IMG/VR virus record: IMGVR_UViG_3300046171_000162
Location: 1-64,000 of that record
DNA: 64,000 nt
Reading direction: 5' to 3' (one strand)
Origin: a virus
The notes beneath the pieces were generated by a model that made no database searches, had not been told where the DNA came from, and worked only from the letters and a program-made list of their open reading frames with translations. Shown here in pieces: positions 1-64,000 of this stretch. The first letter of the stretch is position 1. Every line of letters begins with the position of its first letter. Position numbers and translations under genes: made by a program.

Positions 1-1663
1 CATCAATGCTACCGCTCAAGGAACTACTGGTGGTACTGGTACTGGTTTGACGGTTGACATCACCACTTCTGCTGGTGCAGTTACATCGATTGCAATCGCT
101 AACCCTGGAACTGGTTACACCGTAGGCGACACTATCACCATTGCTGGTGGCGGATCCGATGCAACCTTCGCTATCGCTACTGTTCAAGGTACTGTCGGCG
201 CAATCGCAATTGCTGCTGGTGGTTCTGGATACGTTGCTGGTGAAGTCCTCACCGTTGGTGGTGGCAACGGAGATGCAACTTTTGAAGTTGCTACCGTAAC
301 CGATACTGCAATCACAATCTCTGCAGTCAAAGATTGGTACACCAATACAATCATCCCTGGCACTGGTCTTCCCCTCGGTGCTATCGGTCCTCGTCCTGGA
401 TCATCTGCATTCGCTGTAGAATCTGGTGTTGAGTATGACGAAGTTCACTTCGCAGTTATCGATACCGATGGTGCAGTCAGTGGTTCTGCTAACACAATCC
501 TTGAGAGAATCCTTTATGTCTCCAAGTTGAGCGACGGCAGAAGCTCCGAAGGCGCTGCTAACTTCTACAGAGACATCATTGCTGAACAGTCTTCGTTCTT
601 CTTTAACGGAACTGCTCCTGCTGCTGGTTGGAATCCTTCCACCGATGGTGTTGGTCAGGCACTAGACCTTGCAGGTTCTGCCATCAGTGGCAAGATGCAA
701 CTTCTAGGATTGAACGCTGTCGATCTTTCTGGTGGTGCAGATGATTACAACTACACTCCTGCAGAAATCGAGAACGCATTCGATGAGTTCGCTGACACAG
801 AACTAGTTCCTAACCTGAACTTTGTTCTCATGGGCGGATCACTCGCTACAGAACTCGACACCAAAGCAAAAGCAAACAAAGTTATTGCAATTGCTGCTGG
901 TAGAAAGGACTGTATTGCTTTCGTTTCTCCTCACAAGACAAACCAAGTTGGCACCAATGGTTCACTAACCAGCCAACAGCAAAGAGAGAACACTCTCAAC
1001 TTCTTTAACGGCATGACTTCCACGTCCTATGCTGTTTTTGATAGCGGTTACAAGTATTTCTACGACCGCTTCAACGATAAGTATCGCTACATCCCTTGCA
1101 ACGGAGACATCGCTGGTCTCTGCGTTAACACATCGGCTCTGCTCGATGACTGGTATTCCCCTGCTGGTCTGAACAGAGGTTCGCTACGTAACGCTATCAA
1201 ACTAGCATACAATCCTAGCAAAGCAGATAGAGACGAACTCTACCAGAACAGAATCAACCCTGTTGTTGTATTCCCTGGCAGTGGCGTCACTCTGTTTGGC
1301 GACAAGACTGCACTCGCATCTCCTTCCTCCTTCGATCGTATCAACGTTCGTCGCCTCTTCCTCAATGTTGAGAGAAGAATTGGTGGACTTGCCAAGGCAG
1401 TGCTATTTGAACAAAACGACGCGACAACACGTTCTTCCTTCCTCACGGCAGCAACTAGCTACCTTGCTGAAGTACAAGCACGTCGCGGCGTAACTGATTT
1501 CCTTGTGGTATGTGATGAATCAAACAACACCCCCGACGTTGTTGACCGTAACGAGTTTGTTGCAGAACTATTCATGAAACCAACCCGTTCCATCAACTAC
1601 ATCACCGTAACGTTTACTGCAACGAAGACTGGGGTTTCGTTCGCTGAAGTAATCGGTAACTGA
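1..1663 (+). CDS. 18: Tail sheath protein gp18 (5' end outside window)
   Basis: Contractile tail sheath subunit that polymerises around the tail tube. The frame is open from base 2 with no start codon, so the N-terminus lies upstream. The C-terminal 400 or so residues look like the conserved sheath core, including a late segment near LAKAVLFEQNDATTRSSFL. The visible N-terminal part is a glycine-rich insertion with two similar 37-residue units. The tail tube gene follows after 28 bases, which is the T4 order 18-19-20. The family call rests on the conserved C-terminal region and synteny. Confidence 0.93.
   Translation, partial: INATAQGTTGGTGTGLTVDITTSAGAVTSIAIANPGTGYTVGDTITIAGGGSDATFAIATVQGTVGAIAIAAGGSGYVAGEVLTVGGGNGDATFEVATVTDTAITISAVKDWYTNTIIPGTGLPLGAIGPRPGSSAFAVESGVEYDEVHFAVIDTDGAVSGSANTILERILYVSKLSDGRSSEGAANFYRDIIAEQSSFFFNGTAPAAGWNPSTDGVGQALDLAGSAISGKMQLLGLNAVDLSGGADDYNYTPAEIENAFDEFADTELVPNLNFVLMGGSLATELDTKAKANKVIAIAAGRKDCIAFVSPHKTNQVGTNGSLTSQQQRENTLNFFNGMTSTSYAVFDSGYKYFYDRFNDKYRYIPCNGDIAGLCVNTSALLDDWYSPAGLNRGSLRNAIKLAYNPSKADRDELYQNRINPVVVFPGSGVTLFGDKTALASPSSFDRINVRRLFLNVERRIGGLAKAVLFEQNDATTRSSFLTAATSYLAEVQARRGVTDFLVVCDESNNTPDVVDRNEFVAELFMKPTRSINYITVTFTATKTGVSFAEVIGN
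74..298 (+). repeat. Two-unit GxGY protein repeat inside the sheath gene
   Basis: Two in-frame units of 37 residues with a 38-residue period (74-184 and 188-298) share the pattern GxV..IAIA..G.GY..G..LT(I/V).GG...DATF..ATV. Similar GxGY-type units are, to my knowledge, common in variable parts of cyanophage virion proteins. The insertion probably faces outward on the sheath; that is inference. Confidence 0.75.
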
Positions 1664-1691
1664 TAACCCAAAAAAGGAAAGGTAAACACAA

Positions 1692-2294
1692 ATGGCAAAC
1701 ATCTCAAGTTTCTTAAGTAAAATTGGTGAAGGCGTCAAGCCTAATATGTTCAGTGTCGAGATCCCGTTCCCAGCGGGACTCGATAACGAACCAACTGCAA
1801 ACAGCGAAGATCAGAAACTGGTCAACCTTCTTTGCAAATCCACTGCACTTCCTGCATCCAACTTGGGTGTAATCGAAGTTCCTTTCAGAGGAAGAACTGT
1901 CAAGATCGCTGGTGATCGTACATTCGACACCTGGTCTGCAACGTTCTTCAACGATAAGGACATGAAGGTTCGTGGTTTCTTCGAGCAATGGTTGGAGTCT
2001 ATCAACACTCACGAGGCAAACAATGCTCCATTGTTCCAGCCTAGTGCAACTGATGGATACATGCAGAACATGAAGGTACACCAACTCCGTAAGGACGAGG
2101 CACAACCAGAATCACCCAACAAACTACGTTCTTACGAACTGTACTTTGCTTTCCCAACTAGCATCTCCCAGATCGACCTTGCTTATGACAGCAACGATCA
2201 GATCGAAGAGTTCACAGTTGAGTTCCAGTATTCTTACTGGAAGGCACTCAAGGGTGGTACAACTGGTTCTTCCCAGATCGAGATCAAGAAGTGA
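1692..2294 (+). CDS. 19: Tail tube protein gp19
   Basis: 200-residue inner tail tube subunit, through which DNA passes during infection. The sequence has the tube-fold pattern: an N-terminal Sxx..P..FSVEIPFP segment, then LPASNLGVIEVPFRGRTVKI and a C-terminal FTVEFQYSYW strand. Length and position between sheath and portal fit the T4 family. A purine-rich AAAAAAGGAAAGG stretch about 10 bases upstream can serve as ribosome binding site. Confidence 0.93.
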   Translation: MANISSFLSKIGEGVKPNMFSVEIPFPAGLDNEPTANSEDQKLVNLLCKSTALPASNLGVIEVPFRGRTVKIAGDRTFDTWSATFFNDKDMKVRGFFEQWLESINTHEANNAPLFQPSATDGYMQNMKVHQLRKDEAQPESPNKLRSYELYFAFPTSISQIDLAYDSNDQIEEFTVEFQYSYWKALKGGTTGSSQIEIKK

Positions 2295-2302
2295 TCTTTC
2301 TG

Positions 2303-2325
2303 ACCTGATAAATAGTTCATCAGGT
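2303..2325 (+). promoter_or_regulatory. Late promoter ATAAATA inside a hairpin, upstream of gp20
   Basis: ATAAATA at 2308-2314 matches the T4 late (gp55-dependent) promoter core TATAAATA. It overlaps a perfect 7-bp inverted repeat, ACCTGAT (2303-2309) and ATCAGGT (2319-2325), so most of the element lies in the loop. No T-tract follows, so this is not an obvious terminator. Confidence 0.6.
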
Positions 2326-2345
2326 AATTTAGAGATCAATAGATC

Positions 2346-4043
2346 ATGAGTCAACTGTTTGGTTTTTTAATCAAAGATGGCGGGGGGAGCAAGGGTCAAT
2401 CTCCTGTTCCCCCTAATAGTGATGACAGCGTAGCCACCGTAGCAGGTGGCTATTTTGGTACTTACGTAGATGTAGAAGGCGTCTCGAAAAACGAGTACGA
2501 ACTACTTAAGCGATATAGAGACATGTCGCTACACCCAGAAGTAGACACTGCCATTGATGAAATTGTAAATGAGTTTGTTGTCAGCGATGCAGATGATGCA
2601 CCCGTTGAGATCGAACTATCAAATCTTCAGATGGGTGCTGGAGTAAAGAAAAAGATTAGAGATGAGTTCGACCACATCTTAAAGATGTTGAACTTCGACA
2701 AGAACGCTCATCAGATCATTCGTAATTGGTATGTGGATGGTAGGGTATATTACCACAAGGTCATCGATCTTGAAAACCCCAAAGCAGGTATCCTAGAACT
2801 ACGAAACATTGATGCAGTCAAGATTCGTAAGGTTCGTCAAAAGATTCAAGACCCAAGAGTTGCATCAGATCCTCAAGCAGTCAAAGGTACTGCGTTGCAA
2901 TATGATTGGGGCAATTACGTAGAGTATTACATCTACCAACCCAAGGGTTTCTCTGGTTCGATGTCGATGCCACACAACAGTGCATCAGACTTCGCAACCA
3001 ATAACGGAATCAAGATTGCATCCGACTCCATCGCTACCGTCAACTCGGGTGTGATGGATCTGAACAAGAAGTACAGTCTCTCCTTCTTACACAAAGCAAT
3101 CAAGTCTCTCAATCAGCTTCGTATGATTGAAGACTCTCTGGTCATCTACCGTTTGTCCAGAGCACCCGAACGCAGAATCTTTTACATCGATGTTGGTAAT
3201 CTTCCTAAAGTCAAGGCAGAACAATACCTCCGTGATGTCATGGCACGTTATCGTAATAAGTTGGTTTACGATGCTTCGACGGGAGAGATCAGAGATGATA
3301 AAAAGCACATGAGTATGCTGGAAGATTTCTGGTTACCTCGCCGCGAAGGTGGTAGAGGCACAGAGATCTCCACACTACCTGGTGGTCAGAACCTAGGTGA
3401 ACTCAAGGACGTTGAGTATTTCAAAAAGAAACTATACAACTCCCTGAACTTGCCACCCTCTCGTCTCACTGACGACAACAAAGCATTCAACCTAGGCAAG
3501 TCTACAGAGATCCTACGTGATGAACTGAAGTTCAGTAAGTTCATCGGTCGTCTTCGCAAGCGTTTCTCACGTTTGTTCCACGACATTCTCAAGACTCAAC
3601 TTATCCTCAAGGGTGTCATCGCTCCTGAAGATTGGGAGGACATGGAAGAGCATATCCAATATGACTTCCTGTTTGACAATCACTTCAATGAATTGAAGCA
3701 ACAGGAGATGATGATGCAGCGCGTCACTCTCGTTACCCAGATGGATCCTTTCGTTGGAAAGTATTTCTCTACCGAGTACATCCGTCGTCAGGTTCTCATG
3801 CAGACCGAGAAGGAGTACAAGGAGATTGACAAGCAGATGTCATCTGACATTGACAGTGGCATGGCAATCGATCCAGTCGATGTCAATTCTCTAGAGATGA
3901 TGAACCAGCAGAACACTGCCTTCGCTCCAGAAATTGCAGCGCAACAGGCAGACGATGCTGGCGAAAGAGAACTAGAGAAAGCAAAGGAAATGGAGAAGTT
4001 GAAACCTGCTCCCGCGCCTGCAAAACCTAAAGCTGATAAATAA
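2346..4043 (+). CDS. 20: Portal vertex protein gp20
   Basis: 565-residue portal that forms the dodecameric ring at the unique capsid vertex, nucleates prohead assembly and conducts DNA. It carries typical T4-portal segments such as YRDMSLHPEVDTAIDEIVNE near residue 58 and a central region with SLNLPPSRLTDD. The C-terminus is a charged, Lys/Ala/Pro-rich tail. Gene order 19-20-small core-21-22-23 supports the call. The gene is often used as a cyanomyovirus marker. Confidence 0.96.
   Translation: MSQLFGFLIKDGGGSKGQSPVPPNSDDSVATVAGGYFGTYVDVEGVSKNEYELLKRYRDMSLHPEVDTAIDEIVNEFVVSDADDAPVEIELSNLQMGAGVKKKIRDEFDHILKMLNFDKNAHQIIRNWYVDGRVYYHKVIDLENPKAGILELRNIDAVKIRKVRQKIQDPRVASDPQAVKGTALQYDWGNYVEYYIYQPKGFSGSMSMPHNSASDFATNNGIKIASDSIATVNSGVMDLNKKYSLSFLHKAIKSLNQLRMIEDSLVIYRLSRAPERRIFYIDVGNLPKVKAEQYLRDVMARYRNKLVYDASTGEIRDDKKHMSMLEDFWLPRREGGRGTEISTLPGGQNLGELKDVEYFKKKLYNSLNLPPSRLTDDNKAFNLGKSTEILRDELKFSKFIGRLRKRFSRLFHDILKTQLILKGVIAPEDWEDMEEHIQYDFLFDNHFNELKQQEMMMQRVTLVTQMDPFVGKYFSTEYIRRQVLMQTEKEYKEIDKQMSSDIDSGMAIDPVDVNSLEMMNQQNTAFAPEIAAQQADDAGERELEKAKEMEKLKPAPAPAKPKADK
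4036..4042 (+). promoter_or_regulatory. Late promoter ATAAATA
   Basis: The heptamer overlaps the gp20 stop codon and lies 24 bases before the start of the small core gene at 4066. It matches the T4 late promoter core. Confidence 0.5.
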
Positions 4044-4065
4044 AATATAATCTCTTGATTACACT

Positions 4066-4251
4066 ATGGATACACCACTAGAGTCTGAACTCGTTGACAT
4101 TGTTGATTTGATTGCTGACAAGAAGCGTGGCGAAGCGTTAGATAAAATTAACGATTATCTATACGGCAAAGCACAGGACGTGATTGATCAGTACAAGCAG
4201 AGTGTAGCTTCTAGCTACTTTGATGAACCTACAGATACTCCAGAAGAATGA
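4066..4251 (+). CDS. Small prohead core protein (gp67 position)
   Basis: 61-residue acidic protein between portal and protease, where T4 has prohead core genes 67 and 68. It is mostly predicted helix (DIVDLIADKKRGEALDKI), with an acidic end (DEPTDTPEE). Similarity to T4 gp67 cannot be shown by eye; the role is inferred from position and size. Its stop overlaps the next start as ATGA. Confidence 0.6.
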   Translation: MDTPLESELVDIVDLIADKKRGEALDKINDYLYGKAQDVIDQYKQSVASSYFDEPTDTPEE

Positions 4252-4892
4252 AACTCATTACAGAAAACATTGAGGAGGTCAAACTTTTGACCGAAGAAAA
4301 AGACGGTCAGAAGCACCTCTACATTGAGGGTGTATTCCTCCAGTCGGAAGTAAAAAACCGTAACGGAAGAGTCTATCCATTTTCTGTTCTGGAAAAAGAA
4401 GTAGGTCGTTACAACGAAGAGTACGTAACCAAAGGTCGTGCTCTAGGAGAACTCGGTCACCCCGATGGTCCCACTGTAAACCTTGATCGTGTATCCCACA
4501 GGATCATGTCACTCAAGGCAGAGGGAAATAACTTCGTAGGTAAGGCACGAATTCTCGACACACCAATGGGCAACATTGCCAAGTCTCTCCTTGGTGAGGG
4601 TGTGAAACTTGGTGTTTCTTCTCGCGGCATGGGTAGCATTGATAGGCGTGAAAACGCCAACTATGTTATGGATGACTTTATGCTCGCGACTGCAGCAGAC
4701 ATTGTTGCAGATCCTTCCGCTCCTGATGCATTTGTAAACGGCATTATGGAAGGTAAGGAATGGGTATGGGACAACGGACTCCTAAAGGAGAAAACTGTGT
4801 CTAAATACCAGGGATACATTAGTGAATCATCCAAAAAAGATTTGGAAGAGAGGACCCTACAGGTCTTTGAACACTTCCTGTCAAATCTCTAA
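4248..4892 (+). CDS. 21: Prohead core protease gp21
   Basis: Serine protease (S77 type) that degrades the scaffold and trims capsid proteins during head maturation. Of 214 residues, the likely catalytic His is H71 in GELGHPDGP and the likely Ser lies in GVSSRGMGS (about residues 122-130). It starts with an ATGA overlap on the small core gene and precedes the scaffold, its substrate. Confidence 0.93.
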   Translation: MKLITENIEEVKLLTEEKDGQKHLYIEGVFLQSEVKNRNGRVYPFSVLEKEVGRYNEEYVTKGRALGELGHPDGPTVNLDRVSHRIMSLKAEGNNFVGKARILDTPMGNIAKSLLGEGVKLGVSSRGMGSIDRRENANYVMDDFMLATAADIVADPSAPDAFVNGIMEGKEWVWDNGLLKEKTVSKYQGYISESSKKDLEERTLQVFEHFLSNL

Positions 4893-4896
4893 TTTA

Positions 4897-4903
4897 ATAA
4901 ATA
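4897..4903 (+). promoter_or_regulatory. Late promoter ATAAATA upstream of gp22
   Basis: The T4-type late core lies 40 bases before the scaffold start, in an A/T-rich intergenic stretch. Confidence 0.6.
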
Positions 4904-4942
4904 ATCATAGAAATAGCTATAGAAATTCAAGGGGAAACTCAA

Positions 4943-6121
4943 ATGTCAGATATGTTAAAGGAAAAATTTGAGGAGTTTGTAACTGAATCAGGTCTAGTTG
5001 TAGAAGCGGGCGATCCTATGCCAACAGTATCTGCAGCAGTTATTCCTGGTGGTGGCGGTTATGAAGCGTCTAGCCAGTCCAAGACCGAAGTCAACTCCAA
5101 AGCTGGAGCTGGTGAAGGTAAGGCAACTGTAGGCACTGATGCTGTCAATGGTTACGGAGCTCAACAGTCAGTCACCGACAACGGTGGTCCACGTCCAGAC
5201 GGAAACGATGAGGGCGAGGATAATCCTGGTGCTAAAGCATCTGCTCCTGTTGGTGCTAAAGGCGCACAGAGCGATGGTACTGCACAGACCGCTAACATCA
5301 ATGATCCTGGCGATCAGGGCAAGACTCAAACCGTTGGTGCTGACGCAGCATATGCAACCAGCACTGGTCCTGATGTAACATATCCCATCAAACCTTCCTT
5401 TGAATCCCTTGACATGAGTGCAGATGTTGCAGCACTCACCGAAGGAACAGAACTCTCTGAAGAGTTCAAAGAGAAAGCAGCAACAATTTTTGAAGCAGCA
5501 GTCAAATCCAAACTGTCTGAAGAGTGGGCAAAACTCGAAGAGCAGTTTGAGACTCGTCTCTCCGAGCAAGTAGCAACCGTTAAGGGTGAGCTTGCAGAAG
5601 AGGTTGGCGGTACTATCAAGTACGCTATTCAAGCATGGTTAGAAGAGAACCAAGTATCCATCGATCGTGGTATTCGTAACGAAATTACCGAAGACTTCAT
5701 CTCTGGACTCAAGAATCTCTTCCAAGAGCATTACATTAACATCCCCGACGACAAAGTTGATGTTGTCGAAGGATTGACTGAAGACATTCGTAAGATGGAA
5801 GACAGCCTCAACCAACAAATTGAGCGCAACGTGAAACTTCAAGGTCGTCTAGATGAGACTGCAAAAACTGTAATTCTGAACGTTGTTTCGGAAGGATTGG
5901 CAGATACTCAAAAAGACAAGCTGGCATCTCTAGCAGAAGGCGTAGAGTTTGAATCTGAAGAGAAGTTTACAGAGAAGGTTAAGACCCTCCGTGAATCATA
6001 CTTCCCAGCAAACCCTGCTTCCCCTGCTGTAGAAGCTACTGACGAAGCACCAGTCGAAGGCGAAGAGGTATCCCCAGCAATGGCACAGTACCTCCAAGCA
6101 ATTAATCGCTGGAATTCCTGA
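4943..6121 (+). CDS. 22: Prohead scaffold protein gp22
   Basis: Main scaffold on which the capsid assembles; it is cleaved and expelled during maturation. The 392-residue acidic protein has a low-complexity Gly/Ala/Asp/Gln segment (about residues 30-145), followed by long charged helical, coiled-coil-like stretches. It sits between protease and capsid genes as in T4. The first third is extended and looks disordered compared with the helical core. Confidence 0.9.
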   Translation: MSDMLKEKFEEFVTESGLVVEAGDPMPTVSAAVIPGGGGYEASSQSKTEVNSKAGAGEGKATVGTDAVNGYGAQQSVTDNGGPRPDGNDEGEDNPGAKASAPVGAKGAQSDGTAQTANINDPGDQGKTQTVGADAAYATSTGPDVTYPIKPSFESLDMSADVAALTEGTELSEEFKEKAATIFEAAVKSKLSEEWAKLEEQFETRLSEQVATVKGELAEEVGGTIKYAIQAWLEENQVSIDRGIRNEITEDFISGLKNLFQEHYINIPDDKVDVVEGLTEDIRKMEDSLNQQIERNVKLQGRLDETAKTVILNVVSEGLADTQKDKLASLAEGVEFESEEKFTEKVKTLRESYFPANPASPAVEATDEAPVEGEEVSPAMAQYLQAINRWNS

Positions 6122-6130
6122 TAATAATTT

Positions 6131-6137
6131 TATAAAT
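6131..6137 (+). promoter_or_regulatory. Late promoter TATAAAT upstream of gp23
   Basis: TATAAATT, close to the T4 late core TATAAATA, lies 24 bases before the major capsid gene. Confidence 0.55.
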
Positions 6138-6160
6138 TTTCCTTACCCTAACAAGCTAAA

Positions 6161-7567
6161 ATGTTTAACGCAGAAAAGCTTCAGGAAAAGTGGGCACCTG
6201 TTCTAGGTCACGAAGGCTCCTCGCCTATCGGAGACCGTTATAAGAAGGCTGTCACCTCTGTCCTCCTGGAGAACCAAGAAAGATTCATGCGCGAAGAGCG
6301 CGGCATGCTAAACGAAGTTGCAGTTAACAGCCTAGGCGCTGGTACTGTTTCTCCTGCTGGCAGCGCACTCGGCAACGCTAACACTGCAGGTCTTGCAGGT
6401 TTCGACCCTGTACTGATCTCCCTCGTCCGTCGTGCAATGCCTAACCTGATGGCATATGACGTATGTGGCGTCCAACCAATGTCTGGTCCTACTGGACTTA
6501 TCTTCGCAATGCGTTCCCGCTACGAGAACCAAGGCGGCGAAGAGGCATTGTTCAACGAGCCCGACACTGGATTCTCTGCTGCACACGACGCTTCTGCTGG
6601 AGCTTATACTCCTAGAACTGGCGCTGGTGTTGGTGGCGATTCCGAAGGCAACAACCCTTCACTCCTTAACGACTCCTCCCCTGGAACCTACGAAGTAGGT
6701 CGTGGCATGAGCCGTGAGAACCTGGAGAAGATGGGCGAAGCTTCCCGTCTGTTCCGTGAGATGTCATTCAGCATTGAGAAGACTTCTGTGACTGCAAAGT
6801 CCAGAGCACTCAAAGCAGAATACACCTTGGAACTGGCACAAGACCTCAAGGCGATCCATGGTCTGGATGCAGAGCAAGAACTTGCTAACATCCTTTCTAG
6901 CGAAGTTCTCGCAGAAATCAACCGTGAAGTCGTCCGTACTGTCTACACAGTTGCAAAGAAAGGTGCTCAAAACAACGTTGCTAACGCTGGCATCTTCGAC
7001 CTCGACGTTGACTCCAACGGCAGATGGTCTGTTGAGAAATTCAAAGGACTTCTCTTCCAGATCGAGCGTGACGCTAACGCAATCGCACAAGAGACTCGTA
7101 GAGGAAAGGGCAACTTCCTGATCTGTTCTGCTGATGTCGCTTCGGCACTGGCAATGGCAGGAGTTCTCGACTACAGCAGCGGTCTAACTGGCGCTGGTGG
7201 TCCTTCCATCGGTGATGTTGATGACACTGGTAACCTCTCCGTAGGTACTATCAACGGTCGCATCAAGGTCTACGTTGATCCTTATGCAGCGAACCTCTCC
7301 GACAAGCACTACTATGTTATCGGTTATAAGGGTACTTCCCCTTATGATGCAGGTCTCTTCTACTGCCCCTATGTACCTCTCCAGATGGTACGTTCTATCG
7401 ATCCTGATACCTTCCAACCAAAGATTGGTTTCAAGACTCGTTACGGCATGGTCAGCAATCCTTTCGTCACCACCAACGGTGCATACAACGGCACCCCCGA
7501 TGGCGAATCGCTCACCGCAAATGCAAACATGTACTACAGACGTGTACAAGTCACAAACCTCATGTGA
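6161..7567 (+). CDS. 23: Major capsid protein gp23
   Basis: 468-residue HK97-fold major head protein. Typical features are the N-terminal NAEKLQEKWAPVL, the VGVQPM-like DVCGVQPMSGPTGLIFAMRSRY segment and the C-terminal KTRYGMVSNPF. It is expected to be cleaved by gp21 near the N-terminus. A strong terminator follows 20 bases after the stop, which closes the head module. Confidence 0.97.
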   Translation: MFNAEKLQEKWAPVLGHEGSSPIGDRYKKAVTSVLLENQERFMREERGMLNEVAVNSLGAGTVSPAGSALGNANTAGLAGFDPVLISLVRRAMPNLMAYDVCGVQPMSGPTGLIFAMRSRYENQGGEEALFNEPDTGFSAAHDASAGAYTPRTGAGVGGDSEGNNPSLLNDSSPGTYEVGRGMSRENLEKMGEASRLFREMSFSIEKTSVTAKSRALKAEYTLELAQDLKAIHGLDAEQELANILSSEVLAEINREVVRTVYTVAKKGAQNNVANAGIFDLDVDSNGRWSVEKFKGLLFQIERDANAIAQETRRGKGNFLICSADVASALAMAGVLDYSSGLTGAGGPSIGDVDDTGNLSVGTINGRIKVYVDPYAANLSDKHYYVIGYKGTSPYDAGLFYCPYVPLQMVRSIDPDTFQPKIGFKTRYGMVSNPFVTTNGAYNGTPDGESLTANANMYYRRVQVTNLM

Positions 7568-7587
7568 TTCATCACCAGGTTTACACA

Positions 7588-7612
7588 GCGTCCCTTCGGG
7601 GGCGCTTTTTTT
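7588..7612 (+). terminator. Rho-independent terminator after gp23
   Basis: A 7-bp stem (GCGTCCC/GGGGCGC, one G-U pair) with a TTCG tetraloop is followed by seven T. It ends the head-gene transcript. Confidence 0.9.
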
Positions 7613-7621
7613 ATGTTTTGA

Positions 7622-7628
7622 ATAAATA
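7622..7628 (+). promoter_or_regulatory. Late promoter ATAAATA after the gp23 terminator
   Basis: The late core lies 9 bases after the T-tract and 27 bases before the next start, so transcription restarts directly behind the terminator. Confidence 0.55.
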
Positions 7629-7654
7629 GATGTTAGAATTTACTATGGGTTATT

Positions 7655-8323
7655 ATGCCATCCCTAGAAGAAGCGAAAGCACAAGCAGACGCTAGACGAG
7701 CAGCAAAGAAAGTAGAACCATCAACAGAGACAGAGACAAAGAAACCGTCAACGTTCAAGATTCTCATCGGAACTATTGGTGCGTTGTTTGCTGTATCACA
7801 CATCGGTCTGATCGGATATGTAATTCACAGACCAGAAGAACCAACTGTACCACAGGTTCCAACCATCAACATTCCTCGTGGTGACTATTCATCTTACAGT
7901 ATCAAAGCAGGTAAGGACGGATACCAGATTGAATACAAAGCAAACGATCCTGCTATTCTAGAATCAGAAAAATCACTTCGACTCAATCAAGAGAGGAAGG
8001 GATTCTTTGGTCGTGGTGGTACTGAAATGCGTGACGAGTATCGCAGAGACCAGTACACCATGGATGGCACTCGCAACATCGGAGGTGAAATAGGTGAAGT
8101 GGGAAAGACAGGAGGTGTCAGCGCCGAGTGTATCGCGGCGGACGCTGGAGCACGATCTCAAGGTGCGATGGCAGGTAGTGCTATAGCTGCTGGTGTCGCC
8201 GTCCCAGCGGTCGCTAGCATCCCCTACGTGGGTTGGTTAGCAGGTGGATGGGCACTTCTCCTAGGACAGAAGGCAGGGTCATCTCTAGGATCCACTGTAG
8301 GAGGGGTCTTTAACGACTGCTAA
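7655..8323 (+). CDS. Membrane protein of unknown function after gp23
   Basis: I do not recognise this 222-residue protein. It has a charged N-terminus, one clear membrane segment (about residues 35-57, FKILIGTIGALFAVSHIGLIGYVI), a polar middle part and a Gly/Ala-rich hydrophobic C-terminal region (about 165-215) with alternating small residues that could also insert into a membrane. It has its own late promoter and sits between the capsid and tail-completion genes. A late virion or assembly role is a guess. Confidence 0.75.
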   Translation: MPSLEEAKAQADARRAAKKVEPSTETETKKPSTFKILIGTIGALFAVSHIGLIGYVIHRPEEPTVPQVPTINIPRGDYSSYSIKAGKDGYQIEYKANDPAILESEKSLRLNQERKGFFGRGGTEMRDEYRRDQYTMDGTRNIGGEIGEVGKTGGVSAECIAADAGARSQGAMAGSAIAAGVAVPAVASIPYVGWLAGGWALLLGQKAGSSLGSTVGGVFNDC

Positions 8324-8326
8324 ATA
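8320..8326 (+). promoter_or_regulatory. Late promoter CTAAATA
   Basis: CTAAATA overlaps the stop of the membrane protein gene and lies 20 bases before the start at 8347. CTAAATA is a common variant of the late core in this window. Confidence 0.45.
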
Positions 8327-8346
8327 GTAGTGCTTGGGAAGTTGAC

Positions 8347-8859
8347 ATGACTGCTGATTGGTACAAGAAACAACCATCCAATAGAAACTTTCTATCCCCA
8401 ACAGGTTTTACCTTTCGGATGGAAAGATTTGAAGGGGTGGATTTTTTCTGTCAATCAGCAAGCATTCCTGATGTAAACATGCCAGTTGTCGAAGTGGCAA
8501 CACCGTTCAGAAGTGCCCCCATTATCCCTGGCGGTGGTGTAGAATATGGAGACCTGTCATTGAGATTCATCATTGATGAAGACCTCAAGAATTACATGTC
8601 CGTTTGGAATTGGATTAGAGACTACGGTAACGCAGATTCATTTGCAGGAGAACCAGAAGGATATTCTGATGGGAACCTCATGATTCTGACATCAAATTTC
8701 AATCCACAGTTTATTGTGAACTTTGAGAATTTGATTCCAGTATCTCTAACCAGCATACCTTTTGATGCCACGGTCAGTGAAGTTGAATTCTTTACTGCAA
8801 CTGTCACCTTTAAGTATCACAGGTACACAGTGAATGATTTGTCAATGCAACCTTTATGA
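8347..8859 (+). CDS. Tube-fold tail protein, gp3-like position
   Basis: 170 residues with the tail-tube pattern also seen in gp19: SIPDVNMPVVEVATPFR, then GDLSLRFIIDEDLKNYMSVWNWI, and C-terminal VEFFTATVTFKYHRY. In T4-like cyanophages the gene between 23 and uvsY is usually annotated as gp3, the tail tube/sheath completion protein, and the size fits (T4 gp3 is about 176 residues). A gp54-like tube initiator is the alternative. Its stop overlaps uvsY as ATGA. Confidence 0.65.
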   Translation: MTADWYKKQPSNRNFLSPTGFTFRMERFEGVDFFCQSASIPDVNMPVVEVATPFRSAPIIPGGGVEYGDLSLRFIIDEDLKNYMSVWNWIRDYGNADSFAGEPEGYSDGNLMILTSNFNPQFIVNFENLIPVSLTSIPFDATVSEVEFFTATVTFKYHRYTVNDLSMQPL

Positions 8860-9329
8860 ATTTCAACTCCTTACATCAACGCTTCCAATCAATTAAGGAA
8901 GAGTGGACCAAAGATACACAAATCGATTTTCAATTTAAGAACAAACAATACTCTGAAGATCTGGCACGTCTTGCGTTGGAGATCCCTTTCCAGCACAATA
9001 AATACTTAAACCATTACACAGATCTCTCACAAATCAAAACCTCACTGGAGTTTGAATATCGTAAACTCCTACGAGATAAGAGAGAATACTACGGTGGAGA
9101 AGCTGACGCTAAAACCTACGCCGAAAAACCTTTTGGTACTAGTATTAAGACATCAGAAAAGATGAAGGTGTATCTGGAGTCAGATGACGAACTCATCAAC
9201 ACCGAGGCAAAGGTCAAGTACATTGATCAAATGTTATACTTCCTCGATCATGTGATGAAGCAAATCTCTAACAGAGGTTTCCAGATCAAGAGTGCTATTG
9301 AATGGGAAAAATTTATTAATGGAAACTAA
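8856..9329 (+). CDS. uvsY: UvsY recombination mediator
   Basis: 157-residue helical protein that loads UvsX recombinase onto gp32-coated single-stranded DNA. It shows UvsY-type segments such as ALEIPFQHNKYLNHY and LEFEYRKLLRDKREYY. It lies directly before uvsW as in other cyanomyoviruses, and its stop overlaps the uvsW ATG by one base. Confidence 0.9.
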   Translation: MNFNSLHQRFQSIKEEWTKDTQIDFQFKNKQYSEDLARLALEIPFQHNKYLNHYTDLSQIKTSLEFEYRKLLRDKREYYGGEADAKTYAEKPFGTSIKTSEKMKVYLESDDELINTEAKVKYIDQMLYFLDHVMKQISNRGFQIKSAIEWEKFINGN

Positions 9330-10789
9330 TGTCTCAACTAGTTGTCAAGAAAAAGAATGAGGTCTATCTACAGATCTCATCGGAACCTCATGTCCATCGT
9401 GAATTGGCAGACTACTTCTCCTTTGAATTACCAGAGGCAAAGTTTCTAAAGCGTCAACCACGATACAGATACTGGGATGGAATGATCCATCTGTACTCAC
9501 CTGGTACAGGTGAACTGTATCATGGTCTCTTGTCACACCTCAAAGAGTGGTGCAAAGAGAGACAGTACGCTATCCGATACGAGGATAATGACTGGTATGG
9601 TGAGGTAGAGGTGGAGAACGATTTTGTTTCTCCCCCTGCTGTTGCAGATTACATGAAACATATCTGTAAGTATAAGCCTAGAGATTATCAGTACATGACT
9701 GTGTACAAGGCGCTCAAGAATAACAGAGGGTTATTTTTGTCACCGACAGGATCTGGTAAATCCCTTATGATTTATTCCATCGTTCGCTATTATGCATCGG
9801 CGGGTAAGAAGATTCTACTGATCGTTCCTACGACTTCTTTGGTAGAACAAATGATAAAGGATTTTAAGGACTATGGATGGAATGCAGACGAATTCTGTCA
9901 CACCATATACTCTGGCAAGGATAAAAATACGGATAAACCAGTTGTTATTTCAACCTGGCAATCAATCTACAAGTTTCCCAAAAGATACTTTGACGACATT
10001 GACTGTGTTATCGGTGACGAAGCACATTTATTTAAGGCAAAGTCACTCACAGGTATCCTCACCAAACTCCACAACGCCAAGTATCGTTTCGGTTTCACAG
10101 GGACCCTCGATGGTAGCAAGACTCATAAGTGGGTCTTGGAGGGTTTGTTTGGTGCATGTGAACAGGTTACGAAGACAGATTCGCTTATTAAGAAAGGGTT
10201 CCTTTCTAACCTACGGATCAAGATCCTAGTCTGTAAACATGACTACAAATACTTCGCTGACTACCATGAGGAGATGGACTACATTGTAGCACATGAGAAG
10301 CGAAATAACCTAATCAAAAATCTTGTCAACGATATTGAAGGCAACACATTAGTTCTCTTTAACTATGTGGAGAAGCATGGTGACCCTTTATACGAACTAA
10401 TAAATAATTACATTAGTGACGACAGAAAAGTATTCTTCGTCCATGGTGGTACTGATACAGAGGATAGGGAACAAGTAAGGGCAATCACAGAAAGCGAATC
10501 TAACGCTGTCATCATTGCATCTTACGGTACGTTTTCCACAGGCATCAACATCAAAAAATTACATAACATCGTATTTGCTTCTCCTTCCAAATCTAGAGTA
10601 AGGAACTTACAATCAATTGGTAGAGTCCTACGTAAAGGAGATGGAAAAGATATTGCTACACTGTATGATATCGCTGACGATATCTCTGGTCGTAAAGATA
10701 ACTATACGTTGAAACATCTTTACGAAAGAGTAACAATATATCAGGAAGAGAACTTTAAGTACGAAACTATAAACATAGACTTAAGGTAA
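9329..10789 (+). CDS. uvsW: UvsW RNA-DNA and DNA helicase
   Basis: 486-residue superfamily 2 helicase that unwinds R-loops and branched DNA, switching the phage to recombination-dependent replication. Visible motifs: Walker A GSGKS (141-145), DEAH in GDEAHLF, motif III GFTGTL, and motif VI QSIGRVLRKG near the C-terminus. The N-terminal DNA-binding region has the KFLKRQPRYRYWDGMI pattern of T4 UvsW. Confidence 0.96.
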   Translation: MSQLVVKKKNEVYLQISSEPHVHRELADYFSFELPEAKFLKRQPRYRYWDGMIHLYSPGTGELYHGLLSHLKEWCKERQYAIRYEDNDWYGEVEVENDFVSPPAVADYMKHICKYKPRDYQYMTVYKALKNNRGLFLSPTGSGKSLMIYSIVRYYASAGKKILLIVPTTSLVEQMIKDFKDYGWNADEFCHTIYSGKDKNTDKPVVISTWQSIYKFPKRYFDDIDCVIGDEAHLFKAKSLTGILTKLHNAKYRFGFTGTLDGSKTHKWVLEGLFGACEQVTKTDSLIKKGFLSNLRIKILVCKHDYKYFADYHEEMDYIVAHEKRNNLIKNLVNDIEGNTLVLFNYVEKHGDPLYELINNYISDDRKVFFVHGGTDTEDREQVRAITESESNAVIIASYGTFSTGINIKKLHNIVFASPSKSRVRNLQSIGRVLRKGDGKDIATLYDIADDISGRKDNYTLKHLYERVTIYQEENFKYETINIDLR

Positions 10790-10791
10790 GT

Positions 10792-11175
10792 ATGGAAGAC
10801 GAATTCTATGCAACATTAAAACTAACATCTAATGAAGAAATTATTGCTAAAGTATGTTACTTGACTGAAGAAGACTGTTTACTTGTAGAGAAACCTTTAC
10901 TAGTAACTAGAGCAAATCAAAAAAGGAATGGTAGATTAGTAGAAGGATTCTCATTAAGTGATTGGGTAGTTAGTTCTTATGAAGAACTATTCATTATAAA
11001 AATGAATCAAGTAGTGACTCTAACAGAGTCAGATGAAAGGATAGTAGGTTTCTATGAACGTCATTTAAGTGATGAACAAGATTCATCTATAAGTAAGATG
11101 TCAAAAGAAATGGGATATCTAGGTAATGTTAATGATCAAAAGAAAAAATTAGAGAAGTTATTTAATAATAGTTAG
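10792..11175 (+). CDS. Sm-like (LSm fold) small protein
   Basis: 127 residues with the layout seen in other short proteins of this window: a first strand with a polar turn (LKLTSNEEIIAKV), a YxxExxxLVEKPLLV stretch, a W in the middle, then a strand (ELFIIKMNQVVTLTESD) and a helical tail. I read this as an Sm-like fold, which would bind RNA as a ring; this is inference. Codon use is visibly more A/T-rich (TTA, AGA, AAT) than in the flanking uvsW and gp55 genes. Confidence 0.55.
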   Translation: MEDEFYATLKLTSNEEIIAKVCYLTEEDCLLVEKPLLVTRANQKRNGRLVEGFSLSDWVVSSYEELFIIKMNQVVTLTESDERIVGFYERHLSDEQDSSISKMSKEMGYLGNVNDQKKKLEKLFNNS

Positions 11176-11273
11176 TAATTAATTAATAGCTATAATGATC
11201 TTGAACCCTTGACAGAGTTATTCTATAGGTGTTAGGTGTATTTGTCAAGCCCCTATGGAAAATGGTGTTGAGG

Positions 11274-11302
11274 TTGACATTAAGTACATTCTGTACTATA
11301 CT
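11274..11302 (+). promoter_or_regulatory. Sigma70 promoter for gp55
   Basis: TTGACA (11274-11279), a 17-base spacer and TATACT (11297-11302), 21 bases before the gp55 start. This is an almost perfect host promoter, so the late sigma factor gene can be read by host polymerase early in infection. Confidence 0.88.
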
Positions 11303-11323
11303 GTCTGAAGCAAACGGTATGGT

Positions 11324-11881
11324 ATGAAGAAAACCAGAACAAAGACAGAGTATTACGTAAACAACAAGGAGTTCCTTGCTGCCGTGATTCTGTTGCGGGA
11401 TTTCTTCCTGGATGGTGAACGTCTGGGACATAAGTCATACCTTGAATCTATCAGGTACTACCGTACCCATAGAGATAGAAGAACAACGGTCAAGTTTAAA
11501 CGATGTTATGAATACCTAGGTGATTGCTTCTCCAAGATTGCTACACACCTATCATACAAACCAAACTTTGTCAACTACATGTTCAGAGAGGACATGATTT
11601 GCGATGGTGTGGAGAACTGTATTCAGTACATCCTTAACTTCGATCCAGAGAAATCTTCTAACCCGTTTGCTTACTTCACCCAGATCATCTACTATGCTTT
11701 CCTTCGTCGCATTCAGAAAGAGAAGCGTCAGTTAGAGATCAAGAGTAAGATCCTAGAGAAGTCTGGACACCAGGAGATCATGCACACAGACACGTATGAT
11801 GGTGACATGGCAGGCATGAATGCCTCTTACTCCGACATGGGTAGCATTAAAGAAAACATTGAAACAAGAATGAACAGATGA
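11324..11881 (+). CDS. 55: Late sigma factor gp55
   Basis: 185-residue sigma70-related factor that directs RNA polymerase to late promoters such as ATAAATA. The region-2-like segment FREDMICDGVENCIQYILNFDPEKSSNPFAYFTQIIYYAFLRRIQKEKR matches the conserved core of the family. It has its own sigma70 promoter and overlaps gp47 as ATGA. Confidence 0.95.
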   Translation: MKKTRTKTEYYVNNKEFLAAVILLRDFFLDGERLGHKSYLESIRYYRTHRDRRTTVKFKRCYEYLGDCFSKIATHLSYKPNFVNYMFREDMICDGVENCIQYILNFDPEKSSNPFAYFTQIIYYAFLRRIQKEKRQLEIKSKILEKSGHQEIMHTDTYDGDMAGMNASYSDMGSIKENIETRMNR

Positions 11882-12921
11882 CTATTGCACTTATTACTGA
11901 TCAACATCTCGATGGTCGTAAGGGTAGTCAGGCATTCTGGAATTACTTCCTCAAGTTCTATGAGGATGTGTTCTTCCCTACACTAGAAAAGAAAGGAATC
12001 AAAGAGATCATCGATCTAGGTGACACGTTTGATAACCGCAAAGCAATTGACTTCAATGTCTGGAACAGGATCCGTGCTCACTACTTTGATCGCCTAGAAG
12101 AGATGGGTATCACTGTACACACAATCCTGGGTAACCACTGTGTGTACTACAAGAATACAAACTCCATCAACTCTCCTGACCTGCTGCTAGGTAACTATGA
12201 CAATATTCGTGTGTACGATGAGGTGTGTACTGTTACTATTGAGGGCACGAGAATTTGTTTTGTCCCTTGGATCAATAGGGAGAACGAAGCGTCCACGATG
12301 GAACATCTCCAGCAGACAGATGCGAAAATTGTGATGGGTCACCTTGAACTTGATGGGTTTGAAGTGACACCAGGCATGAAGATGGAGCACGGTATGGACC
12401 CCAAGGTCTATAAGAACTTCAAGCAAGTCTTCTCTGGTCACTTTCACCACAAGTCAAGCAAGGGTAACATCACATACCTTGGCAATCCTTACCAGATGTT
12501 CTGGAATGATTACGCTGACCAACGTGGATTCCATCTCTACGAACCAGCAACAAACAAACTTCGCATGGTCAAGAATCCATATGACATCTTCAAGAAGGTC
12601 TTCTACAACGATGTAGATAAGGACATGGTTCTAGACTACACCGAGTACAAAGATACCTTTGTCAAACTGGTTGTGGAAGAGAAGCGTGACTACTACAAGT
12701 TTGAGAAGGTTGTGGAAAACCTGTACAATGCAGGTGTGCATGACATCAAAGTTGTAGAGACTCTGGTTGATGAAGACAACGTAGAGGAACCAGACCTGGA
12801 AGTCAAAGACACACTGACATTACTCAATGAGTACATCGATGAGGTAGAGATGACCGTAGAGAAATCTGACCTGAAGAAACTGATGAGATCGCTATATATT
12901 GAAAGTTGCGAGATGGTCTAA
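11878..12921 (+). CDS. 47: Recombination endonuclease subunit gp47 (Mre11/SbcD type)
   Basis: 347-residue metallophosphoesterase that works with gp46 to resect DNA ends. All metal-binding motifs are visible: ITDQHLD at the N-terminus, DLGDTFDNR, LGNHC, MGHLELDGF and FSGHFHHKS. The gp46 partner lies one small gene downstream. Confidence 0.97.
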   Translation: MTIALITDQHLDGRKGSQAFWNYFLKFYEDVFFPTLEKKGIKEIIDLGDTFDNRKAIDFNVWNRIRAHYFDRLEEMGITVHTILGNHCVYYKNTNSINSPDLLLGNYDNIRVYDEVCTVTIEGTRICFVPWINRENEASTMEHLQQTDAKIVMGHLELDGFEVTPGMKMEHGMDPKVYKNFKQVFSGHFHHKSSKGNITYLGNPYQMFWNDYADQRGFHLYEPATNKLRMVKNPYDIFKKVFYNDVDKDMVLDYTEYKDTFVKLVVEEKRDYYKFEKVVENLYNAGVHDIKVVETLVDEDNVEEPDLEVKDTLTLLNEYIDEVEMTVEKSDLKKLMRSLYIESCEMV

Positions 12922-13190
12922 TGTCTTACATCTTAACTCTCAAGGACAAGCCAGAAGGTGTGTTCTCTATAGTCGATAGAGATAGTGGAGACCACGTTGT
13001 GCCGATCTTTGATGAGTTGGATGACTGTGAGCGTTATGCCATTCAGTTGACCGAGTGTGAGACTGGACTGCAGTTAGCATTGGTAGAAATAGACAAGAAT
13101 TTAATAGTAGGAGCATGCGAGCAGAGAGATCAAAAGTATGCTATAATCACAGTGGACGACTTCATTATACCCCCTGACGAATTTCCATGA
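12921..13190 (+). CDS. DUF3110-like protein between gp47 and gp46
   Basis: 89 residues if started at the ATG that shares one base with the gp47 stop; a TTG 15 bases upstream is less likely. The pattern YILTLKDKPEGVFSIVD....VPIFDELDDCERYAIQL..C resembles the cyanobacterial DUF3110 family (EGI(Y/H)SL ... FEEEDDA.RYA.LLE), whose role I do not know. Its place inside the nuclease operon and ATGA overlap with gp46 suggest co-translation. Confidence 0.7.
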   Translation: MSYILTLKDKPEGVFSIVDRDSGDHVVPIFDELDDCERYAIQLTECETGLQLALVEIDKNLIVGACEQRDQKYAIITVDDFIIPPDEFP

Positions 13191-14917
13191 TTACGTTTGA
13201 AAAAGTTCGCTGGAAGAATTTTCTTTCTACTGGCAACACCTTTACTGAAGTCGATCTGACTGCCAACAAAACCAATCTTATCATTGGTACTAACGGAGCG
13301 GGTAAGAGCACCATTTTGGATGCCCTTACCTTTTCTTTGTTTAGTAAACCTTTTCGTAAAGTGAACAAACCGATGCTGGTCAACAGCGTCAATGAAAAGG
13401 ATTGTATGGTGGAGATCGAATTCAAGATTGGTCCTAACGAATTTGTCGTCAAGCGTGGTATCAAACCAGCGAAGTTCGAGATCTGGCAGAATGGGGCAAT
13501 GCTAGATCAGTCCAGTAATGCTGCTGACTATCAGAAGCATCTGGAACAGAACATCCTGAAGATGAACTATAAGTCGTTCACTCAAATCGTTGTGCTAGGT
13601 TCGTCAACGTTCGTTCCGTTCATGCGACTGCCTCTAGCACAGCGTAGAGAAATTATTGAAGACATCCTGGACATCCAGATCTTCTCGATGATGAACATCG
13701 CTCTCAAAGATAAGATGAAGTCTTCTACTGAAGAGATGAGAGAGGTTGATTACAGTTGTGACATGGCAGATCAAAAGATTGACATGCAACGTCGGTTGAT
13801 TGATCAGTTGTCCACTCGTGATGAGTCCCTGATCAAAGAGAAGCAGCAGTACATTGACAAATTGTTAGGAGAAGAAGAGATTTGTCAAGGATCCGTATCC
13901 AAACTTCATGAAGAAAGTGAAAAACTTTATGAAGATTTAAGTGGTTTAGAAAGCGCGAACAAGAAACTCCTGACTTTAAACAACTTGAAAGGAAAACTTA
14001 CAAACAAATGTACGACTTACAAGAAACAGCACGAGTTTTTTGAGGAGAACGACACATGTCCTACGTGTAGTCAATCTATATCTAAAGAAGTTAAAGAAAA
14101 CAAATCAGGTATCATTAGAAGTCAAGTCAAAGAACTTGTCCTCGCTATCGAAGAACTTCGATGCAACATTCTCGATGAGCAAGAGAGAAGTGAACAACAC
14201 CTGGTCAAAAGCAAGGAGTTGAATGACATCCAGCAGAAGATTGCTGGTCACAATGCTACTGTTACACGCATCAATAAGAACGTCAGGCAACTGATGACAG
14301 ATGTAGAAACATTACAAAATTCCAAAGATGATAACTCCGAGGAAGAAGAGAAGTTAAAATACTTGTTGGAAGAACGTGATAACCTGAAGAAGCAAATTGC
14401 CCTCGTCAAAAAAGATAGAGACACTTTGCTAGCAGCATCTCATCTCCTGAAAGATAATGGTATCAAAACCAGAATCATCAAGAGATACTTGCCAGTGATG
14501 AACAAACTCATCAACCAGTATCTTCAGAACATGGACTTCTACATCAACTTCGCATTGAATGAGAACTTTGAGGAAACGATCAAGTCGCGGTTTAGGGATA
14601 TCTTTTCTTACGAATCTTTCTCCGAGGGAGAGAAAGCTCGTATTGATATTGCTCTGCTGCTTACTTGGCGTTCTATCGCTAAACTTAAGAATAGCGTTGA
14701 CACTAACATCCTTATCCTCGATGAAATCTTTGATGGTTCTCTTGACAACAACGGCACTGGTGAACTAGGTTGGATCCTACGCAACTTCGATGACAATACA
14801 AACGTGTTCGTCATCAGTCACAAGGAGAGTTTGGAGGGGAAATTCGACAGAACTCTCGTGTGTGAGAAGGTCAAGAACTTCTCCGTCGTCAAGGAGACAC
14901 TTGCAGAAGCGGTCTAG
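13187..14917 (+). CDS. 46: Recombination endonuclease subunit gp46 (Rad50/SbcC type)
   Basis: 576-residue SMC-like ATPase partner of gp47. Walker A is GTNGAGKST near residues 34-42. A long coiled coil follows, split by a zinc hook CPTCSQ (Cys at about 291 and 294). The ABC signature SEGEKARIDIALLL and Walker B LILDEIFDGSLD close the head domain. A strong terminator follows at once. Confidence 0.97.
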   Translation: MITFEKVRWKNFLSTGNTFTEVDLTANKTNLIIGTNGAGKSTILDALTFSLFSKPFRKVNKPMLVNSVNEKDCMVEIEFKIGPNEFVVKRGIKPAKFEIWQNGAMLDQSSNAADYQKHLEQNILKMNYKSFTQIVVLGSSTFVPFMRLPLAQRREIIEDILDIQIFSMMNIALKDKMKSSTEEMREVDYSCDMADQKIDMQRRLIDQLSTRDESLIKEKQQYIDKLLGEEEICQGSVSKLHEESEKLYEDLSGLESANKKLLTLNNLKGKLTNKCTTYKKQHEFFEENDTCPTCSQSISKEVKENKSGIIRSQVKELVLAIEELRCNILDEQERSEQHLVKSKELNDIQQKIAGHNATVTRINKNVRQLMTDVETLQNSKDDNSEEEEKLKYLLEERDNLKKQIALVKKDRDTLLAASHLLKDNGIKTRIIKRYLPVMNKLINQYLQNMDFYINFALNENFEETIKSRFRDIFSYESFSEGEKARIDIALLLTWRSIAKLKNSVDTNILILDEIFDGSLDNNGTGELGWILRNFDDNTNVFVISHKESLEGKFDRTLVCEKVKNFSVVKETLAEAV

Positions 14918-14942
14918 GGGTGCCTTCGGGCACCCTTTTTTT
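14918..14942 (+). terminator. Terminator after gp46
   Basis: A 7-bp stem GGGTGCC/GGCACCC with TTCG tetraloop starts at the base after the stop codon and is followed by seven T. Confidence 0.93.
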
Positions 14943-14945
14943 GTA

Positions 14946-14951
14946 TATACT
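14946..14951 (+). promoter_or_regulatory. -10-like TATACT behind the gp46 terminator
   Basis: TATACT starts 4 bases after the T-tract and 24 bases before the next start codon. No good -35 box is present at 16-18 bases, so a phage activator would be needed. The same placement recurs at other terminators in the window. Confidence 0.4.
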
Positions 14952-14974
14952 ATGTGCATCAACGCAAGAGACCG

Positions 14975-17095
14975 ATGAACACCGCAGAAATCAAAGGTAA
15001 CCTCGCTCGCCTACTCGCTACAGAGAACCTCGTGGTTGAGCATCGTAAGGTCCCCACAGCGTCCTTCAATGTTGACACTCGTGTCCTTACCCTGCCCATC
15101 TGGAACGCTTCTAACAGCGTCTACGACCTGCTGGTGGGTCATGAGGTCGGTCATGCCCTCTACACACCCAACATTGACTGGGCAGAGGTAGCAAAGGTGC
15201 CCAAGGATTATGTCAACGTGGTGGAAGATGCTCGCATCGAGAAACTAATGAAGAGAAAATACCCTGGTTTGTCCAAGACTTTCTTCAAAGGTTACCAAGA
15301 ACTCGACAACCAAGACTTCTTCTCGATCAACGATGAAGCACTGGATAACATCTCTTTCATCGACCGTATCAATCTCCACTGCAAGATTGGTGCCTTCTCT
15401 GCCATGCCTTTCAGTGATGAGGAGCGTGTGATGGTGAAGAAAGTGGAGAATTGTGAGACTTTTGACGACGTTATTGCTGTCTGTCAGGAGATCTATGCCT
15501 ATTCCCAGCAGGAAAAGCACGTAGATGCACCTGTAGATCCACAATCTGGTGCTGCTCAAGGCACTATGGAGAAGGTTGAGTCACAAGAATCCAAGCAACC
15601 CAGTGATACTCCAAGTAACGATGGCGCACAATCTGTGCAGCAACCTGACAATGATCAAGGTGAACTAGGAGAGGGTGAAGTAGCAGCTGGTGGTTCTGCT
15701 GGTGGTGACACTGCTGAAACTCAACGTTCTTTCGATGAAAAGGTCCAAGATCTAGTCGAAAATGCACCGTATCATTCTGATCCTGTGTACGTTGAGATTC
15801 CTACGATGAACATCGACCAGATTATTGTGGACCACGCAGTGCTTCAGAAGCACATTGAGGCACACTATGCTGAAAATGCACACAATCGTTACGATGATCC
15901 CATCGGATTTGTCACTAACAAGTACAATGAGTACAAGAAATCAGCAGCGAAAGAGGTAGGTTACCTGGTCAAAGAGTTTGAGTGTAAGAAGGCAGCAGAC
16001 TCTCATGCTCGCACTACAACTGCACGTACTGGTGTGCTTGATACAGCAAAACTGCACCAATACAAGTACAATGAGGACCTGTTCAAGAAGATTTCTATCC
16101 TTCCTGACGGTAAAAACCATGGAATGATCTTCATTCTTGACTGGTCTGGGTCCATGTCGAACTATCTTCAGGACACAATCAAGCAATTGCTGTCCCTGGT
16201 GTGGTTCTGTCGCAAGGTAAACATTCCTTTTGAGGTTTATGCCTTCACATATGAGTGGCACCGTCGCTTCCTTGACCCAGATGAGCATGACTATGACCCG
16301 ACAATCGTGGAAGAGAAATGTGTCCGTGAGGAGAACAAATTAGTTTTCCACAAGCGGTTTTCTCTCCTGAATGTGCTGTCATCTCGTGCCAACACCAAGA
16401 ATTTTGATCGTCAGTGCTGCAATCTGTTCAGCATCAGTTACTTCATGAACATGTATGGTGTCACTACACCTGCTGGTTTGGACTTGAGTGGCACTCCATT
16501 GAACGAATCAATCATTTCTTTGCATGAAATCATCCCCATGTTCAAGAAAATGACTGGTGTTCAGAAGATCAACACTGTGATTCTGACTGATGGTGAGTCA
16601 AACAACATCAGCTACAATGTTTCTATCAAAGCTGAAGGTCGTCACTGCTACTGGGGTCAACGTGCTGTGTCTCATGACGTTCGACTGCGTGATCGTAAGA
16701 CTGGACACGTTTCTCGCTCTGTTAGTTCTAATTTCAATGACAATATCACCACTCTTTTGCTTGAGAACTTGCGTCAAAACTATCCTGACGTGAACTTCCT
16801 TGGTTTCAGAATCCTGACTGGTGGTGATTTTTCTTACTTGTATCGAAATACATACAATGAAACTGCCGACAACGTTCTTAAGAAGTGGCGAAAGGATAAG
16901 TCTTTCGTCTTCACCAAGCAACTTGGATTCCAGTCCCTGTACCTGATTGCATCTACTTCAGTCAATCAATCTTCCGAGTTTGAAGTCAAGGAAGATGCTA
17001 CCAAGGCACAGATCGCCAAGGCATTCAAGACTATGTTGAAGGCAAAGACTACGAACAAGAAAATCTTGTCCTCCTTTGTCGATATGGTCGCCTAA
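14975..17095 (+). CDS. CobT-like protein: zincin HExxH plus VWA domain
   Basis: 706 residues from the ATG at 14975; a GTG at 14954 is too close to the -10-like box. The N-terminal region has HEVGH (56-60) followed by NVVEDARIEKLMKRKYPGL, a layout like the metal site and EDARxE stretch of cobaltochelatase CobT. An acidic Gln/Ser/Gly linker follows (about 190-250). The C-terminal half is a VWA domain with the MIDAS motif DWSGSMS beginning at D389. The CobS-like ATPase is next door, so the two probably form a MoxR/VWA-type chaperone pair. True cobalt chelation would also need CobN, not present here. Confidence 0.8.
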   Translation: MNTAEIKGNLARLLATENLVVEHRKVPTASFNVDTRVLTLPIWNASNSVYDLLVGHEVGHALYTPNIDWAEVAKVPKDYVNVVEDARIEKLMKRKYPGLSKTFFKGYQELDNQDFFSINDEALDNISFIDRINLHCKIGAFSAMPFSDEERVMVKKVENCETFDDVIAVCQEIYAYSQQEKHVDAPVDPQSGAAQGTMEKVESQESKQPSDTPSNDGAQSVQQPDNDQGELGEGEVAAGGSAGGDTAETQRSFDEKVQDLVENAPYHSDPVYVEIPTMNIDQIIVDHAVLQKHIEAHYAENAHNRYDDPIGFVTNKYNEYKKSAAKEVGYLVKEFECKKAADSHARTTTARTGVLDTAKLHQYKYNEDLFKKISILPDGKNHGMIFILDWSGSMSNYLQDTIKQLLSLVWFCRKVNIPFEVYAFTYEWHRRFLDPDEHDYDPTIVEEKCVREENKLVFHKRFSLLNVLSSRANTKNFDRQCCNLFSISYFMNMYGVTTPAGLDLSGTPLNESIISLHEIIPMFKKMTGVQKINTVILTDGESNNISYNVSIKAEGRHCYWGQRAVSHDVRLRDRKTGHVSRSVSSNFNDNITTLLLENLRQNYPDVNFLGFRILTGGDFSYLYRNTYNETADNVLKKWRKDKSFVFTKQLGFQSLYLIASTSVNQSSEFEVKEDATKAQIAKAFKTMLKAKTTNKKILSSFVDMVA

Positions 17096-17107
17096 AAAAC
17101 CGTCCAC

Positions 17108-17141
17108 TGCCCCTGGTTTCAGGGGCATCATGCCCTATAAT
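17108..17141 (+). promoter_or_regulatory. Hairpin followed by TATAAT upstream of cobS-like gene
   Basis: An 8-bp perfect stem TGCCCCTG/CAGGGGCA with a 4-base loop (17108-17127) has no T-tract, so it may be an RNA stabiliser or weak terminator. TATAAT lies at 17136-17141, 23 bases before the next start; no clear -35 box is seen. Confidence 0.5.
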
Positions 17142-17163
17142 AAGTTCATCGACACAAAGACCA

Positions 17164-18228
17164 ATGCCTCGTTCCGCTAACATCGACCCTGTTGTCCTCA
17201 CCCAGTATCTCTCCGATAACTTTGGCAATGAGTTTGGTAGTCAAGCAGTTCTGAAAGCTGCTGATGAGTTTGGAGTCTCCTACCCCACCATCTGCAAACG
17301 CCTTGATCAATACAAGGTCGGATATGGTAAGTGGAGTCTCACTGCCGAGCAAATTGAAGTACAATATAATGCACCCGCTGCAGAACCTGCAGTAGAACTC
17401 AACCTTATCCCCCAGAAAGATGATACCTTCGTCCAGTTTGGTGATTTCGCTGATATTAAAAAAATTATTAAGTCCCGTCTCTTCTACCCTGCGTTTATCA
17501 CGGGTCTCTCGGGCAATGGTAAAACGTTCGGTATCGAGCAAGCGTGTGCTCAACTCGGACGGGAACTGATTCGTGTAAACATTACTGTAGAAACTGATGA
17601 AGACGATCTTATTGGTGGGTTTCGTCTTGTGGACGGCAACACTGTATGGCATAACGGTCCAGTCATCGAAGCGTTACAACGCGGTGCGGTCCTGCTCCTT
17701 GACGAGATTGACCTTGCCTCCAGCAAAATCCTTTGTCTACAATCCGTGCTCGAAGGAAAGGGAATCTTTCTGAAAAAGATTGGTAAGTTCATTCAACCTA
17801 CTGATGGATTCACTGTGGTTGCCACTGCAAACACCAAGGGTAAGGGTTCTGATGACGGTCGCTTCATTGGCACCAACGTTCTGAACGAAGCATTCCTTGA
17901 GCGTTTCCCAATCACCTTCGAGCAAGAGTATCCTACTCCTGCTGTTGAATCGAAGATCCTTTCAAAACTCTGTGAAGATGATGAGTTCGTCACCAAACTG
18001 GTAGACTGGGCAGACATCATTCGCAAGACCTTTCGTGATGGTGGTATCGATGAGGTGATCAGCACTCGCCGCCTGGTCCACATTGTCCAAGCGTACAAGA
18101 TCTTCGGTAAGCGTATGAAGTCTATCGAAGTTTGCACCAATCGTTTCGACGAAGAAACCAAAACGTCCTTTATTGAACTCTACGACAAAATTGATGAGAA
18201 TGCCGAATCACCTGACCAAGATGCATAA
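17164..18228 (+). CDS. cobS: CobS-like AAA+ ATPase
   Basis: 354 residues. A MoxR/CobS-type AAA+ domain has Walker A GLSGNGKT (114-121) and Walker B LLLDEIDLAS, with an ATANTKGKG sensor segment. The first 55 residues contain a helix-turn-helix-like stretch (AADEFGVSYPTICKRLDQY). Cyanophage homologues are commonly annotated as cobaltochelatase subunit CobS for cobalamin synthesis. The adjacent VWA protein fits either that or a more general metal-insertion or remodelling role. Confidence 0.88.
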   Translation: MPRSANIDPVVLTQYLSDNFGNEFGSQAVLKAADEFGVSYPTICKRLDQYKVGYGKWSLTAEQIEVQYNAPAAEPAVELNLIPQKDDTFVQFGDFADIKKIIKSRLFYPAFITGLSGNGKTFGIEQACAQLGRELIRVNITVETDEDDLIGGFRLVDGNTVWHNGPVIEALQRGAVLLLDEIDLASSKILCLQSVLEGKGIFLKKIGKFIQPTDGFTVVATANTKGKGSDDGRFIGTNVLNEAFLERFPITFEQEYPTPAVESKILSKLCEDDEFVTKLVDWADIIRKTFRDGGIDEVISTRRLVHIVQAYKIFGKRMKSIEVCTNRFDEETKTSFIELYDKIDENAESPDQDA

Positions 18229-18373
18229 TTACATCGGTAGCATTGCAATGCTGAAGACTGGGAAGTCAGTCAAAATCCTCGGCGGTACGGGTCTGGAACT
18301 CTATGTTCAGACCCTTGACGGATCCGTTGAGAGGTGCTATCATAATCAACTGGAGTACATCTATCAAGCATGA
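18221..18373 (+). CDS. Small protein of unknown function
   Basis: 50 residues from the ATG that overlaps the cobS-like stop by 8 bases. The sequence is beta-rich (SVKILGGTGLELYVQTLDG) and could be a small barrel. It overlaps the next start as ATGA, consistent with a coupled operon. No function recognised. Confidence 0.6.
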   Translation: MHNYIGSIAMLKTGKSVKILGGTGLELYVQTLDGSVERCYHNQLEYIYQA

Positions 18374-18657
18374 CTTTCAAATATAATGAAGATGCTCTGT
18401 TAAAGGAGCTACGTGATTACATTTCTGCAACTTATGAACAACACTATTCTGCTGGTAACGACAGCATTCAAACGTTAGACCTGATCGAAGCATGTGGTGA
18501 TGCAGAGGCATTCTGCCGTAGCAACATCCTCAAGTATGCTTCTAGGTATGACAAGAAGGGCACTGCCCGTCGTGATATCGTCAAGATCCTTCACTACGGT
18601 CTGCTTCTCTTGCATTTCTCTGACAAGTCTAACGTTACTGAACCCTACAACCAATGA
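18370..18657 (+). CDS. DUF3310-like small protein
   Basis: 95 residues. The segment IQTLDLIEACGDAEAFCRSNILKYASRYDKKGTARRDIVKILHY follows the DUF3310 pattern (IE..G..F..GN.IKY..R...K....D..K...Y), a family of short phage proteins of unknown role. It sits between the cobS-like gene and the sliding clamp with ATGA overlaps on both sides. Confidence 0.7.
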   Translation: MTFKYNEDALLKELRDYISATYEQHYSAGNDSIQTLDLIEACGDAEAFCRSNILKYASRYDKKGTARRDIVKILHYGLLLLHFSDKSNVTEPYNQ

Positions 18658-19322
18658 GTAAATTGATTCTATCTAGAGATACCCACCAGATCCTGAAGAA
18701 CTTTTGTACAATCAATGCTTCTATCATGATCCGTGAGGGTAATACTCTTAAAACCATTAGTGTTGGTGAGAATGTCATCTCCCAGTTCAAGTGCGAGGAA
18801 AGTTTTCCACAGACGTTTGGCATCTATGATCTGTCAGAGTTCTTGTCTGGATTGAGTCTGTTCGACTCGCCAGTGCTTGAGTTTGAAAGCAACAAGTATG
18901 TGAACATTGTCGGTAACGGCAGGAAAGCACGTTACTACTTCTCTGATCCAGAGATCACGCTGAAGGCAGCACCAGAGAAAGACATCTCTGAACCTGAAAC
19001 TGACCTTGAGTTCAATATTTCTCAAGAAGATATTCAGGCATTGCAGAAAGCATCCCAGGTGTATTGTCTTCCCGACCTTGCATTCTGTTCTGATGCTGAT
19101 GGCAAGATTACCATCAAACTCTTCGACAAAGAAGATGACACCTGTAACGTTTACGAACAGGATGTTCTTGGTAATAGCACTGGTGAGTTCCACCTTCGCA
19201 TGAAGATGGAGAACCTGCGTCTACACACAGGTGACTATCATGTTCAGGTGAAAGAGAAGTGGGCAAGCATCTGGAAGCACCAGCGTCTTGATTTGAAATA
19301 CCTTATTGCACTTGAACCTTGA
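18654..19322 (+). CDS. 45: Sliding clamp gp45
   Basis: 222-residue DNA polymerase processivity clamp, which in T4 also activates late transcription with gp33 and gp55. Length and order (45, 44, then 62 further on) match T4-like phages. Segments such as LSRDTHQILKNFCTINASIMIREG and the acidic central linker are typical. Confidence 0.9.
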   Translation: MSKLILSRDTHQILKNFCTINASIMIREGNTLKTISVGENVISQFKCEESFPQTFGIYDLSEFLSGLSLFDSPVLEFESNKYVNIVGNGRKARYYFSDPEITLKAAPEKDISEPETDLEFNISQEDIQALQKASQVYCLPDLAFCSDADGKITIKLFDKEDDTCNVYEQDVLGNSTGEFHLRMKMENLRLHTGDYHVQVKEKWASIWKHQRLDLKYLIALEP

Positions 19323-19792
19323 CTAGAGAATGTGGGGGGTGTACTCTGTGTTGTAGGGGAAATCTAACGCTCCAAGCAAAAGAACACCAAGTATATCCAG
19401 GTCACCCTTGCCCATATCTAGTCGATTCTGGTTGTGGTATCCATGACGATCCATCAAAACCAGAGTGTTGTGATAGTTATCTTTGTGCTTGGTTGAAACA
19501 TCCTGACATGCCAGATTGGATGAAACCAGACAAAGTTGGGTTCTTACTGACGGAAGCAAACTCTTATGTAACACTTACTGCAGATTTTGCTAGCGGTCAG
19601 ATTGATGGAACTGCATTGCTTTATGCTATTGATTGGTGTAAAGTAAAAAAGAAAGCCATGTTCTATACTGCCAAGTCTCCTGGGACAGGTGAGTATATTC
19701 GTGGTAATATTATGAATCATCCAGACTCCTTTCACAGGAGAGGATCTATGGATGAAATTTTTGAACCTATTGAATTATTTAATGATGGATAA
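19319..19792 (+). CDS. YkgJ-like cysteine-cluster protein (TTG start)
   Basis: 157 residues. The N-terminus has CGGCTLCC (C5, C8, C11, C12), the pattern of the YkgJ/UPF0153 zinc- or iron-chelating family, with further Cys at CPYLVDSGCGIHDD and CCDSYLCAW. The only suitable start is TTG at 19319, which overlaps the clamp stop as TTGA and so mimics the usual ATGA coupling. Function is unknown. Confidence 0.78.
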   Translation: MTRECGGCTLCCRGNLTLQAKEHQVYPGHPCPYLVDSGCGIHDDPSKPECCDSYLCAWLKHPDMPDWMKPDKVGFLLTEANSYVTLTADFASGQIDGTALLYAIDWCKVKKKAMFYTAKSPGTGEYIRGNIMNHPDSFHRRGSMDEIFEPIELFNDG

Positions 19793-20729
19793 AAAATTCC
19801 TTTGGGTGGAACAGTACCGTCCTCGTACTATTGATGACTGTATTCTTCCTCCCAGCATTCTAGATGTGTTCAAAGGTTTCGTTGAACAGGGTGAACTTCC
19901 TAACTTGCTGCTCCCTGGCACTGCAGGCATCGGTAAAACCACCGTTGCAAAGGCATTGTGTGAAGAGATTGGTGCTTCTTACATCGTGATCAACGGTAGT
20001 GACGAAGGTCGCTTCCTAGACACCATTCGACAGAAGGTTCGCACCTTCGCCAGCACTGTCTCTCTGTCCTCTAGCAGCGCCCACAAGGTCGTTATCATCG
20101 ATGAGGCAGACAACACCACCAATGACGTGCAGTTGTCCTTGAGGACCGCTATCGAAGAGTTCCACAGCAACTGTCGGTTCATCTTCACTTGCAACTTCCC
20201 TAACAAGATCATCGAACCACTGCATTCTCGATGCACTGTGGTTGACTTCAAGATCAAGAAGGGTGATCAAGCTGGTCTACAGGTGAAGTTCTTCAAACGC
20301 TTGAAGAACATCTTGGAAGAGAACAATTGTGAGTATGTACCTGAAGTTCTCCTCAAACTTATCGAACGATACTACCCAGACTGGCGTCGTTTGATCAATG
20401 AGTGTCAGCGCCACGCTGCTGCTGGTGCTATCAACACAGACATTCTGGTTGATATTGCTGACATCAAACTGGATGACCTTGTGAAAGCGATGAAGAACAA
20501 GGAGTTCACCACTATCAAACGATGGGTGACAGACAACATCGACAATGACCCAAACATTGTCATGCGTAAGATCTATAACACTCTCTATGAGAATGTTAAA
20601 CCCAAGTACATCCCAGAAGCAGTGCTGATTATCGCCAAGTATCAGTACCAGATCGCATTCGTTGCCGATCAAGAAATTAACTTACTTGCATGCCTAACCG
20701 AAGTCATGCTTGGTTGCGACTTTAAATGA
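19785..20729 (+). CDS. 44: Clamp loader large subunit gp44
   Basis: AAA+ ATPase that opens the gp45 clamp. Walker A GTAGIGKTT (46-54), Walker B VVIIDEAD, and the arginine-finger region SRCTVVDF are all present. The start is one of two adjacent ATG codons (19782 or 19785) overlapping the previous gene; an upstream in-frame ATG at 19752 would add ten hydrophobic residues unlike the family. Confidence 0.94.
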   Translation: MDKKFLWVEQYRPRTIDDCILPPSILDVFKGFVEQGELPNLLLPGTAGIGKTTVAKALCEEIGASYIVINGSDEGRFLDTIRQKVRTFASTVSLSSSSAHKVVIIDEADNTTNDVQLSLRTAIEEFHSNCRFIFTCNFPNKIIEPLHSRCTVVDFKIKKGDQAGLQVKFFKRLKNILEENNCEYVPEVLLKLIERYYPDWRRLINECQRHAAAGAINTDILVDIADIKLDDLVKAMKNKEFTTIKRWVTDNIDNDPNIVMRKIYNTLYENVKPKYIPEAVLIIAKYQYQIAFVADQEINLLACLTEVMLGCDFK

Positions 20730-20733
20730 AACT

Positions 20734-20931
20734 ATGACCGTAAATGCATTCCACGTCACCATCTACTACACTGAAGAACGGAAGCGTGAGTTCCACTACA
20801 AGATGCCTAGTCATCAGCAAGGAACAGACTCAATTTTGAGAAAAATGAAAGCTGAAAATCCAGACGCATTCTGTGTTATTGTTGAACGCAATGGCAAAGA
20901 GTCTCAATGGATTAATCCAGACTTCAAATGA
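20734..20931 (+). CDS. Small protein of unknown function
   Basis: 65 residues from the ATG 4 bases after the gp44 stop. Mixed alpha/beta with a basic middle (TEERKREFHYKMP). The stop overlaps the next gene as ATGA. No family recognised. Confidence 0.6.
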   Translation: MTVNAFHVTIYYTEERKREFHYKMPSHQQGTDSILRKMKAENPDAFCVIVERNGKESQWINPDFK

Positions 20932-21458
20932 TCACAACGCTCAAAAACTACAAGACAGGAGCATACAAACAGTTGAAGGAGACTATTATGTCTCCTAATT
21001 TTCCATGGAATTTCTATGGAACAACAATTGAAAATCAAACTGATGACCTGCACCTGATGTCTCACTGCTTTCTAGCGAGACCAGGGCAGGAGAATCCATA
21101 TACCATATCGTTGAGTGAACATACGCGACTTGCTGCGTTTGTTTGCCGACAAATTTTGGGTATGAATGAGATAGAAGTACACATGTTCTATCGTATTGCT
21201 GTCAACCTAGTCTTTGACACCGAAGGTACTAGCGTCAAGCATGTTGATCACGAGTATCCACATGAGAATCTGATCATTTACTTAAACAAGTTTGACAAAG
21301 GCAGAACTTTGGTGTATGATGAAGATGATAATGAGCATAGTGTGACCGCCAAAGAAGACAAGGCAGTCACATTTAATGGTTCCTACCAGCATTGTCATGA
21401 ATCTTCTTCCAACGGAAGGAGAATTGCCCTTATTGCTACCTATTTAAAAGATGAGTGA
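20928..21458 (+). CDS. 2OG-Fe(II) oxygenase
   Basis: 176-residue prolyl-hydroxylase-like dioxygenase. The iron ligands are HVD (HxD, in VKHVDHEYPHENLIIYLN) and a distal His in NGSYQHCHES, with the 2-oxoglutarate-binding Arg in GRRIAL. Substrate unknown. It is the first of three such enzymes in this window. Confidence 0.85.
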   Translation: MITTLKNYKTGAYKQLKETIMSPNFPWNFYGTTIENQTDDLHLMSHCFLARPGQENPYTISLSEHTRLAAFVCRQILGMNEIEVHMFYRIAVNLVFDTEGTSVKHVDHEYPHENLIIYLNKFDKGRTLVYDEDDNEHSVTAKEDKAVTFNGSYQHCHESSSNGRRIALIATYLKDE

Positions 21459-21738
21459 AACTGTATTGATGCGTCTGTATTCTGGTGAGGATGTTCTCAC
21501 CACCATTGCAGAAGAAACTGATGATGCTTATCAATGTGAGAACATTGTGGTAGCAGTGCCTGCTCAACAAGGGCATATTGGATTTGCTCCATGGGCACCT
21601 ATTGCCAAGGAAGGAGTCTCTATCAGGATTGCTAAAGACTACATCGTGTATGTTACTGAACCCAACCCTGATCTGGCAGAGCAATATGAAGGACTATTCT
21701 CCAAAGTAATCACCCCTAAAAAGAAACTGGTTCTCTAA
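21451..21738 (+). CDS. Sm-like small protein
   Basis: 95 residues: LMRLYSGEDVLTTIAEETDDAYQCENIVVAV, then a central FAPWAPIA turn and a final strand DYIVYVTEPNPDLAEQYEGLF. This is the Sm1/Sm2-like layout shared with the proteins at 10792 and 24530. To my knowledge an Sm-like protein of putative cyanophage origin has been crystallised. RNA binding is inference. Confidence 0.65.
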   Translation: MSETVLMRLYSGEDVLTTIAEETDDAYQCENIVVAVPAQQGHIGFAPWAPIAKEGVSIRIAKDYIVYVTEPNPDLAEQYEGLFSKVITPKKKLVL

Positions 21739-21965
21739 TGAATGTACCTAGTAACGAAGAACTTGTCCACCTCAAGATTCAAGCAGCACTACGTGAGAAT
21801 GTGTTTGCTGAAGACCAGATGAAATATCTGGGAGAACGTGCAGGACATCACTGGTATCTCATTGCTGGTGAGCACGAAGTTCCAGTTAGCGAAATTGAAG
21901 AATTTGAATTTGCAGGTTATGTCGATGAAGAAGACGACTCCCCAGAACGTACAAGAGGCGAATGA
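21738..21965 (+). CDS. Small acidic protein
   Basis: 75 residues, start shares one base with the previous stop. C-terminal third is acidic (EIEEFEFAGYVDEEDD). No function recognised. It overlaps the following reading frame by 41 bases if that gene starts at 21925. Confidence 0.6.
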   Translation: MNVPSNEELVHLKIQAALRENVFAEDQMKYLGERAGHHWYLIAGEHEVPVSEIEEFEFAGYVDEEDDSPERTRGE

Positions 21966-22185
21966 AAGTCTCTTTCGTGCTACAATGAACTTACCTGCTG
22001 CAGCCAGACACTGTGGCATGACTGAACGAGAGATGAAGCACATCTTTCGTGAATATTTGAAGTACAATTCTCCTGATTATGAAGTCATTGAAAACACCGC
22101 TCCGTTACCCAGGCGGGAAAAGCAGAGCGGTAAGCAAACTGTTCCAATACCTCCCCGACCTTACCCAGGTAAGAGAGTATCGTGA
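21925..22185 (+). CDS. Helix-turn-helix-like small protein upstream of dam
   Basis: 86 residues from the ATG at 21925; an alternative ATG at 21985 avoids most of the overlap with the gene before. The core NLPAAARHCGMTEREMKHIFREYLKYN looks like a helix-turn-helix. The Pro-rich C-terminal end overlaps the methylase gene by 107 bases in another frame. Confidence 0.6.
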   Translation: MKKTTPQNVQEANESLFRATMNLPAAARHCGMTEREMKHIFREYLKYNSPDYEVIENTAPLPRREKQSGKQTVPIPPRPYPGKRVS

Positions 22186-22907
22186 ACCATTTCTCGGTGG
22201 TGGTAGTGTTGCCATCGAGATCACGAAGCGTTATCCCAAGATGAATATCTGGGTGAATGATTTGTACGAACCATTGTATAACTTCTGGTGTGAGGTGCGT
22301 GACAATGGTAGAGAGATGCGTGATCAACTGGTACAACTGAAGTATCGGTATTGCGAACCAGCATCTGCTAGAGTTCTATTCAACCAAGCAAAGGAAAAAG
22401 TAAACGATGATCAAGCATCCAAACTTACTCGTGCTATTAGTTTTTACGTTGTTAACAAGTGCTCTTTTTCTGGTCTCACTGAATCCAGCTCCTTCAGCAA
22501 GCAAGCGTCAGAAAGCAATTTCTCGATGCGTGGAATTGATAGACTACCTCAATTCGGAGAACTGATCGAGAACTGGAAAATTACTAATCTATCTTATGAA
22601 GAGCTCTTTACCGACAGTCGAGACAGTATTCACCTATCTCGACCCCCCATATGATATTAGAGATAACCTCTACGGACGGAAAGGGTCTATGCACAAGTCC
22701 TTCGATCATGATGCCTTCGCTCGTGATTGTGATCGCTTTGCTGGTCCTCAATGTATATCTTACAACTCGTCTGCTCTTATCAAAGAACGGTTCGAGGGGT
22801 GGACAGTAGGAGAATTTGCACACACTTACACCATGAGGAGCGTGGGGAGTTATAATACAGATCAAGCAAAACGGCACGAACTGGTGCTGACTAACTATGA
22901 AGTGTGA
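22079..22907 (+). CDS. dam: DNA adenine methylase (Dam type), interrupted by a +1 frameshift
   Basis: N6-adenine methyltransferase of the D12 class. The first part (22079 to about 22618) starts LKTPLRYPGGKSRAV and carries the SAM motif REPFLGGGSVAIEI. The catalytic DPPY motif (FTYLDPPYDIRDNLYG) is in a different frame, from about 22620 to the stop at 22907. Skipping one base near C22619 joins them into a normal 275-residue enzyme. Without a shift the first frame ends at 22654 and lacks DPPY. It may be a pseudogene, recoding, or a sequence error. Confidence 0.85.
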
Positions 22908-23037
22908 AGTCAAACTCTATGTCGCAGGCACCGTGTTCACCGAACAGGTGATCGCTCGCGACTACCAAGAAGCACGAGAGGTTGCTCTTGCTCGTAATCC
23001 CAACGCTAAAGTTCTAGGAGTCACTGCTAAAACATGA
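22897..23037 (+). CDS. Small protein of unknown function (46 aa)
   Basis: Starts at an ATG overlapping the dam stop by 11 bases and ends with an ATGA overlap on gp62. Pattern CEVKLYVAGTVFTEQVIARDYQEAREVALARNP: two strands followed by a helix, seen to my knowledge in many cyanophages. Function unknown. Confidence 0.65.
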   Translation: MKCEVKLYVAGTVFTEQVIARDYQEAREVALARNPNAKVLGVTAKT

Positions 23038-23420
23038 GTTACAAACTTACAGATTATCTGTATTCAATTAACCAGTCCAAGAAGAATATCATGGACGCTG
23101 ATGAGGGTGCTGTAAAAGGTTACCCTCCTTTTATTATCAACAAGTGTATGGCACAGCACACTGATGCTGTTTTGTTCGCCAATGAGATGAACAAGCATCC
23201 CGAGTTGGATAAGAAGATGCAATATGACTTTTATATAAATAGTTTGAAACCTAGGAAGCGTTACGCTCCTTGGGCAAAGAAAGAAACTCTTGAGCATCTT
23301 GAATTGGTGAAGCAATATTATGGATATAACCATAACAAAGCACTTGCCGCTCTACGTATCCTCACGAATTCTGATCTTGAACAGATAGCCAAACTATTAG
23401 ATACAGGCGGAATAAGATGA
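23034..23420 (+). CDS. 62: Clamp loader small subunit gp62
   Basis: 128 residues. YPPFIINKCMAQHTDAVLFANEMN and SLKPRKRYAPWAK correspond to conserved T4 gp62 stretches (PRGKRYGKWAK). It forms the loader with gp44, though eight genes separate them here. ATGA overlaps link it to both neighbours. Confidence 0.88.
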   Translation: MSYKLTDYLYSINQSKKNIMDADEGAVKGYPPFIINKCMAQHTDAVLFANEMNKHPELDKKMQYDFYINSLKPRKRYAPWAKKETLEHLELVKQYYGYNHNKALAALRILTNSDLEQIAKLLDTGGIR

Positions 23421-23839
23421 CAACTGAAATTGAAGTACAGTGGCAACCTTCGGACATGGTGGAAGTAAGTCTGTCTGAACCAGATGATTTCCTGAAGGTT
23501 CGTGAGACTCTGACCCGTATCGGTGTTGCTTCTAGAAAAGAACGCAAACTATACCAGTCTTGCCACATCCTTCATAAGCAGGGCAGATACTACATTGTTC
23601 ATTTTAAGGAACTCTTCGCCCTAGATGGGAAGAAGACAAACCTTACACAGAATGATGTCCAGAGACGTAATCGTATTGCACAGTTACTGTCTGACTGGGG
23701 TTTAGTATCTGTGGTGGAAGCAGAACGTATCGAAGATATTGCACCCTTGAATCAAATTAAGGTTCTATCATTTAAAGATAAAGATGATTGGATCCTTGAG
23801 TCCAAATACAACATCGGTCGTAAAAAGACTGAAGTATAG
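23417..23839 (+). CDS. regA: Translational repressor RegA
   Basis: 140-residue RNA-binding repressor of early mRNAs, including in T4 its own and those of clamp loader genes. Features include VEVSLSEPDDFLKVRETLTRIGVASRKERKLYQSCHILHKQGRYYIVHFKELFALDG, as in T4 RegA. Its place next to gp62 is the T4 arrangement. A terminator follows. Confidence 0.94.
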   Translation: MTTEIEVQWQPSDMVEVSLSEPDDFLKVRETLTRIGVASRKERKLYQSCHILHKQGRYYIVHFKELFALDGKKTNLTQNDVQRRNRIAQLLSDWGLVSVVEAERIEDIAPLNQIKVLSFKDKDDWILESKYNIGRKKTEV

Positions 23840-23851
23840 TAAACTAATCTT

Positions 23852-23883
23852 AAAAAGTGTGGTAAATACTACCGCACTTTTTT
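23852..23883 (+). terminator. Terminator after regA with TAAATA in the loop
   Basis: A 13-bp stem (A-rich 5' arm, GTG.GGTA against TACC.CAC, one G-U pair) ends in a T-tract; loop AATAC. Because of the A- and T-tracts it may act in both directions. The loop and flank contain GTAAATA, a weak late-promoter match. Confidence 0.88.
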
Positions 23884-23893
23884 AATGTTCTCT

Positions 23894-23899
23894 TATAAT
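23894..23899 (+). promoter_or_regulatory. TATAAT upstream of hsp20
   Basis: TATAAT lies 11 bases after the regA terminator and about 100 bases upstream of the hsp20 start. No convincing -35 box at 16-18 bases. Confidence 0.4.
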
Positions 23900-23917
23900 T
23901 AGTAGTGTAGAAGGCGA

Positions 23918-23931
23918 GGGACCTAGGTCCC
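23918..23931 (+). promoter_or_regulatory. Perfect 14-bp palindrome in the hsp20 leader
   Basis: GGGACCTAGGTCCC is followed by CCTTTT. Downstream the leader has GGTTGCCTTCGGGGACCA. The palindrome could be a DNA operator or part of an RNA structure in the about 95-base leader. Confidence 0.45.
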
Positions 23932-23996
23932 CCTTTTACGCCAACGGTTGCCTTCGGGGACCACACAAAAACACTCGCTAACTATAGGAGTTACTC

Positions 23997-24431
23997 ATGA
24001 ACAAGTACGCTTGGGATATATATTCCCCTCACTTTGTAGGGCTCGATGATATTTTTCATCGACTAGATAGTATGTCAAATCATAATACTAACTACCCCCC
24101 TTACAATCTAATCAAGCATGACAACAGCAAATTCACCATTGAAATTGCTCTGGCAGGATTTAAACCAGAGGAGATTGAAGTCTCTACAGAATCAAACATT
24201 CTCAAAGTTGCCACTAAAAATGCGGCAAGAGATCCTGAAGTTGAATACCTCCACCGTGGAGTATCGAAACGATCATTTGTCAATACGTGGCAACTCTCGG
24301 ACGACGTTAAAGTCGGTGATGTAAGCTTTGAGGATGGACTACTGGTAGTTCAGTTAAACAAATATATTCCAGAACACCAGCGTAGAATTGTTTATGATAT
24401 CTCTGGAACAAAAGAATTACTACTCGAATAA
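23997..24431 (+). CDS. hsp20: Small heat shock protein Hsp20
   Basis: 144-residue alpha-crystallin chaperone, typical of T4-like cyanophages. The alpha-crystallin domain runs from about residue 38 (NSKFTIEIALAGFKPEEIEVSTESNILKV) to VSFEDGLLVVQLNKYIPE, the usual G-x-L and IxI-type elements. It follows a leader after the regA terminator and precedes a terminator, so it is transcribed as a single unit. GGAG 8 bases upstream serves as ribosome binding site. Confidence 0.93.
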   Translation: MNKYAWDIYSPHFVGLDDIFHRLDSMSNHNTNYPPYNLIKHDNSKFTIEIALAGFKPEEIEVSTESNILKVATKNAARDPEVEYLHRGVSKRSFVNTWQLSDDVKVGDVSFEDGLLVVQLNKYIPEHQRRIVYDISGTKELLLE

Positions 24432-24454
24432 ATAATTTCATATCGTCGCCGCAC

Positions 24455-24495
24455 GGGGGTAACTGGCAAAATCCAGTTGACACCCCCATTTTTTT
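24455..24495 (+). terminator. Terminator after hsp20
   Basis: Two stacked stems, GGGGGT/ACCCCC outside and AACTGG/CCAGTT inside with loop CAAAAT, are followed by ATTTTTTT. Confidence 0.88.
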
Positions 24496-24505
24496 GTGGT
24501 AAAAT
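24477..24505 (+). promoter_or_regulatory. Sigma70 promoter interleaved with the hsp20 terminator
   Basis: TTGACA (24477-24482) sits in the 3' arm of the terminator hairpin, the spacer is exactly 17 bases and contains the T-tract, and TAAAAT (24500-24505) follows. It would drive the Sm-like gene and gp43 region, with the start of translation 25 bases on. Confidence 0.75.
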
Positions 24506-24529
24506 TACGTCGTTCACTATTTTTCCGTT

Positions 24530-24940
24530 ATGGCAAACGCTATTGTAGTCCTCCAATCTACTGGAGACAAGATCATTTGTGATCTCCAGGAAGTTCGGGA
24601 GGAAAACAAAGAAGATGGCAAGCCCGTGTGTCTTGTCATGATCCGTCCTTACACCCTCGGCATCGAGAAGTCAGAAGAACCTGGTCCTAATGGACAGGAT
24701 GTTCAGGTCCGCTTTAACAAGTGGCTGCCTTACTCTGGAGACACACAATTCAAGATTCCTTTCGCTGCTGTTCTCGCTGTGGGTTCTGTTGACCCTGGTC
24801 TGGAGCAAGCATATGTACAGACCGTTGCCCAAGCAGTCGCTATGGAAGAGGCACAGGTTGAAGCAGCTGCTGCAGTTGCTGCAGAGACTGGTTTCGTTCC
24901 TTCCGAGGAGGTGACTGATGCTGAAACTGCTTCGGTTTGA
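24530..24940 (+). CDS. Sm-like protein with alanine-rich tail
   Basis: 136 residues. The first 90 have the Sm-like layout (VVLQSTGDKIICDLQEV..., VCLVMIRPYTLGIEK, KWLPYSGDTQFKIPFAAVLAVGSVDPGLEQAY). The C-terminal 45 residues are Ala/Glu/Val-rich helix (VEAAAAVAAETGF). Third member of the set with 10792 and 21451. Located just upstream of DNA polymerase. Confidence 0.65.
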   Translation: MANAIVVLQSTGDKIICDLQEVREENKEDGKPVCLVMIRPYTLGIEKSEEPGPNGQDVQVRFNKWLPYSGDTQFKIPFAAVLAVGSVDPGLEQAYVQTVAQAVAMEEAQVEAAAAVAAETGFVPSEEVTDAETASV

Positions 24941-25163
24941 GAGTCGCTGGTTGATCAGCGAAGTTGAAGAGATCCCTGGTGTTGAGTTCGGGGATCCCGA
25001 TTGTGTGCTAAAATACCCCTATGAGGTGACGGAGGACGGTCTCACGTCCTTCCCACCTTTCTCCGATGAACGTGAGTTGGCGGTCAGATCTTCAGACATC
25101 ACTTTGATTGCTGAACCTGATGGCAAAACCGCATCGCTTTATTACGAAATGAAATCTGAATGA
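24918..25163 (+). CDS. Small protein upstream of gp43
   Basis: 81 residues starting 23 bases inside the previous gene, and overlapping gp43 as ATGA. Beta-rich (LLRFESRWLISEVEEIPGVEFG, then DITLIAEPDGKTASLYYEM). The overlap chain implies translation coupled to the polymerase. Function unknown. Confidence 0.65.
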   Translation: MLKLLRFESRWLISEVEEIPGVEFGDPDCVLKYPYEVTEDGLTSFPPFSDERELAVRSSDITLIAEPDGKTASLYYEMKSE

Positions 25164-27652
25164 AGTTTTACACCAGTGTGCAGCAGACGGGTAACACGAT
25201 CCTAGTTCGTGGTTACGATCACGGACTACCCTTTGAAGATCGTGTCAAGTTCAACCCTACACTGTACCTCCCCTCCCAAAAACAAGAGGAGTGGAGAACT
25301 TTGGATAACAAGTGTGTTCGCCCCGTCAAACAGGGCACTATCAGGGACGCTAAACAGTTCATCGAGACTCATAAAGAGCTCCCTGACTTCGAGATCTGTG
25401 GTCAGACTCGCTTCCTCAATCAGTATATCTTTGAGGAGTATCCTGATGAGGATATGAAGTGGGACATGAACAAGATCCGAGTCTACACCCTTGATATTGA
25501 GACTGGTGCTGAAAATGGTTTCCCAGACATTGAGTCTGCTGACCAAGAAATTCTACTCATTAGTATTAAAGACTCCACAACTGGCAAGATTACTGTATAC
25601 GGTTCACGTCCCTTTGTAAGCACAGAGAAGGACGTGAACTACATGCACTTCCAGACCGAAGAAGGTCTGCTGAAGGCATTCCTGCATGACTGGCAGGCAA
25701 ACTGTCCCGATGTTATTACGGGATGGAACGTACAGTTGTTCGATATGCCCTATATTGTAGGTCGCATTGAGCGTATCCTAGGTGCAGGATCTGCAAAGAT
25801 CTTGTCGCCTTGGAAGAACATCTATCCACGCAAGATCTTTATCAAAGGCAGGGAACAACTTGCCTATGATATCACTGGTGTAGCAACACTAGACTATCTT
25901 GAGTTGTATCGTAAGTTCACCTACACCAACCAAGAGTCATATCGTCTGGACCACATTGCATTTGTGGAACTAGGACAGAAGAAACTAGACCACAGTGAGC
26001 ACGACACCTTCAAAGAGTTCTACACAAAGGATTGGCAGAAGTTTGTAGAGTACAACATCATTGACGTTCGCCTGGTTGACAGGTTGGATGACAAGATGAA
26101 ACTCCTAGAACTTGCTATCACCATGGCATATGATGCCAAAGTAAACTTTGAGGATGTGTACTCACAGGTACGAATGTGGGACAACATCATCTATGTCTAT
26201 CTTGCTCGTCAAAACATTGCGATTCCCCCTAAACATGTCAACACAAAGAGTGACAAGTATGCTGGTGCCTACGTTAAGGAACCTATTCCAGGGATTTATG
26301 ACTGGGTGGTCTCTTTTGACCTCAACTCCCTATACCCTCACCTCATTATGCAGTACAACCTCTCGCCAGAGACGCTGCTACCCCGTCGTCACCCGTCTGC
26401 AAACGTCGATAGACTACTTGCCCAAGAGGTAGACACGAGTGCCTTGGAGGGGGTCACACTGTGTGCTAACGGCACCTATTACACCACCAAAAAGCAGGGA
26501 TTCCTTCCCAAACTGATGGAGAAGATCTATCAAGAACGAACCATCTACAAGAAGAGGATGCTCGCTGCCAAGCAGCAGTATGAGAAGACTCCCACAGTTG
26601 AACTACAGAAGGAAATCTCTCGCTGTAACAACATCCAGATGGCAAGGAAGATCCAGTTGAACAGTGCTTATGGTGCTATCGGCAATGAACACTTCCGTTA
26701 CTATCGTCTAGAGATTGCAGAAGCAATCACACTATCAGGTCAGTTGTCTATCCGTTGGATTAGTGACAAGACCAATGCATACTTGAACAATATTCTGAAG
26801 ACAAATGACATTGATTACGTTATTGCTTGCGACACCGATTCTATGTACCTTAACCTGGGTCCTTTGGTGCAAAAGGTATTCGAGGGACGAGAGGCAGATG
26901 ATGAAGTCATTGTTGGGTTCCTTAACAAGGTGTGTGAGGTGGAATTTGAGAAGTTTATTGAAAGTTCTTACCAAGAGCTCGCCACTTATGTTCGGGCATA
27001 CTCGCAGAAGATGAAGATGAAGCGGGAGAACATCGCTTCTAAAGGCATTTGGACTGCCAAGAAGAGATATATCCTCAACGTCTGGGACAGTGAGGGTGTT
27101 CGTTATTCTGAACCCAAGATGAAGATCTGTGGTATGGAGACGGCACGTTCATCTACTCCTGCATACTTCCGAGACAAACTTCTCAAGGCATACACCATCA
27201 TTATCAACGGCACTAACGATGATGTCATTGATTTTATTGAACAGGTCAGGCAAGAGACAAAGAAACAAGACTACCAGGACATTGCATTCCCTCGTGGTTG
27301 TAATAATCTGAAGAAGTACAGCAACAGAACTGACATCTATGACAAGGGGACACCTATTCATGTGCGTGGTGCCCTGCTTTATAACTGGTATCTAAAGAAG
27401 CACAAAGTTGAGCATAAACATGCCAGCATTCAGGAGGGTGAGAAGGTTAAGTTCTTGTACTTGAGACTTCCAAACCCCATCATGGAAAACACTATCTCTT
27501 TCATGGGTAGGATCCCTACCGAGTTCCAGATCGAGAAGTACATCGACCACAAAATGCAGTTCGAGAAGTCGTTTTACGAACCACTCAAGAATGTGCTACA
27601 ATGCATCGGTTGGAACTCCGAGCGAACGACCTCCCTACTATCACTCTTTTAA
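25160..27652 (+). CDS. 43: DNA polymerase gp43
   Basis: 830-residue family B replicative polymerase with 3'-5' exonuclease. Exo I is YTLDIETG (about residue 114); the exonuclease continues with ITGWNVQLFDMPYI and YNIIDVRLVDRLD. Polymerase motif A is FDLNSLYPHLIMQYNLSPET, motif B KIQLNSAYGAIGNEHFRYY, motif C ACDTDSMYLN, then AKKRY. Uninterrupted, unlike some phage relatives that carry inteins or introns. Confidence 0.98.
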   Translation: MKFYTSVQQTGNTILVRGYDHGLPFEDRVKFNPTLYLPSQKQEEWRTLDNKCVRPVKQGTIRDAKQFIETHKELPDFEICGQTRFLNQYIFEEYPDEDMKWDMNKIRVYTLDIETGAENGFPDIESADQEILLISIKDSTTGKITVYGSRPFVSTEKDVNYMHFQTEEGLLKAFLHDWQANCPDVITGWNVQLFDMPYIVGRIERILGAGSAKILSPWKNIYPRKIFIKGREQLAYDITGVATLDYLELYRKFTYTNQESYRLDHIAFVELGQKKLDHSEHDTFKEFYTKDWQKFVEYNIIDVRLVDRLDDKMKLLELAITMAYDAKVNFEDVYSQVRMWDNIIYVYLARQNIAIPPKHVNTKSDKYAGAYVKEPIPGIYDWVVSFDLNSLYPHLIMQYNLSPETLLPRRHPSANVDRLLAQEVDTSALEGVTLCANGTYYTTKKQGFLPKLMEKIYQERTIYKKRMLAAKQQYEKTPTVELQKEISRCNNIQMARKIQLNSAYGAIGNEHFRYYRLEIAEAITLSGQLSIRWISDKTNAYLNNILKTNDIDYVIACDTDSMYLNLGPLVQKVFEGREADDEVIVGFLNKVCEVEFEKFIESSYQELATYVRAYSQKMKMKRENIASKGIWTAKKRYILNVWDSEGVRYSEPKMKICGMETARSSTPAYFRDKLLKAYTIIINGTNDDVIDFIEQVRQETKKQDYQDIAFPRGCNNLKKYSNRTDIYDKGTPIHVRGALLYNWYLKKHKVEHKHASIQEGEKVKFLYLRLPNPIMENTISFMGRIPTEFQIEKYIDHKMQFEKSFYEPLKNVLQCIGWNSERTTSLLSLF

Positions 27653-27654
27653 TT

Positions 27655-28686
27655 ATGGACTTCTTATCTTCTATCCTGAAGGACACCAAGAATGAATTTG
27701 CTTCTCGTGCATCTGACGGCATTGCTGCTGGTGACGTTGAAACTTTTGTTGATACTGGTAGTTATATCTTTAATGCCCTTGTTAGTGGTTCGATCTTTGG
27801 AGGTATTCCTTCCAACAAAATCACTGCCCTGGCAGGAGAATCAGGCACTGGAAAGACTTTCTTTTGTCTTTCTGTCGTTCGCTCTTTCCTTGATACTAAT
27901 CCTAACGCTGGCGTCATTTATTTTGAAACCGAGTCTGCCATTAGTAGGAACATGATCGAGAGTCGTGGCATCGATTCCAAGCGTCTGATCATCATGCCTG
28001 TCAATACCATTGAAGAGTTCCGAACCCAAGCAGTTCGGATCGTGGACAAATATATGGAAACGCCCAAAGACGATCGCGTTCCCATGATGTTTGTGTTAGA
28101 CTCTCTTGGTATGCTAGCCACCAACAAAGAAGTGCAGGATGCCACGGACGACAAGCAAGTTCGTGACATGACAAAATCTCAATTGATTAAGTCTTGCTTC
28201 AGAATCCTGACACTCAAGCTTGGCATGGCTAATATACCAATGTTAGTTACCAATCATACCTATGATGTCATCGGCGCTTACGTTCCTACAAAGGAAATGG
28301 GAGGAGGAAGTGGTCTCAAATATTCCGCCTCTACAATCGTTTATCTCGGAAAGAAAAAGGAAAAAGATGGAACGGTACTCATCGGAAACATTATCAAATG
28401 CGAGGCTAAAAAGTCTCGTCTGACCCGAGAAGGTTCCAAGATTGAAACAAGACTGTTCTTTGATGAACGTGGTCTGGAACAACACTATGGATTGCTTGAG
28501 CTCGGTGAGGCAGCAGGTCTGTGGAAGAATGTTGCTGGTCGATATGAAATCGACGGCAAGAAAGTCTATGCCAAACAGATCCTGAAAGATCCCGAGCACT
28601 ATTTCACACCCGAAGTTCTTGCCCAACTAGATAAACAGGCACAGAAGACATTCTTGTACGGAGCAGAAGATGACGGAGAAGCTTGA
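27655..28686 (+). CDS. uvsX: UvsX recombinase
   Basis: 343-residue RecA-like strand-exchange protein. Walker A GESGTGKTF, Walker B MFVLDSLGML, and GGGSGLKYSASTIVYL (loop 2 area) are visible. Start chosen at the ATG 2 bases after the gp43 stop; an in-frame ATG at 27601 lies inside gp43. Confidence 0.95.
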   Translation: MDFLSSILKDTKNEFASRASDGIAAGDVETFVDTGSYIFNALVSGSIFGGIPSNKITALAGESGTGKTFFCLSVVRSFLDTNPNAGVIYFETESAISRNMIESRGIDSKRLIIMPVNTIEEFRTQAVRIVDKYMETPKDDRVPMMFVLDSLGMLATNKEVQDATDDKQVRDMTKSQLIKSCFRILTLKLGMANIPMLVTNHTYDVIGAYVPTKEMGGGSGLKYSASTIVYLGKKKEKDGTVLIGNIIKCEAKKSRLTREGSKIETRLFFDERGLEQHYGLLELGEAAGLWKNVAGRYEIDGKKVYAKQILKDPEHYFTPEVLAQLDKQAQKTFLYGAEDDGEA

Positions 28687-30064
28687 ACTCTCAATTTTGA
28701 GGAACCTGCTTTGCAATGAGGAGTATTTTCGGAAGGTAGTCCCCTTCATCAAGGGGGAATACTTTCAAGAATTATCAGAGCGAGTCCTCTTTGAAGAGAT
28801 TCAAGATTTCTCTAACAAGTATGATAAGTATCCGACCAAAGAAGTCTTAATTATCAACCTGAACCAACGTAATGACCTTACTGAAGAAACTCATACGCAG
28901 TGTGTCTCGTCTCTTGGCGAGATGTCTGAAGATTATATTGAGACCAAGTGGTTGGTTGACACGACGGAGAAGTGGTGTCAAGAAAGGGCAGTCTATAACG
29001 CCCTACTTGAGTCTATCAAAATCGCAGAGGGAGGAGGTGATAAGGAAGTATCAAAGGATGCGATCCCCTCAATTCTACAGAACGCTCTCGCAGTATCGTT
29101 CGACGAACACATCGGACACGACTACATCGAGCAAGTAACTGATCGATATGATTACTACCACCTAGAAGAGAACAAGATTCCATTTGACATTGAGAAACTG
29201 AATGTCATTACCAAAGGTGGTCTGCCTAACAAGTCACTGAACATTGCACTCGCTGGCACAGGCGTAGGTAAGTCTTTGTTCATGTGTCACATGGCAGCAT
29301 CATGTTTATCCATTGGATTCAACGTGCTGTACATCACACTGGAGATGGCAGAAGAGAAGATCGCTGAACGTATTGACGCCAACCTGTTGAACGTCAATAT
29401 CAAGGACATTGCCACCATGCCTCAAACAATCTTTGAGAATCGAGTCAATGAAATTGGTAGAAAGTCTCAAGGTAAGTTGATTATCAAGGAGTATCCTACT
29501 GCATCAGCACACTCTGGTCACTTCAAATCATTGTTGAGTGATCTTGCTCTCAAGAAAGACTTCAGACCACAAATTATCTTCATCGACTACCTCAACATCT
29601 GTGCTTCGTCACGATACAAAGGTCACATTGTCAACAGTTACACGTATGTTAAAGCGATTGCAGAAGAGCTTCGTGGTCTTGCTGTCGAGCATGATCTACC
29701 TATTGTATCTGCTACTCAAACTACTCGTTCTGGTTTCGGTAACAGTGATGTCGATCTCACTGATACCAGTGAGTCTTTTGGTCTACCTGCTACTGCCGAC
29801 CTTATGCTTGCTCTCATTTCTACTGAAGAACTTGAAAAATCGGGTCGTATCATTGTTAAACAACTCAAGAACCGATACAACGATCTCACCTACTATCGCC
29901 GCTTCACCGTGGGGATTGACAGGTCGAAGATGAAGTTGTATAATGTCGATGATGCTGATGGAGACATCACCTCCGACGCTCCTGAAGAGGAGACCTTTGA
30001 CCGCCTAGAGGACATCTCCGACAGGCAATCCAGACTAGACAAATTTTCTCAATTCGTAATCTAA
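28670..30064 (+). CDS. 41: Replicative helicase gp41
   Basis: 464-residue DnaB-type hexameric helicase that moves with primase gp61. Walker A AGTGVGKSL, Walker B IIFIDYLNIC, and the arginine-finger region KQLKNRYND. The N-terminal domain (about 1-150) is helical. It overlaps uvsX by 17 bases. Confidence 0.95.
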   Translation: MTEKLELSILRNLLCNEEYFRKVVPFIKGEYFQELSERVLFEEIQDFSNKYDKYPTKEVLIINLNQRNDLTEETHTQCVSSLGEMSEDYIETKWLVDTTEKWCQERAVYNALLESIKIAEGGGDKEVSKDAIPSILQNALAVSFDEHIGHDYIEQVTDRYDYYHLEENKIPFDIEKLNVITKGGLPNKSLNIALAGTGVGKSLFMCHMAASCLSIGFNVLYITLEMAEEKIAERIDANLLNVNIKDIATMPQTIFENRVNEIGRKSQGKLIIKEYPTASAHSGHFKSLLSDLALKKDFRPQIIFIDYLNICASSRYKGHIVNSYTYVKAIAEELRGLAVEHDLPIVSATQTTRSGFGNSDVDLTDTSESFGLPATADLMLALISTEELEKSGRIIVKQLKNRYNDLTYYRRFTVGIDRSKMKLYNVDDADGDITSDAPEEETFDRLEDISDRQSRLDKFSQFVI

Positions 30065-30065
30065 C

Positions 30066-30470
30066 ATGACAATCAATTTCTCACGCTATGAAAAGTTTGT
30101 ATCGGGTGTTACGTCCGATGCTTCAACAAATTTCGTTGACTTTGCTGACCGCATTGTTGAACTTGATAGAAATGGTGCCAATATTGAGCGTCTTCTTACT
30201 GCTGGTGTTGGGATTAATGCTGAAGGTGGTGAGTTCCTGGAGATCATTAAGAAGATGGTGTTCCAAGGCAAACCCTTTAACGAGGACAACCGAGAGCACA
30301 TGATCATCGAACTGGGTGACCTGCTGTGGTATGTCGCTCAAGCAACTCAAGCACTGGGTGTCTCCTTTGAGGAAGTAATCGAGACTAACGTCAAGAAACT
30401 GGAGAAACGGTATCCTGGTGGACAGTTTGACATCTATTACTCCGAGCACCGAGCAGCGGATGACCGTTGA
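30066..30470 (+). CDS. mazG: MazG-like nucleotide pyrophosphohydrolase
   Basis: 134 residues. The metal site EGGEFLEIIKK and ELGDLLWYVAQA match MazG (ExxE ... ExxD). Cyanophage MazG hydrolyses nucleoside triphosphates and has been proposed to affect ppGpp or the dNTP pool. It follows the helicase by 1 base. Confidence 0.92.
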   Translation: MTINFSRYEKFVSGVTSDASTNFVDFADRIVELDRNGANIERLLTAGVGINAEGGEFLEIIKKMVFQGKPFNEDNREHMIIELGDLLWYVAQATQALGVSFEEVIETNVKKLEKRYPGGQFDIYYSEHRAADDR

Positions 30471-30543
30471 ATCCAAAGAAATTATAAAATAATGTAGGTT
30501 TGTGAGGTTTTCCTGATAAAATATATGGAGAAGCAATCACCCC

Positions 30544-30741
30544 ATGATCAATTTGCACGAGAAGTTCAACCACTATCTGCACACTGACAAGACACCTGAT
30601 TGGCATGGCATTAAAGAAGCACTAATCGGGTATGGGTGGCGAGATGATGGTAGCAATATCGTTGGATACTATCTTCTCACTAAAGAGCACAAGCATCACT
30701 ACTCCCTTAAGCACGAATACCTTGGCAAAGAATCTACCTGA
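30544..30741 (+). CDS. Small protein of unknown function
   Basis: 65 residues rich in His and Tyr (KEHKHHYSLKHEYLG). A purine-rich GGAGAAG lies about 13 bases upstream. A terminator follows. No family recognised. Confidence 0.6.
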   Translation: MINLHEKFNHYLHTDKTPDWHGIKEALIGYGWRDDGSNIVGYYLLTKEHKHHYSLKHEYLGKEST

Positions 30742-30748
30742 CCTTCAT

Positions 30749-30778
30749 ACCTCCTCTAAATACTAGGGGAGGTTTTTT
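30749..30778 (+). terminator. Terminator with CTAAATA late-promoter core in stem-loop
   Basis: A 10-bp stem (ACCTCCTCTA/TAGGGGAGGT, one T-G pair) with loop AATAC is followed by six T. CTAAATA (30756-30762) spans the top of the 5' arm and the loop. The next ATG is only 3 bases after the T-tract and lacks a ribosome binding site of its own outside the hairpin. Confidence 0.88.
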
Positions 30779-30781
30779 CGT

Positions 30782-32005
30782 ATGAAGTTAGCAGATCTCT
30801 GCCGCAATGGCAAAGAGTATGACATGCGTATCACCAAGATGATCAGGAAGATCGCTTCGGGTGGTAGATTTTTGCTTGCCGATGACATGGGTGACATTAA
30901 CATCTATGAAATTACAGTCACTTTCAAGGACGGCACCCAGTCTGGATACGACGTTGAACACCTACGAGATGCTACAATACAGAGGTATCTGCGCCAGGAC
31001 ATTTTGTCGCTAGCAAACAATGGTGGTTTTCGTGGCAAGGGAAACATTGAGGTGTTTGGTGGCATCAGCGACACACATCTCACCGCTACCTTTGACTTCC
31101 AAGATCTAGTAAAGACAGCAGAATTTGGTGGTCAAGGTAAGAAGGGTGGTAAAACAAATAAAGGTAATGACTACGAGAAAGATCTCTTCGAGAGTTGCGA
31201 GCACTATTTTGAGGCGGGTGGTCCTTACCCAGAGCATGCGAAACAGATCATTGACAAGATAAGTAAGGCAACGAAGCTCACATTTAAGGGTGCTAAACAT
31301 GCTGGTGGTGACAACAGTTCTAGACCATTGAGGATGAGAGGTGCTAACGACATCTACATCTCTGCTGGTGGTTCTACTACCCTAGATATGGGTAAAACAC
31401 TGACAGATATTACACTTCTTTTTGGACCAGCGGGAGGTAAACCAACAAAGGAAATCTACCTGTCAGTTAAGATGGGAGACACACTGTCTTTCTTTAACTG
31501 TGGTGTCCGAGGTGGTGGTAAAGATAACCTATCACTGTTCCCCACTACTTCTTTCAAGACAGGAGATATTCCACCTGCTGGTCTAGCATACCTGAACATG
31601 TTTGGTATTGAGTCTGAAGATTTTCAGACAGTATTCAAAGAATATGTTGGCAAGGATGCTGGTAAAACGACAGTAAATAACCACCGAAGGAAAGTAACTT
31701 TAAAACCTTCTGGTGTCAGAGCATTGAAGAGACTCATTGCATCTGGTGTAGGTTATGGATATTGGATGGTCCATTACACGGGCACAGATGTACATTGCTA
31801 TGAAGTTGACAGAAGATACATGGCAAATTCTTCTGCTCTGATTGGCAATGAGATTGAGATTCACTATGGTGGTGTCAACGGCAAAGGAAAGCGAGTTGAT
31901 ATCCTATTTGAAACAAAGAACTATGAGTTCAAATTTAATATCAGATCAAAGAGTGGAGGAGAGACATTCCCAACACACACCAACGGGGATTACTATAAGA
32001 AGTAA
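30782..32005 (+). CDS. Possible PD-(D/E)XK-type nuclease
   Basis: 407 residues, no firm family. GNDYEKDLFESC (128-139) resembles the first helix of restriction-fold nucleases; D190 in NDIYISAGG or D209 in TDITLLFG, and SVK230 in EIYLSVKMGD, could form the D...(S/E)xK site. The reading as nuclease is inference. The stop overlaps the ligase-like gene by one base, and three genes in a row (to 33755) look co-translated. Confidence 0.5.
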   Translation: MKLADLCRNGKEYDMRITKMIRKIASGGRFLLADDMGDINIYEITVTFKDGTQSGYDVEHLRDATIQRYLRQDILSLANNGGFRGKGNIEVFGGISDTHLTATFDFQDLVKTAEFGGQGKKGGKTNKGNDYEKDLFESCEHYFEAGGPYPEHAKQIIDKISKATKLTFKGAKHAGGDNSSRPLRMRGANDIYISAGGSTTLDMGKTLTDITLLFGPAGGKPTKEIYLSVKMGDTLSFFNCGVRGGGKDNLSLFPTTSFKTGDIPPAGLAYLNMFGIESEDFQTVFKEYVGKDAGKTTVNNHRRKVTLKPSGVRALKRLIASGVGYGYWMVHYTGTDVHCYEVDRRYMANSSALIGNEIEIHYGGVNGKGKRVDILFETKNYEFKFNIRSKSGGETFPTHTNGDYYKK

Positions 32006-33201
32006 TGGCAAACATTAAGCAATTAAAACATCTAGAACACATAGAAGATGAAATGCTAAACTATGGTACAGAAGGATGTACTGCAGCAGTTGCTTTCCTG
32101 AAGGAACTTCGTAAGATGCTGGGTCACCAGGAGTCTCAAGGTTTCATGCAAACCAAGTGGGATGGTGCTCCATCAGTCATCTGTGGTGTGCATCCATACA
32201 CGAAAAGATTCTTTGTTGGCACTAAATCTGTGTTCAACAAAACAGAACCAAAACTATGCTTCTTACCTGGTGATGTAGACGCATACTATTCAGGTGATTT
32301 GGCAGAGAAACTTAAGTTCTCTCTAGAATACTTTAGTAAACTAGGTATCGATGGAGTCGTGCAAGGCGACCTCATGTTTACTAACAGCACATTGAAAACA
32401 GAGACGGTTAATGGTGAGAGACTGTACACATTCAGACCTAACACTATTACCTATGGTATTCCAGTAGATCATCCTATCGGCAAAGCAGCAGGTAGAGCAA
32501 AGATTGGTGTAGTATTCCACACTCATTACACTGGTGATGACCTTGCAGACATGCAAGCTCGTGCAGGTGCTGATGTTACTGGATCTACTGATGCATTAGT
32601 CATAAAAAATGACACACCAATGGATCGAGTTGGTTTTAGTAAGCAAGAATTACAACGCTTTGATAATCATGTACAAAAGATCGAACGCATGTGTGCCATT
32701 ACTGGTCCTTTTCTTGACGATCTCGTTTCCAATATGGGCAGCACTGGTGATAAGAAATTTCACATCTCAACCTTCGTCAAACAGTTCTTCAACAGCGAGG
32801 TTAAAGCTGGAGTACAGATTACGAACGTGGACGAAACGATCCATGCCCTGGTAAATTTCTACGATGCCAAGATGCAGAAGGAGTTAGCAAAGATCAAGAC
32901 AGTTGCTAACAGAACAAAGAAGTGTGCGCTGGTATATGAGAGTGAGAACTATCTCCTAGATAATGTCTACAAGTTTAAGATGATGATTGCTCTGTACAAA
33001 GAGTTGCAAAATCTTAAGCAAATGGTTATAGATAAACTGGACCACCTTGAGGAGTTCAGAACCTATGTCCAGACAGAGAATGGATATAAGGTGACGACAC
33101 CTGAAGGATATGTTATGCACAAAGATGGCAGCATGATTAAGTTTGTCAATCGCTTTGAGTTTGCGTTCAACAACTTTACTCTACAAAAGCAATGGCGTTA
33201 A
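32005..33201 (+). CDS. Ligase-like nucleotidyltransferase
   Basis: 398 residues. The order of motifs suggests the DNA/RNA ligase nucleotidyltransferase fold: KWDG (51-54, motif I with candidate lysine K51), FVGTKS, VVQGDLMF (118-125, motif III-like), GVVFHTHYTG (motif IIIa-like), EGYV (367-370, motif IV) and a final IKFVNR with K379 (motif V). Homologues are usually annotated as unknown. The substrate is unknown; the neighbouring NMNAT-like gene hints at NAD chemistry. Confidence 0.6.
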   Translation: MANIKQLKHLEHIEDEMLNYGTEGCTAAVAFLKELRKMLGHQESQGFMQTKWDGAPSVICGVHPYTKRFFVGTKSVFNKTEPKLCFLPGDVDAYYSGDLAEKLKFSLEYFSKLGIDGVVQGDLMFTNSTLKTETVNGERLYTFRPNTITYGIPVDHPIGKAAGRAKIGVVFHTHYTGDDLADMQARAGADVTGSTDALVIKNDTPMDRVGFSKQELQRFDNHVQKIERMCAITGPFLDDLVSNMGSTGDKKFHISTFVKQFFNSEVKAGVQITNVDETIHALVNFYDAKMQKELAKIKTVANRTKKCALVYESENYLLDNVYKFKMMIALYKELQNLKQMVIDKLDHLEEFRTYVQTENGYKVTTPEGYVMHKDGSMIKFVNRFEFAFNNFTLQKQWR

Positions 33202-33755
33202 ACTGTAAGACCTGCTACTTTACTTTCGGCAGATTCCAACCACCTACTACGGGACACAAAGAAAACTTTGATGGAGTAAAACGTGCATCAGGACGACACG
33301 ATTATCGCATTTATATTTCTCAATCCTTTGACACTAAAGGAAAGAATCCCCTCTCACCTGATCGTAAACTATTCTACATGGAGAAGATGTTCCCAGAGCA
33401 TAAGGGTAAAATCTTTTCGGGTCCTAAACAACCCGTGGAGATCTTACAAGACCTTATGATGGCAGGGTATAATGAGGCAGTGTTCCTTGTAGGATCTGAT
33501 AGGGTGAATGCCATGTCATTCCTCCATAAATACAACGGAACGGAGTTTTCTTTTAGGAAACTTGAGATCAAATCTTCTGGCAGTAGAGATGCTGACGGAG
33601 ATACGTTTGCTATATCTGGAACGAAGATGAGAAGGGCAGCATTTGCTGCTGACTTCAAAACATTTAGATCTGGTATACCTCGGGCGTTGGATGATAAACA
33701 TTGTATGATGATGATGAATGAAATTAAAGAAAACCTGCCAGCAAACTTTAAATGA
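33192..33755 (+). CDS. NMNAT-like nucleotidyltransferase
   Basis: 187 residues of the HxGH adenylyl/cytidylyltransferase family. GRFQPPTTGH (13-22) gives the TxGH nucleotide site and ISGTKMR (141-147) the ISxTxxR motif. The family joins NMN or similar phosphates to ATP or CTP. It overlaps the ligase-like gene by 10 bases and the next gene as ATGA. Confidence 0.78.
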   Translation: MALNCKTCYFTFGRFQPPTTGHKENFDGVKRASGRHDYRIYISQSFDTKGKNPLSPDRKLFYMEKMFPEHKGKIFSGPKQPVEILQDLMMAGYNEAVFLVGSDRVNAMSFLHKYNGTEFSFRKLEIKSSGSRDADGDTFAISGTKMRRAAFAADFKTFRSGIPRALDDKHCMMMMNEIKENLPANFK

Positions 33756-34027
33756 AAGACTTCAAAAAGTTACGTGAGCAGGCAGTCCGTCAGCAGCACA
33801 GACAAACAGATACGTTTGCTGAAGGTGATACTATATTCAATGCTCTGACTGGACAGAAAGGCATTATACATAGGTCAGGCGTCAACTATGTCATCGCAAT
33901 CACCGAGTCTGGTGACATGTTTAGAGCATGGGTAAAAGACATCCGCGCTGTGCAAGTAGTTGATACCATAAATAAAGAAAGGAAAAGTAGTATTTTCAAT
34001 AATGGAAAGACAGAAACCAGTCAATAG
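33752..34027 (+). CDS. Small basic protein of unknown function
   Basis: 91 residues: a basic Gln-rich N-terminus (KLREQAVRQQHRQ) then a small beta-rich part (EGDTIFNALTGQKGIIHRSGVNYVIAI). The 3' end overlaps the next gene by 26 bases. No function recognised. Confidence 0.6.
   Translation: MKDFKKLREQAVRQQHRQTDTFAEGDTIFNALTGQKGIIHRSGVNYVIAITESGDMFRAWVKDIRAVQVVDTINKERKSSIFNNGKTETSQ
33968..33974 (+). promoter_or_regulatory. Late promoter ATAAATA
   Basis: Located inside the end of the previous gene and 27 bases before the start at 34002. Confidence 0.45.
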
Positions 34028-34877
34028 TGTTCGACATAATGATGCCTATTCAGAGGCATTGATGGATTCCTATGCACAGTGGATGGGAGGAAGTGGATTC
34101 CAACAGTCTACTATCAGTGAAGAGTCTGCTACCATCCCAGCACCAGAGAAGAAAGAACTAGGAGCACCTGGTCCTGCAGGTGGTACTGACGCATCTACTT
34201 CTATCCCTGACCTTTCGGGTAAGGAAAAGAAAGAGGATGACTTCTCAACCAAGGATCCCAAGGAAGGAGCAGGTGCTCCAGACCCTGCTGCTAACCTACG
34301 TACAGGTCAGGGTATGAAGTATTCCCTCGGTGCAGAGATCAAAGATACTACAAAGGTTGTTGCTCGCGAAGAAGCAGTATCCGAAGCAAAGAAAGGACTA
34401 TACGCTAACATTCATGCAAAGAAAAAGCGCGGTGGTACACCCGCAAAACCAGGTTCAGAAAACTATCCTGCAAAGGACGCTTTCGAGAAAAGCGCAAAGA
34501 CAGCAAAGAAGGAAGAGATTTCTTTCGAGCTCGATGGCGAAACTTACATCTTTGAAAGAGAAGTAATCGAAGAGGGTATGAAGGCAGCGCGTGATAACGT
34601 TGGTGCTTCTACCTGTTGGAAAGGATACAAGGCAAAGGGCACCAAGAAAAAGGGTGGCAAGGAAGTTCCTAACTGTGTCAAGGAAGAAGAGATTCAAGAG
34701 AAGAAACTTGATCCTGTAGGTAAGGAAGACAAGGACATCGATAACGATGGTGATCACGATAAGTCTGACAAGTATCTTCTAGCACGTCGCAAGAAGGTCT
34801 CCAAGATTATCAACACCAGCAAGAAGATGAAGGAGCAGGCAGAACTTCGCAAGGAGATCGAAGAAGAAAAAAAGTGA
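34002..34877 (+). CDS. Virion-type protein with EF-hand-like motif
   Basis: 291 residues: a Gly/Pro/Glu-rich disordered first third, then KGLYANIHAKKKRGGTPAKPGS and CWKGYKAKGTKKKGG basic segments, and near the C-terminus DIDNDGDHDKSD followed by a helix, which resembles an EF-hand/dockerin calcium loop. Late promoter upstream. A structural or prohead role is a guess. Confidence 0.65.
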   Translation: MERQKPVNSVRHNDAYSEALMDSYAQWMGGSGFQQSTISEESATIPAPEKKELGAPGPAGGTDASTSIPDLSGKEKKEDDFSTKDPKEGAGAPDPAANLRTGQGMKYSLGAEIKDTTKVVAREEAVSEAKKGLYANIHAKKKRGGTPAKPGSENYPAKDAFEKSAKTAKKEEISFELDGETYIFEREVIEEGMKAARDNVGASTCWKGYKAKGTKKKGGKEVPNCVKEEEIQEKKLDPVGKEDKDIDNDGDHDKSDKYLLARRKKVSKIINTSKKMKEQAELRKEIEEEKK

Positions 34878-35038
34878 ATGAGGCTTGCGGATGTGACGAC
34901 AAGCCTGCAAAGAAAGGTGGTGCAACCGTTGAGATAATGCCTCAAATTAAAGATGGTGCTGCCGAGGATAAAGAGAACACCAAGAAGAATAAGAAGTACA
35001 TTCTTAAGGCAATGAAGAGCCAGAAGAAGGCAGACTAA
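34874..35038 (+). CDS. Small lysine-rich protein (GTG start)
   Basis: 54 residues. The GTG overlaps the previous stop as GTGA, the coupling signature seen throughout this phage. N-terminal CGCDD could bind metal; the C-terminal half is Lys-rich (KENTKKNKKYILKAMKSQKKAD). Function unknown. Confidence 0.55.
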   Translation: MNEACGCDDKPAKKGGATVEIMPQIKDGAAEDKENTKKNKKYILKAMKSQKKAD

Positions 35039-35061
35039 ATAGGGGCGTATACTATGCCCCT
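35035..35061 (+). promoter_or_regulatory. CTAAATA plus hairpin with TATACT in its loop
   Basis: CTAAATA (35035-35041) abuts a 6-bp stem AGGGGC/GCCCCT (35041-35046, 35056-35061) whose 9-base loop GTATACTAT contains a -10-like TATACT. The following start is at 35068. Late promoter is likely; host use of TATACT is uncertain because no -35 is visible. Confidence 0.5.
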
Positions 35062-35067
35062 AAAATC

Positions 35068-35268
35068 ATGCTAGCATTCTTACTTCCATTAGCGTCAAAG
35101 ATTATCACTGACGCTGTATCCAAGATCCCCGAGAACGAAGAGCTCGGAGAAAAGTTGATCGACATCTGCCTAGTCATCCTAGGTAAAGCAGTCAAGTTGA
35201 CCAAAACTGACATGGATGATCAACTTCTAGAAGCAGTTACTGCAGCAATTAAAGCAAGAGAAGAGTGA
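35068..35268 (+). CDS. Small protein of unknown function
   Basis: 66 residues: a hydrophobic amphipathic N-terminus (LAFLLPLASKIITDAV), then KIPENEELGEKLIDICLVILGKAVKLTK, all predicted helix. Seen to my knowledge in many cyanophages without a known role. Single-gene unit between a late promoter and a terminator. Confidence 0.7.
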   Translation: MLAFLLPLASKIITDAVSKIPENEELGEKLIDICLVILGKAVKLTKTDMDDQLLEAVTAAIKAREE

Positions 35269-35276
35269 TCTCTACT

Positions 35277-35306
35277 GGGGGGAGGCAAGTGCCTCTCCCT
35301 TTTTTT
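35277..35306 (+). terminator. Terminator
   Basis: Stem GGGGGAGGCA/TGCCTCTCCC (one mismatch or G-U pair) with a 2-4 base loop and a seven-T tract. Confidence 0.9.
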
Positions 35307-35313
35307 ATAAATA
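35306..35313 (+). promoter_or_regulatory. Perfect T4 late promoter TATAAATA
   Basis: The full octamer begins at the last T of the terminator tract and lies 30 bases before the next start. Confidence 0.75.
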
Positions 35314-35343
35314 TATTCAGACTAACGTAGACCTAGAATTCTC

Positions 35344-35928
35344 ATGTCCTTATACGGAAAGGATGATAGCAATGCTAATAAGACTAAAGCAGGTCGTGGC
35401 ATTGCAGCATCATCGCAAGCAAAACAAACAATTTTTATTGATGACACCGAAGCAGCACTCGCAGAGAACAAAGCTCGCGGTTTGAATGCTCCTGGTTGGT
35501 GGTCCTATTTTACCTATACCGATACGGAAGGTAACACTCGCCACAAGGCAGAGATGTTGGTAACCATCGCTGATCCTGAAGCGAACTCTAGTGAGACCCA
35601 GGCAGATGATGCTGTAGCAGCAGATGTATCTGTAGTAATTGCAATCGGTACTCAACCTGCAACTGCTGAAGTTACTGCTGGTGATGCTCACACCCTCTCG
35701 GTTGTTGGTACTGCTACACCTCCTGGTGACGCTTCTGTTCTCACCTATCAGTGGCAGAAACTATCTGAAGCAGGGCGTTGGACCAATATCTCTAGTGCAA
35801 CTAGTGCATCCTATGCTATTGCATCTTATGCTGCTGATGACGCAGGATCCTACAGAGTTAAGCTTAACTCTACCAATGGTGCTCCAGAAGTGACTTCCGC
35901 TACTGCAGTTCTAACTACAGCAGAATAA
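35344..35928 (+). CDS. Structural protein with C-terminal Ig-like domain
   Basis: 194 residues. The N-terminal 75 (SLYGKDDSNANKTKAGRGIA ... GWWSYFTYTDTEGNTRHKAEMLV) is a cyanophage virion-protein type. After an acidic linker, about residues 98-192 form an Ig-like fold (TYQWQKLSEAGRWTNI ... YAADDAGSYRVKL). Such domains decorate capsids and tails, so surface attachment is plausible. It has its own perfect late promoter. Confidence 0.8.
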   Translation: MSLYGKDDSNANKTKAGRGIAASSQAKQTIFIDDTEAALAENKARGLNAPGWWSYFTYTDTEGNTRHKAEMLVTIADPEANSSETQADDAVAADVSVVIAIGTQPATAEVTAGDAHTLSVVGTATPPGDASVLTYQWQKLSEAGRWTNISSATSASYAIASYAADDAGSYRVKLNSTNGAPEVTSATAVLTTAE

Positions 35929-35933
35929 TCTAA

Positions 35934-36290
35934 ATGAAGTTCGATGAGTTGAACCAGGATAACTGGTTGATGTTCGCTATTCAAAATTATAATAACCCGA
36001 ACTCCGTTACGTTCGACGACTTTAAAAAAGATCTAAATAAGATTAAGTGCGTCAAGCGATTATTTCGTCGTTATGAAATGCATGGTGAGTTGAAGGTTCA
36101 TCTCATACTAAATCATATCATCGTCATGTACAATGTATTTGATGATGCTGCAACGCCTCTATTGTTTTACAAGATAGAGTCAAAACATTGGTCCATATTG
36201 AAAGCATTCATGTTGGTCCTTAACCGTTTACCTGAAGTTCTAAACACCGACGTTGATCAAGAATGTCTGAAGAATCTAAATCTACTATGA
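35934..36290 (+). CDS. Conserved cyanophage protein (DUF7207-like)
   Basis: 118 residues, alpha-helical: DDFKKDLNKIKCVKRLFRRYEMHGELKVHLILNHIIVMYNVFDD. The pattern resembles a family I remember as DUF7207, of unknown function. Overlaps the next gene by 28 bases. Confidence 0.65.
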   Translation: MKFDELNQDNWLMFAIQNYNNPNSVTFDDFKKDLNKIKCVKRLFRRYEMHGELKVHLILNHIIVMYNVFDDAATPLLFYKIESKHWSILKAFMLVLNRLPEVLNTDVDQECLKNLNLL

Positions 36291-36985
36291 ATGAAATGAT
36301 GGCAGGTGATGGCTCTGCTCTGTCAATGCCCCCTGCTTTTGTCTTTGTTAATCCAAAGTCACATCGTAGATATAAAAAGGCGAATCAAGATAAGGTAGAC
36401 GGTCGCACCAAGGGTGCAAAATCAATGCTCTCTCGTATACAGTCCCGTAAGAAAATGAAAGAAGAACTAGAATCACAAACTATTTCTGAAGCAGTGCCCT
36501 CGGAAACCGAGAGAGCACAGAAGCAGATCGGTCAGATGAAAAAACTGAACCGTGCAAAAGATCTGCAGAAGAAGCGTGGCGAAGCGAAAGCAAAGATGCA
36601 GAATAAAACTAAAGAGATGGATACTTTGATGAAGGCACGTATGTCTGACTTTAAAAAGAAAGCATCCGACCAGACCAAGAAACTTAAGAAAGAAGAAACT
36701 GAAGTGACTACTGACATGATTACAGAAAATACCGCACAACAGGACGCTTTGGACGTTGCACTACAGGTTGCAACATCTGAACTCAACCCCACAGGAGAGG
36801 CATCCTTCGCCAAGATTACATTTGGTGATGGATCCGAACAGAACCTGGACAATTTTTCAGCGAAACGTATCGCTGCTTGTTATTCACAATTGCCAGACGA
36901 GCAACAGACACAGTTCCGCTACATGCTGAACAAAGATGCTGCTACGTATCAGTCTGCTCTTGAATTTGCTATCCGCAACGTTTAA
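36263..36985 (+). CDS. Charged protein of unknown function
   Basis: 240 residues. Long Lys/Glu/Gln-rich, probably coiled-coil middle (KKLNRAKDLQKKRGEAKAK), flanked by a Pro/Ala N-terminus and a compact C-terminal part (SFAKITFGDGSEQNLDNF). It shares the style of cyanophage virion proteins; no firm function. Confidence 0.65.
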   Translation: MSEESKSTMNEMMAGDGSALSMPPAFVFVNPKSHRRYKKANQDKVDGRTKGAKSMLSRIQSRKKMKEELESQTISEAVPSETERAQKQIGQMKKLNRAKDLQKKRGEAKAKMQNKTKEMDTLMKARMSDFKKKASDQTKKLKKEETEVTTDMITENTAQQDALDVALQVATSELNPTGEASFAKITFGDGSEQNLDNFSAKRIAACYSQLPDEQQTQFRYMLNKDAATYQSALEFAIRNV

Positions 36986-36996
36986 CAGAAAGTCAC

Positions 36997-37458
36997 ATGG
37001 CATTTGGGTTTGGTAAATTAGCAGTTTTAGAATCAAAACTGAACATTTATGAAGATCTCTCCAAGGAGATGCTTGACAAACTAGAAAAAGCAGTCGGTAC
37101 TATCTCTGATAATAGCAACAAGATTGCTATCATCTTGGAGCGCCATGAGAATCGCTTGGATGAAAGCGAACGTGCTGACCAGTTGATCCTCAAGATGCTT
37201 GAGGAGATGAAAGATCGTCACGATAAAGACAACGAAACTATTCACTCTAGGATTACTACTCTTCAGAAGAAGGTAGAGGTGAATGCTAAATTTGTGATCG
37301 GTGCAGGTGCTGTCCTGGCAACCATTGTGGCAGTGCTACAAGTGGTCCCACCTATGGTAAAGGTATTGACACCTACCAGTAATGCTGGTATAGTAGGTGC
37401 AGGAATAATCGGCTATCATAATGAGTTACCTGGACAGCAAGTACGTAAGTTTAGTTAG
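36997..37458 (+). CDS. Coiled-coil membrane protein
   Basis: 153 residues: a long heptad-like coiled coil (about 8-95, KLNIYEDLSKEMLDKLEKAV...), then a membrane segment (FVIGAGAVLATIVAVLQVV). This layout resembles XhlA-type accessory lysis proteins, but the similarity is only in architecture. Its 3' end overlaps the primase gene by 38 bases. Confidence 0.65.
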   Translation: MAFGFGKLAVLESKLNIYEDLSKEMLDKLEKAVGTISDNSNKIAIILERHENRLDESERADQLILKMLEEMKDRHDKDNETIHSRITTLQKKVEVNAKFVIGAGAVLATIVAVLQVVPPMVKVLTPTSNAGIVGAGIIGYHNELPGQQVRKFS

Positions 37459-38407
37459 TCCTCAACTCCAGAGATTTACCAAGAAGAAAGCTGACCTGTA
37501 TAATTTCAGGTGCCCTTACTGCGGTGACAGTAGAAAGAAGAAGAACGTAGCGCGTGGGTACATCTTTCGTAAGAAGAATGACTATGTGTACAAGTGTCAC
37601 AACTGTGGCATAGGTAGGACGTTCACTAATTTTCTTAAGGATCAGGACCCTCATCTGCACAGTCAGTATGTCATGGAGAGATACCGTGATGGACTCACTG
37701 GGAAGGGAAGTAATACACCTGAACCAAAGTTTGATTTCAAAAAACCAGTGTTCAGAACATCCACTGGTTTACAGAAGATTTCCGAGCTAAATAACTCTCA
37801 CCCAGCGAGGCAATATCTAGAGCAACGAAAAATTAAAGATCTCGATTACTTCTTATACGCTCCTAAATTTAAGGAGTGGACCAATGAACAGACGCCTACG
37901 TTCGATGACATGCGAGGCGATGGTCCACGTATTATTCTGCCACTATACACAGCAGAAAAAGTAATGTTTGGTTTCCAAGGTAGGTCACTCTCACCTAGAA
38001 CCAAGTTGCGATACATTACTATCATACTTGACGAATCGCAACCTAAAATTTTTGGTCTTGACAGAATCAATTTTAATGAAAGAGTATACATCACAGAGGG
38101 ACCCTTTGACAGCACGTTCCTTCGCAATTCGATTGCTATGTGTGGAAGTGACGTTCATGTTCCTGACGGGACTATTGACGATTGCTGTTATGTCTATGAT
38201 AATGAACCCCGCAACGCACAAATCGTCCAGCGAATCAGTAATTCAATCGATTCAGGCTACTCCGTAGTTATCTGGCCATCATCTGTTAAACAAAAAGACA
38301 TCAACGACATGTACCTTGCTGGACATGACGTGCAAACTATGGTAGAATCTAATACCTACCGTGGTCTGGAAGCGAAACTTAAACTGAACACATGGAAGAA
38401 AGTATGA
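37421..38407 (+). CDS. 61: DNA primase gp61
   Basis: 328 residues. N-terminal zinc ribbon CPYCGDS...CHNCG (about residues 28-65), then a TOPRIM-like part with ITEGPFDSTFL and YVYDNEPRN. Works with helicase gp41 to make RNA primers. It overlaps nrdA as ATGA. Confidence 0.93.
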   Translation: MSYLDSKYVSLVSPQLQRFTKKKADLYNFRCPYCGDSRKKKNVARGYIFRKKNDYVYKCHNCGIGRTFTNFLKDQDPHLHSQYVMERYRDGLTGKGSNTPEPKFDFKKPVFRTSTGLQKISELNNSHPARQYLEQRKIKDLDYFLYAPKFKEWTNEQTPTFDDMRGDGPRIILPLYTAEKVMFGFQGRSLSPRTKLRYITIILDESQPKIFGLDRINFNERVYITEGPFDSTFLRNSIAMCGSDVHVPDGTIDDCCYVYDNEPRNAQIVQRISNSIDSGYSVVIWPSSVKQKDINDMYLAGHDVQTMVESNTYRGLEAKLKLNTWKKV

Positions 38408-40710
38408 GCATCAACGTAAAAAAGCGTGACGGGTCCGTTGAATCCCTGAACTTGGAAAAGATCCACAAGATGGTGGAAGAGGCATGTAAGGGTCTCGGTG
38501 GGGTGTCTGCTAGTCAGGTAGAGATGAACTCTGGCATTCAGTTCTTCGATGGCATCACCACAGAACAGATTCAGGAGATCCTTATTCGCTCTGCAAGCGA
38601 CTTGATTGACCTGGACCACCCCAACTATCAATTCGTTGCTGCTCGCCTTCTCCTCGCCACTACACGCAAGGAAGCATTCCATAAGAACATCTGGAAGGAA
38701 GGTATGCCTTCGGTGTTCGACGTTGCTGCTTATAATGCTACAGTTAACAAAGTCTACGATGAAGAAATCCTAGATAAGTATAGCGATGAAGATTGGGACA
38801 AGATTAATTCTTGGATTGATCATGACCGTGACTACTTGTTTACCTATGCTGGTCTTCGCCAGGTAACTGACAAGTATCTTGTACAGGACAGAAGCACTGG
38901 TGAGGTCTACGAGACCCCACAGTACATGTACATGTTGATTGCACTGACTCTCTTCGCTGAATACCCACTTGCCACAAGACTCGATTATGTCAAGAGATAC
39001 TACGACGCAATCAGCAAGCACCGAATCAACATTCCCACACCTATCATGGCAGGGGTCAGAACTCCACTTCGACAATTTGCTAGCTGTGTTCTTGTTGATT
39101 CTGATGACACCCTCGATAGCATCTTTAGTTCTGATATGGCTATCGGCAGATATGTTGCACAAAGGGCGGGCATCGGTATCAACGCAGGCAGAATCCGTGG
39201 CGTCAACAGTAAGATCCGAGGTGGAGAAGTCGCGCACACAGGTGTTATTCCATTCCTCAAAAAATTTGAGAGCACTGTCAGATGCTGCACTCAAAATGGC
39301 ATTCGCGGTGGAAGCGCAACTGTCCACTTCCCAATCTGGCACCAAGAAATAGAGGACATCATTGTCCTGAAGAACAACAAAGGAACCCAGGACAATCGTG
39401 TTCGCAAACTAGACTACAGTATTCAATTAAGCAAACTGTTCTATGAACGATTCATCCAAGATGGAGACATCAGCCTATTCTCACCTCACGATGTCCCAGG
39501 TTTGTACGATGCTTTTGGCACTGACAAGTTTGATGATCTCTATACAGATTATGAATCTGATGGATCTATTCCACGCAAAACTATTGGTGCTCAAGAACTT
39601 ATTCTCGATCTCCTGAAAGAGAGAGCAGAGACTGGTCGCATCTACCTGATGAACATCGACCACTGCAACACTCACAGTTCCTTCCTGGACAAGGTGAACA
39701 TGTCTAACCTGTGTCAGGAGATCACCCTGCCTACAGATCCCATTGAACATATCGATGGTGATGGTGAGATTGCTCTGTGCATTCTGTCTGCTATCAACGT
39801 TGGCAAACTCAAGAACCTTGAGGAGATGGAGAACCTATGTGACCTTGCTGTTCGTGGTCTGGAAGAACTCATCGACTACCAGGAGTACCCCGTCAGGGCA
39901 GCGAGAGAGTCCACACTCAATCGTAGGTCACTTGGTGTTGGATACATCGGTCTAGCACACTTCCTGGCGAAGCAGGGGCACTCCTACGACTCTCCTGATG
40001 CAGTTAAAGCAGTGCATGATCTGACTGAAGCATTCCAATACTATCTGCTCAAGTCATCCAACCAACTTGCTAAAGAAAAAGGTGCTTGTGGATACTTTAA
40101 TCGCACCAAGTATGCTCAAGGCATCTTGCCAATCGATACATATAAAAAGGACGTTGACGAACTAGTACCAAATGACCTATCGCTTGATTGGGGAACTCTA
40201 CGGGAAACAATTCGGGAGTTCGGACTACGACATAGCACGTTGTCCGCTCAAATGCCAAGCGAGAGTAGTTCCGTTGTGTCAAACGCAACAAATGGAATCG
40301 AACCACCTAGAGGGTATCTGTCCGTTAAGAAGAGCAAGAAGGGACCGCTTAAACAGATCGTCCCGCAATACCAGACTCTTAAGAACAATTATACCCTTCT
40401 TTGGGATATGCCTAACAACACTGGGTATATTAATATTGTTGCTGTGATGCAGAAGTTCTTCGACCAGGCAATCTCTGGTAACTGGAGTTACAATCCACTG
40501 AATTACCCCAACAATGAGATCCCAGTCTCGGTTATGGCACAGGACTTTCTCACTACATACAAGTACGGTTGGAAGACTTCATACTATCAGAATACCTATG
40601 ATGTAAAAGAAGACGAAGACAAAGAAGAAGAGCAGAAGCAAAGCATCGAAGACCTACTAAACCAAATTCTAGAAACAGAGGAAGAAGACTGTGACAGTTG
40701 CAAAATTTAG
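38404..40710 (+). CDS. nrdA: Ribonucleotide reductase large subunit NrdA
   Basis: 768-residue class Ia alpha subunit making dNTPs from host NDPs. It has an N-terminal ATP-cone, active-site Cys in FASCVLVDSDD, NLCQEITLP (the Asn/Cys/Glu site), PSESSSVVSNATNGIEPPRG and a C-terminal redox pair in EEDCDSCKI. Start at 38404 chosen for the ATGA overlap; an ATG 12 bases upstream is possible. Confidence 0.96.
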   Translation: MSINVKKRDGSVESLNLEKIHKMVEEACKGLGGVSASQVEMNSGIQFFDGITTEQIQEILIRSASDLIDLDHPNYQFVAARLLLATTRKEAFHKNIWKEGMPSVFDVAAYNATVNKVYDEEILDKYSDEDWDKINSWIDHDRDYLFTYAGLRQVTDKYLVQDRSTGEVYETPQYMYMLIALTLFAEYPLATRLDYVKRYYDAISKHRINIPTPIMAGVRTPLRQFASCVLVDSDDTLDSIFSSDMAIGRYVAQRAGIGINAGRIRGVNSKIRGGEVAHTGVIPFLKKFESTVRCCTQNGIRGGSATVHFPIWHQEIEDIIVLKNNKGTQDNRVRKLDYSIQLSKLFYERFIQDGDISLFSPHDVPGLYDAFGTDKFDDLYTDYESDGSIPRKTIGAQELILDLLKERAETGRIYLMNIDHCNTHSSFLDKVNMSNLCQEITLPTDPIEHIDGDGEIALCILSAINVGKLKNLEEMENLCDLAVRGLEELIDYQEYPVRAARESTLNRRSLGVGYIGLAHFLAKQGHSYDSPDAVKAVHDLTEAFQYYLLKSSNQLAKEKGACGYFNRTKYAQGILPIDTYKKDVDELVPNDLSLDWGTLRETIREFGLRHSTLSAQMPSESSSVVSNATNGIEPPRGYLSVKKSKKGPLKQIVPQYQTLKNNYTLLWDMPNNTGYINIVAVMQKFFDQAISGNWSYNPLNYPNNEIPVSVMAQDFLTTYKYGWKTSYYQNTYDVKEDEDKEEEQKQSIEDLLNQILETEEEDCDSCKI

Positions 40711-40747
40711 AGTAAGCGACGACATGCCAAAGAAATCTATCGAAGGC

Positions 40748-41878
40748 ATGACTGTCTTCAATACCAACACTGTGAATGCACTGAAGCAACCTATGTTCTT
40801 TGGTGCTCCCTTGGGAGTCCAACGTTATGATCAATACAAGTATCCTGTCTTTGAGAAACTTACTCAACAGCAACTGGGATACTTCTGGAGACCTGAAGAG
40901 GTGTCGCTCCAGAAGGACCGTGCAGACTATCAAACACTTCGCCCCGAGCAGAAGCACATTTTCACTTCCAACCTTAAGTACCAGATCCTCCTGGATAGTG
41001 TACAAGGGCGTGGTCCTGGGATGGCTTTTGCACCTTACTGTTCTCTACCCGAGCTTGAGGCTGCCATGAATATCTGGCAGACTATGGAGATGATTCATAG
41101 TCGGTCCTACACATACATCATCAAGAATGTGTACCCAGATCCTACCGAAGTTCTTGACACCATCATTGATGACGAGAAGATTATCGAACGTGCTGCTAGT
41201 GTGACTAGAGCATACGATGACTTCATCAATGCTGCACAGGAGTATGGCACAGGTAACCTGTGGAAAGAAGACTGGAAGGACTCTCCTACTTCTGGATGGA
41301 CACTGCATGATCTGAAGCGCAGACTCTATCGTGCTGTCATGAATGTGTATATCCTTGAGGGTATTCGTTTCTATGTTTCTTTCGCTTGCTCGTTTGCTTT
41401 TGGTGAACTCAAGATGATGGAAGGCAATGCAAAGATCATCGGTCTGATTGCTCGTGATGAGTCACAGCACATGACTATCACTATGAATATGATTAAGAAC
41501 TGGCAGAAGGGTGATGATCCTGAAATGCTAGACATCATTAAGGAAGAGGAACAGAACGTCGTTCAGATGTTCCGTGATTGTGTAGAGGAAGAGAAGAACT
41601 GGGCAGAGTATCTGTTTAAAGATGGTAGCATGATTGGTTTGAATGACAAACTGCTCAAGAACTATGTTGAGTGGGTTGCTAACCGTCGTATGAAGGCAAT
41701 CAATTTCAAACCTGTCTTCGATCAACCTATCTCTAACAATCCTCTCCCCTGGACAGAGCACTGGTTGAACTCCAAGTCTATGCAGGTGGCACCACAGGAG
41801 ACAGAGGTTGAGTCTTATGTCATTGGTGGTATCAAACAGGACGTTGGTGAAAAAACATTCTCTGGGTTTAAACTATGA
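40748..41878 (+). CDS. nrdB: Ribonucleotide reductase small subunit NrdB
   Basis: Diiron tyrosyl-radical subunit. EMIHSRSYTYI carries iron ligands and the radical Tyr, and RDESQHMTIT the second ligand pair. The start MTVFNTNTVNALKQPMFFG at 40748 aligns with the T4 NrdB N-terminus; upstream in-frame GTG (40691) or ATG (40724) would overlap or nearly abut nrdA. Confidence 0.94.
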   Translation: MTVFNTNTVNALKQPMFFGAPLGVQRYDQYKYPVFEKLTQQQLGYFWRPEEVSLQKDRADYQTLRPEQKHIFTSNLKYQILLDSVQGRGPGMAFAPYCSLPELEAAMNIWQTMEMIHSRSYTYIIKNVYPDPTEVLDTIIDDEKIIERAASVTRAYDDFINAAQEYGTGNLWKEDWKDSPTSGWTLHDLKRRLYRAVMNVYILEGIRFYVSFACSFAFGELKMMEGNAKIIGLIARDESQHMTITMNMIKNWQKGDDPEMLDIIKEEEQNVVQMFRDCVEEEKNWAEYLFKDGSMIGLNDKLLKNYVEWVANRRMKAINFKPVFDQPISNNPLPWTEHWLNSKSMQVAPQETEVESYVIGGIKQDVGEKTFSGFKL

Positions 41879-42540
41879 ACGAGTGGAGTGCTACACGATT
41901 TGCAAGTGATGAACCACAAACTCCTTTCGCACCATCCTGGGACTACACAATTGCAGAGAAGCAGATTGATCTAGATTTAGATTCTCTTGCTGATATCGTA
42001 CTAAAAAAAGAAGTAGAGATCAAAGAACAGTTTCCTGGCAATAATGATGGGAACACTGGTCTTGGTCCTGAAAGTCTAACCTCTAGGTTCAGTCACTTTA
42101 ATGTGCTGACCTGGGGGTTTCCTGCTACCGATCAGTTACATAAAGAGATCAGAAGATTTCATAGACAATACTATCAAAGTTTATTTGGTCTACTAAAGAA
42201 AGCACCCAATCTTCGTATCAGATGTTGGGCAAATGTATTGAGGAAAGGAGAACAGATTCAGAAACACTGGCACTGTTCTCACCCTTATACATACCTTGGA
42301 GGACACTTCACCGTTACTGCTGGCAATACTTGTACAGTATATGTCAATCCAATGGATGACATCGGACAGGTATATCATGCAGAAAATGTGCCAGGGAAGT
42401 TAACTCTCTTCCCCAATTATATCCCACACTATACTTCCATTCATCAGGAAGACTTTCCTAGAATTACTATTGCATTTGACCTTTACCCAGTGTCAAATAG
42501 GTTTGTTTACCATGATGACAGTACCTTGATAGACTTATGA
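41875..42540 (+). CDS. Putative 2OG-Fe(II) oxygenase
   Basis: 221 residues. KHWHCSHPYTYLGGHFTV (probable iron HxH-type site), then GKLTLFPNYIPHYTSIHQEDFPRITIAFDL with distal His and Arg. Same general plan as the oxygenase at 56017. ATGA overlaps with nrdB and the next gene place it in the nucleotide operon. Substrate unknown. Confidence 0.72.
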   Translation: MNEWSATRFASDEPQTPFAPSWDYTIAEKQIDLDLDSLADIVLKKEVEIKEQFPGNNDGNTGLGPESLTSRFSHFNVLTWGFPATDQLHKEIRRFHRQYYQSLFGLLKKAPNLRIRCWANVLRKGEQIQKHWHCSHPYTYLGGHFTVTAGNTCTVYVNPMDDIGQVYHAENVPGKLTLFPNYIPHYTSIHQEDFPRITIAFDLYPVSNRFVYHDDSTLIDL

Positions 42541-42785
42541 ATTCTGATACTCCTTTACCAAAACCAATGGTTGCAGACCCCAAGCAACCCAAAGCGGTTG
42601 AACAATACCTTAAGGTCATGCGCCAGGTTGCTGATCCAAGAGATCAGAGTGAAATCTTTTGGTGGACCAGGATGGATGAGGATCAATTGATGCGTGTCAT
42701 GCAGAAGTTCTGCTGGGACAATAGCATAGATTATAATACTGTGAACTGGGGTAAGTTCCTGCGAGGAGATAACATACCCGAATGA
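42537..42785 (+). CDS. Small protein of unknown function
   Basis: 82 residues, rich in Trp and Asp (EIFWWTRMDEDQLMRVMQKFCWDN). Starts with ATGA overlap. No family recognised. Confidence 0.6.
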   Translation: MNSDTPLPKPMVADPKQPKAVEQYLKVMRQVADPRDQSEIFWWTRMDEDQLMRVMQKFCWDNSIDYNTVNWGKFLRGDNIPE

Positions 42786-42806
42786 ATATATTTTATAGGT
42801 GGTTAC

Positions 42807-42968
42807 ATGACAAAAGAATTGCCAGAGTGGAGAAGGAGAGCATTAGCAGATCCGAATCTCCCAGCGAACAAAGTGGAAGTTCTAATGAACGGTCCCAAAT
42901 GTCTGACGGACGCATGGTTTCTCCAAGCAATGAGATACAAATACCAGATCCGTGGTTATGAAAACTAG
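42807..42968 (+). CDS. Small protein of unknown function (53 aa)
   Basis: Starts 21 bases after the previous stop behind AGGTGG. Basic, with several Trp (ELPEWRRRALADPNLPANKVEV). Overlaps the endonuclease gene by 11 bases. Confidence 0.6.
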   Translation: MTKELPEWRRRALADPNLPANKVEVLMNGPKCLTDAWFLQAMRYKYQIRGYEN

Positions 42969-43296
42969 TAGTGCTAAAGCTAAAGGAAGAAACTTACAGA
43001 AGTGGGTTCGAGAGAAACTGATTGAGATGCTGGATGTACATCCAGAGGACATCGAGTCTAGATCAATGGGTGCAGGTGGTGAAGACCTCATCATGGCACG
43101 AGCAGCTAGACAAAAGTTCCCACACTCGATAGAATGTAAGAACGTTGAACGTCTCAATGTTTGGGACGCATACGAACAGGCATGTGAAAATTCTGGTGAC
43201 TATGAACCTATCGTAGTCATGAAGAAGAACAGAAGGAAACCACTGATTGTGGTGGATGCTGAATATTTCATTGGTCTGTTCGAGAACAACAAATAA
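42958..43296 (+). CDS. PD-(D/E)XK endonuclease-like protein
   Basis: 112 residues. SRSMGAGGEDLIMARAARQKFPHSIECKN contains the acidic residue and ECK triad expected of small restriction-fold nucleases such as Holliday junction resolvases. Start at ATG 42958 rather than GTG 42952. Likely acts in DNA processing; exact substrate unknown. Confidence 0.75.
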   Translation: MKTSSAKAKGRNLQKWVREKLIEMLDVHPEDIESRSMGAGGEDLIMARAARQKFPHSIECKNVERLNVWDAYEQACENSGDYEPIVVMKKNRRKPLIVVDAEYFIGLFENNK

Positions 43297-43299
43297 ATA
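43293..43299 (+). promoter_or_regulatory. Late promoter ATAAATA
   Basis: Overlaps the endonuclease stop and lies 20 bases before the start at 43320. Confidence 0.45.
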
Positions 43300-43319
43300 T
43301 TTCAAAGTGGTTTTATATT

Positions 43320-43484
43320 ATGCCAAGAGGAAGATTGCTCAAGATTGATGCACTGCATCACGTTCTCAAATTAAAAAATGAGATCAACGATGGCAAGTAT
43401 AACCACAAGAACGATGATTGGCGATCTGGTGCCGATCATATGTTGAACCATATGCTAGACAGAATCAATGAGTATTCTAACTAA
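43320..43484 (+). CDS. Small protein of unknown function (54 aa)
   Basis: His/Asn-rich helical protein (LKIDALHHVLKLKNEINDGKY ... ADHMLNHMLDRINEYS). Overlaps the following small gene by 17 bases. No family recognised. Confidence 0.55.
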   Translation: MPRGRLLKIDALHHVLKLKNEINDGKYNHKNDDWRSGADHMLNHMLDRINEYSN

Positions 43485-43614
43485 AGAGCAAGAAAAGCAA
43501 ATCCGTGCTAGAATGGTACGAGCAAAAGTTGATCTCCTTATGGAAGAACCTTGCCCTATCTACGAAGCAACAGAAGAAGACTGGAACGACTTCTGGTACA
43601 ACGAAGATAAATAA
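43468..43614 (+). CDS. Small protein of unknown function (48 aa)
   Basis: Helical N-terminus (TKEQEKQIRARMVRAKVDLL) and acidic C-terminus with Trp (EEDWNDFWYNED). Start lies inside the previous gene. Confidence 0.55.
   Translation: MSILTKEQEKQIRARMVRAKVDLLMEEPCPIYEATEEDWNDFWYNEDK
43607..43613 (+). promoter_or_regulatory. Late promoter ATAAATA
   Basis: Overlaps the previous stop and lies 20 bases before the exported protease-like gene at 43633. Confidence 0.5.
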
Positions 43615-43632
43615 CACACATTGAGGATTATT

Positions 43633-44304
43633 ATGTTTAAGTATATTTTGTCAGGTCTGCTCCTCGGAGCAGCTCATGGTATGACTGTGCCCGTAGCAGC
43701 GGAACCCACTAGAGGTTACAACACTATGGATTCTATGGGATGCATGTTGCTGCAAGAGTGTACCGACAATGTTAAACGAGTCACGAGTATTCAAGATTTT
43801 ATCGATCGTTATCCCAACAGCGATTTTTCTGCTGTTGTTAACGAGTTTAATGACATCATCAGTGCCTTTGATAAGATCGGAGTTGGGGTATTTCTAGCAG
43901 ATTCAAAATACTTTCCACCAGGACACCGTGGTGTCTATCATACTGTAGGTAATAACTTCTTCCTGAATGATGCTTTCATGCACCGTCAAGGTGTACTCAT
44001 GAGCGTCACACGTCACGAAGGATGGCATGCAGCACAGGATTGTATGGCAGGGACTATTGAAAACAGTCTGATTGCTATCATCAAACCTGAAGATGCTGTA
44101 CCTATGATCTGGCGTGAACTTGCCGAACGCACCTATCCCAAATCAGCATTGCCTTGGGAAGCAGAAGCAGGTTGGGCAGGTCGCACAGAGGGTATGACTG
44201 CTAGGGCACTAGAAGCATGTGCAACTGGTGAGATGTGGAAAGTTTACCCACCCACACCACTCACAGCGCAATGGCTAAAAGAAAATGGTTACCTTGCAGA
44301 CTAA
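43633..44304 (+). CDS. Exported HExxH protein
   Basis: 223 residues from the ATG preceded by GAGGA. The N-terminus MFKYILSGLLLGAAHGMTVPVAA is a signal peptide with a plausible AxA-type cleavage before EPT. RHEGWHAAQDC holds an HExxH metal motif, so a periplasmic zinc metallopeptidase-like role is likely. It starts a late block that includes holin-like and lysozyme-like genes, so an envelope-degrading or lysis role is possible. Confidence 0.75.
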   Translation: MFKYILSGLLLGAAHGMTVPVAAEPTRGYNTMDSMGCMLLQECTDNVKRVTSIQDFIDRYPNSDFSAVVNEFNDIISAFDKIGVGVFLADSKYFPPGHRGVYHTVGNNFFLNDAFMHRQGVLMSVTRHEGWHAAQDCMAGTIENSLIAIIKPEDAVPMIWRELAERTYPKSALPWEAEAGWAGRTEGMTARALEACATGEMWKVYPPTPLTAQWLKENGYLAD

Positions 44305-44307
44305 ATA
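44301..44307 (+). promoter_or_regulatory. Late promoter CTAAATA
   Basis: Overlaps the stop of the exported protein and lies 24 bases before the holin-like gene. Confidence 0.45.
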
Positions 44308-44330
44308 AAGATGCCTCAACTATTCCAGAC

Positions 44331-44618
44331 ATGGCAGACACTCCTGTAAAGGAAGCGCCAGCGAAGAAGGAAAAGTTTGAATGGGCAGACGAAGGTTTGT
44401 CCGCATTGGTGCGTGTTATTATTCTTGGGTGGTCTGCAGCAATTCTTACACTTAATTATGTAACTGTTCCTGGCATTCCACAAAGACAAATTGATCCGAC
44501 TTTTATAGCCAGCGTTTTTACAACGACTTTAGCTACGTTCGGAGTCCAAGCGTCTAAAAAGAAAGAAGACGACAAAGATAAAAAACGTGAGGAAAAAACA
44601 GATGCAAAAAGTGATTAA
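44331..44618 (+). CDS. Holin-like small membrane protein
   Basis: 95 residues: short charged N-terminus, two membrane segments (LSALVRVIILGWSAAILTL and about FIASVFTTTLATFGV) and a strongly charged C-terminal tail (KKKEDDKDKKREEK). This is the class II holin layout, but many small membrane proteins share it. Start chosen at ATG 44331. Confidence 0.6.
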   Translation: MADTPVKEAPAKKEKFEWADEGLSALVRVIILGWSAAILTLNYVTVPGIPQRQIDPTFIASVFTTTLATFGVQASKKKEDDKDKKREEKTDAKSD

Positions 44619-44838
44619 CGCAGTGGCACTACTGTCGGGACTAGTATCCCTAACAGTAGTTGGCACCACCACATATGTGTACTTGAATAAAGATTCGATT
44701 ACTGAACGTGCCATCGAGAAAGTTACGAAGGCAGCGACTGATGCAGTGACTAAAGCACTGCCAGGTATTGTAGACGGTGCAATGCCTGAAGTACCGAAAC
44801 TCCCAAGTGCTACAGGTGGTGCAATCCCTCTACCCTGA
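44602..44838 (+). CDS. Small membrane protein of unknown function
   Basis: 78 residues from the ATG at 44602 (GTG at 44587 possible). One membrane segment or signal anchor (VINAVALLSGLVSLTVVGTTTYVYL) and an Ala/Pro-rich outside part. It overlaps the holin-like gene and touches the next start by one base. Confidence 0.6.
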   Translation: MQKVINAVALLSGLVSLTVVGTTTYVYLNKDSITERAIEKVTKAATDAVTKALPGIVDGAMPEVPKLPSATGGAIPLP

Positions 44839-45650
44839 TGGATATCCCACAGATTAGTACAGATAGCATCAGGATTCGTGACCTTGACATCGGTCCAATT
44901 AACATTTGGACTGCTCCAGAGGCACGAATCCCTGGTGTTCCTCCCATCTATCCAGTCACCAATCTGATTGGTGTCCCTGTCGTGGACATGCCTGGCTGTG
45001 TGGAGGCACATGAACGTAATGACAACAATCAATTAGAGGTTGACGATCCGAAAGGTGTTAAGGTGTACTGTGATGCAGGCACACCGTCGTTCAATCCTAT
45101 GGATTATAATAGAAGTAAGTTAAAGCTTGAGCGTGAGACTCCAGTGCCACCTATTGGTGCGCCACCAGATAAGAAAGCACCAGAAGCAGAGGCACCACCA
45201 TCAAAGACTCCAGACACAAGTGGAGCAGCATCAGCAACTGTTGAATGTCCTACCCAGAAGCAATTGTCAGAGGAACCTGTTGGTTTCATCTTCGACAGTG
45301 GTAGGAAAGAAGTTACTGGATATAAATTAGTCGGCAATCAATGTATTCGTGAGGTACGTGATGTACCTATCGTTGAACAAGCCATAAATGGATTACCCCC
45401 AACGGGGACCGTAATCACCACTGGGGGTATTGCTGTAGTTGCTACTACATCTGCACTGCTTGCTAAACCTTTTGCAGATATACTTCTGAAGGTGATCAAA
45501 CCTACAGTGAAGAAAGTATTGAAGAAGGTTGCTGCAATCAGAGGAAAGAAACTTAAGGTCCAGTCTGTAGAGGACCGCCGAGCAGAGCAGCGGGATCGGA
45601 ATCAAGCGATTGCAAAACTTCGGTCTGTGAAGGCGAAGACGAAGAAGTAG
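44838..45650 (+). CDS. Pro-rich membrane protein of unknown function
   Basis: 270 residues. A folded-looking first 100 (IGPINIWTAPEARIPGVPPIYPVTNLIGVPVVDMPGC), a Pro/Ala/Lys linker, then a hydrophobic segment near 200 (VITTGGIAVVATTSALLA) and a very basic C-terminus. Its 3' 98 bases are antisense to the end of the - strand gene. Confidence 0.65.
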   Translation: MDIPQISTDSIRIRDLDIGPINIWTAPEARIPGVPPIYPVTNLIGVPVVDMPGCVEAHERNDNNQLEVDDPKGVKVYCDAGTPSFNPMDYNRSKLKLERETPVPPIGAPPDKKAPEAEAPPSKTPDTSGAASATVECPTQKQLSEEPVGFIFDSGRKEVTGYKLVGNQCIREVRDVPIVEQAINGLPPTGTVITTGGIAVVATTSALLAKPFADILLKVIKPTVKKVLKKVAAIRGKKLKVQSVEDRRAEQRDRNQAIAKLRSVKAKTKK

Positions 45651-46323
45651 GAGGGATCTTGTGTCTGTGTGGAACCATGAAGTTCACACCTACTACCTGT
45701 ACATCCTCACATACCTTGGCGTATCTAGTACCAGGAGCGAAGCGAATTCCCTCCTTTAACAATTGTCCACAATTCTTAAGTCTCGCGATCTCAAAATCTA
45801 ATCGCTTGTTAGCAGCGAGTTGACTGTTCAATTGGATCTGTGTTTCTGCTGCTTTCTTACATAGATCCTGTAGTTTTCTATCAGTAGGTGTACTCCACGT
45901 CATAGAGAAACCTAGACCTAAACTATAGTTATCTTTCTGTCCAGTTCTAGTTTTTTTATGGAAGAGGATGTCGCCAGGATTATCAATTATGCCATCCCCC
46001 ATTGGGTTCCCATCTTCATCGAAGGCACCACGAGTATCAGTAATATCATACACAGGGTCATTGTAATATGGTTCCCAAGGTTTAGAAGCTGATGCAGTTC
46101 CTGTTACATAGGGAGTAAAATTACGGGTGGGTCCTTGACACTGGATTCCTCCACCATAAGTATTGGTAATGTAAGGACCTTGTAAAACCTGAATGGCTTG
46201 ATTGGTCACCGAGCCAGAGCTATTTGCTACTGGACTTGCTGTTGCACTTACACCCCCCACAGTCTCGGCATTTACAGGGACAGTTACACTTGCAGCTAGG
46301 GCAGATAGACATAGTGTTTTTAT
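45553..46323 (-). CDS. Exported protein of unknown function, probable ATA start
   Basis: 256 residues if started at ATA (46323-46321), giving IKTLCLSALAASVTVPVNAETVGG, a clean signal peptide ending in NAE. No ATG, GTG or TTG is available near that point; the in-frame ATG at 46485 lies deep in the previous gene. The ATA overlaps the previous stop as ATAA, like the ATGA overlaps elsewhere. The mature part has VLQGPYITNTYGGGIQCQGP and ANKRLDFEIARLKNCG, which I remember from other cyanophages; function unknown. Confidence 0.7.
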   Translation of the reverse strand: MKTLCLSALAASVTVPVNAETVGGVSATASPVANSSGSVTNQAIQVLQGPYITNTYGGGIQCQGPTRNFTPYVTGTASASKPWEPYYNDPVYDITDTRGAFDEDGNPMGDGIIDNPGDILFHKKTRTGQKDNYSLGLGFSMTWSTPTDRKLQDLCKKAAETQIQLNSQLAANKRLDFEIARLKNCGQLLKEGIRFAPGTRYAKVCEDVQVVGVNFMVPHRHKIPPTSSSSPSQTEVLQSLDSDPAALLGGPLQTGP

Positions 46324-46766
46324 TGTGAGAAGATACTTGTTGTGTCTGTGACGCTTGTAACCTCCGTCACCCTTTGGATGATCGTATGGTTTTGTAGTCC
46401 TGGTCCTGAATACGTTTCGGTAAACTGGAACGCTTGACCTGGTGATGTTTGTGTGAAACTTGGTTTTGAACCCACGCCAGTCCATGTTGAATTCACTCCT
46501 TCGATTGATACAGAATTACTAGAAGTGCCAGGGGAAAGATTCCCACTAGCAGATACGCCAGATCCAGTAGCAGAATATTGATATCCTGTACTATAATCCA
46601 TGCTATTGATAGTTTCAGTTATTGTTTGGGTCGTCTCCGTGTGGCTCGTCATTGAGCCCTGTGTGAAGTTTGGGACCACGGGGACCGCCTGGGCAGCGAC
46701 AGCAGTAGTCAAGACTGCCGCCGCACTTGTCACAATAGATGTGATTGTCTTTCCAAAACGGGTCAT
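46320..46766 (-). CDS. Exported Ser/Thr-rich protein
   Basis: 148 residues from the ATG preceded by GAGGA with a good spacing. Signal peptide about 1-30 (SIVTSAAAVLTTAVAAQAVP). The mature part is Ser/Thr/Gly-rich with few charges. Middle gene of three exported proteins on this strand. Confidence 0.7.
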   Translation of the reverse strand: MTRFGKTITSIVTSAAAVLTTAVAAQAVPVVPNFTQGSMTSHTETTQTITETINSMDYSTGYQYSATGSGVSASGNLSPGTSSNSVSIEGVNSTWTGVGSKPSFTQTSPGQAFQFTETYSGPGLQNHTIIQRVTEVTSVTDTTSIFSQ

Positions 46767-46777
46767 TACGGATGTCC

Positions 46778-47272
46778 TCAATCAATTACAGTGACCTCGG
46801 AAACAAATTGTCCCACGCCACTTGTACCAGCTCCACCAGCGGTCACGGTTAGTACACCTGCACTTGTTACAGTACCAGCTAATGTACCAGCAGTACCAGC
46901 AGTGTAGGAAGTAACCGAACCGAAGTTAGGAATTGCGCCTACAGTAGCTGCACTTGTGGGCACAGCATCAGCCTGTGTATATGACTGACTAAATGAGAAC
47001 GCAGCACCTGCTGTGTCTTGAGTAGCAGCAATAGTGCCAGGATTATATACACCAGAGGTGATCGTGCCAACAGAAACTGTGCCTGCTGTGTTACCGTCAG
47101 TAGTATCAATGTTTGAACCAGAGATACTAAATGAGGAACCAATTCTCGTGGCAGTAGAACGTGCTGCGTCTACGTTAAGTTGTACACTCGACGAGTGTTT
47201 AGTAACAAGTCCACCAGCCATAGCAGGTGATGTCATCAGAAGCATTCCAAAAGCTGCAATTGCTTTTTTCAT
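46778..47272 (-). CDS. Exported Ala/Gly/Thr-rich protein
   Basis: 164 residues with signal peptide KKAIAAFGMLLMTSPAMAGG. Mature protein is rich in Ser, Thr, Ala and Gly (SSFSISGSNIDTTDGNTAG), beta-prone, without Cys after the signal. Could be a cell-surface or virion-surface protein. First gene of the - strand operon behind a late promoter. Confidence 0.7.
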   Translation of the reverse strand: MKKAIAAFGMLLMTSPAMAGGLVTKHSSSVQLNVDAARSTATRIGSSFSISGSNIDTTDGNTAGTVSVGTITSGVYNPGTIAATQDTAGAAFSFSQSYTQADAVPTSAATVGAIPNFGSVTSYTAGTAGTLAGTVTSAGVLTVTAGGAGTSGVGQFVSEVTVID

Positions 47273-47296
47273 TTGATCTAAATTTAACCACGTATT

Positions 47297-47303
47297 TATT
47301 TAG
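47297..47303 (-). promoter_or_regulatory. Late promoter CTAAATA for the - strand operon
   Basis: On the - strand the sequence reads CTAAATAAATAC, 25 bases before the first start of the three exported proteins. Confidence 0.6.
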
Positions 47304-47304
47304 C

Positions 47305-47333
47305 TTGACAACCTATGTCAACCGTGATACAAT
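47305..47333 (+). promoter_or_regulatory. Sigma70 promoter
   Basis: TTGACA (47305-47310), 17 bases, TACAAT (47328-47333). It points away from the - strand late promoter and nearly touches it. Confidence 0.75.
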
Positions 47334-47356
47334 TCTGGGCGAGATGCAACTCAACT

Positions 47357-47590
47357 ATGACTGAAGACTGGCGCTACAGTGAAGACCGCATGGATATTAG
47401 ATCAAAGGTGTATGCTCTACTTCTTAAGAAATTTGGATCCGAGCTCAAAGAAGATGGGTCACCTGTCTACAGTCAGAAGAGTATTGTGGAATGCTCCCAC
47501 GACTGGGTGTCACAAGGCAACGTGAGGACAGATGGAATAGTGGCATACTACAAGGCATATTATGCGCCTAGGCATATTGACGTAGCATAG
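47357..47590 (+). CDS. Small protein of unknown function
   Basis: 77 residues from ATG 47357. An in-frame ATG at 47315 would lie between the -35 and -10 boxes of the promoter, so it cannot be on the transcript. Helical, with Trp and Tyr (DWRYSEDRMDIRSKVYALLLKKFG). No family recognised. Confidence 0.65.
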   Translation: MTEDWRYSEDRMDIRSKVYALLLKKFGSELKEDGSPVYSQKSIVECSHDWVSQGNVRTDGIVAYYKAYYAPRHIDVA

Positions 47591-47605
47591 ATACTGTGTT
47601 ACTAT
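47577..47605 (+). promoter_or_regulatory. Probable sigma70 promoter upstream of lysozyme-like gene
   Basis: TTGACG (47577-47582), 17 bases, TACTAT (47600-47605). The same TACTAT -10 occurs at the tmRNA promoter and at 60174. Confidence 0.5.
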
Positions 47606-47619
47606 ACGATGGTTGACGC

Positions 47620-48225
47620 ATGAAACACATGACTATCGCTTCATTGGTTGGTGCTAGTGTCGCCGCCACAGCAGCTCTCGCAGCAGGATTCACCTTCCCA
47701 CCCCAGCAGGTTCCTCCCACAACAGAAGAAGATGTTGTTGAGATACCTGTAATTCCACATGTTCCATCATGGAAGTGTGAAGACTGCACCCCACAAGAAC
47801 AGTATGTCCTCGAACAGCTCCAAGAACACACCCGTATCACTGATCGTAATGCACTTGCTACGATCCTGGGTAACATTAAACAGGAGAGCAAGTTTATTCC
47901 CAACATATGCGAGGGAGGGGCTCGAGTTTCTTACGGGGATTGCTATAGCGGTGGCTATGGTCTTATTCAGTGGACCAGTGTAGGACGTTATAACAATCTC
48001 GGTAACTTCTGTGATAAATACGGCTGTGACCCCAGCAGTCTGGAAGGTCAGACTCGTTACATGATTAACGAGAACATCTTCCAACGCTACCTCCCTGAAT
48101 TTGAGGGCAGTGGTAAAACTGTCCGACAATACATGGTTCCTGCCTACTATTGGTTAGGATGGGGTATCGAAGGTGCTAGGGAGACCTACGCTTATGACTA
48201 CACTCGTCGCTTAACTCTTTCATGA
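47620..48225 (+). CDS. Lysozyme-like protein with N-terminal signal or anchor
   Basis: 201 residues. ALATILGNIKQESKFIPNICEGG and GGYGLIQWTSVGRYNNL match the phage tail lysozyme/lysozyme-2 pattern (GN.ExES, GL.QWt..R), so E in KQES is the likely catalytic acid. The first 25 residues (IASLVGASVAATAALAAGF) form a signal or signal-anchor, as in SAR endolysins. Could be the endolysin or a virion muralytic enzyme. Confidence 0.8.
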   Translation: MKHMTIASLVGASVAATAALAAGFTFPPQQVPPTTEEDVVEIPVIPHVPSWKCEDCTPQEQYVLEQLQEHTRITDRNALATILGNIKQESKFIPNICEGGARVSYGDCYSGGYGLIQWTSVGRYNNLGNFCDKYGCDPSSLEGQTRYMINENIFQRYLPEFEGSGKTVRQYMVPAYYWLGWGIEGARETYAYDYTRRLTLS

Positions 48226-48527
48226 CATATCCAGCACCAAAATATCTCGAAGATGATCCTTGGTTTGGACCTGCTTACTATAGCGAGAAGCAGGAAATTT
48301 TAAAAGCACAATACGATCTCTGTGTAGCAGAAAAACTGCTACTAGCAGAAGAAACCACTGGTGTTCCTAATGATATTCACGAAGTGATGTATCAGATTGC
48401 CACTGGTAGTGGTAAGACAACAGTACAACTGGACCCATTGACTGGACTTGGAGGTGGATCAGAACAGATCCAATCTGCTCCTGGTGGATGGATGTCTGGA
48501 ACAGGAAATCAAGAACTATTTGGTTGA
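48222..48527 (+). CDS. Small protein of unknown function
   Basis: 101 residues; ATGA overlap with the lysozyme-like gene. N-terminal part has Trp/Tyr-rich KYLEDDPWFGPAYYSEKQEIL, the rest is Gly-rich. ATGSGKTT looks like a P-loop but the protein is too short to be an NTPase. Confidence 0.6.
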   Translation: MTYPAPKYLEDDPWFGPAYYSEKQEILKAQYDLCVAEKLLLAEETTGVPNDIHEVMYQIATGSGKTTVQLDPLTGLGGGSEQIQSAPGGWMSGTGNQELFG

Positions 48528-48552
48528 CAACCACTACACTGTATGCTACTAT
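48524..48552 (+). promoter_or_regulatory. Sigma70 promoter of the tmRNA-tRNA cluster
   Basis: TTGACA (48524-48529), 17 bases, TACTAT (48547-48552). Transcription would start near 48559, just ahead of the tmRNA acceptor piece. Confidence 0.75.
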
Positions 48553-48561
48553 ATACAGTGT

Positions 48562-48800
48562 TCAAGAGGTTGCAAAGTCTGTTGTTTTGGACAGGGGTTC
48601 GATTCCCCTCACCTCCACTCATGGGGGTGCCATGGTTTCGACAGGGCAAAAAGGTTGTAATTGTTGACGGAACAAAACCATAGATGCAAACACATCTGAC
48701 TCTGCTGCGAATAACATCGTAGCATTCTCCCGCAGCACCGTTGCTGCCTGAATGGGAGATGGGGGATAAGTTATCCTTCTAATCCAATAACTCTTGGGGG
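48562..48800 (+). ncRNA. ssrA: Circularly permuted two-piece tmRNA
   Basis: Ribosome-rescue RNA. The 3' acceptor piece comes first: T-arm AGGGG-TTCGATT-CCCCT (48593-48609), acceptor strand CACCTCC (48610-48616) and discriminator A. After a 5-base linker the 5' piece begins: GGGGGTG (48623-48629) pairs with CACCTCC over 7 bp, followed by the hallmark GGTTTCGACAGG. The tag frame GCG...TGA (48707-48751) reads ANNIVAFSRSTVAA. This gene order is the permuted form used by cyanobacteria. CCA is not encoded. The 5' and 3' limits given are approximate. Confidence 0.93.
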
Positions 48801-48819
48801 TGCAATGCCCCTTCTTTAT

Positions 48820-48895
48820 GGGCACGTAGCATAATGGATAATGCATCACTCTTCTAAAGTGCCGATTGCTGGTTCGAGTCCAGCCGTGCCTGCCA
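48820..48895 (+). tRNA. tRNA-Arg (anticodon TCT)
   Basis: Acceptor GGGCACG/CGTGCCT (first pair G-U), T-arm GCTGG-TTCGAGT-CCAGC, anticodon loop CTTCTAA. CCA is encoded, and the next tRNA starts at the following base. Reads AGA, a codon common in this phage. Confidence 0.93.
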
Positions 48896-48967
48896 GGGCG
48901 ATTAGCGCAGCGGTAGCGCACCTCCTTTACACGGAGAGGGTCGGGGGTTCGATTCCCTCATCGCCCA
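48896..48967 (+). tRNA. tRNA-Val (anticodon TAC)
   Basis: Acceptor GGGCGAT/ATCGCCC, D-arm with GCGC/GCGC, anticodon stem CCTCC/GGAGA-type with loop TTTACAC, T-loop TTCGATT. CCA is not encoded. Reads GTA. Confidence 0.93.
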
Positions 48968-48983
48968 TAGTATACCTATACTA

Positions 48984-49292
48984 ATGAACAAAGAAAAAGT
49001 AAAAGACCAGCTACATGAGTTGCATTTAGAGCTGGCATACATCAGAGGTATGTTGGAAAATGTTAGTAATCAGATGCAAGAATTGCAACAAATTATTGGA
49101 GAGTCATCCCACCAAAACCAGGTGTTGCGGGTGCCCGAATCTTACGAGCATCCGTGGCACCAACATATCAGGGAAAGATCTGTCTCTTGTGGAGATTGTA
49201 TCGGACCAGAAAGAAAAATCTACACCGAGTCTGTCACCACAAGACTTGGTTTTTCAGGAGGAAAGGCGTCAACGAAAGGTCCGACGCATTGA
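48984..49292 (+). CDS. Possible small coiled-coil protein overlapping the next gene
   Basis: The frame gives 102 residues; the first 45 look like a real amphipathic helix (NKEKVKDQLHELHLELAYIRGML). The remaining part overlaps the zinc-site gene at 49060 in another frame for 233 bases and has no protein-like pattern. It may be a genuine gene with an overlapping tail, or spurious. Confidence 0.4.
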   Translation: MNKEKVKDQLHELHLELAYIRGMLENVSNQMQELQQIIGESSHQNQVLRVPESYEHPWHQHIRERSVSCGDCIGPERKIYTESVTTRLGFSGGKASTKGPTH

Positions 49293-49308
49293 CTTTGAAG
49301 AACGGTAA
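49060..49308 (+). CDS. Small zinc-site protein of unknown function
   Basis: 82 residues. CKNCNK...RCCGCPNL gives two Cys pairs, likely a zinc site; the C-terminus QDLVFQEERRQRKVRRIDFEER is basic and helical. I recall this protein as widely conserved in cyanophages. Function unknown. Confidence 0.7.
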   Translation: MLVIRCKNCNKLLESHPTKTRCCGCPNLTSIRGTNISGKDLSLVEIVSDQKEKSTPSLSPQDLVFQEERRQRKVRRIDFEER

Positions 49309-49326
49309 AATCATTTAACATCAATC

Positions 49327-49977
49327 ATGAAAATTTTTCTCGACACAGCAGACTTCGGTGCTATCATCGAACGTTCTCGTACTGGCATCATTTCTGGCGT
49401 AACAACAAACCCTACGCTTGTTCGCAAGCAAGGTGTACCATACAGAGATCTTATTGCACAGTTGTGTGATGATTCCTTTGGGTTTGAATCTGTATCAGCA
49501 GAAGTTAATGGACACACAGCAGAAGAACTTCTGGAAGATGCCGAGAACTACATTGGTCTAGGTGAAGCAGTCACTATCAAGTTGCCTCTCCACATGGAGG
49601 GTCTGATCGCCTGTAAGGAGTTGTCTGCTCGTGGCGTCAAGACTAACGTGACTCTGTGCTTCTCTGCTGCTCAAGCAGCGGTGACCGCTTTGTCAGGTGC
49701 CACATATGTCTCCCCATTTGTAGGCAGATTGAATGATAATAGTGTCAGTGGCGTGGAACTGATCCGTGCTATCTCTGGTCTCTATTGTACCCAAGGGCAG
49801 AGCACCAAGATCCTTGCTGCCAGTTTGAGAGATGTCCACCATGTCTCCCGTTGCCTGCTGTATGGTGCTAACGTAGTCACGTTGCCTGTATCAGTATTTG
49901 ACAAAATGTACAACCACGTTCTAACTGACGCTGGTCTAAATATTTTTGAACAAGATTTCGCCCAACTTTCTAAATGA
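49327..49977 (+). CDS. talC: Transaldolase-like TalC
   Basis: 216-residue fructose-6-phosphate aldolase/transaldolase family enzyme. MKIFLDTADFGAI, SGVTTNPTLV, VTIKLPLHMEG (active-site Lys) and FVGRLND are hallmark stretches. Cyanophage TalC is thought to shift host carbon flow to the pentose phosphate pathway. ATGA overlap with the glutaredoxin gene. Confidence 0.96.
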   Translation: MKIFLDTADFGAIIERSRTGIISGVTTNPTLVRKQGVPYRDLIAQLCDDSFGFESVSAEVNGHTAEELLEDAENYIGLGEAVTIKLPLHMEGLIACKELSARGVKTNVTLCFSAAQAAVTALSGATYVSPFVGRLNDNSVSGVELIRAISGLYCTQGQSTKILAASLRDVHHVSRCLLYGANVVTLPVSVFDKMYNHVLTDAGLNIFEQDFAQLSK

Positions 49978-50219
49978 CATACACCATCTATTCAAAGCAC
50001 GGTTGTCCTTTTTGTGAGCAAATCAAATTGCTTTTTGAATTGAATGAGTTTAGGTTTGTTGAGTATAGACTAGGTAGAGACTTCACTGGCAGTGAGTTCT
50101 ATGATCAGTTTGGTGTTGGATCTACCTTTCCTCAAATCTTGATGGGTGAAAAGGCACTTGGTGGATGTACAGAAACTATCAAGTATCTTCAAGAACAAAA
50201 CATTTGTTGTAACGTATGA
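49974..50219 (+). CDS. Glutaredoxin
   Basis: 81 residues with N-terminal CPFC and the TFPQILMGEKALGG cis-Pro/GG region of glutaredoxins. It could reduce NrdAB. Overlaps both neighbours as ATGA. Confidence 0.9.
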   Translation: MTYTIYSKHGCPFCEQIKLLFELNEFRFVEYRLGRDFTGSEFYDQFGVGSTFPQILMGEKALGGCTETIKYLQEQNICCNV

Positions 50220-50440
50220 AACAAGTAGAAGAAATGCGTGAGGTTAGTGAGGAAGAATTCCAAGCTAACTTCGATGCTTACATGGATCTCATTGAGAACC
50301 AGGGTGAGCACTTCCTAGTCCGTCGCTCGGACGGCAGTGCAGTCATCGCAGCACCGATCACAGAAGAGATCGAACCACTGCTTGACATTATGCCTGAATT
50401 GCCCTATGATGATGACGTTCCTGGAGACCCCTCCTTCTAA
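50216..50440 (+). CDS. Phd/YefM-like small protein
   Basis: 74 residues. VSEEEFQANFDAYMDLIENQGEHFLVRRSDGSAVIAAPI resembles the N-terminal domain of Phd/YefM antitoxins. No toxin gene is visible next to it. A solitary antitoxin-like regulator or host-toxin neutraliser is possible. Confidence 0.6.
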   Translation: MKQVEEMREVSEEEFQANFDAYMDLIENQGEHFLVRRSDGSAVIAAPITEEIEPLLDIMPELPYDDDVPGDPSF

Positions 50441-50679
50441 TGAAAATCCTTCTTGAGCGTTTCCCCTACCGCTACGTTGAGTGTGGTACACTGGAAATCA
50501 ATGGGATGCCTGACTTTCGTATTCAAAAAGCAAACGAGTACACCAAACGGTACTCCGACATGTACCTCCTTGATAATCAGATGCAACTTCTGACTGCCAT
50601 GGAGGATTTTGAATACACGAAGTGGTTAGATCCCGAAAATGTCCCTTGCTATGTTAAAGAAAATGTCTCGTCTCGCTGA
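50440..50679 (+). CDS. Small protein of unknown function
   Basis: 79 residues, Tyr- and Glu-rich (YRYVECGTLEINGMPDFRIQKANEYTKRY). Start shares one base with the previous stop. No family recognised. Confidence 0.6.
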   Translation: MKILLERFPYRYVECGTLEINGMPDFRIQKANEYTKRYSDMYLLDNQMQLLTAMEDFEYTKWLDPENVPCYVKENVSSR

Positions 50680-51061
50680 AGCAAAAGAACTAGTGCGCCA
50701 GGAACTACTGGAGGCACTGCAAAATAAAAGTGGTGACTCTGTTCGTGATCTCTTTGAGATCTATGACAAACTGCGTACCATGGCACCTGTAGAAACTGGT
50801 ATGGTTATTAACTTTCCCAGTGAATACCCAGACTATGATGAGTCTGCTTACAACTTCCAGTTGAACTCTGACTATCTGTCTTCTACTAACGTAGAGACGT
50901 TTGGTGCTGCTGGTCCTGTCGCTATGCCTTTTGAAGGTATCGGTACTGATGTGCTAGACTTTGGTGGTGATACCATCATCTCTGGTGCAGAAGGTGTGGA
51001 TACCATCACCTTCAATACCGATGAGAAGGATGAGGATAACGACACCATTAGTCTTGGATAG
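50663..51061 (+). CDS. Acidic protein of unknown function
   Basis: 132 residues from ATG 50663 (ATG 50651 and 50639 also possible). Helical start (RLAEAKELVRQELLEALQNK), then an acidic Gly/Asp-rich C-terminal part with a beta-roll flavour (DVLDFGGDTIISGAEGVDTITF). Function unknown. Confidence 0.6.
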   Translation: MSRLAEAKELVRQELLEALQNKSGDSVRDLFEIYDKLRTMAPVETGMVINFPSEYPDYDESAYNFQLNSDYLSSTNVETFGAAGPVAMPFEGIGTDVLDFGGDTIISGAEGVDTITFNTDEKDEDNDTISLG

Positions 51062-51139
51062 ACTCTAAACTTACCCTGGTGGAGCTGGGTAGTTTCTACT
51101 GCTGGTCCAGTCTCGGATAGACTTTAAACTTGCCCTGGT
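51056..51139 (+). repeat. Two 25-base direct repeats around a gene end
   Basis: GGATAGACTYTAAACTTRCC followed by CTGGT occurs at 51056-51080, covering the stop codon of the previous gene, and at 51115-51139, with two differences and a 59-base period. Confidence 0.75.
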
Positions 51140-51265
51140 CGGGATCCTCTCGGGTTTCTTGCTTCTCCTAAAAAGCAAGTGGTGCGGGTGATTTGCTGCC
51201 GCCTGGTTTCTTATTTCCAGTCAAAGAATAAGTGGCGAGCCTAGGGGGAAGTAACGCTCTCCCAC
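51140..51265 (+). ncRNA. Structured non-coding stretch, possible RNA
   Basis: No reading frame fits. Hairpins: CTTGCTT/AAGCAAG (51158-51164, 51173-51179), CTTATT/AATAAG (51210-51215, 51227-51232) and GGGGGA/TCTCCC (51244-51249, 51258-51263). It abuts tRNA-Gly. A novel RNA or a long tRNA leader are both possible. Confidence 0.4.
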
Positions 51266-51269
51266 CCTT

Positions 51270-51340
51270 GCGGGATTAGTTTAGAGGCAAAACTAAAGGT
51301 TTCCAACCTTTCGTCACCAGTTCGATTCTGGTATCCCGCT
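51270..51340 (+). tRNA. tRNA-Gly (anticodon TCC)
   Basis: Acceptor GCGGGAT/ATCCCGC, anticodon stem AAAGG/CCTTT with loop TTTCCAA, T-arm CCAG-TTCGATT-CTGG. CCA is not encoded. Reads GGA. Confidence 0.92.
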
Positions 51341-51368
51341 TTAGTACAGAGAAACTGTCACAAGGGCA

Positions 51369-51398
51369 TTGACTTTTGTGACTTCCCTGTGCTATATA
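51369..51398 (+). promoter_or_regulatory. Sigma70 promoter
   Basis: TTGACT (51369-51374), 18 bases, TATATA (51393-51398). Drives the barrel protein gene through a 70-base leader. Confidence 0.7.
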
Positions 51399-51473
51399 CT
51401 TACTCACGAAGACACGTCGAGTCTTCTTTCATCCGTAGGTTAAACTCTACGAGACATACTTAAAGGAACAAAC

Positions 51474-51845
51474 ATGATCAAATCTTTCTTCGCAGCTGGT
51501 GCTGCCCTCTCCCTTTCTGCTGGCGCTGCTGTTGCAGGACCCTACGTTAACGTGGAAGCAAACTCTGGTTGGAGTGGCTCGGACTACTCTGGAACCACGA
51601 CAGACCTTCACGTTGGATACGAAGGCGCACTGGGCGAAACTGGTTCTTACTACGTTCAAGGCGGTGCTAGCCTGGTCTCCCCTGATGGTGGCGAGACCGA
51701 TACTGTCCCCTCTGGTAAAGCAGGTCTGGGTCTGGGATTGACCGAGGCACTTGGTGCGTATGGTGAAGTTTCCTTCATCGGTTCTGGTGATGAGGACATC
51801 GACCGTGGTTATGGCGCTAAATTGGGTCTGAAGTATTCCTTCTGA
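51474..51845 (+). CDS. Outer-membrane beta-barrel-like protein
   Basis: 123 residues. Signal peptide IKSFFAAGAALSLSAGAAVAG, then alternating beta strands with aromatic residues (YVNVEANSGWSGSDY, TDLHVGYEGAL, YYVQGGASL, AKLGLKYSF). The C-terminal Phe fits the outer-membrane assembly signal. It could be a small porin-like or surface-masking protein. Ribosome site AAAGGA lies 8 bases before the start. Confidence 0.75.
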   Translation: MIKSFFAAGAALSLSAGAAVAGPYVNVEANSGWSGSDYSGTTTDLHVGYEGALGETGSYYVQGGASLVSPDGGETDTVPSGKAGLGLGLTEALGAYGEVSFIGSGDEDIDRGYGAKLGLKYSF

Positions 51846-51849
51846 TCTG

Positions 51850-51878
51850 TAGACAAGTGACTGCATAATCACTATACT
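51850..51878 (+). promoter_or_regulatory. Promoter-like TAGACA-17-TATACT ahead of a terminator
   Basis: TAGACA (51850-51855), 17 bases, TATACT (51873-51878). The first transcribed bases would be the terminator hairpin. Confidence 0.45.
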
Positions 51879-51879
51879 G

Positions 51880-51903
51880 GGGGTGCTGGGCACCCCTTTT
51901 TTT
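51880..51903 (+). terminator. Terminator after the barrel gene
   Basis: Stem GGGGTGC/GCACCCC with TGG loop and seven T. The next ATG (51904) follows directly after the last T. Confidence 0.92.
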
Positions 51904-52086
51904 ATGAAGTATCTGCTGCATCCACTGACTCTAATAAACGTGACGATAGTGGGAACTTTGGGTATCATCCAAGCACTGCATACTCATGCTCACTACAATA
52001 TGACCTTGGACGCTGACAGTTATGTTACACAGTTTCTCAAAAAGAATCCAGACTTTCTTAAAAGCAAGTGTTGGGATGTTGAGTAA
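51904..52086 (+). CDS. Small membrane protein of unknown function
   Basis: 60 residues: a membrane segment (LLHPLTLINVTIVGTLGIIQAL) and a polar tail with His. The ATG has no ribosome binding site other than the terminator stem and T-tract. No family recognised. Confidence 0.6.
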   Translation: MKYLLHPLTLINVTIVGTLGIIQALHTHAHYNMTLDADSYVTQFLKKNPDFLKSKCWDVE

Positions 52087-52378
52087 GGTCCCTGAACGAC
52101 ACTACTTCCCAATCTTTATTATCATCTCACTGTACTTTGTTGTACCCTATAGTGAGTATGTGATGACTGCACTTGCTCTTCTTTACTTCTTTGTACTTGA
52201 GAAGCAGGTGCGTCACCTGGTAGAACTGATCCCCATCCCTCCCACTTGGAAGATTGGTGGTTCAGTTGTGTTCTTCCTAGTCATGATAGATGACACCCTG
52301 TTCTACTTCGCCTTGATCGGTATCGCCTTCTGGTTGTCCCGTCAGGCAAGGAAACAGAATGTCATTGATCAGAAATAA
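52076..52378 (+). CDS. Multi-span membrane protein of unknown function
   Basis: 100 residues from ATG 52076. Three likely membrane segments (FPIFIIISLYFVV, MTALALLYFFVL, FYFALIGIAFWL). Overlaps the previous gene by 11 bases. Function unknown. Confidence 0.6.
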   Translation: MLSKVPERHYFPIFIIISLYFVVPYSEYVMTALALLYFFVLEKQVRHLVELIPIPPTWKIGGSVVFFLVMIDDTLFYFALIGIAFWLSRQARKQNVIDQK

Positions 52379-52385
52379 TTATTGA

Positions 52386-52412
52386 AGAGGGGCTTGACGC
52401 CCCTCTTTTTTT
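52386..52412 (+). terminator. Terminator
   Basis: 8-bp perfect stem AGAGGGGC/GCCCCTCT, loop TTGAC, seven T. Confidence 0.95.
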
Positions 52413-52422
52413 GCTATATACT
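52394..52422 (+). promoter_or_regulatory. Sigma70 promoter interleaved with terminator, upstream of hli
   Basis: TTGACG (52394-52399) starts in the hairpin loop, the 17-base spacer holds the T-tract, and TATACT is at 52417-52422. Next start at 52449. Confidence 0.78.
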
Positions 52423-52448
52423 ATGTAAAGTTTCATAACAAAAGGTAA

Positions 52449-52652
52449 ATGACTGTAACAACGAACGAGTATGGGCAGAACAACTTGTTCGCCAAAGAAC
52501 CACCCATGGTTGTAGAGTCATACAACCGTAAGGGTCTGGATTCACCTCAACAGTATGCTGAAAAGTATAATGGACGTTGGGCAATGATGGGAATCGTTTC
52601 GGGTTTCATTTCTTATGCTGTAACAGGTAAGCTCTTTTTTGGAATCTTCTGA
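52449..52652 (+). CDS. hli: High-light inducible protein
   Basis: 67 residues. The single chlorophyll-binding helix has the Hli signature YNGRWAMMGIVSGFISYAVTG. Protects photosystems during infection by binding chlorophyll and quenching. AGGTAA is directly upstream of the ATG. Confidence 0.95.
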   Translation: MTVTTNEYGQNNLFAKEPPMVVESYNRKGLDSPQQYAEKYNGRWAMMGIVSGFISYAVTGKLFFGIF

Positions 52653-52679
52653 TATAATTAGAAGATACGCCAGAATAAT

Positions 52680-52829
52680 ATGCCAAACCCGAACGCTCTC
52701 TATCAAGACATGCAGAAGCTCGACGACATGTACGAAGAACTTCTCTGGCATCCAGACGACGAACTACAATTTACCCACGATGGTACTCGTATCATCATCA
52801 CTAACAAAACACTAGAGGAAAAACAATGA
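52680..52829 (+). CDS. Small acidic protein (49 aa)
   Basis: Helical, acidic (LYQDMQKLDDMYEELLWHPDDELQF) with a beta end (DGTRIIITNKTL). Overlaps the second hli gene as ATGA. Function unknown. Confidence 0.6.
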   Translation: MPNPNALYQDMQKLDDMYEELLWHPDDELQFTHDGTRIIITNKTLEEKQ

Positions 52830-52933
52830 ACGAAAAAGCAGAACTCATTAACGGACGTGCAGCAATGATCGGATTCGTTGCAGCAGTAGGTGCATACTTC
52901 ACGACAGGGCAAGTCATCCCTGGTCTATGGTGA
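52826..52933 (+). CDS. hli: Short high-light inducible protein
   Basis: 35 residues, one of the shortest Hli forms: EKAELINGRAAMIGFVAAVGAY, with ExxNGRxAM chlorophyll-binding residues, and TGQVIPG end. ATGA overlap with the gene before. Confidence 0.92.
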   Translation: MNEKAELINGRAAMIGFVAAVGAYFTTGQVIPGLW

Positions 52934-53064
52934 ACGACATGTTACTCATCGCAGCATCCATGCTCGGAGGATTTATCTTCGCAGCACTACTCACAGATGG
53001 TAATGTAGATGATGATGACGATTTCGGCGGTGGCATGATGGTCCCCGTTCAGTCGCCAAGTTGA
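52927..53064 (+). CDS. Small membrane protein with acidic tail (45 aa)
   Basis: Starts at ATG 52927 or ATG 52939. One membrane segment (LLIAASMLGGFIFAALL) followed by DDDDD and a Gly-rich end. Located between hli and psbA; I recall similar small proteins near cyanophage psbA. Function unknown. Confidence 0.6.
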   Translation: MVNDMLLIAASMLGGFIFAALLTDGNVDDDDDFGGGMMVPVQSPS

Positions 53065-53088
53065 GCATTTGTACTCATCTTTTAGGGG

Positions 53089-53117
53089 TTGACGGAAAAC
53101 CGCCCATCGGTTATAAT
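53089..53117 (+). promoter_or_regulatory. Sigma70 promoter of psbA
   Basis: TTGACG (53089-53094), 17 bases, perfect TATAAT (53112-53117). ATAAATA just after the -10 (53116-53122) may allow late expression as well. Confidence 0.85.
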
Positions 53118-53131
53118 AAATACATCGACAG

Positions 53132-53234
53132 GTTAAGAAACCAACACATTTCTTAACGCTTCGTAACACCCCTCAAACCAAGACCTATAGGGTGTATAAC
53201 AACGTCTTTAATACCTCTGCCTAGGGCGCAGAGG
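53132..53234 (+). promoter_or_regulatory. Structured 5' leader of psbA
   Basis: The about 160-base leader has a 9-bp stem GTTAAGAAA/TTTCTTAAC (53132-53157), a 6-bp pairing ACACCC/GGGTGT (53166-53195) and a 7-bp stem CCTCTGC/GCAGAGG (53214-53234). No ribosome binding site close to the ATG. Confidence 0.6.
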
Positions 53235-53282
53235 AATAGTAACTCCACCATTCCCTGATGGTCTTACTTTTTTTCAAAACAA

Positions 53283-54359
53283 ATGGCAACTCTTTCAAGA
53301 CAACAATCACAATCCTCGTGGGATAACTTCTGCGAGTGGGTTACATCGACAAACAACCGTCTCTATGTTGGTTGGTTCGGTGTGCTGATGATCCCAACTC
53401 TGTTGGCGGCAACCATCTGCTTCATCGTTGCTTTCGTAGCAGCACCTCCCGTCGATATCGACGGCATTCGTGAACCCGTCGCTGGTTCACTCATGTACGG
53501 TAACAACATCATCTCTGGTGCAGTTGTTCCCTCCTCCAACGCAATTGGTCTTCACTTCTATCCCATTTGGGAAGCAGCATCTCTTGATGAGTGGCTGTAT
53601 AACGGTGGTCCTTTCCAACTTGTAGTATTCCACTTCCTCATTGGCATCTATGCATATATGGGACGTGAGTGGGAATTGTCCTACCGTCTGGGCATGCGCC
53701 CCTGGATCTGTGTCGCATACTCTGCTCCTGTTGCGGCTGCGTCCGCAGTATTCTTGGTCTACCCCTTTGGTCAAGGTTCGTTCTCCGATGCTATGCCTTT
53801 GGGTATTTCGGGAACCTTCAACTACATGCTGGTCTTCCAAGCCGAACATAACATTCTCATGCACCCCTTCCACATGCTGGGCGTTGCTGGAGTCTTCGGT
53901 GGTTCACTGTTCAGTGCTATGCACGGTTCGCTTGTTACGTCCTCGCTGGTTCGTGAGACGACTGAAACTGAATCTCAAAACTATGGTTACAAGTTCGGAC
54001 AAGAGGAAGAGACATACAACATCGTAGCCGCTCATGGTTACTTCGGTCGTTTGATCTTCCAATACGCATCATTCAACAACTCCCGTTCACTCCACTTCTT
54101 CTTGGCAGCATGGCCAGTAGTGGGTATCTGGTTCACCGCACTTGGTGTTAGCACCATGGCGTTCAACCTGAACGGATTCAACTTCAACCAGTCCATCCTT
54201 GATGGTCAGGGTCGTGTGTTGAACACCTGGGCAGACGTTCTCAACCGCGCTGGTCTGGGTATGGAAGTCATGCACGAGCGTAACGCTCACAACTTCCCCC
54301 TTGACCTTGCTGCTGCAGAGTCTACCCCCGTTGCACTCACCGCACCTACTGTCGGTTGA
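53283..54359 (+). CDS. psbA: Photosystem II D1 protein
   Basis: 358-residue reaction-centre subunit that keeps photosynthesis running as host D1 is lost. Typical D1 stretches run throughout: [22 protein letters not shown], the helix regions with His ligands ([25 protein letters not shown]), [21 protein letters not shown], and the C-terminal [12 protein letters not shown] processing region. Uninterrupted: no intron is visible, unlike in some cyanophages. Confidence 0.98.
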
Positions 54360-54380
54360 TCCAAAACGTGGTATAATATG

Positions 54381-54403
54381 AGGACCCTTCGGGGTCCTTT
54401 TTT
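54381..54403 (+). terminator. Terminator after psbA
   Basis: Stem AGGACCC/GGGTCCT with TTCG loop and six T. TATAAT (54372-54377) lies just ahead without a good -35. Confidence 0.92.
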
Positions 54404-54416
54404 ATTTTCTGGAAAC

Positions 54417-54449
54417 ATGACAACTTTTAACGTAACACTCAAGACCTAA
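54417..54449 (+). other. 10-codon frame resembling a ferredoxin N-terminus
   Basis: The frame reads MTTFNVTLKT then stop. This looks like the first residues of plant-type ferredoxin (xxYKVTLKTP), but nothing of the rest follows. It may be a remnant of a petF gene, a leader peptide or coincidence. Confidence 0.35.
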
Positions 54450-54454
54450 TCGAA

Positions 54455-54664
54455 TTGCTCACTTACTATGTTATCGGTGGTGCTCTCATCATCGGTCCAC
54501 CTGCGATCTTCCTCATCATTGCTATGATGGGTGCTATCCAAAATACAAAAGGTCGTATGGTAGGTTATAAAGATCATAAAACTTATGGTGATTCATCCAT
54601 CTACGAGAATACACCCAGTGATCAATCAAAATTCTTCTTGGAAATTAGCGGAAATAATTCGTGA
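54455..54664 (+). CDS. Small membrane protein between psbA and psbD (TTG start uncertain)
   Basis: 69 residues if started at TTG 54455. The frame is open further up to 54431 and reads NTQDLIELLTYYVIGG, protein-like, but has no ATG, GTG or TTG there. One membrane segment (YVIGGALIIGPPAIFLIIAMMGA), then a polar tail. The start may be lost by mutation. Confidence 0.55.
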   Translation: MLTYYVIGGALIIGPPAIFLIIAMMGAIQNTKGRMVGYKDHKTYGDSSIYENTPSDQSKFFLEISGNNS

Positions 54665-54705
54665 TACTTGGCCTCAACTGTACTACCTAAAAGGAATGAA
54701 AAAAC

Positions 54706-55762
54706 ATGACTACAAGCACACTACAACAACCGACGAGGGGGTGGTTCGATGTCCTCGATGACTGGCTTAAACGGGATCGCTTTGTCTTTGTGGGTTGGTC
54801 TGGACTACTACTTCTTCCCCACTGCTTATCTTGCCATTGGCGGTTGGCTTACTGGCACGACTTTTGTCACGAGTTGGTACACCCACGGACTTGCTACTTC
54901 CTATCTTGAAGGTGCTAATTTTCTTACGTCAGCTGTCTCAACGCCTGCTGATGCTATGGGTCATTCTCTTCTTCTACTTTGGGGTCCTGAAGCTCAAGGA
55001 GATTTCGTCAGGTGGGTCCAACTTGGGGGACTCTGGGCTTTTGTGGCTCTCCACGGTGCATTTGCCCTCATTGGTTTCATGCTTCGTCAATTCGAGTTGG
55101 CTAGGTTAATTGGAATTCGTCCGTACAATGCTATTGCGTTCTCTGGGCCTATCGCTGTTTTTGTCAGTGTGTTTCTCATCTATCCTCTCGGACAGTCCAG
55201 TTGGTTCTTTGCGCCCTCGTTTGGTGTTGCAGCGATATTTAGATTCCTACTCTTCCTACAGGGCTTCCATAACTGGACGCTCAACCCATTCCATATGATG
55301 GGTGTTGCAGGTATCCTGGGAGGAGCACTGCTGTCAGCAATCCACGGTGTCACTGTGGAGAACACTCTGTATGAAGATGGTGATCAAGCAAACACTTTCA
55401 AAGCATTCGATTCCACACAAGAGGAAGAGACTTATTCAATGGTTACAGCAAACCGTTTCTGGTCTCAAATCTTTGGCATTGCATTTAGTAATAAGAGGTG
55501 GTTGCATTTCTTTATGCTCTTTGTTCCTGTTATGGGTCTGTGGACAAGTTCCATCGGTATTATTGGTCTTGCTCTCAACCTTCGTGCTTATGACTTTGTA
55601 TCCCAAGAGATCAGAGCAGCAGAAGATCCAGAGTTCGAGACGTTCTACACAAAGAACATCCTATTGAATGAAGGTCTACGTGCATGGTTGGCACCAGTCG
55701 ATCAACCGCATGAAAACTTTGTATTTCCTGAAGAGGTATTGCCAAGAGGCAACGCTCTGTGA
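54706..55762 (+). CDS. psbD: Photosystem II D2 protein, with a +1 frameshift near the start
   Basis: Codons 1-36 (54706-54813) read [19 protein letters not shown] up to GWSGLLL. The conserved continuation [21 protein letters not shown] lies one base forward, from 54815 to the stop. Skipping C54814 in CTT-C-TTC restores a normal 351-residue D2. Without a shift the first frame ends after 67 codons. The internal ATG at 54749 in the second frame is not a D2 start. Real recoding, mutation or sequence error cannot be told apart here. Confidence 0.93.
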
Positions 55763-55769
55763 TATACTA

Positions 55770-55791
55770 GGGGTCTTCGGACCCCTTTTTT
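55770..55791 (+). terminator. Terminator after psbD
   Basis: Stem GGGGTC/GACCCC with TTCG loop and six T. TATACT (55763-55768) directly precedes the stem, with TTGCCA 18 bases upstream of it, a possible weak promoter. Confidence 0.9.
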
Positions 55792-55792
55792 A

Positions 55793-56020
55793 ATGTCTTA
55801 CGATCTGATCAAACCAAACGATCCTAGGTACTTCAAGCAGACCTGTGACAAACCATACGACAGGCATCACTACAGGATTGTGTTCACCAATGGTCAGTCA
55901 GAACTGTATGAGGACTGGCAGGTAGCACACGCACGGTGGTTCCAGTGTCCTAGTCAGTTCCTATCGCATATGGATGTGGTTGATCCCAAGAAAAAGAAAA
56001 GCAAAGGAGGTTTTGCGTGA
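55793..56020 (+). CDS. Small protein of unknown function
   Basis: 75 residues: RHHYRIVFTNGQSELYEDWQVAHARWF then a basic tail (DPKKKKSKGG). The ATG is 1 base after the terminator T-tract. I recall this protein in other cyanophages; role unknown. Confidence 0.65.
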   Translation: MSYDLIKPNDPRYFKQTCDKPYDRHHYRIVFTNGQSELYEDWQVAHARWFQCPSQFLSHMDVVDPKKKKSKGGFA

Positions 56021-56607
56021 TTGATTATGGAAAGATGGAGTTGTTTCCAACTCCTGTATACACCGCGATGATTCCTGACTTTGATGAGTATAGGAATGAC
56101 ATCATTGACTACACCAAGCAGTACAAGAGTAAGTATGAAACTGTACAGGTGAGTAACGTGGGTGGGTATCAGTCGTCATCTGATATTCACCAAGACCCCG
56201 ACTTTCGTTCTATTTGTGATAGGATTTGGGAGACTGTACTCTTACCAGGATGTGACTTAATGTCAGATGCATTTGCAGAACGTGGATTCCAAGGCACCAA
56301 GTTTGGTCTTCACAATCTCTGGTTCAACTCCAACCCAAACGGTGCTTGGAACATGCCACACACCCATCCACACGCCTTCTTTTCTGGTGTCCTTTGGGTC
56401 AAGGCATCAGAAGGATCAGGTGAACTGGTGTTGCATTCTCCCCAGGGACATGCACTTTATGGACTGCACCACAATGTCTGGGGCATCCCACCTGAAGAGG
56501 GTAGAGTGGTGTTGTTCCCATCTAACCTGCAACACAATGTGAACAGCAACACAACAGAGGATGAAAGAATCTCTCTGTCATTCAACCTTTCAATTGACAT
56601 CCCATGA
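56017..56607 (+). CDS. 2OG-Fe(II) oxygenase (TIGR02466 type)
   Basis: 196 residues. NMPHTHPHAFFSGVLWVK holds the iron-binding HxH region and GRVVLFPSNLQHNVNSNT the distal His, ending with ERISLSFNL. TIGR02466-type proteins are common in cyanophages; substrate unknown. GGAGG precedes the ATG. Confidence 0.85.
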   Translation: MIDYGKMELFPTPVYTAMIPDFDEYRNDIIDYTKQYKSKYETVQVSNVGGYQSSSDIHQDPDFRSICDRIWETVLLPGCDLMSDAFAERGFQGTKFGLHNLWFNSNPNGAWNMPHTHPHAFFSGVLWVKASEGSGELVLHSPQGHALYGLHHNVWGIPPEEGRVVLFPSNLQHNVNSNTTEDERISLSFNLSIDIP

Positions 56608-56855
56608 AGATTCAAATTTTCACTATCCCTGGTTGTAGTTACTGTGACAAGGTGAAAGTCCTAATGAAACGTGCCAACCTAGAGTACAATTCCTACGTGG
56701 TTGGACAGGACATCAGCAGGGAGACAATGGTCACGAAATACCCCTTGGCAAAAGGGTATCCGTATGTTATTATAGATGGTGAAGCAATCGGAGGACTCCA
56801 CCAGACAGCAAAGTTTTTGATCGACAAAGGACTCGTAAGCTCAAAGAGAAAATGA
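56604..56855 (+). CDS. Glutaredoxin
   Basis: 83 residues with CSYC, GYPYVIIDGEAIGG and a C-terminal helix. Second glutaredoxin in the window; the first is at 49974. ATGA overlaps on both sides. Confidence 0.9.
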   Translation: MKIQIFTIPGCSYCDKVKVLMKRANLEYNSYVVGQDISRETMVTKYPLAKGYPYVIIDGEAIGGLHQTAKFLIDKGLVSSKRK

Positions 56856-57013
56856 CTGAACCCGAGATAAATAAAGGTGTGGAGTTAATGCTTCGGAGGA
56901 GGACGAAGGAACCCCCAGGTAAGGGGATCAGGATCAAACACACTTTATCGCTCCTCGGCAAAGTATTTCAATTAAGATTTGAATTTACCTGGAAGGAGGA
57001 GACATCTACCTAA
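56852..57013 (+). CDS. Small basic protein (53 aa)
   Basis: NKGVELMLRRRTKEPPGKGI then a beta-rich end (GKVFQLRFEFTWKEE). ATGA overlap with the glutaredoxin. Function unknown. Confidence 0.6.
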   Translation: MTEPEINKGVELMLRRRTKEPPGKGIRIKHTLSLLGKVFQLRFEFTWKEETST

Positions 57014-57026
57014 TAGGAGAAAGACC

Positions 57027-57260
57027 ATGACTACTGCAGTTATCCTCACATTTTCATCAATCTTGATGGTGTTATTCATGATTGTTGGTACACTGATTGG
57101 ATGGACAGCAAACGATTTTCTCTATGCATACATGAACACAAGAAGTAATTTACCACAGCACCCAGAAATGTATGACGAAGATGGTATGGTTGTTAACGAA
57201 GAACTTTTATCTGTACGTTTCGTAGACGAGGAGGACCCTGAAGAGGATGGTTATTATTGA
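57027..57260 (+). CDS. Small membrane protein of unknown function
   Basis: 77 residues from the ATG behind AGGAGA. One membrane segment (VILTFSSILMVLFMIVGTLIGW) and an acidic tail ending EEDPEEDGYY. Overlaps the RNase H gene by 14 bases. Confidence 0.65.
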   Translation: MTTAVILTFSSILMVLFMIVGTLIGWTANDFLYAYMNTRSNLPQHPEMYDEDGMVVNEELLSVRFVDEEDPEEDGYY

Positions 57261-58110
57261 TATGAATCAGGTTATGATTAGTAACCTGATGGCACAGATC
57301 AAACAAAGTGAACTGAACGAAAAACTGGTGAGGCATATGGTCCTTACCAGTCTTCGTTCTTATGAGAGACAATACACCGAAGAATATGGTGAAGTTGTTC
57401 TCGCATACGATAGCAGACACTACTGGCGTAAGGACATCTTTCCTTTCTACAAAGCAAGTAGAAAGAAAGCAAGAGCAGAATCATCTCACAACTGGACAGC
57501 AATCTTTGAAGTCCTAAACAAGATCAGAGATGAGATCAGAGAATACTTTCCTTACAAAGTAGTAGAAGTCCATGGTGCTGAAGCAGATGATGTAATCTCT
57601 ACACTCTGTAAGAACAAAGAACCACTGGACAAGATTCTTATTCTATCTGGGGATAAGGATTTCATTCAATTGCAGAAATACCCAGGCATTACACAGTACA
57701 ATCCAATCACGAAAAGACCTGTAGCACACGATGATCCTTGGCAATATATCAAGGAGCATGTGATGCGTGGTGACAAGTCAGATGGTATCCCTAACTTCCT
57801 GTCAGATGATGACACATTTGTTGCAGGAGTCAGGCAGAAACCTATCAGTCAAAAGAAGGTAGCGAAGTGGGTCACACAAGAACCATCACAGTTCTGTGAC
57901 AACACACAGCAACTTGCGAACTATCATCGCAACCGTAACCTGATTGATTTTGATTGTGTTCCTGAAGAGATCGAGCAGAAAATTCTCGATGAATATAACT
58001 CGATAAATATCAGTGGAAAGAAAGTTCCTTTGGAATACTTCAAGGAACATCAACTGAATGATCTGTTGCAGGAATTCTTTTTTCGTAGTTCATCACCATT
58101 TACAAAATGA
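57247..58110 (+). CDS. rnh: RNase H (T4-type 5'-3' exonuclease)
   Basis: 287-residue FEN-family nuclease that removes RNA primers. Metal-binding acids are seen in MVIIDMNQ, GAEADDVISTL, LSGDKDFIQLQ and MRGDKSDGIPN. The GTG-like upstream region is inside the previous gene; the ATG at 57247 gives the family N-terminus. Confidence 0.94.
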   Translation: MVIIDMNQVMISNLMAQIKQSELNEKLVRHMVLTSLRSYERQYTEEYGEVVLAYDSRHYWRKDIFPFYKASRKKARAESSHNWTAIFEVLNKIRDEIREYFPYKVVEVHGAEADDVISTLCKNKEPLDKILILSGDKDFIQLQKYPGITQYNPITKRPVAHDDPWQYIKEHVMRGDKSDGIPNFLSDDDTFVAGVRQKPISQKKVAKWVTQEPSQFCDNTQQLANYHRNRNLIDFDCVPEEIEQKILDEYNSINISGKKVPLEYFKEHQLNDLLQEFFFRSSSPFTK

Positions 58111-58541
58111 ATTTGCTTATTAATGAAGTGCTCCAGAAAGTGAGCAATGCGAAGACCAAGGCAGAGAAGAAGAAGTTGCTATTGCAATACAATACTAATG
58201 CCCTTCGTGCTCTCTTGATTGCAAACTTTGACGAGAGCATCGTCAGCATGCTGCCACCAGGAGAGGTCCCCTACACCGTCAACGATGCCCCTGAAGGGAC
58301 GGAACACTCGGTCCTGGAGAAAGAGTACCGAAAGCTGTATCTCTTCTTCAAGGGCGGTAGCAGCACCCTTAAACAGTCCCGACGTGAGGAACTGTTCATC
58401 CAGATGCTAGAGGGTCTGACTGCTGGTGAAGCAGAGGTTCTGACTCTGGTCAAGGATAAGAAACTGGGTAAGCGTTGGAAGATCACCAAAGCAGTGGTGT
58501 CCGAGGCATTCCCTCACATTCAATGGGGGAATCGCGGCTGA
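58107..58541 (+). CDS. Conserved cyanophage protein (DUF6433-like)
   Basis: 144 residues, mostly helical: INEVLQKVSNAKTKAEKKKLL, then LEKEYRKLYLFFKGG and LTAGEAEVLTLVKDKKLGKRW. I recall this as DUF6433; role unknown. ATGA overlap with rnh, where T4 has dsbA. Confidence 0.7.
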   Translation: MNLLINEVLQKVSNAKTKAEKKKLLLQYNTNALRALLIANFDESIVSMLPPGEVPYTVNDAPEGTEHSVLEKEYRKLYLFFKGGSSTLKQSRREELFIQMLEGLTAGEAEVLTLVKDKKLGKRWKITKAVVSEAFPHIQWGNRG

Positions 58542-58807
58542 TGGGAAAAGGAATCAAGATGCTGCATCAGGAATGTGATCCTACCCTTTGCCAGGATCGC
58601 AGTCTTCCATACTCTGCTTACATGGTAGAGTATTCTCAAGATGGTATCACCAAGTTTGATATCGTAACTGCTCCTGGACGTGTGGATATCTTTGATCACT
58701 ACTGGGACATGTATGGTAAAGACTTTGTTACCATGACACAGACAGAGGGGAGAGCCAACCCCAAACTTTGGGTGGACCCTAACGAACCACCAAAGAATAA
58801 AAAATAG
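58541..58807 (+). CDS. Small protein of unknown function
   Basis: 88 residues from the ATG sharing one base with the previous stop. Two Cys (HQECDPTLCQD), an alpha/beta middle (DGITKFDIVTAPGRVDIFDHYWDMYG) and Pro/Lys end. No family recognised. Confidence 0.65.
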   Translation: MGKGIKMLHQECDPTLCQDRSLPYSAYMVEYSQDGITKFDIVTAPGRVDIFDHYWDMYGKDFVTMTQTEGRANPKLWVDPNEPPKNKK

Positions 58808-58829
58808 TTAAATGTAACAGTCGATACAT

Positions 58830-58859
58830 TTGACAAATGCTATATAGTAGTGCTATACT
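58830..58859 (+). promoter_or_regulatory. Sigma70 promoter with repeat around the -10
   Basis: TTGACA (58830-58835), 18 bases, TATACT (58854-58859). TGCTATA occurs at 58838 and 58851 and its inverse TATAGCA at 58860, which may form an operator. Confidence 0.7.
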
Positions 58860-58877
58860 ATAGCAATCGTTCATCTT

Positions 58878-59078
58878 ATGATCAGTATCCTACTGGCATT
58901 GACCCTTGCCCATCATCAAGACGGTTCCCCCTACGGGTGGCACATGTCATGTGAAAGGTTCCTCCAACGTCGTGTGGAAATTCAGATGGATCCCAACCTA
59001 GACCAACGGTCGAAGTGGGCTTTAATTGGATATCTCAAGACAAAAGTGGAAGGTCAGTGCGAAGGATCTTATACATAA
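58878..59078 (+). CDS. Small protein with signal-like start
   Basis: 66 residues. Short hydrophobic start (ISILLALTLAHH), then WHMSCERFLQRRVEIQMDPNLDQRSKWALIGYLKTKVEGQC with two Cys. Possibly exported. I recall relatives in other cyanophages. Confidence 0.65.
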   Translation: MISILLALTLAHHQDGSPYGWHMSCERFLQRRVEIQMDPNLDQRSKWALIGYLKTKVEGQCEGSYT

Positions 59079-59113
59079 GACGCAAGTAAGTCGCGGAACG
59101 GAGCGTTCATCCC

Positions 59114-59284
59114 ATGATACCAGAATTACTTCTGTATACAACTCTATCATGCCAGCAAACCGATGCTATCATGTTGAGGATTCGGGCAAACAAATACATC
59201 GACGATGTATTGAAGATCGAGTTGGTTGATACCGTAAAGGAATCAAACCCAGAATGTGATTGGTATTGGTCTGATCACGAATAG
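59114..59284 (+). CDS. Small protein of unknown function (56 aa)
   Basis: IPELLLYTTLSCQQTDAIML then KIELVDTVKESNPECDWYW. A GAACG-GAG-CGTTC hairpin lies just before the ATG. I recall homologues in many cyanophages. Confidence 0.65.
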   Translation: MIPELLLYTTLSCQQTDAIMLRIRANKYIDDVLKIELVDTVKESNPECDWYWSDHE

Positions 59285-59354
59285 GTGGTTGGATTGGGAC
59301 GCAAACGACTGAAGGAACGGGGATTAAACCACCCTAACTTCAGAGGACATACTC

Positions 59355-59522
59355 ATGAACACCTTAACTCTCATCAAGAAGCAGATCCAGAAGGCAGCGG
59401 CACTTCACGACGCACAAATCACTCACACCTCTTACCGTGGTGTTGGGTACGATCAGCGTTGTGTAGAAAGCAAGGAAGCTCATGGCACATTCTGCTATCG
59501 CGGTCGCACCTACGTTAAGTGA
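59355..59522 (+). CDS. DUF4278-like small protein (55 aa)
   Basis: TSYRGVGYDQRC ... HGTFCYRGRTYVK has two YRGxxY elements, the pattern of cyanobacterial DUF4278. Helical N-terminus (LIKKQIQKAAALHDAQI). AGAGGA lies 9 bases before the ATG. Function unknown. Confidence 0.65.
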   Translation: MNTLTLIKKQIQKAAALHDAQITHTSYRGVGYDQRCVESKEAHGTFCYRGRTYVK

Positions 59523-59527
59523 TCGAC

Positions 59528-59623
59528 ATGCAAGCACTACAATTAGTTGGAGTAACATCCCTAGGTTGTGCAGCATTCATCGCATTACTTTACGGTGAGA
59601 TCCTCCTCCTACAAAAGATGTAG
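59528..59623 (+). CDS. Single-span small membrane protein (31 aa)
   Basis: Almost entirely one membrane helix (VGVTSLGCAAFIALLYGEILLL). Size is like small photosystem or cytochrome complex subunits, but no motif supports that. Confidence 0.5.
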   Translation: MQALQLVGVTSLGCAAFIALLYGEILLLQKM

Positions 59624-59631
59624 GGGGAAAG

Positions 59632-59790
59632 ATGCTGAAGATCAGATTTGAATATGATCTTCCAGTCTATGATTCTGCTAAACACGATCCAGATAAAGTC
59701 TTTAGACTCTTGACTTATCGTGGTATAACATATGCCAAAATGGTTTATCTAAAATCACGAGGCACGTCCAGCTGGAAAGTGAATCAATAA
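59632..59790 (+). CDS. Small YRG-type protein (52 aa)
   Basis: LLTYRGITYAKMVY resembles the YRGxxY element of DUF4278. Basic C-terminus. AGGGGGAAAG precedes the ATG. Confidence 0.55.
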   Translation: MLKIRFEYDLPVYDSAKHDPDKVFRLLTYRGITYAKMVYLKSRGTSSWKVNQ

Positions 59791-59810
59791 AACTTAATAC
59801 GTTTTCGTTA

Positions 59811-59838
59811 AGAGAGGTATCGTTACCTCTCTTTTTTT
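59811..59838 (+). terminator. Terminator
   Basis: 8-bp stem GAGAGGTA/TACCTCTC, loop TCGT, seven T. Confidence 0.93.
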
Positions 59839-59883
59839 GTGGTAACACATCAAACAACTGTAATATCTACTACAATAGTCCTA

Positions 59884-59889
59884 TATAAT
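59884..59889 (+). promoter_or_regulatory. TATAAT without clear -35
   Basis: TATAAT inside CTATATAATATAG, about 20 bases upstream of a ribosome site and the ATG at 59911. Confidence 0.45.
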
Positions 59890-59910
59890 ATAGCATTATC
59901 GGAGGTAGTC

Positions 59911-59994
59911 ATGAACCAAACCCCCTCTCTATATTATTTGATCAGTCGAATTGGAGGTGGATATGCACACACTACTGTCACGAAATCAACTTGA
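59911..59994 (+). CDS. Possible 27-residue leader peptide
   Basis: ATG with a strong GGAGG 6 bases upstream; the frame runs through the ribosome site and start of the next gene (59963) and stops 32 bases inside it. The peptide has no clear motif. It may couple translation of the next gene. Confidence 0.4.
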   Translation: MNQTPSLYYLISRIGGGYAHTTVTKST

Positions 59995-60136
59995 CGAATG
60001 GAGACATCTAGAAGACACACTTGACAATCTACAAACAGAAAATCAAAAACTAGATGACTACTATGAATGTCTAATTGAATGTGACGCGCTAAACCAGACA
60101 CAATGTAAGAGAATCTGCAGAAGAATCTTAATGTAA
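59963..60136 (+). CDS. Small Cys-containing helical protein (57 aa)
   Basis: ATG behind GGAGGTGG. LDEWRHLEDTLDNLQTENQ coiled-coil-like, then YYECLIECDALNQTQCKRIC with four Cys, possibly a helical-hairpin disulfide or metal site. Function unknown. Confidence 0.65.
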   Translation: MHTLLSRNQLDEWRHLEDTLDNLQTENQKLDDYYECLIECDALNQTQCKRICRRILM

Positions 60137-60144
60137 TACTTTCG

Positions 60145-60169
60145 GAGGGGTTGCAACCCCTCTTTTTTT
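60145..60169 (+). terminator. Terminator
   Basis: Perfect palindromic stem GAGGGGTTGCAACCCCTC with seven T. Confidence 0.9.
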
Positions 60170-60179
60170 ATGCTACTAT
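60151..60179 (+). promoter_or_regulatory. Promoter interleaved with terminator
   Basis: TTGCAA at the tip of the hairpin (60151-60156), 17 bases with the T-tract, TACTAT (60174-60179). Next start at 60199 behind AAAGGGAG. Confidence 0.6.
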
Positions 60180-60198
60180 ATAATTAAAGGGAGTACAC

Positions 60199-60366
60199 AT
60201 GGACAGAGAGAGATTAAAATTAATCCACAAGAATCTTAAGTCTTTGCTCAATGCTTTAGAAGCAGAGATCTATTCCGACCCCAATGCATACATCAAATCG
60301 GATCGCCATGATGTGTCAGCTGCTTATGCTAGATACGATGGAGACGATGATGGCTATGCAGACTAA
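60199..60366 (+). CDS. Small protein of unknown function (55 aa)
   Basis: Helical start (RLKLIHKNLKSLLNALEAEI) and acidic Asp/Tyr end (ARYDGDDDGYAD). Good ribosome site. No family recognised. Confidence 0.6.
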   Translation: MDRERLKLIHKNLKSLLNALEAEIYSDPNAYIKSDRHDVSAAYARYDGDDDGYAD

Positions 60367-60383
60367 CCAATCTATGATATAAT

Positions 60384-60656
60384 ATGAAGAAGCTATCAAA
60401 GGTCAGGCGACTGAAGAAAGCAATGAAAAACATCAACACCATGACTTCTGAAGAAATTCAGACAGGGGTGAGTGATCTTTATGATGCAATGCTTGAACGA
60501 GCACTAATCAAAAACGAACAGAAACGAAAAGGATTTGGGTATGACATCAGTGAATCTCGTAAGCGTGACTCCCGAGGCGGAGCAGACGATGGGGTACGTA
60601 GCGAGGGTGAGCAATCCAGCGAACCAGGAGAACCCGAAGGTAGCGGGACTCCTTAA
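60384..60656 (+). CDS. Small basic protein overlapping thyX
   Basis: The frame gives 90 residues. The first 55 look real (KLSKVRRLKKAMKNINTMTSEEI ... YDAMLERAL). The last 38 overlap thyX in another frame and are low-complexity. The first ATG directly follows TATAAT (60377-60382); if that is a promoter, the start must be further in, for instance ATG 60423. Confidence 0.5.
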   Translation: MKKLSKVRRLKKAMKNINTMTSEEIQTGVSDLYDAMLERALIKNEQKRKGFGYDISESRKRDSRGGADDGVRSEGEQSSEPGEPEGSGTP

Positions 60657-61176
60657 GTATTGCGTACAACATCAGCACTGGTCTGTCTTTGAACAGGCAT
60701 ACATGACGCTTGAGATAAATACAACACGCGGTGTAGCAGCTCAAGTGCTGCGTCACCGTTCGTTCACATTTCAAGAGTTTTCCCAACGCTATGCAGACTC
60801 ATCTCTGCTAGGCGAGATCCCACTACCTGAATTGCGACGACAGGACACAAAGAATCGACAGAACTCTATTGATGATATCGATCCCTTTGTCCGTCAAGAG
60901 TTCCAGATCAAAATGCAACAGCACTTTGATGCAGGAATGAAACTCTACAAGCAAATGCTTGACGCATCAATTGCAAAGGAGTGTGCTCGTTTTGTACTAC
61001 CCCTCGCCGTGCCAACAAAAATCTACATGACAGGCTCATGCAGATCATGGATCCATTATATCGATCTTCGCTCGGCACATGGTACACAGAAAGAACACAT
61101 GGACATTGCAGAAGGTGCTCGCAAAATCTTTATTGAACAATTCCCTACAGTATCCGAGGCTTTAGAATGGCAATGA
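60541..61176 (+). CDS. thyX: Flavin-dependent thymidylate synthase ThyX
   Basis: 211-residue enzyme making dTMP from dUMP with flavin. The signature RHRSFTFQEFSQRY matches RHRxxSxxExSxRY-type motifs, with FVLPLAVPTKIYMTGSCRSWIHYIDLRSA downstream. Start at ATG 60541 gives the family N-terminus. ATGA overlap with the next gene. Confidence 0.95.
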   Translation: MTSVNLVSVTPEAEQTMGYVARVSNPANQENPKVAGLLKYCVQHQHWSVFEQAYMTLEINTTRGVAAQVLRHRSFTFQEFSQRYADSSLLGEIPLPELRRQDTKNRQNSIDDIDPFVRQEFQIKMQQHFDAGMKLYKQMLDASIAKECARFVLPLAVPTKIYMTGSCRSWIHYIDLRSAHGTQKEHMDIAEGARKIFIEQFPTVSEALEWQ

Positions 61177-61409
61177 CTGAACCAATCACAGTTGATGATT
61201 ACAAAAATGTAAGTGATGAGTTCTTCGCGAAGTATAACTACGTTGTAGAACGACTTGGACCAGGACCCACAAAAGCAGAAGACGTGCTGAAAGTAATGGA
61301 GGCACTGACTGGTTGTGTGATGAAGGAACGAGTTAAAGAAAAGGTTGGACCATTTGGATTCAACAAGAAACCACAAGAGGAGGAAGAAGATGCCGACGTA
61401 TCCAGTTAA
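61173..61409 (+). CDS. Small acidic protein of unknown function
   Basis: 78 residues from ATG 61173 (ATGA overlap with thyX). DEFFAKYNYVVERLGPGPTKAEDVLKVMEALTG then an acidic tail (EEEEDADVSS). Function unknown. Confidence 0.65.
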   Translation: MTEPITVDDYKNVSDEFFAKYNYVVERLGPGPTKAEDVLKVMEALTGCVMKERVKEKVGPFGFNKKPQEEEEDADVSS

Positions 61410-61629
61410 GAACACCCAGACTGGGGAGACTAAAGAACTCCACATGTCTGTAAGAGAATACGATCAATGGAGACTGACCAATCCTGACTGGGATAAAGAC
61501 TGGCAAGCAGGTGTTGCTGGTGTTGGTGAAGTCGGTGAGTGGAAACACAAGATGAGTAAAACTCATCCAGGATGGAACGATATCATGACTCGTGCATCCA
61601 AAATCAGAAATTCAACTATTGAGTGGTGA
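61390..61629 (+). CDS. FmdB-like fold without cysteines
   Basis: 79 residues. PTYPVKNTQTGETKELHMSVREYDQWRLTNPDWDKDW has the outline of an FmdB zinc ribbon (PTYxxxCxxCGxxxE), but the Cys positions are replaced. GAGGAGGAAG precedes the ATG. Function unknown. Confidence 0.6.
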   Translation: MPTYPVKNTQTGETKELHMSVREYDQWRLTNPDWDKDWQAGVAGVGEVGEWKHKMSKTHPGWNDIMTRASKIRNSTIEW

Positions 61630-61632
61630 CCC

Positions 61633-62385
61633 ATGCCTAGAGCAAGAAAGCGTAATCAACCTGACATTAATGGTATGTCTACAAAGCAAATGAAAAGGAA
61701 GAAACCTGTCAATTCTTCCTATCTCCTACCAATTGAACCACTCACAGACAATCAAAGATTGATGTTTGATGAGTATGGTAAGGGGCAAAATATCTATGCT
61801 TATGGGTGTGCTGGTACAGGTAAAACATTTGTTGCGTTGTACCTTGCTCTCCGTGATGTATTAGATGAGGACACCCCATATGATAAAGTTTATATCGTTA
61901 GATCCTTGGTCGCTACGAGGGAGATCGGTTTCCTACCAGGAACCCATGAAGATAAAGCATCTTTGTATCAGATTCCTTACAAGAACATGGTAAAATACAT
62001 GTTCGAGATGCCTGATGACAACAGCTTTGAAATGCTGTATGAAAATCTGAAGGCACAAGAAACTGTATCATTCTGGTCCACCTCATTCCTCCGTGGTACT
62101 ACACTGGATAACTCCATTGTTATCATCGATGAATGTCAGAACTTAAACTTCCACGAACTTGATTCAATCATGACTCGCTGTGGTCAAGACACAAAGATCA
62201 TGTTCTGTGGTGATGCTCGTCAGTCTGACTTGCAAAAAGCAAATGAGAAGTCAGGTATCATTGACTTCCAACGTATTCTTCAGGACATGGATGAGTTTTC
62301 TCTAGTCGAGTATGACATTGAAGACATCGTTCGTTCTGGTCTAGTCAAATCCTATCTCATTAGTAAAATTAACTTGGGTCTTTAA
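61633..62385 (+). CDS. phoH: PhoH-like ATPase
   Basis: 250 residues. Walker A GCAGTGKTF (58-66), Walker B VIIDECQNL, and a FCGDARQSDL sensor region. Common in marine phages; proposed links to phosphate stress or RNA metabolism remain unproven. Confidence 0.95.
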   Translation: MPRARKRNQPDINGMSTKQMKRKKPVNSSYLLPIEPLTDNQRLMFDEYGKGQNIYAYGCAGTGKTFVALYLALRDVLDEDTPYDKVYIVRSLVATREIGFLPGTHEDKASLYQIPYKNMVKYMFEMPDDNSFEMLYENLKAQETVSFWSTSFLRGTTLDNSIVIIDECQNLNFHELDSIMTRCGQDTKIMFCGDARQSDLQKANEKSGIIDFQRILQDMDEFSLVEYDIEDIVRSGLVKSYLISKINLGL

Positions 62386-63077
62386 TGAATATCTTTAATC
62401 ATGTTGGTGATCTAACACCAGTTGAGATGGTAACTGAAACCATCGATGGTAAGCGATACTATGTCACCCCTACTGGTGGTAAGTATCCATCGATCACCAC
62501 TGTGATTGGTAATAATTCAAAGAAACAAGCAGGTCTAGCTAAATGGAGGAGACGGGTAGGTGACAAGGCAGCGACAGCCAAATCTACTCGTGCTTCTGGT
62601 AGAGGTACACGCTACCATAAACTGGTTGAAGACTACATCAACAATGAACTTGATACCACAAAGTACAAGGACATGCCTCTTCCCTGGTGCATGTTTCATT
62701 CATCTCGTGAAGTTCTTGATCGTATAAATAGGGTATATCTACAAGAGGCGGCACTATACTCTGATTATTTACAAATTGCAGGAAGAGTTGACTGCATTGC
62801 AGAGTATGAGGGGGAACTTGCCATCATTGATTTCAAGACAGCGGAAGCACCGAAGAAGGAGCAATACCTTTACGACTATTTTGTACAAGAATGTGGCTAC
62901 GCATGTATGCTGCAAGAAGTATATGGTTTGTCAGTAAAGAAGTTGGTTACTATTGTTGCTTGTGAAAATGGTGACACTCAAGTGAAAGTTATGCCGCCCA
63001 AGAAAGAATATCTTTTCAAATTACAAGAGTACATCCAAGAATACCAGGGAAAATATGCTAGACAAACTGGAGGATAA
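62385..63077 (+). CDS. PD-(D/E)XK exonuclease (MGME1/RecB-like)
   Basis: 230 residues. ASGRGTRYHKLVEDYIN (His before the fold), AGRVDCIAEYEGELAIIDFKTA (D...DxK catalytic site) and QECGYACML are the RecB-nuclease pattern. Likely single-strand DNA exonuclease. Start shares one base with phoH. Confidence 0.85.
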   Translation: MNIFNHVGDLTPVEMVTETIDGKRYYVTPTGGKYPSITTVIGNNSKKQAGLAKWRRRVGDKAATAKSTRASGRGTRYHKLVEDYINNELDTTKYKDMPLPWCMFHSSREVLDRINRVYLQEAALYSDYLQIAGRVDCIAEYEGELAIIDFKTAEAPKKEQYLYDYFVQECGYACMLQEVYGLSVKKLVTIVACENGDTQVKVMPPKKEYLFKLQEYIQEYQGKYARQTGG

Positions 63078-63081
63078 ATTT

Positions 63082-63300
63082 ATGACTACTGCAAAATTCT
63101 CTCAAGACATAGAGAAAATTGCATTTGATAATGCAATGAACTACATTGATGCAATCGTGTTTTACTGCGAGACTCATGACATTGAGATCGAATCAGTTCC
63201 TAAACTCATTAGCAAACCACTTAAGGAAAAACTTAAGTACGACGCACAGAAACTAAATTACATTAAGAAAACTAGTAGAGCTAAACTATTGTTGGTATGA
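63082..63300 (+). CDS. 33: Late transcription accessory protein gp33
   Basis: 72 residues from ATG 63082 behind GGAGGA. MNYIDAIVFYCETHDIEIESVPKLISKPLKEKLKYDAQKLNYIKKTS matches the cyanophage protein annotated as gp33, which links gp45 clamp and RNA polymerase at late promoters. ATGA overlap with the next gene. Confidence 0.82.
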   Translation: MTTAKFSQDIEKIAFDNAMNYIDAIVFYCETHDIEIESVPKLISKPLKEKLKYDAQKLNYIKKTSRAKLLLV

Positions 63301-63638
63301 CTGATTTCTTTAAGTCGGAGATGGTCAAAGGTGACCTACAAGAACTTGCAACCATGCAAGAGTATTGTATGAGAGCAGCGATGACATTTCCTGCGTTATC
63401 TCCCGAAAGAAAACTAGAATATTTCGATGTGTTACAAGAGATGATCGTCAAGCAGAAGGTCTTCTATACTAGACTGAAGTTGTCTGATGATCCCGAGGCA
63501 ATTGACATGGCAGACAGCATTAAACAAGCTGCTGTCATGTTTGGGGCGTCCGAAGACGAGGACGCTAACGTTGTCTTTGATGAGCTGGTCGAAAAGATCG
63601 AGGTCATGAGAGACACACTCAAGGCAGAAGGGTATTGA
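63297..63638 (+). CDS. DUF1825-like protein
   Basis: 113 residues: FFKSEMVKGDLQELATMQEYCMRAAMTFPAL ... MIVKQKVFYTRLKLSDDPEA resembles cyanobacterial DUF1825 (FF.SEIV...L...Q......F....K..FI..ME.LI.K...F..R..LS.D). Likely acquired from the host lineage. Function unknown. Confidence 0.75.
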   Translation: MTDFFKSEMVKGDLQELATMQEYCMRAAMTFPALSPERKLEYFDVLQEMIVKQKVFYTRLKLSDDPEAIDMADSIKQAAVMFGASEDEDANVVFDELVEKIEVMRDTLKAEGY

Positions 63639-63663
63639 CCCCGACTTCTGCCTGTGTTATAAT
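63635..63663 (+). promoter_or_regulatory. Sigma70 promoter of gp32
   Basis: TTGACC (63635-63640), 17 bases, perfect TATAAT (63658-63663), 50 bases before the gp32 ATG. Confidence 0.85.
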
Positions 63664-63713
63664 ACGATCGTGACGGGGGTCACATAAGCCACATCCTAAC
63701 ATCCAAAACATCC

Positions 63714-64000
63714 ATGTCTAATTTCGCAGAACTTAAGCGCAAGTCCCAGAGCAACTTTGATTTCCTCCAGAAGGAACTTCAGAAGTCCACCAATGCAAAC
63801 AGCAGCGGCGACGAGAGACTCTGGAAGCCCGCACTTGACGCTACTGGTAATGGTTACGCCGTCGTCCGTTTCCTGCCAGCACCCGAGGGTGAATCCCTCC
63901 CCTGGGCAAAGCTCTACAACCACGCCTTCCAAGGTCCTGGTGGTTGGTTGATCGACAACTGCCCCACCACTAAAGGTGAGCAGTGCCCTGTCTGTGCCGC
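63714..64000 (+). CDS. 32: Single-stranded DNA-binding protein gp32 (3' end outside window)
   Basis: The first 95 residues are present. The basic N-terminal B-region (SNFAELKRKSQSNFDFLQKEL), the core NGYAVVRFLPAPEGESLPWAKLYNHAFQGPGGWLIDNCPTT and the zinc-binding EQCPVC are typical. It coordinates replication, recombination and repair. Confidence 0.95.
   Translation, partial: MSNFAELKRKSQSNFDFLQKELQKSTNANSSGDERLWKPALDATGNGYAVVRFLPAPEGESLPWAKLYNHAFQGPGGWLIDNCPTTKGEQCPVCA

Follow-up and report, generated by a model that had tools for sequence, protein, structure and literature searches.

Known Permuted and Phage-Borne tmRNAs

To our knowledge, tmRNA is nearly universal in bacteria. Mycobacteriophage Bxz1 and its relatives carry a tmRNA of the standard form. 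The DS6A tmRNA consists of the TLD only and has no coding region. In marine Synechococcus and Prochlorococcus, tmRNA is described by the Rfam model cyano_tmRNA (RF01851), with which the phage gene considered here shares the permuted order, the tRNA-like domain, the G3.U70 pair, the tag core ANNIVxFSR, and the 3′-terminal hairpin.

According to a 2022 report (PMC9004378), tmRNA occurs in 402 of 18,146 genomes, which makes the remark in the original prediction that tmRNA genes are rare in phages a fair one, and two-piece forms account for 53 of the 133 unique structures. The same report describes permuted tmRNAs in marine phages, places the cyanophage genes in a tree with those of cyanobacteria, and names AG-345-P14. 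The two-piece tmRNAs of Melnitz, Mosig, and AG-345-P14 presented there resemble our gene in their permuted form and in their marine T4-like carrier; the Melnitz tmRNA is of the alphaproteobacterial type and stands under a glutamine riboswitch. Since permuted tmRNAs of marine phages, cyanophages included, have been in print since that report, the gene belongs to a known kind; it is a new, perhaps already listed, member of the marine-phage two-piece tmRNAs. A 2025 tmRNA database, for which RefSeq viruses were searched, has 79 phage sequences. In the main texts of the open papers searched, no description was found of the tag extension, the hairpin at the resume codon, or the diversity of phage tag ends, and these three features seem to be undescribed.

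The tmRNA Gene of an S-CAM1-Like Cyanophage

The window, i.e., the whole stretch of 64,000 nucleotides that was analysed, is 99.6–99.7% identical to Synechococcus phage S-CAM1 over 24 kb, and its source is S-CAM1 or a near-identical isolate; the virus record containing it has 197,476 bases. S-CAM1 is a lytic T4-like phage of marine cyanobacteria from the family Kyanoviridae.

A phage-encoded circularly permuted two-piece tmRNA had been predicted from the letters alone, and the covariance-model search proposed as its check gave two matches above the gathering thresholds. The prediction made no mention of the promoter, the G3.U70 pair, the tag extension, or the hairpin at the resume codon, all of which are described below. 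Rfam cmscan places RF01851 cyano_tmRNA at 48543–48811 on the plus strand (128.2 bits, E 2e-34; gathering 70) and RF04321 tmRNA_permuted at 48568–48751 (99.1 bits; gathering 47). Independently, ARAGORN reports a permuted tmRNA* with the tag ANTSDSAANNIVAFSRSTVAA at 48686–48751. What the phage carries is a circularly permuted tmRNA gene of cyanobacterial type. The acceptor half with the T-arm and CACCTCC indeed precedes the half that starts with GGGGGTG, and the coordinates given for them are correct in the sequence:

48559–48617, plus strand: predicted acceptor piece (P2 5′ strand, T-arm, 3′ acceptor strand, discriminator A), from the cyano_tmRNA alignment
48582–48589 and 48642–48649, plus strand: long P2 helix, TTGTTTTG with CAGGGCAA, pairing from the cyano_tmRNA alignment
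48593–48597 and 48605–48609, plus strand: T-stem, AGGGG with CCCCT, 5/5 pairs
48610–48616, plus strand: 3′ acceptor strand CACCTCC, from the sequence
48617, plus strand: discriminator A (A73), from the sequence
48618–48622, plus strand: linker CTCAT between the acceptor strands, from the sequence
48623–48811, plus strand: predicted coding piece (5′ acceptor strand, P2 3′ strand, tag frame, 3′ structures), from the cyano_tmRNA alignment and fold
48623–48629, plus strand: 5′ acceptor strand GGGGGTG, from the sequence
48633–48642, plus strand: TGGTTTCGAC in the coding piece, from the cyano_tmRNA alignment
48796–48812, plus strand: terminator-like 3′-terminal hairpin, the last helix of the cyano_tmRNA model, from a consensus scan

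The T-arm, the GGTTTCGAC element, and the long P2 helix are all present in the cyano_tmRNA alignment. The acceptor strands form 7/7 pairs across the 5-base linker, just as predicted, and the alanine identity determinants are in place: G3.U70 is formed by G48625 with T48614, and A73 is A48617. The linker, which tRNA-processing enzymes are expected to excise, is 5–6 bases long in 52 phage relatives and most commonly 6 in hosts, so that its length of 5 is not an unusual feature. The precursor (48559–48812) folds at −93.6 kcal/mol, below all 200 of its shuffled versions (mean −75.3, z −4.05). The 3′ region, which may hold one or more pseudoknots, aligns to the cyano_tmRNA model. Two mature pieces are predicted for the phage tmRNA, and two have been seen on northern blots for Prochlorococcus, a host relative (PMC1242208).

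Promoter and Genomic Setting

The gene is preceded by a promoter-like sequence and followed by two tRNA genes:

48524–48552, plus strand: sigma-70-like promoter (TTGACA 48524–48529, 17-base spacer, TACTAT 48547–48552), from a consensus scan
48820–48895, plus strand: tRNA-Arg(TCT), directly downstream of the tmRNA (ARAGORN, Rfam RF00005)
48896–48967, plus strand: tRNA-Val(TAC), adjoining tRNA-Arg (ARAGORN, Rfam RF00005)

The promoter has 10 of 12 consensus matches, with TG preceding the second hexamer. Transcription is predicted to start near 48559, where the 5′ end of the acceptor piece would also lie, judging from the promoter position; the initial bases of the Rfam match therefore probably lie outside the transcript. 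The pattern TTGAC[A/T]...TA[C/A]TAT recurs upstream of the tmRNA in seven relatives (S-CAM3, AG-345-P14, L018, L047, L081, L083, and L110), among which the spacers between the conserved hexamers have diverged. An inverted repeat, ACACTGTAT...ATACAGTGT, at 48536–48562 spans the predicted −10 element and is possibly an operator or a 5′ hairpin. Control by a glutamine riboswitch, as for Melnitz, is rejected, with no glnA-type match in 48100–49300 at E up to 5.

The two downstream tRNAs are likely to form a shared processing context with the tmRNA; in several relatives, the tmRNA lies close behind a tRNA, inside a tRNA cluster. Farther along, Rfam finds a wcaG RNA motif (51150–51246, 83.5 bits) followed by tRNA-Gly at 51270, and a PhotoRC-II RNA motif (53154–53247, 69.6 bits) just upstream of a 358-aa ORF at 53283; for this region, the matching S-CAM1 records have a photosystem D1 annotation.

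No tmRNA feature is annotated at the locus in the S-CAM1 records examined. In S-SSM7 and S-CAM3, “hypothetical protein” genes overlie the tmRNA (SSSM7_025, L002:2486–2704, and gp053, L006:2523–2663) and are probably spurious. Phage tmRNA thus stands in the examined records either unannotated or under doubtful “hypothetical protein” genes.

Relatives and Distribution

A BLAST search of 50,697 phage records returned S-CAM1, S-CAM3, AG-345-P14, Sf-FS3, S-SSM7/S-SSM6a, and S-CRM01, and weakly S-CBWM1. About 470 phage records match the region around the tmRNA and few carry the gene, which makes it a minority trait; since most cyanomyoviruses lack it, the tmRNA is dispensable. Pattern scans of IMG/VR found permuted tmRNA-like sequence on 105 contigs and the extended tag type described below on 48. 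The comparison set comprised 77 cyanobacterial-type phage sequences and 139 picocyanobacterial ones, near-copies being included in both counts; S-CBWM1 (L233), whose T-loop falls outside the parser, was left out of the counts.

All 52 parsed phage relatives have 7/7 acceptor pairs, G3.U70, and 5/5 T-stem pairs; their acceptor strands come in seven combinations, and pairs 5, 6, and 7 are altered on both sides. A tree built for the 5′ portion, on a short alignment that leaves many inner forks open, separates all 36 phage sequences from 94 hosts by a branch with 100/100 support. This supports a long-separate phage tmRNA pool, without details of its branching, and the position of all the phage genes beyond a fully supported branch disfavours recent host capture; as far as a short sequence and the sampled hosts allow, the split leads us to reject recent capture from a present-day host.

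The patchy distribution, the recombination at the tag described below, and the location in a tRNA region, together with the known use of host tmRNA genes as integration sites (PMC9004378), might suggest a passenger or relic, i.e., a gene captured from the host, or a site of recombination or attachment, that is functionless in the phage. Such a reading appears very improbable to us, given the compensatory changes, the invariant G3.U70, the coding selection on the tag, the promoter conserved in diverged phages, and the grouping of the phage genes apart from hosts.

Two further members can be mentioned here. S-CBWM1, placed outside Kyanoviridae in its record, contains an unannotated permuted tmRNA (L233:1942–2259, ARAGORN) with the tag ANKIVAFHRQAVSCA. 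In the freshwater phage S-CRM01, an unannotated permuted tmRNA (L003:2470–2779) lies beside tRNA-Met and tRNA-Leu, and its tag ends in VAAL, one residue beyond VAA. In the host family, 30 of the 201 sampled genomes (including G004) gave no cyano_tmRNA match under stricter filters, likely due to incomplete assemblies.

The Extended Tag and Selection on Its Codons

48686–48751, plus strand: tag reading frame (resume codon GCA 48686–48688, ANTSDSAANNIVAFSRSTVAA, stop TGA 48749–48751), from ARAGORN

The tag has 21 codons, and the frame in phase from GCA 48686 includes the predicted peptide ANTSDSAANNIVAFSR. Residues 1–7 make up a phage extension, ANTSDSA, whose codons stand before the host-like ANNIVAFSR. 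The resume codon is preceded by TAGAT, with UA at −5/−4; the E. coli counterpart is UAGUC, in which A86 sets the tag reading frame (PMC2481249). Resumption at the host-like GCG (codon 8) is rejected because the −4 base there is T and not A, the equivalent of E. coli A86. N-terminal extensions of 6–8 codons define a class of 55 among the 77 phage sequences, and this class was not seen among the 139 host sequences. One viral contig (L045:10879–11269) has a permuted tmRNA of another type with a long tag and its own N-terminal extension, ANADTFEFSGFNFTGNTVRGAANEGRFALAA, so tag extensions may have more than one origin in phages.

Across the 27 distinct phage sequences of the tag core ANNIVxFSR, all nine third codon positions vary, compared with four first and two second positions; by a hand calculation that treats columns as exchangeable, all nine third positions would be among the 15 variable ones with a probability of about 0.001. 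Single-base codon differences in the core are synonymous in 1104 cases and nonsynonymous in 158, the pairs compared being non-independent. Third positions also answer to pairing, since the second of the helices described below overlies the core codons. As the tag codons are under purifying selection, the tag is probably translated, and the conservation of the acceptor and T-stem together with the codon pattern provides strong signs, of a comparative kind, of an RNA that is charged and translated.

Hairpins over the Resume Codon and the Tag Core

48681–48698, plus strand: resume-codon hairpin (TAGATG 48681–48686, loop CAAACA, CATCTG 48693–48698), which folds locally
48704–48723, plus strand: second hairpin, over the ANNIVA codons (GCTGCGA 48704–48710 with TCGTAGC 48717–48723)

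The first hairpin contains the counterparts of E. coli U85, A86, and G90; owing to the extension, the frame-setting bases and the opening base of the resume codon come to lie in a helix. A stem of at least 4 bp at the resume codon occurs in 29/29 distinct extended phage regions vs. 0/64 distinct host regions; in 500 shufflings of synonymous codons, the same stem was found in 12.4 regions on average and 21 at most, against the 29 observed. The helix covers positions −5 to +1, wholly or partly, in every extended region and in no host, and takes the forms TAGATG/CATCTG in S-CAM1, TATCTG/CAGATA in AG-345-P14, GACG/CGTC in L083, and GATG/CATC in L017 and the AKDIDTA group. In the second hairpin, GCT/GCA and GTA/GTT covary. 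In an alignment of 15 sequences, both hairpins show 100% pairing, and four of their pairs differ on both sides, a number that none of 500 shuffles reached; the two such pairs in the first helix come from one divergent aligned sequence, to which forms in a shifted register outside the alignment can be added.

In E. coli, a helix of positions 85–90/95–100 has been proposed to explain the failure of an A86 mutant (Miller et al., PMC2481249), and its 5′ arm is that of the phage helix too. SmpB is said to contact the five bases immediately upstream of the resume codon (PMC8012679). Thus, the phage tmRNAs keep a structure that, on current models, should hinder resumption, and in our reading the hairpin is probably an element that tunes it. 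The rule that SmpB needs the bases just ahead of the resume codon to be unpaired finds a natural test in this conserved hairpin.

The resemblance to a helix proposed to inactivate an E. coli mutant is a counterpoint to a working tmRNA. Taken with the helix over −5 to +1 in all the extended regions and no host, and with the inhibition of tmRNA by a DS6A-like RNA, it could point to a decoy, i.e., a charged, SmpB-binding RNA that resumes poorly because its frame-setting bases are hidden and that damps host trans-translation as DS6A would. This we hold to be improbable: the tag frame and its stop are retained, with the tag codons under coding selection; many phage tmRNAs without the extension also lack the hairpin; and the stem is a short one that includes A-U and G.U pairs. 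Ribosomes unwind short stems of this kind.

Tag Ends and Their Exchange

All 139 host tags end in [V/I]AA (VAA in 138, IAA in one). The 77 phage tags are of 36 types; 34 end in VAA, and the other 43 in ATA (21), VAV (8), ALV (5), VTA (4), QTV (3), AAL (1), and FLV (1). Tag length ranges from 14 to 32 residues in phages vs. 16–18 in hosts. Different tags are found on near-identical 5′ halves, and vice versa (for example, L051/L087, L083/L111, L018/L051), which probably reflects exchange of the tag half by recombination. Phage tag variants can be regarded as ready-made degron alleles.

All three patterns would fit a diversion of the tag as the main role of phage tmRNAs, whereby altered C-termini weaken recognition by the host protease, so that ribosomes are freed and the fragments are lost less quickly or degraded by another route. 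We consider this possible, if rather doubtful. The S-CAM1 tag itself ends in VAA, like the host tags, and the fragments it marks are therefore probably still degraded; the last-residue degron has been established for E. coli and is assumed for phage tags; and drift is a possible source of the variety of ends.

Partners and Role in Infection

Profile searches, in which the positive controls were positive, found neither SmpB nor ClpP in the phage record, and a self-contained phage system with its own SmpB or ClpP is rejected on this ground. SmpB is present in 5/5 picocyanobacterial genomes searched, a set outside which the isolation host WH7803 lies. The phage tmRNA would thus use SmpB, AlaRS, EF-Tu, RNase P, and proteases of the host. 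The phage had been suggested to replace or alter host ribosome rescue: the data point to a supplement to host rescue, with altered tags across the family, more than to a replacement, as no SmpB is detectable in the phage record.

The gene, its tRNA-like determinants, the selection on tag codons, and the conservation of the hairpin are established here, and we infer expression, processing, charging, rescue, and an effect of the hairpin. The tmRNA would be transcribed from its own sigma-70-like promoter, and the precursor would be cut by host tRNA-processing enzymes (RNase P), as for the neighbouring tRNAs. The acceptor piece would then end at A48617 and receive CCA, and the coding piece would begin at G48623. 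Host AlaRS is expected to charge the acceptor piece through G3.U70, and host SmpB and EF-Tu to bring the charged tmRNA to stalled ribosomes, which would add A-ANTSDSAANNIVAFSRSTVAA once the weak hairpin has melted and would then be released. Such a tmRNA could add rescue capacity while infection yields many broken mRNAs. As has also been proposed for phage tmRNAs (PMC9004378, PMC12656738), the gain would most likely be additional ribosome rescue in infected cells. Overall, we consider it likely that this is a working permuted tmRNA that adds rescue capacity in infection via host factors and whose weak hairpin probably tunes resumption.

A more far-reaching idea, offered tentatively and with less belief than disbelief, is that of a separate, recombining cyanophage tmRNA family in which the hairpin gates or tunes trans-translation and exchanged tags alter the fate of tagged proteins. 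If true, it would be a phage-specific form of ribosome rescue and not a copy of the host's.

Comparison with Known Systems

The AG-345-P14 gene is a direct relative, with 76.7% identity over about 220 bases. Like those of Bxz1 and DS6A, the S-CAM1 tmRNA gene is phage-borne; it differs in being permuted and in having, in contrast to DS6A, a tag frame. Against the cyano_tmRNA model, it scores 128 bits, while hosts score about 285–330 bits. Compared with host cyano_tmRNA, the phage gene has a 7-residue N-terminal extension and a hairpin over −5 to +1, its tag tail is STVAA where hosts have Q[T/A]APVAA, and SmpB is not encoded with it. In the cyanophage family, the parts for charging and ribosome entry are fixed, and the parts that set resumption, along with the tag, are changed; the family bears on why some lytic phages carry a tmRNA of their own.
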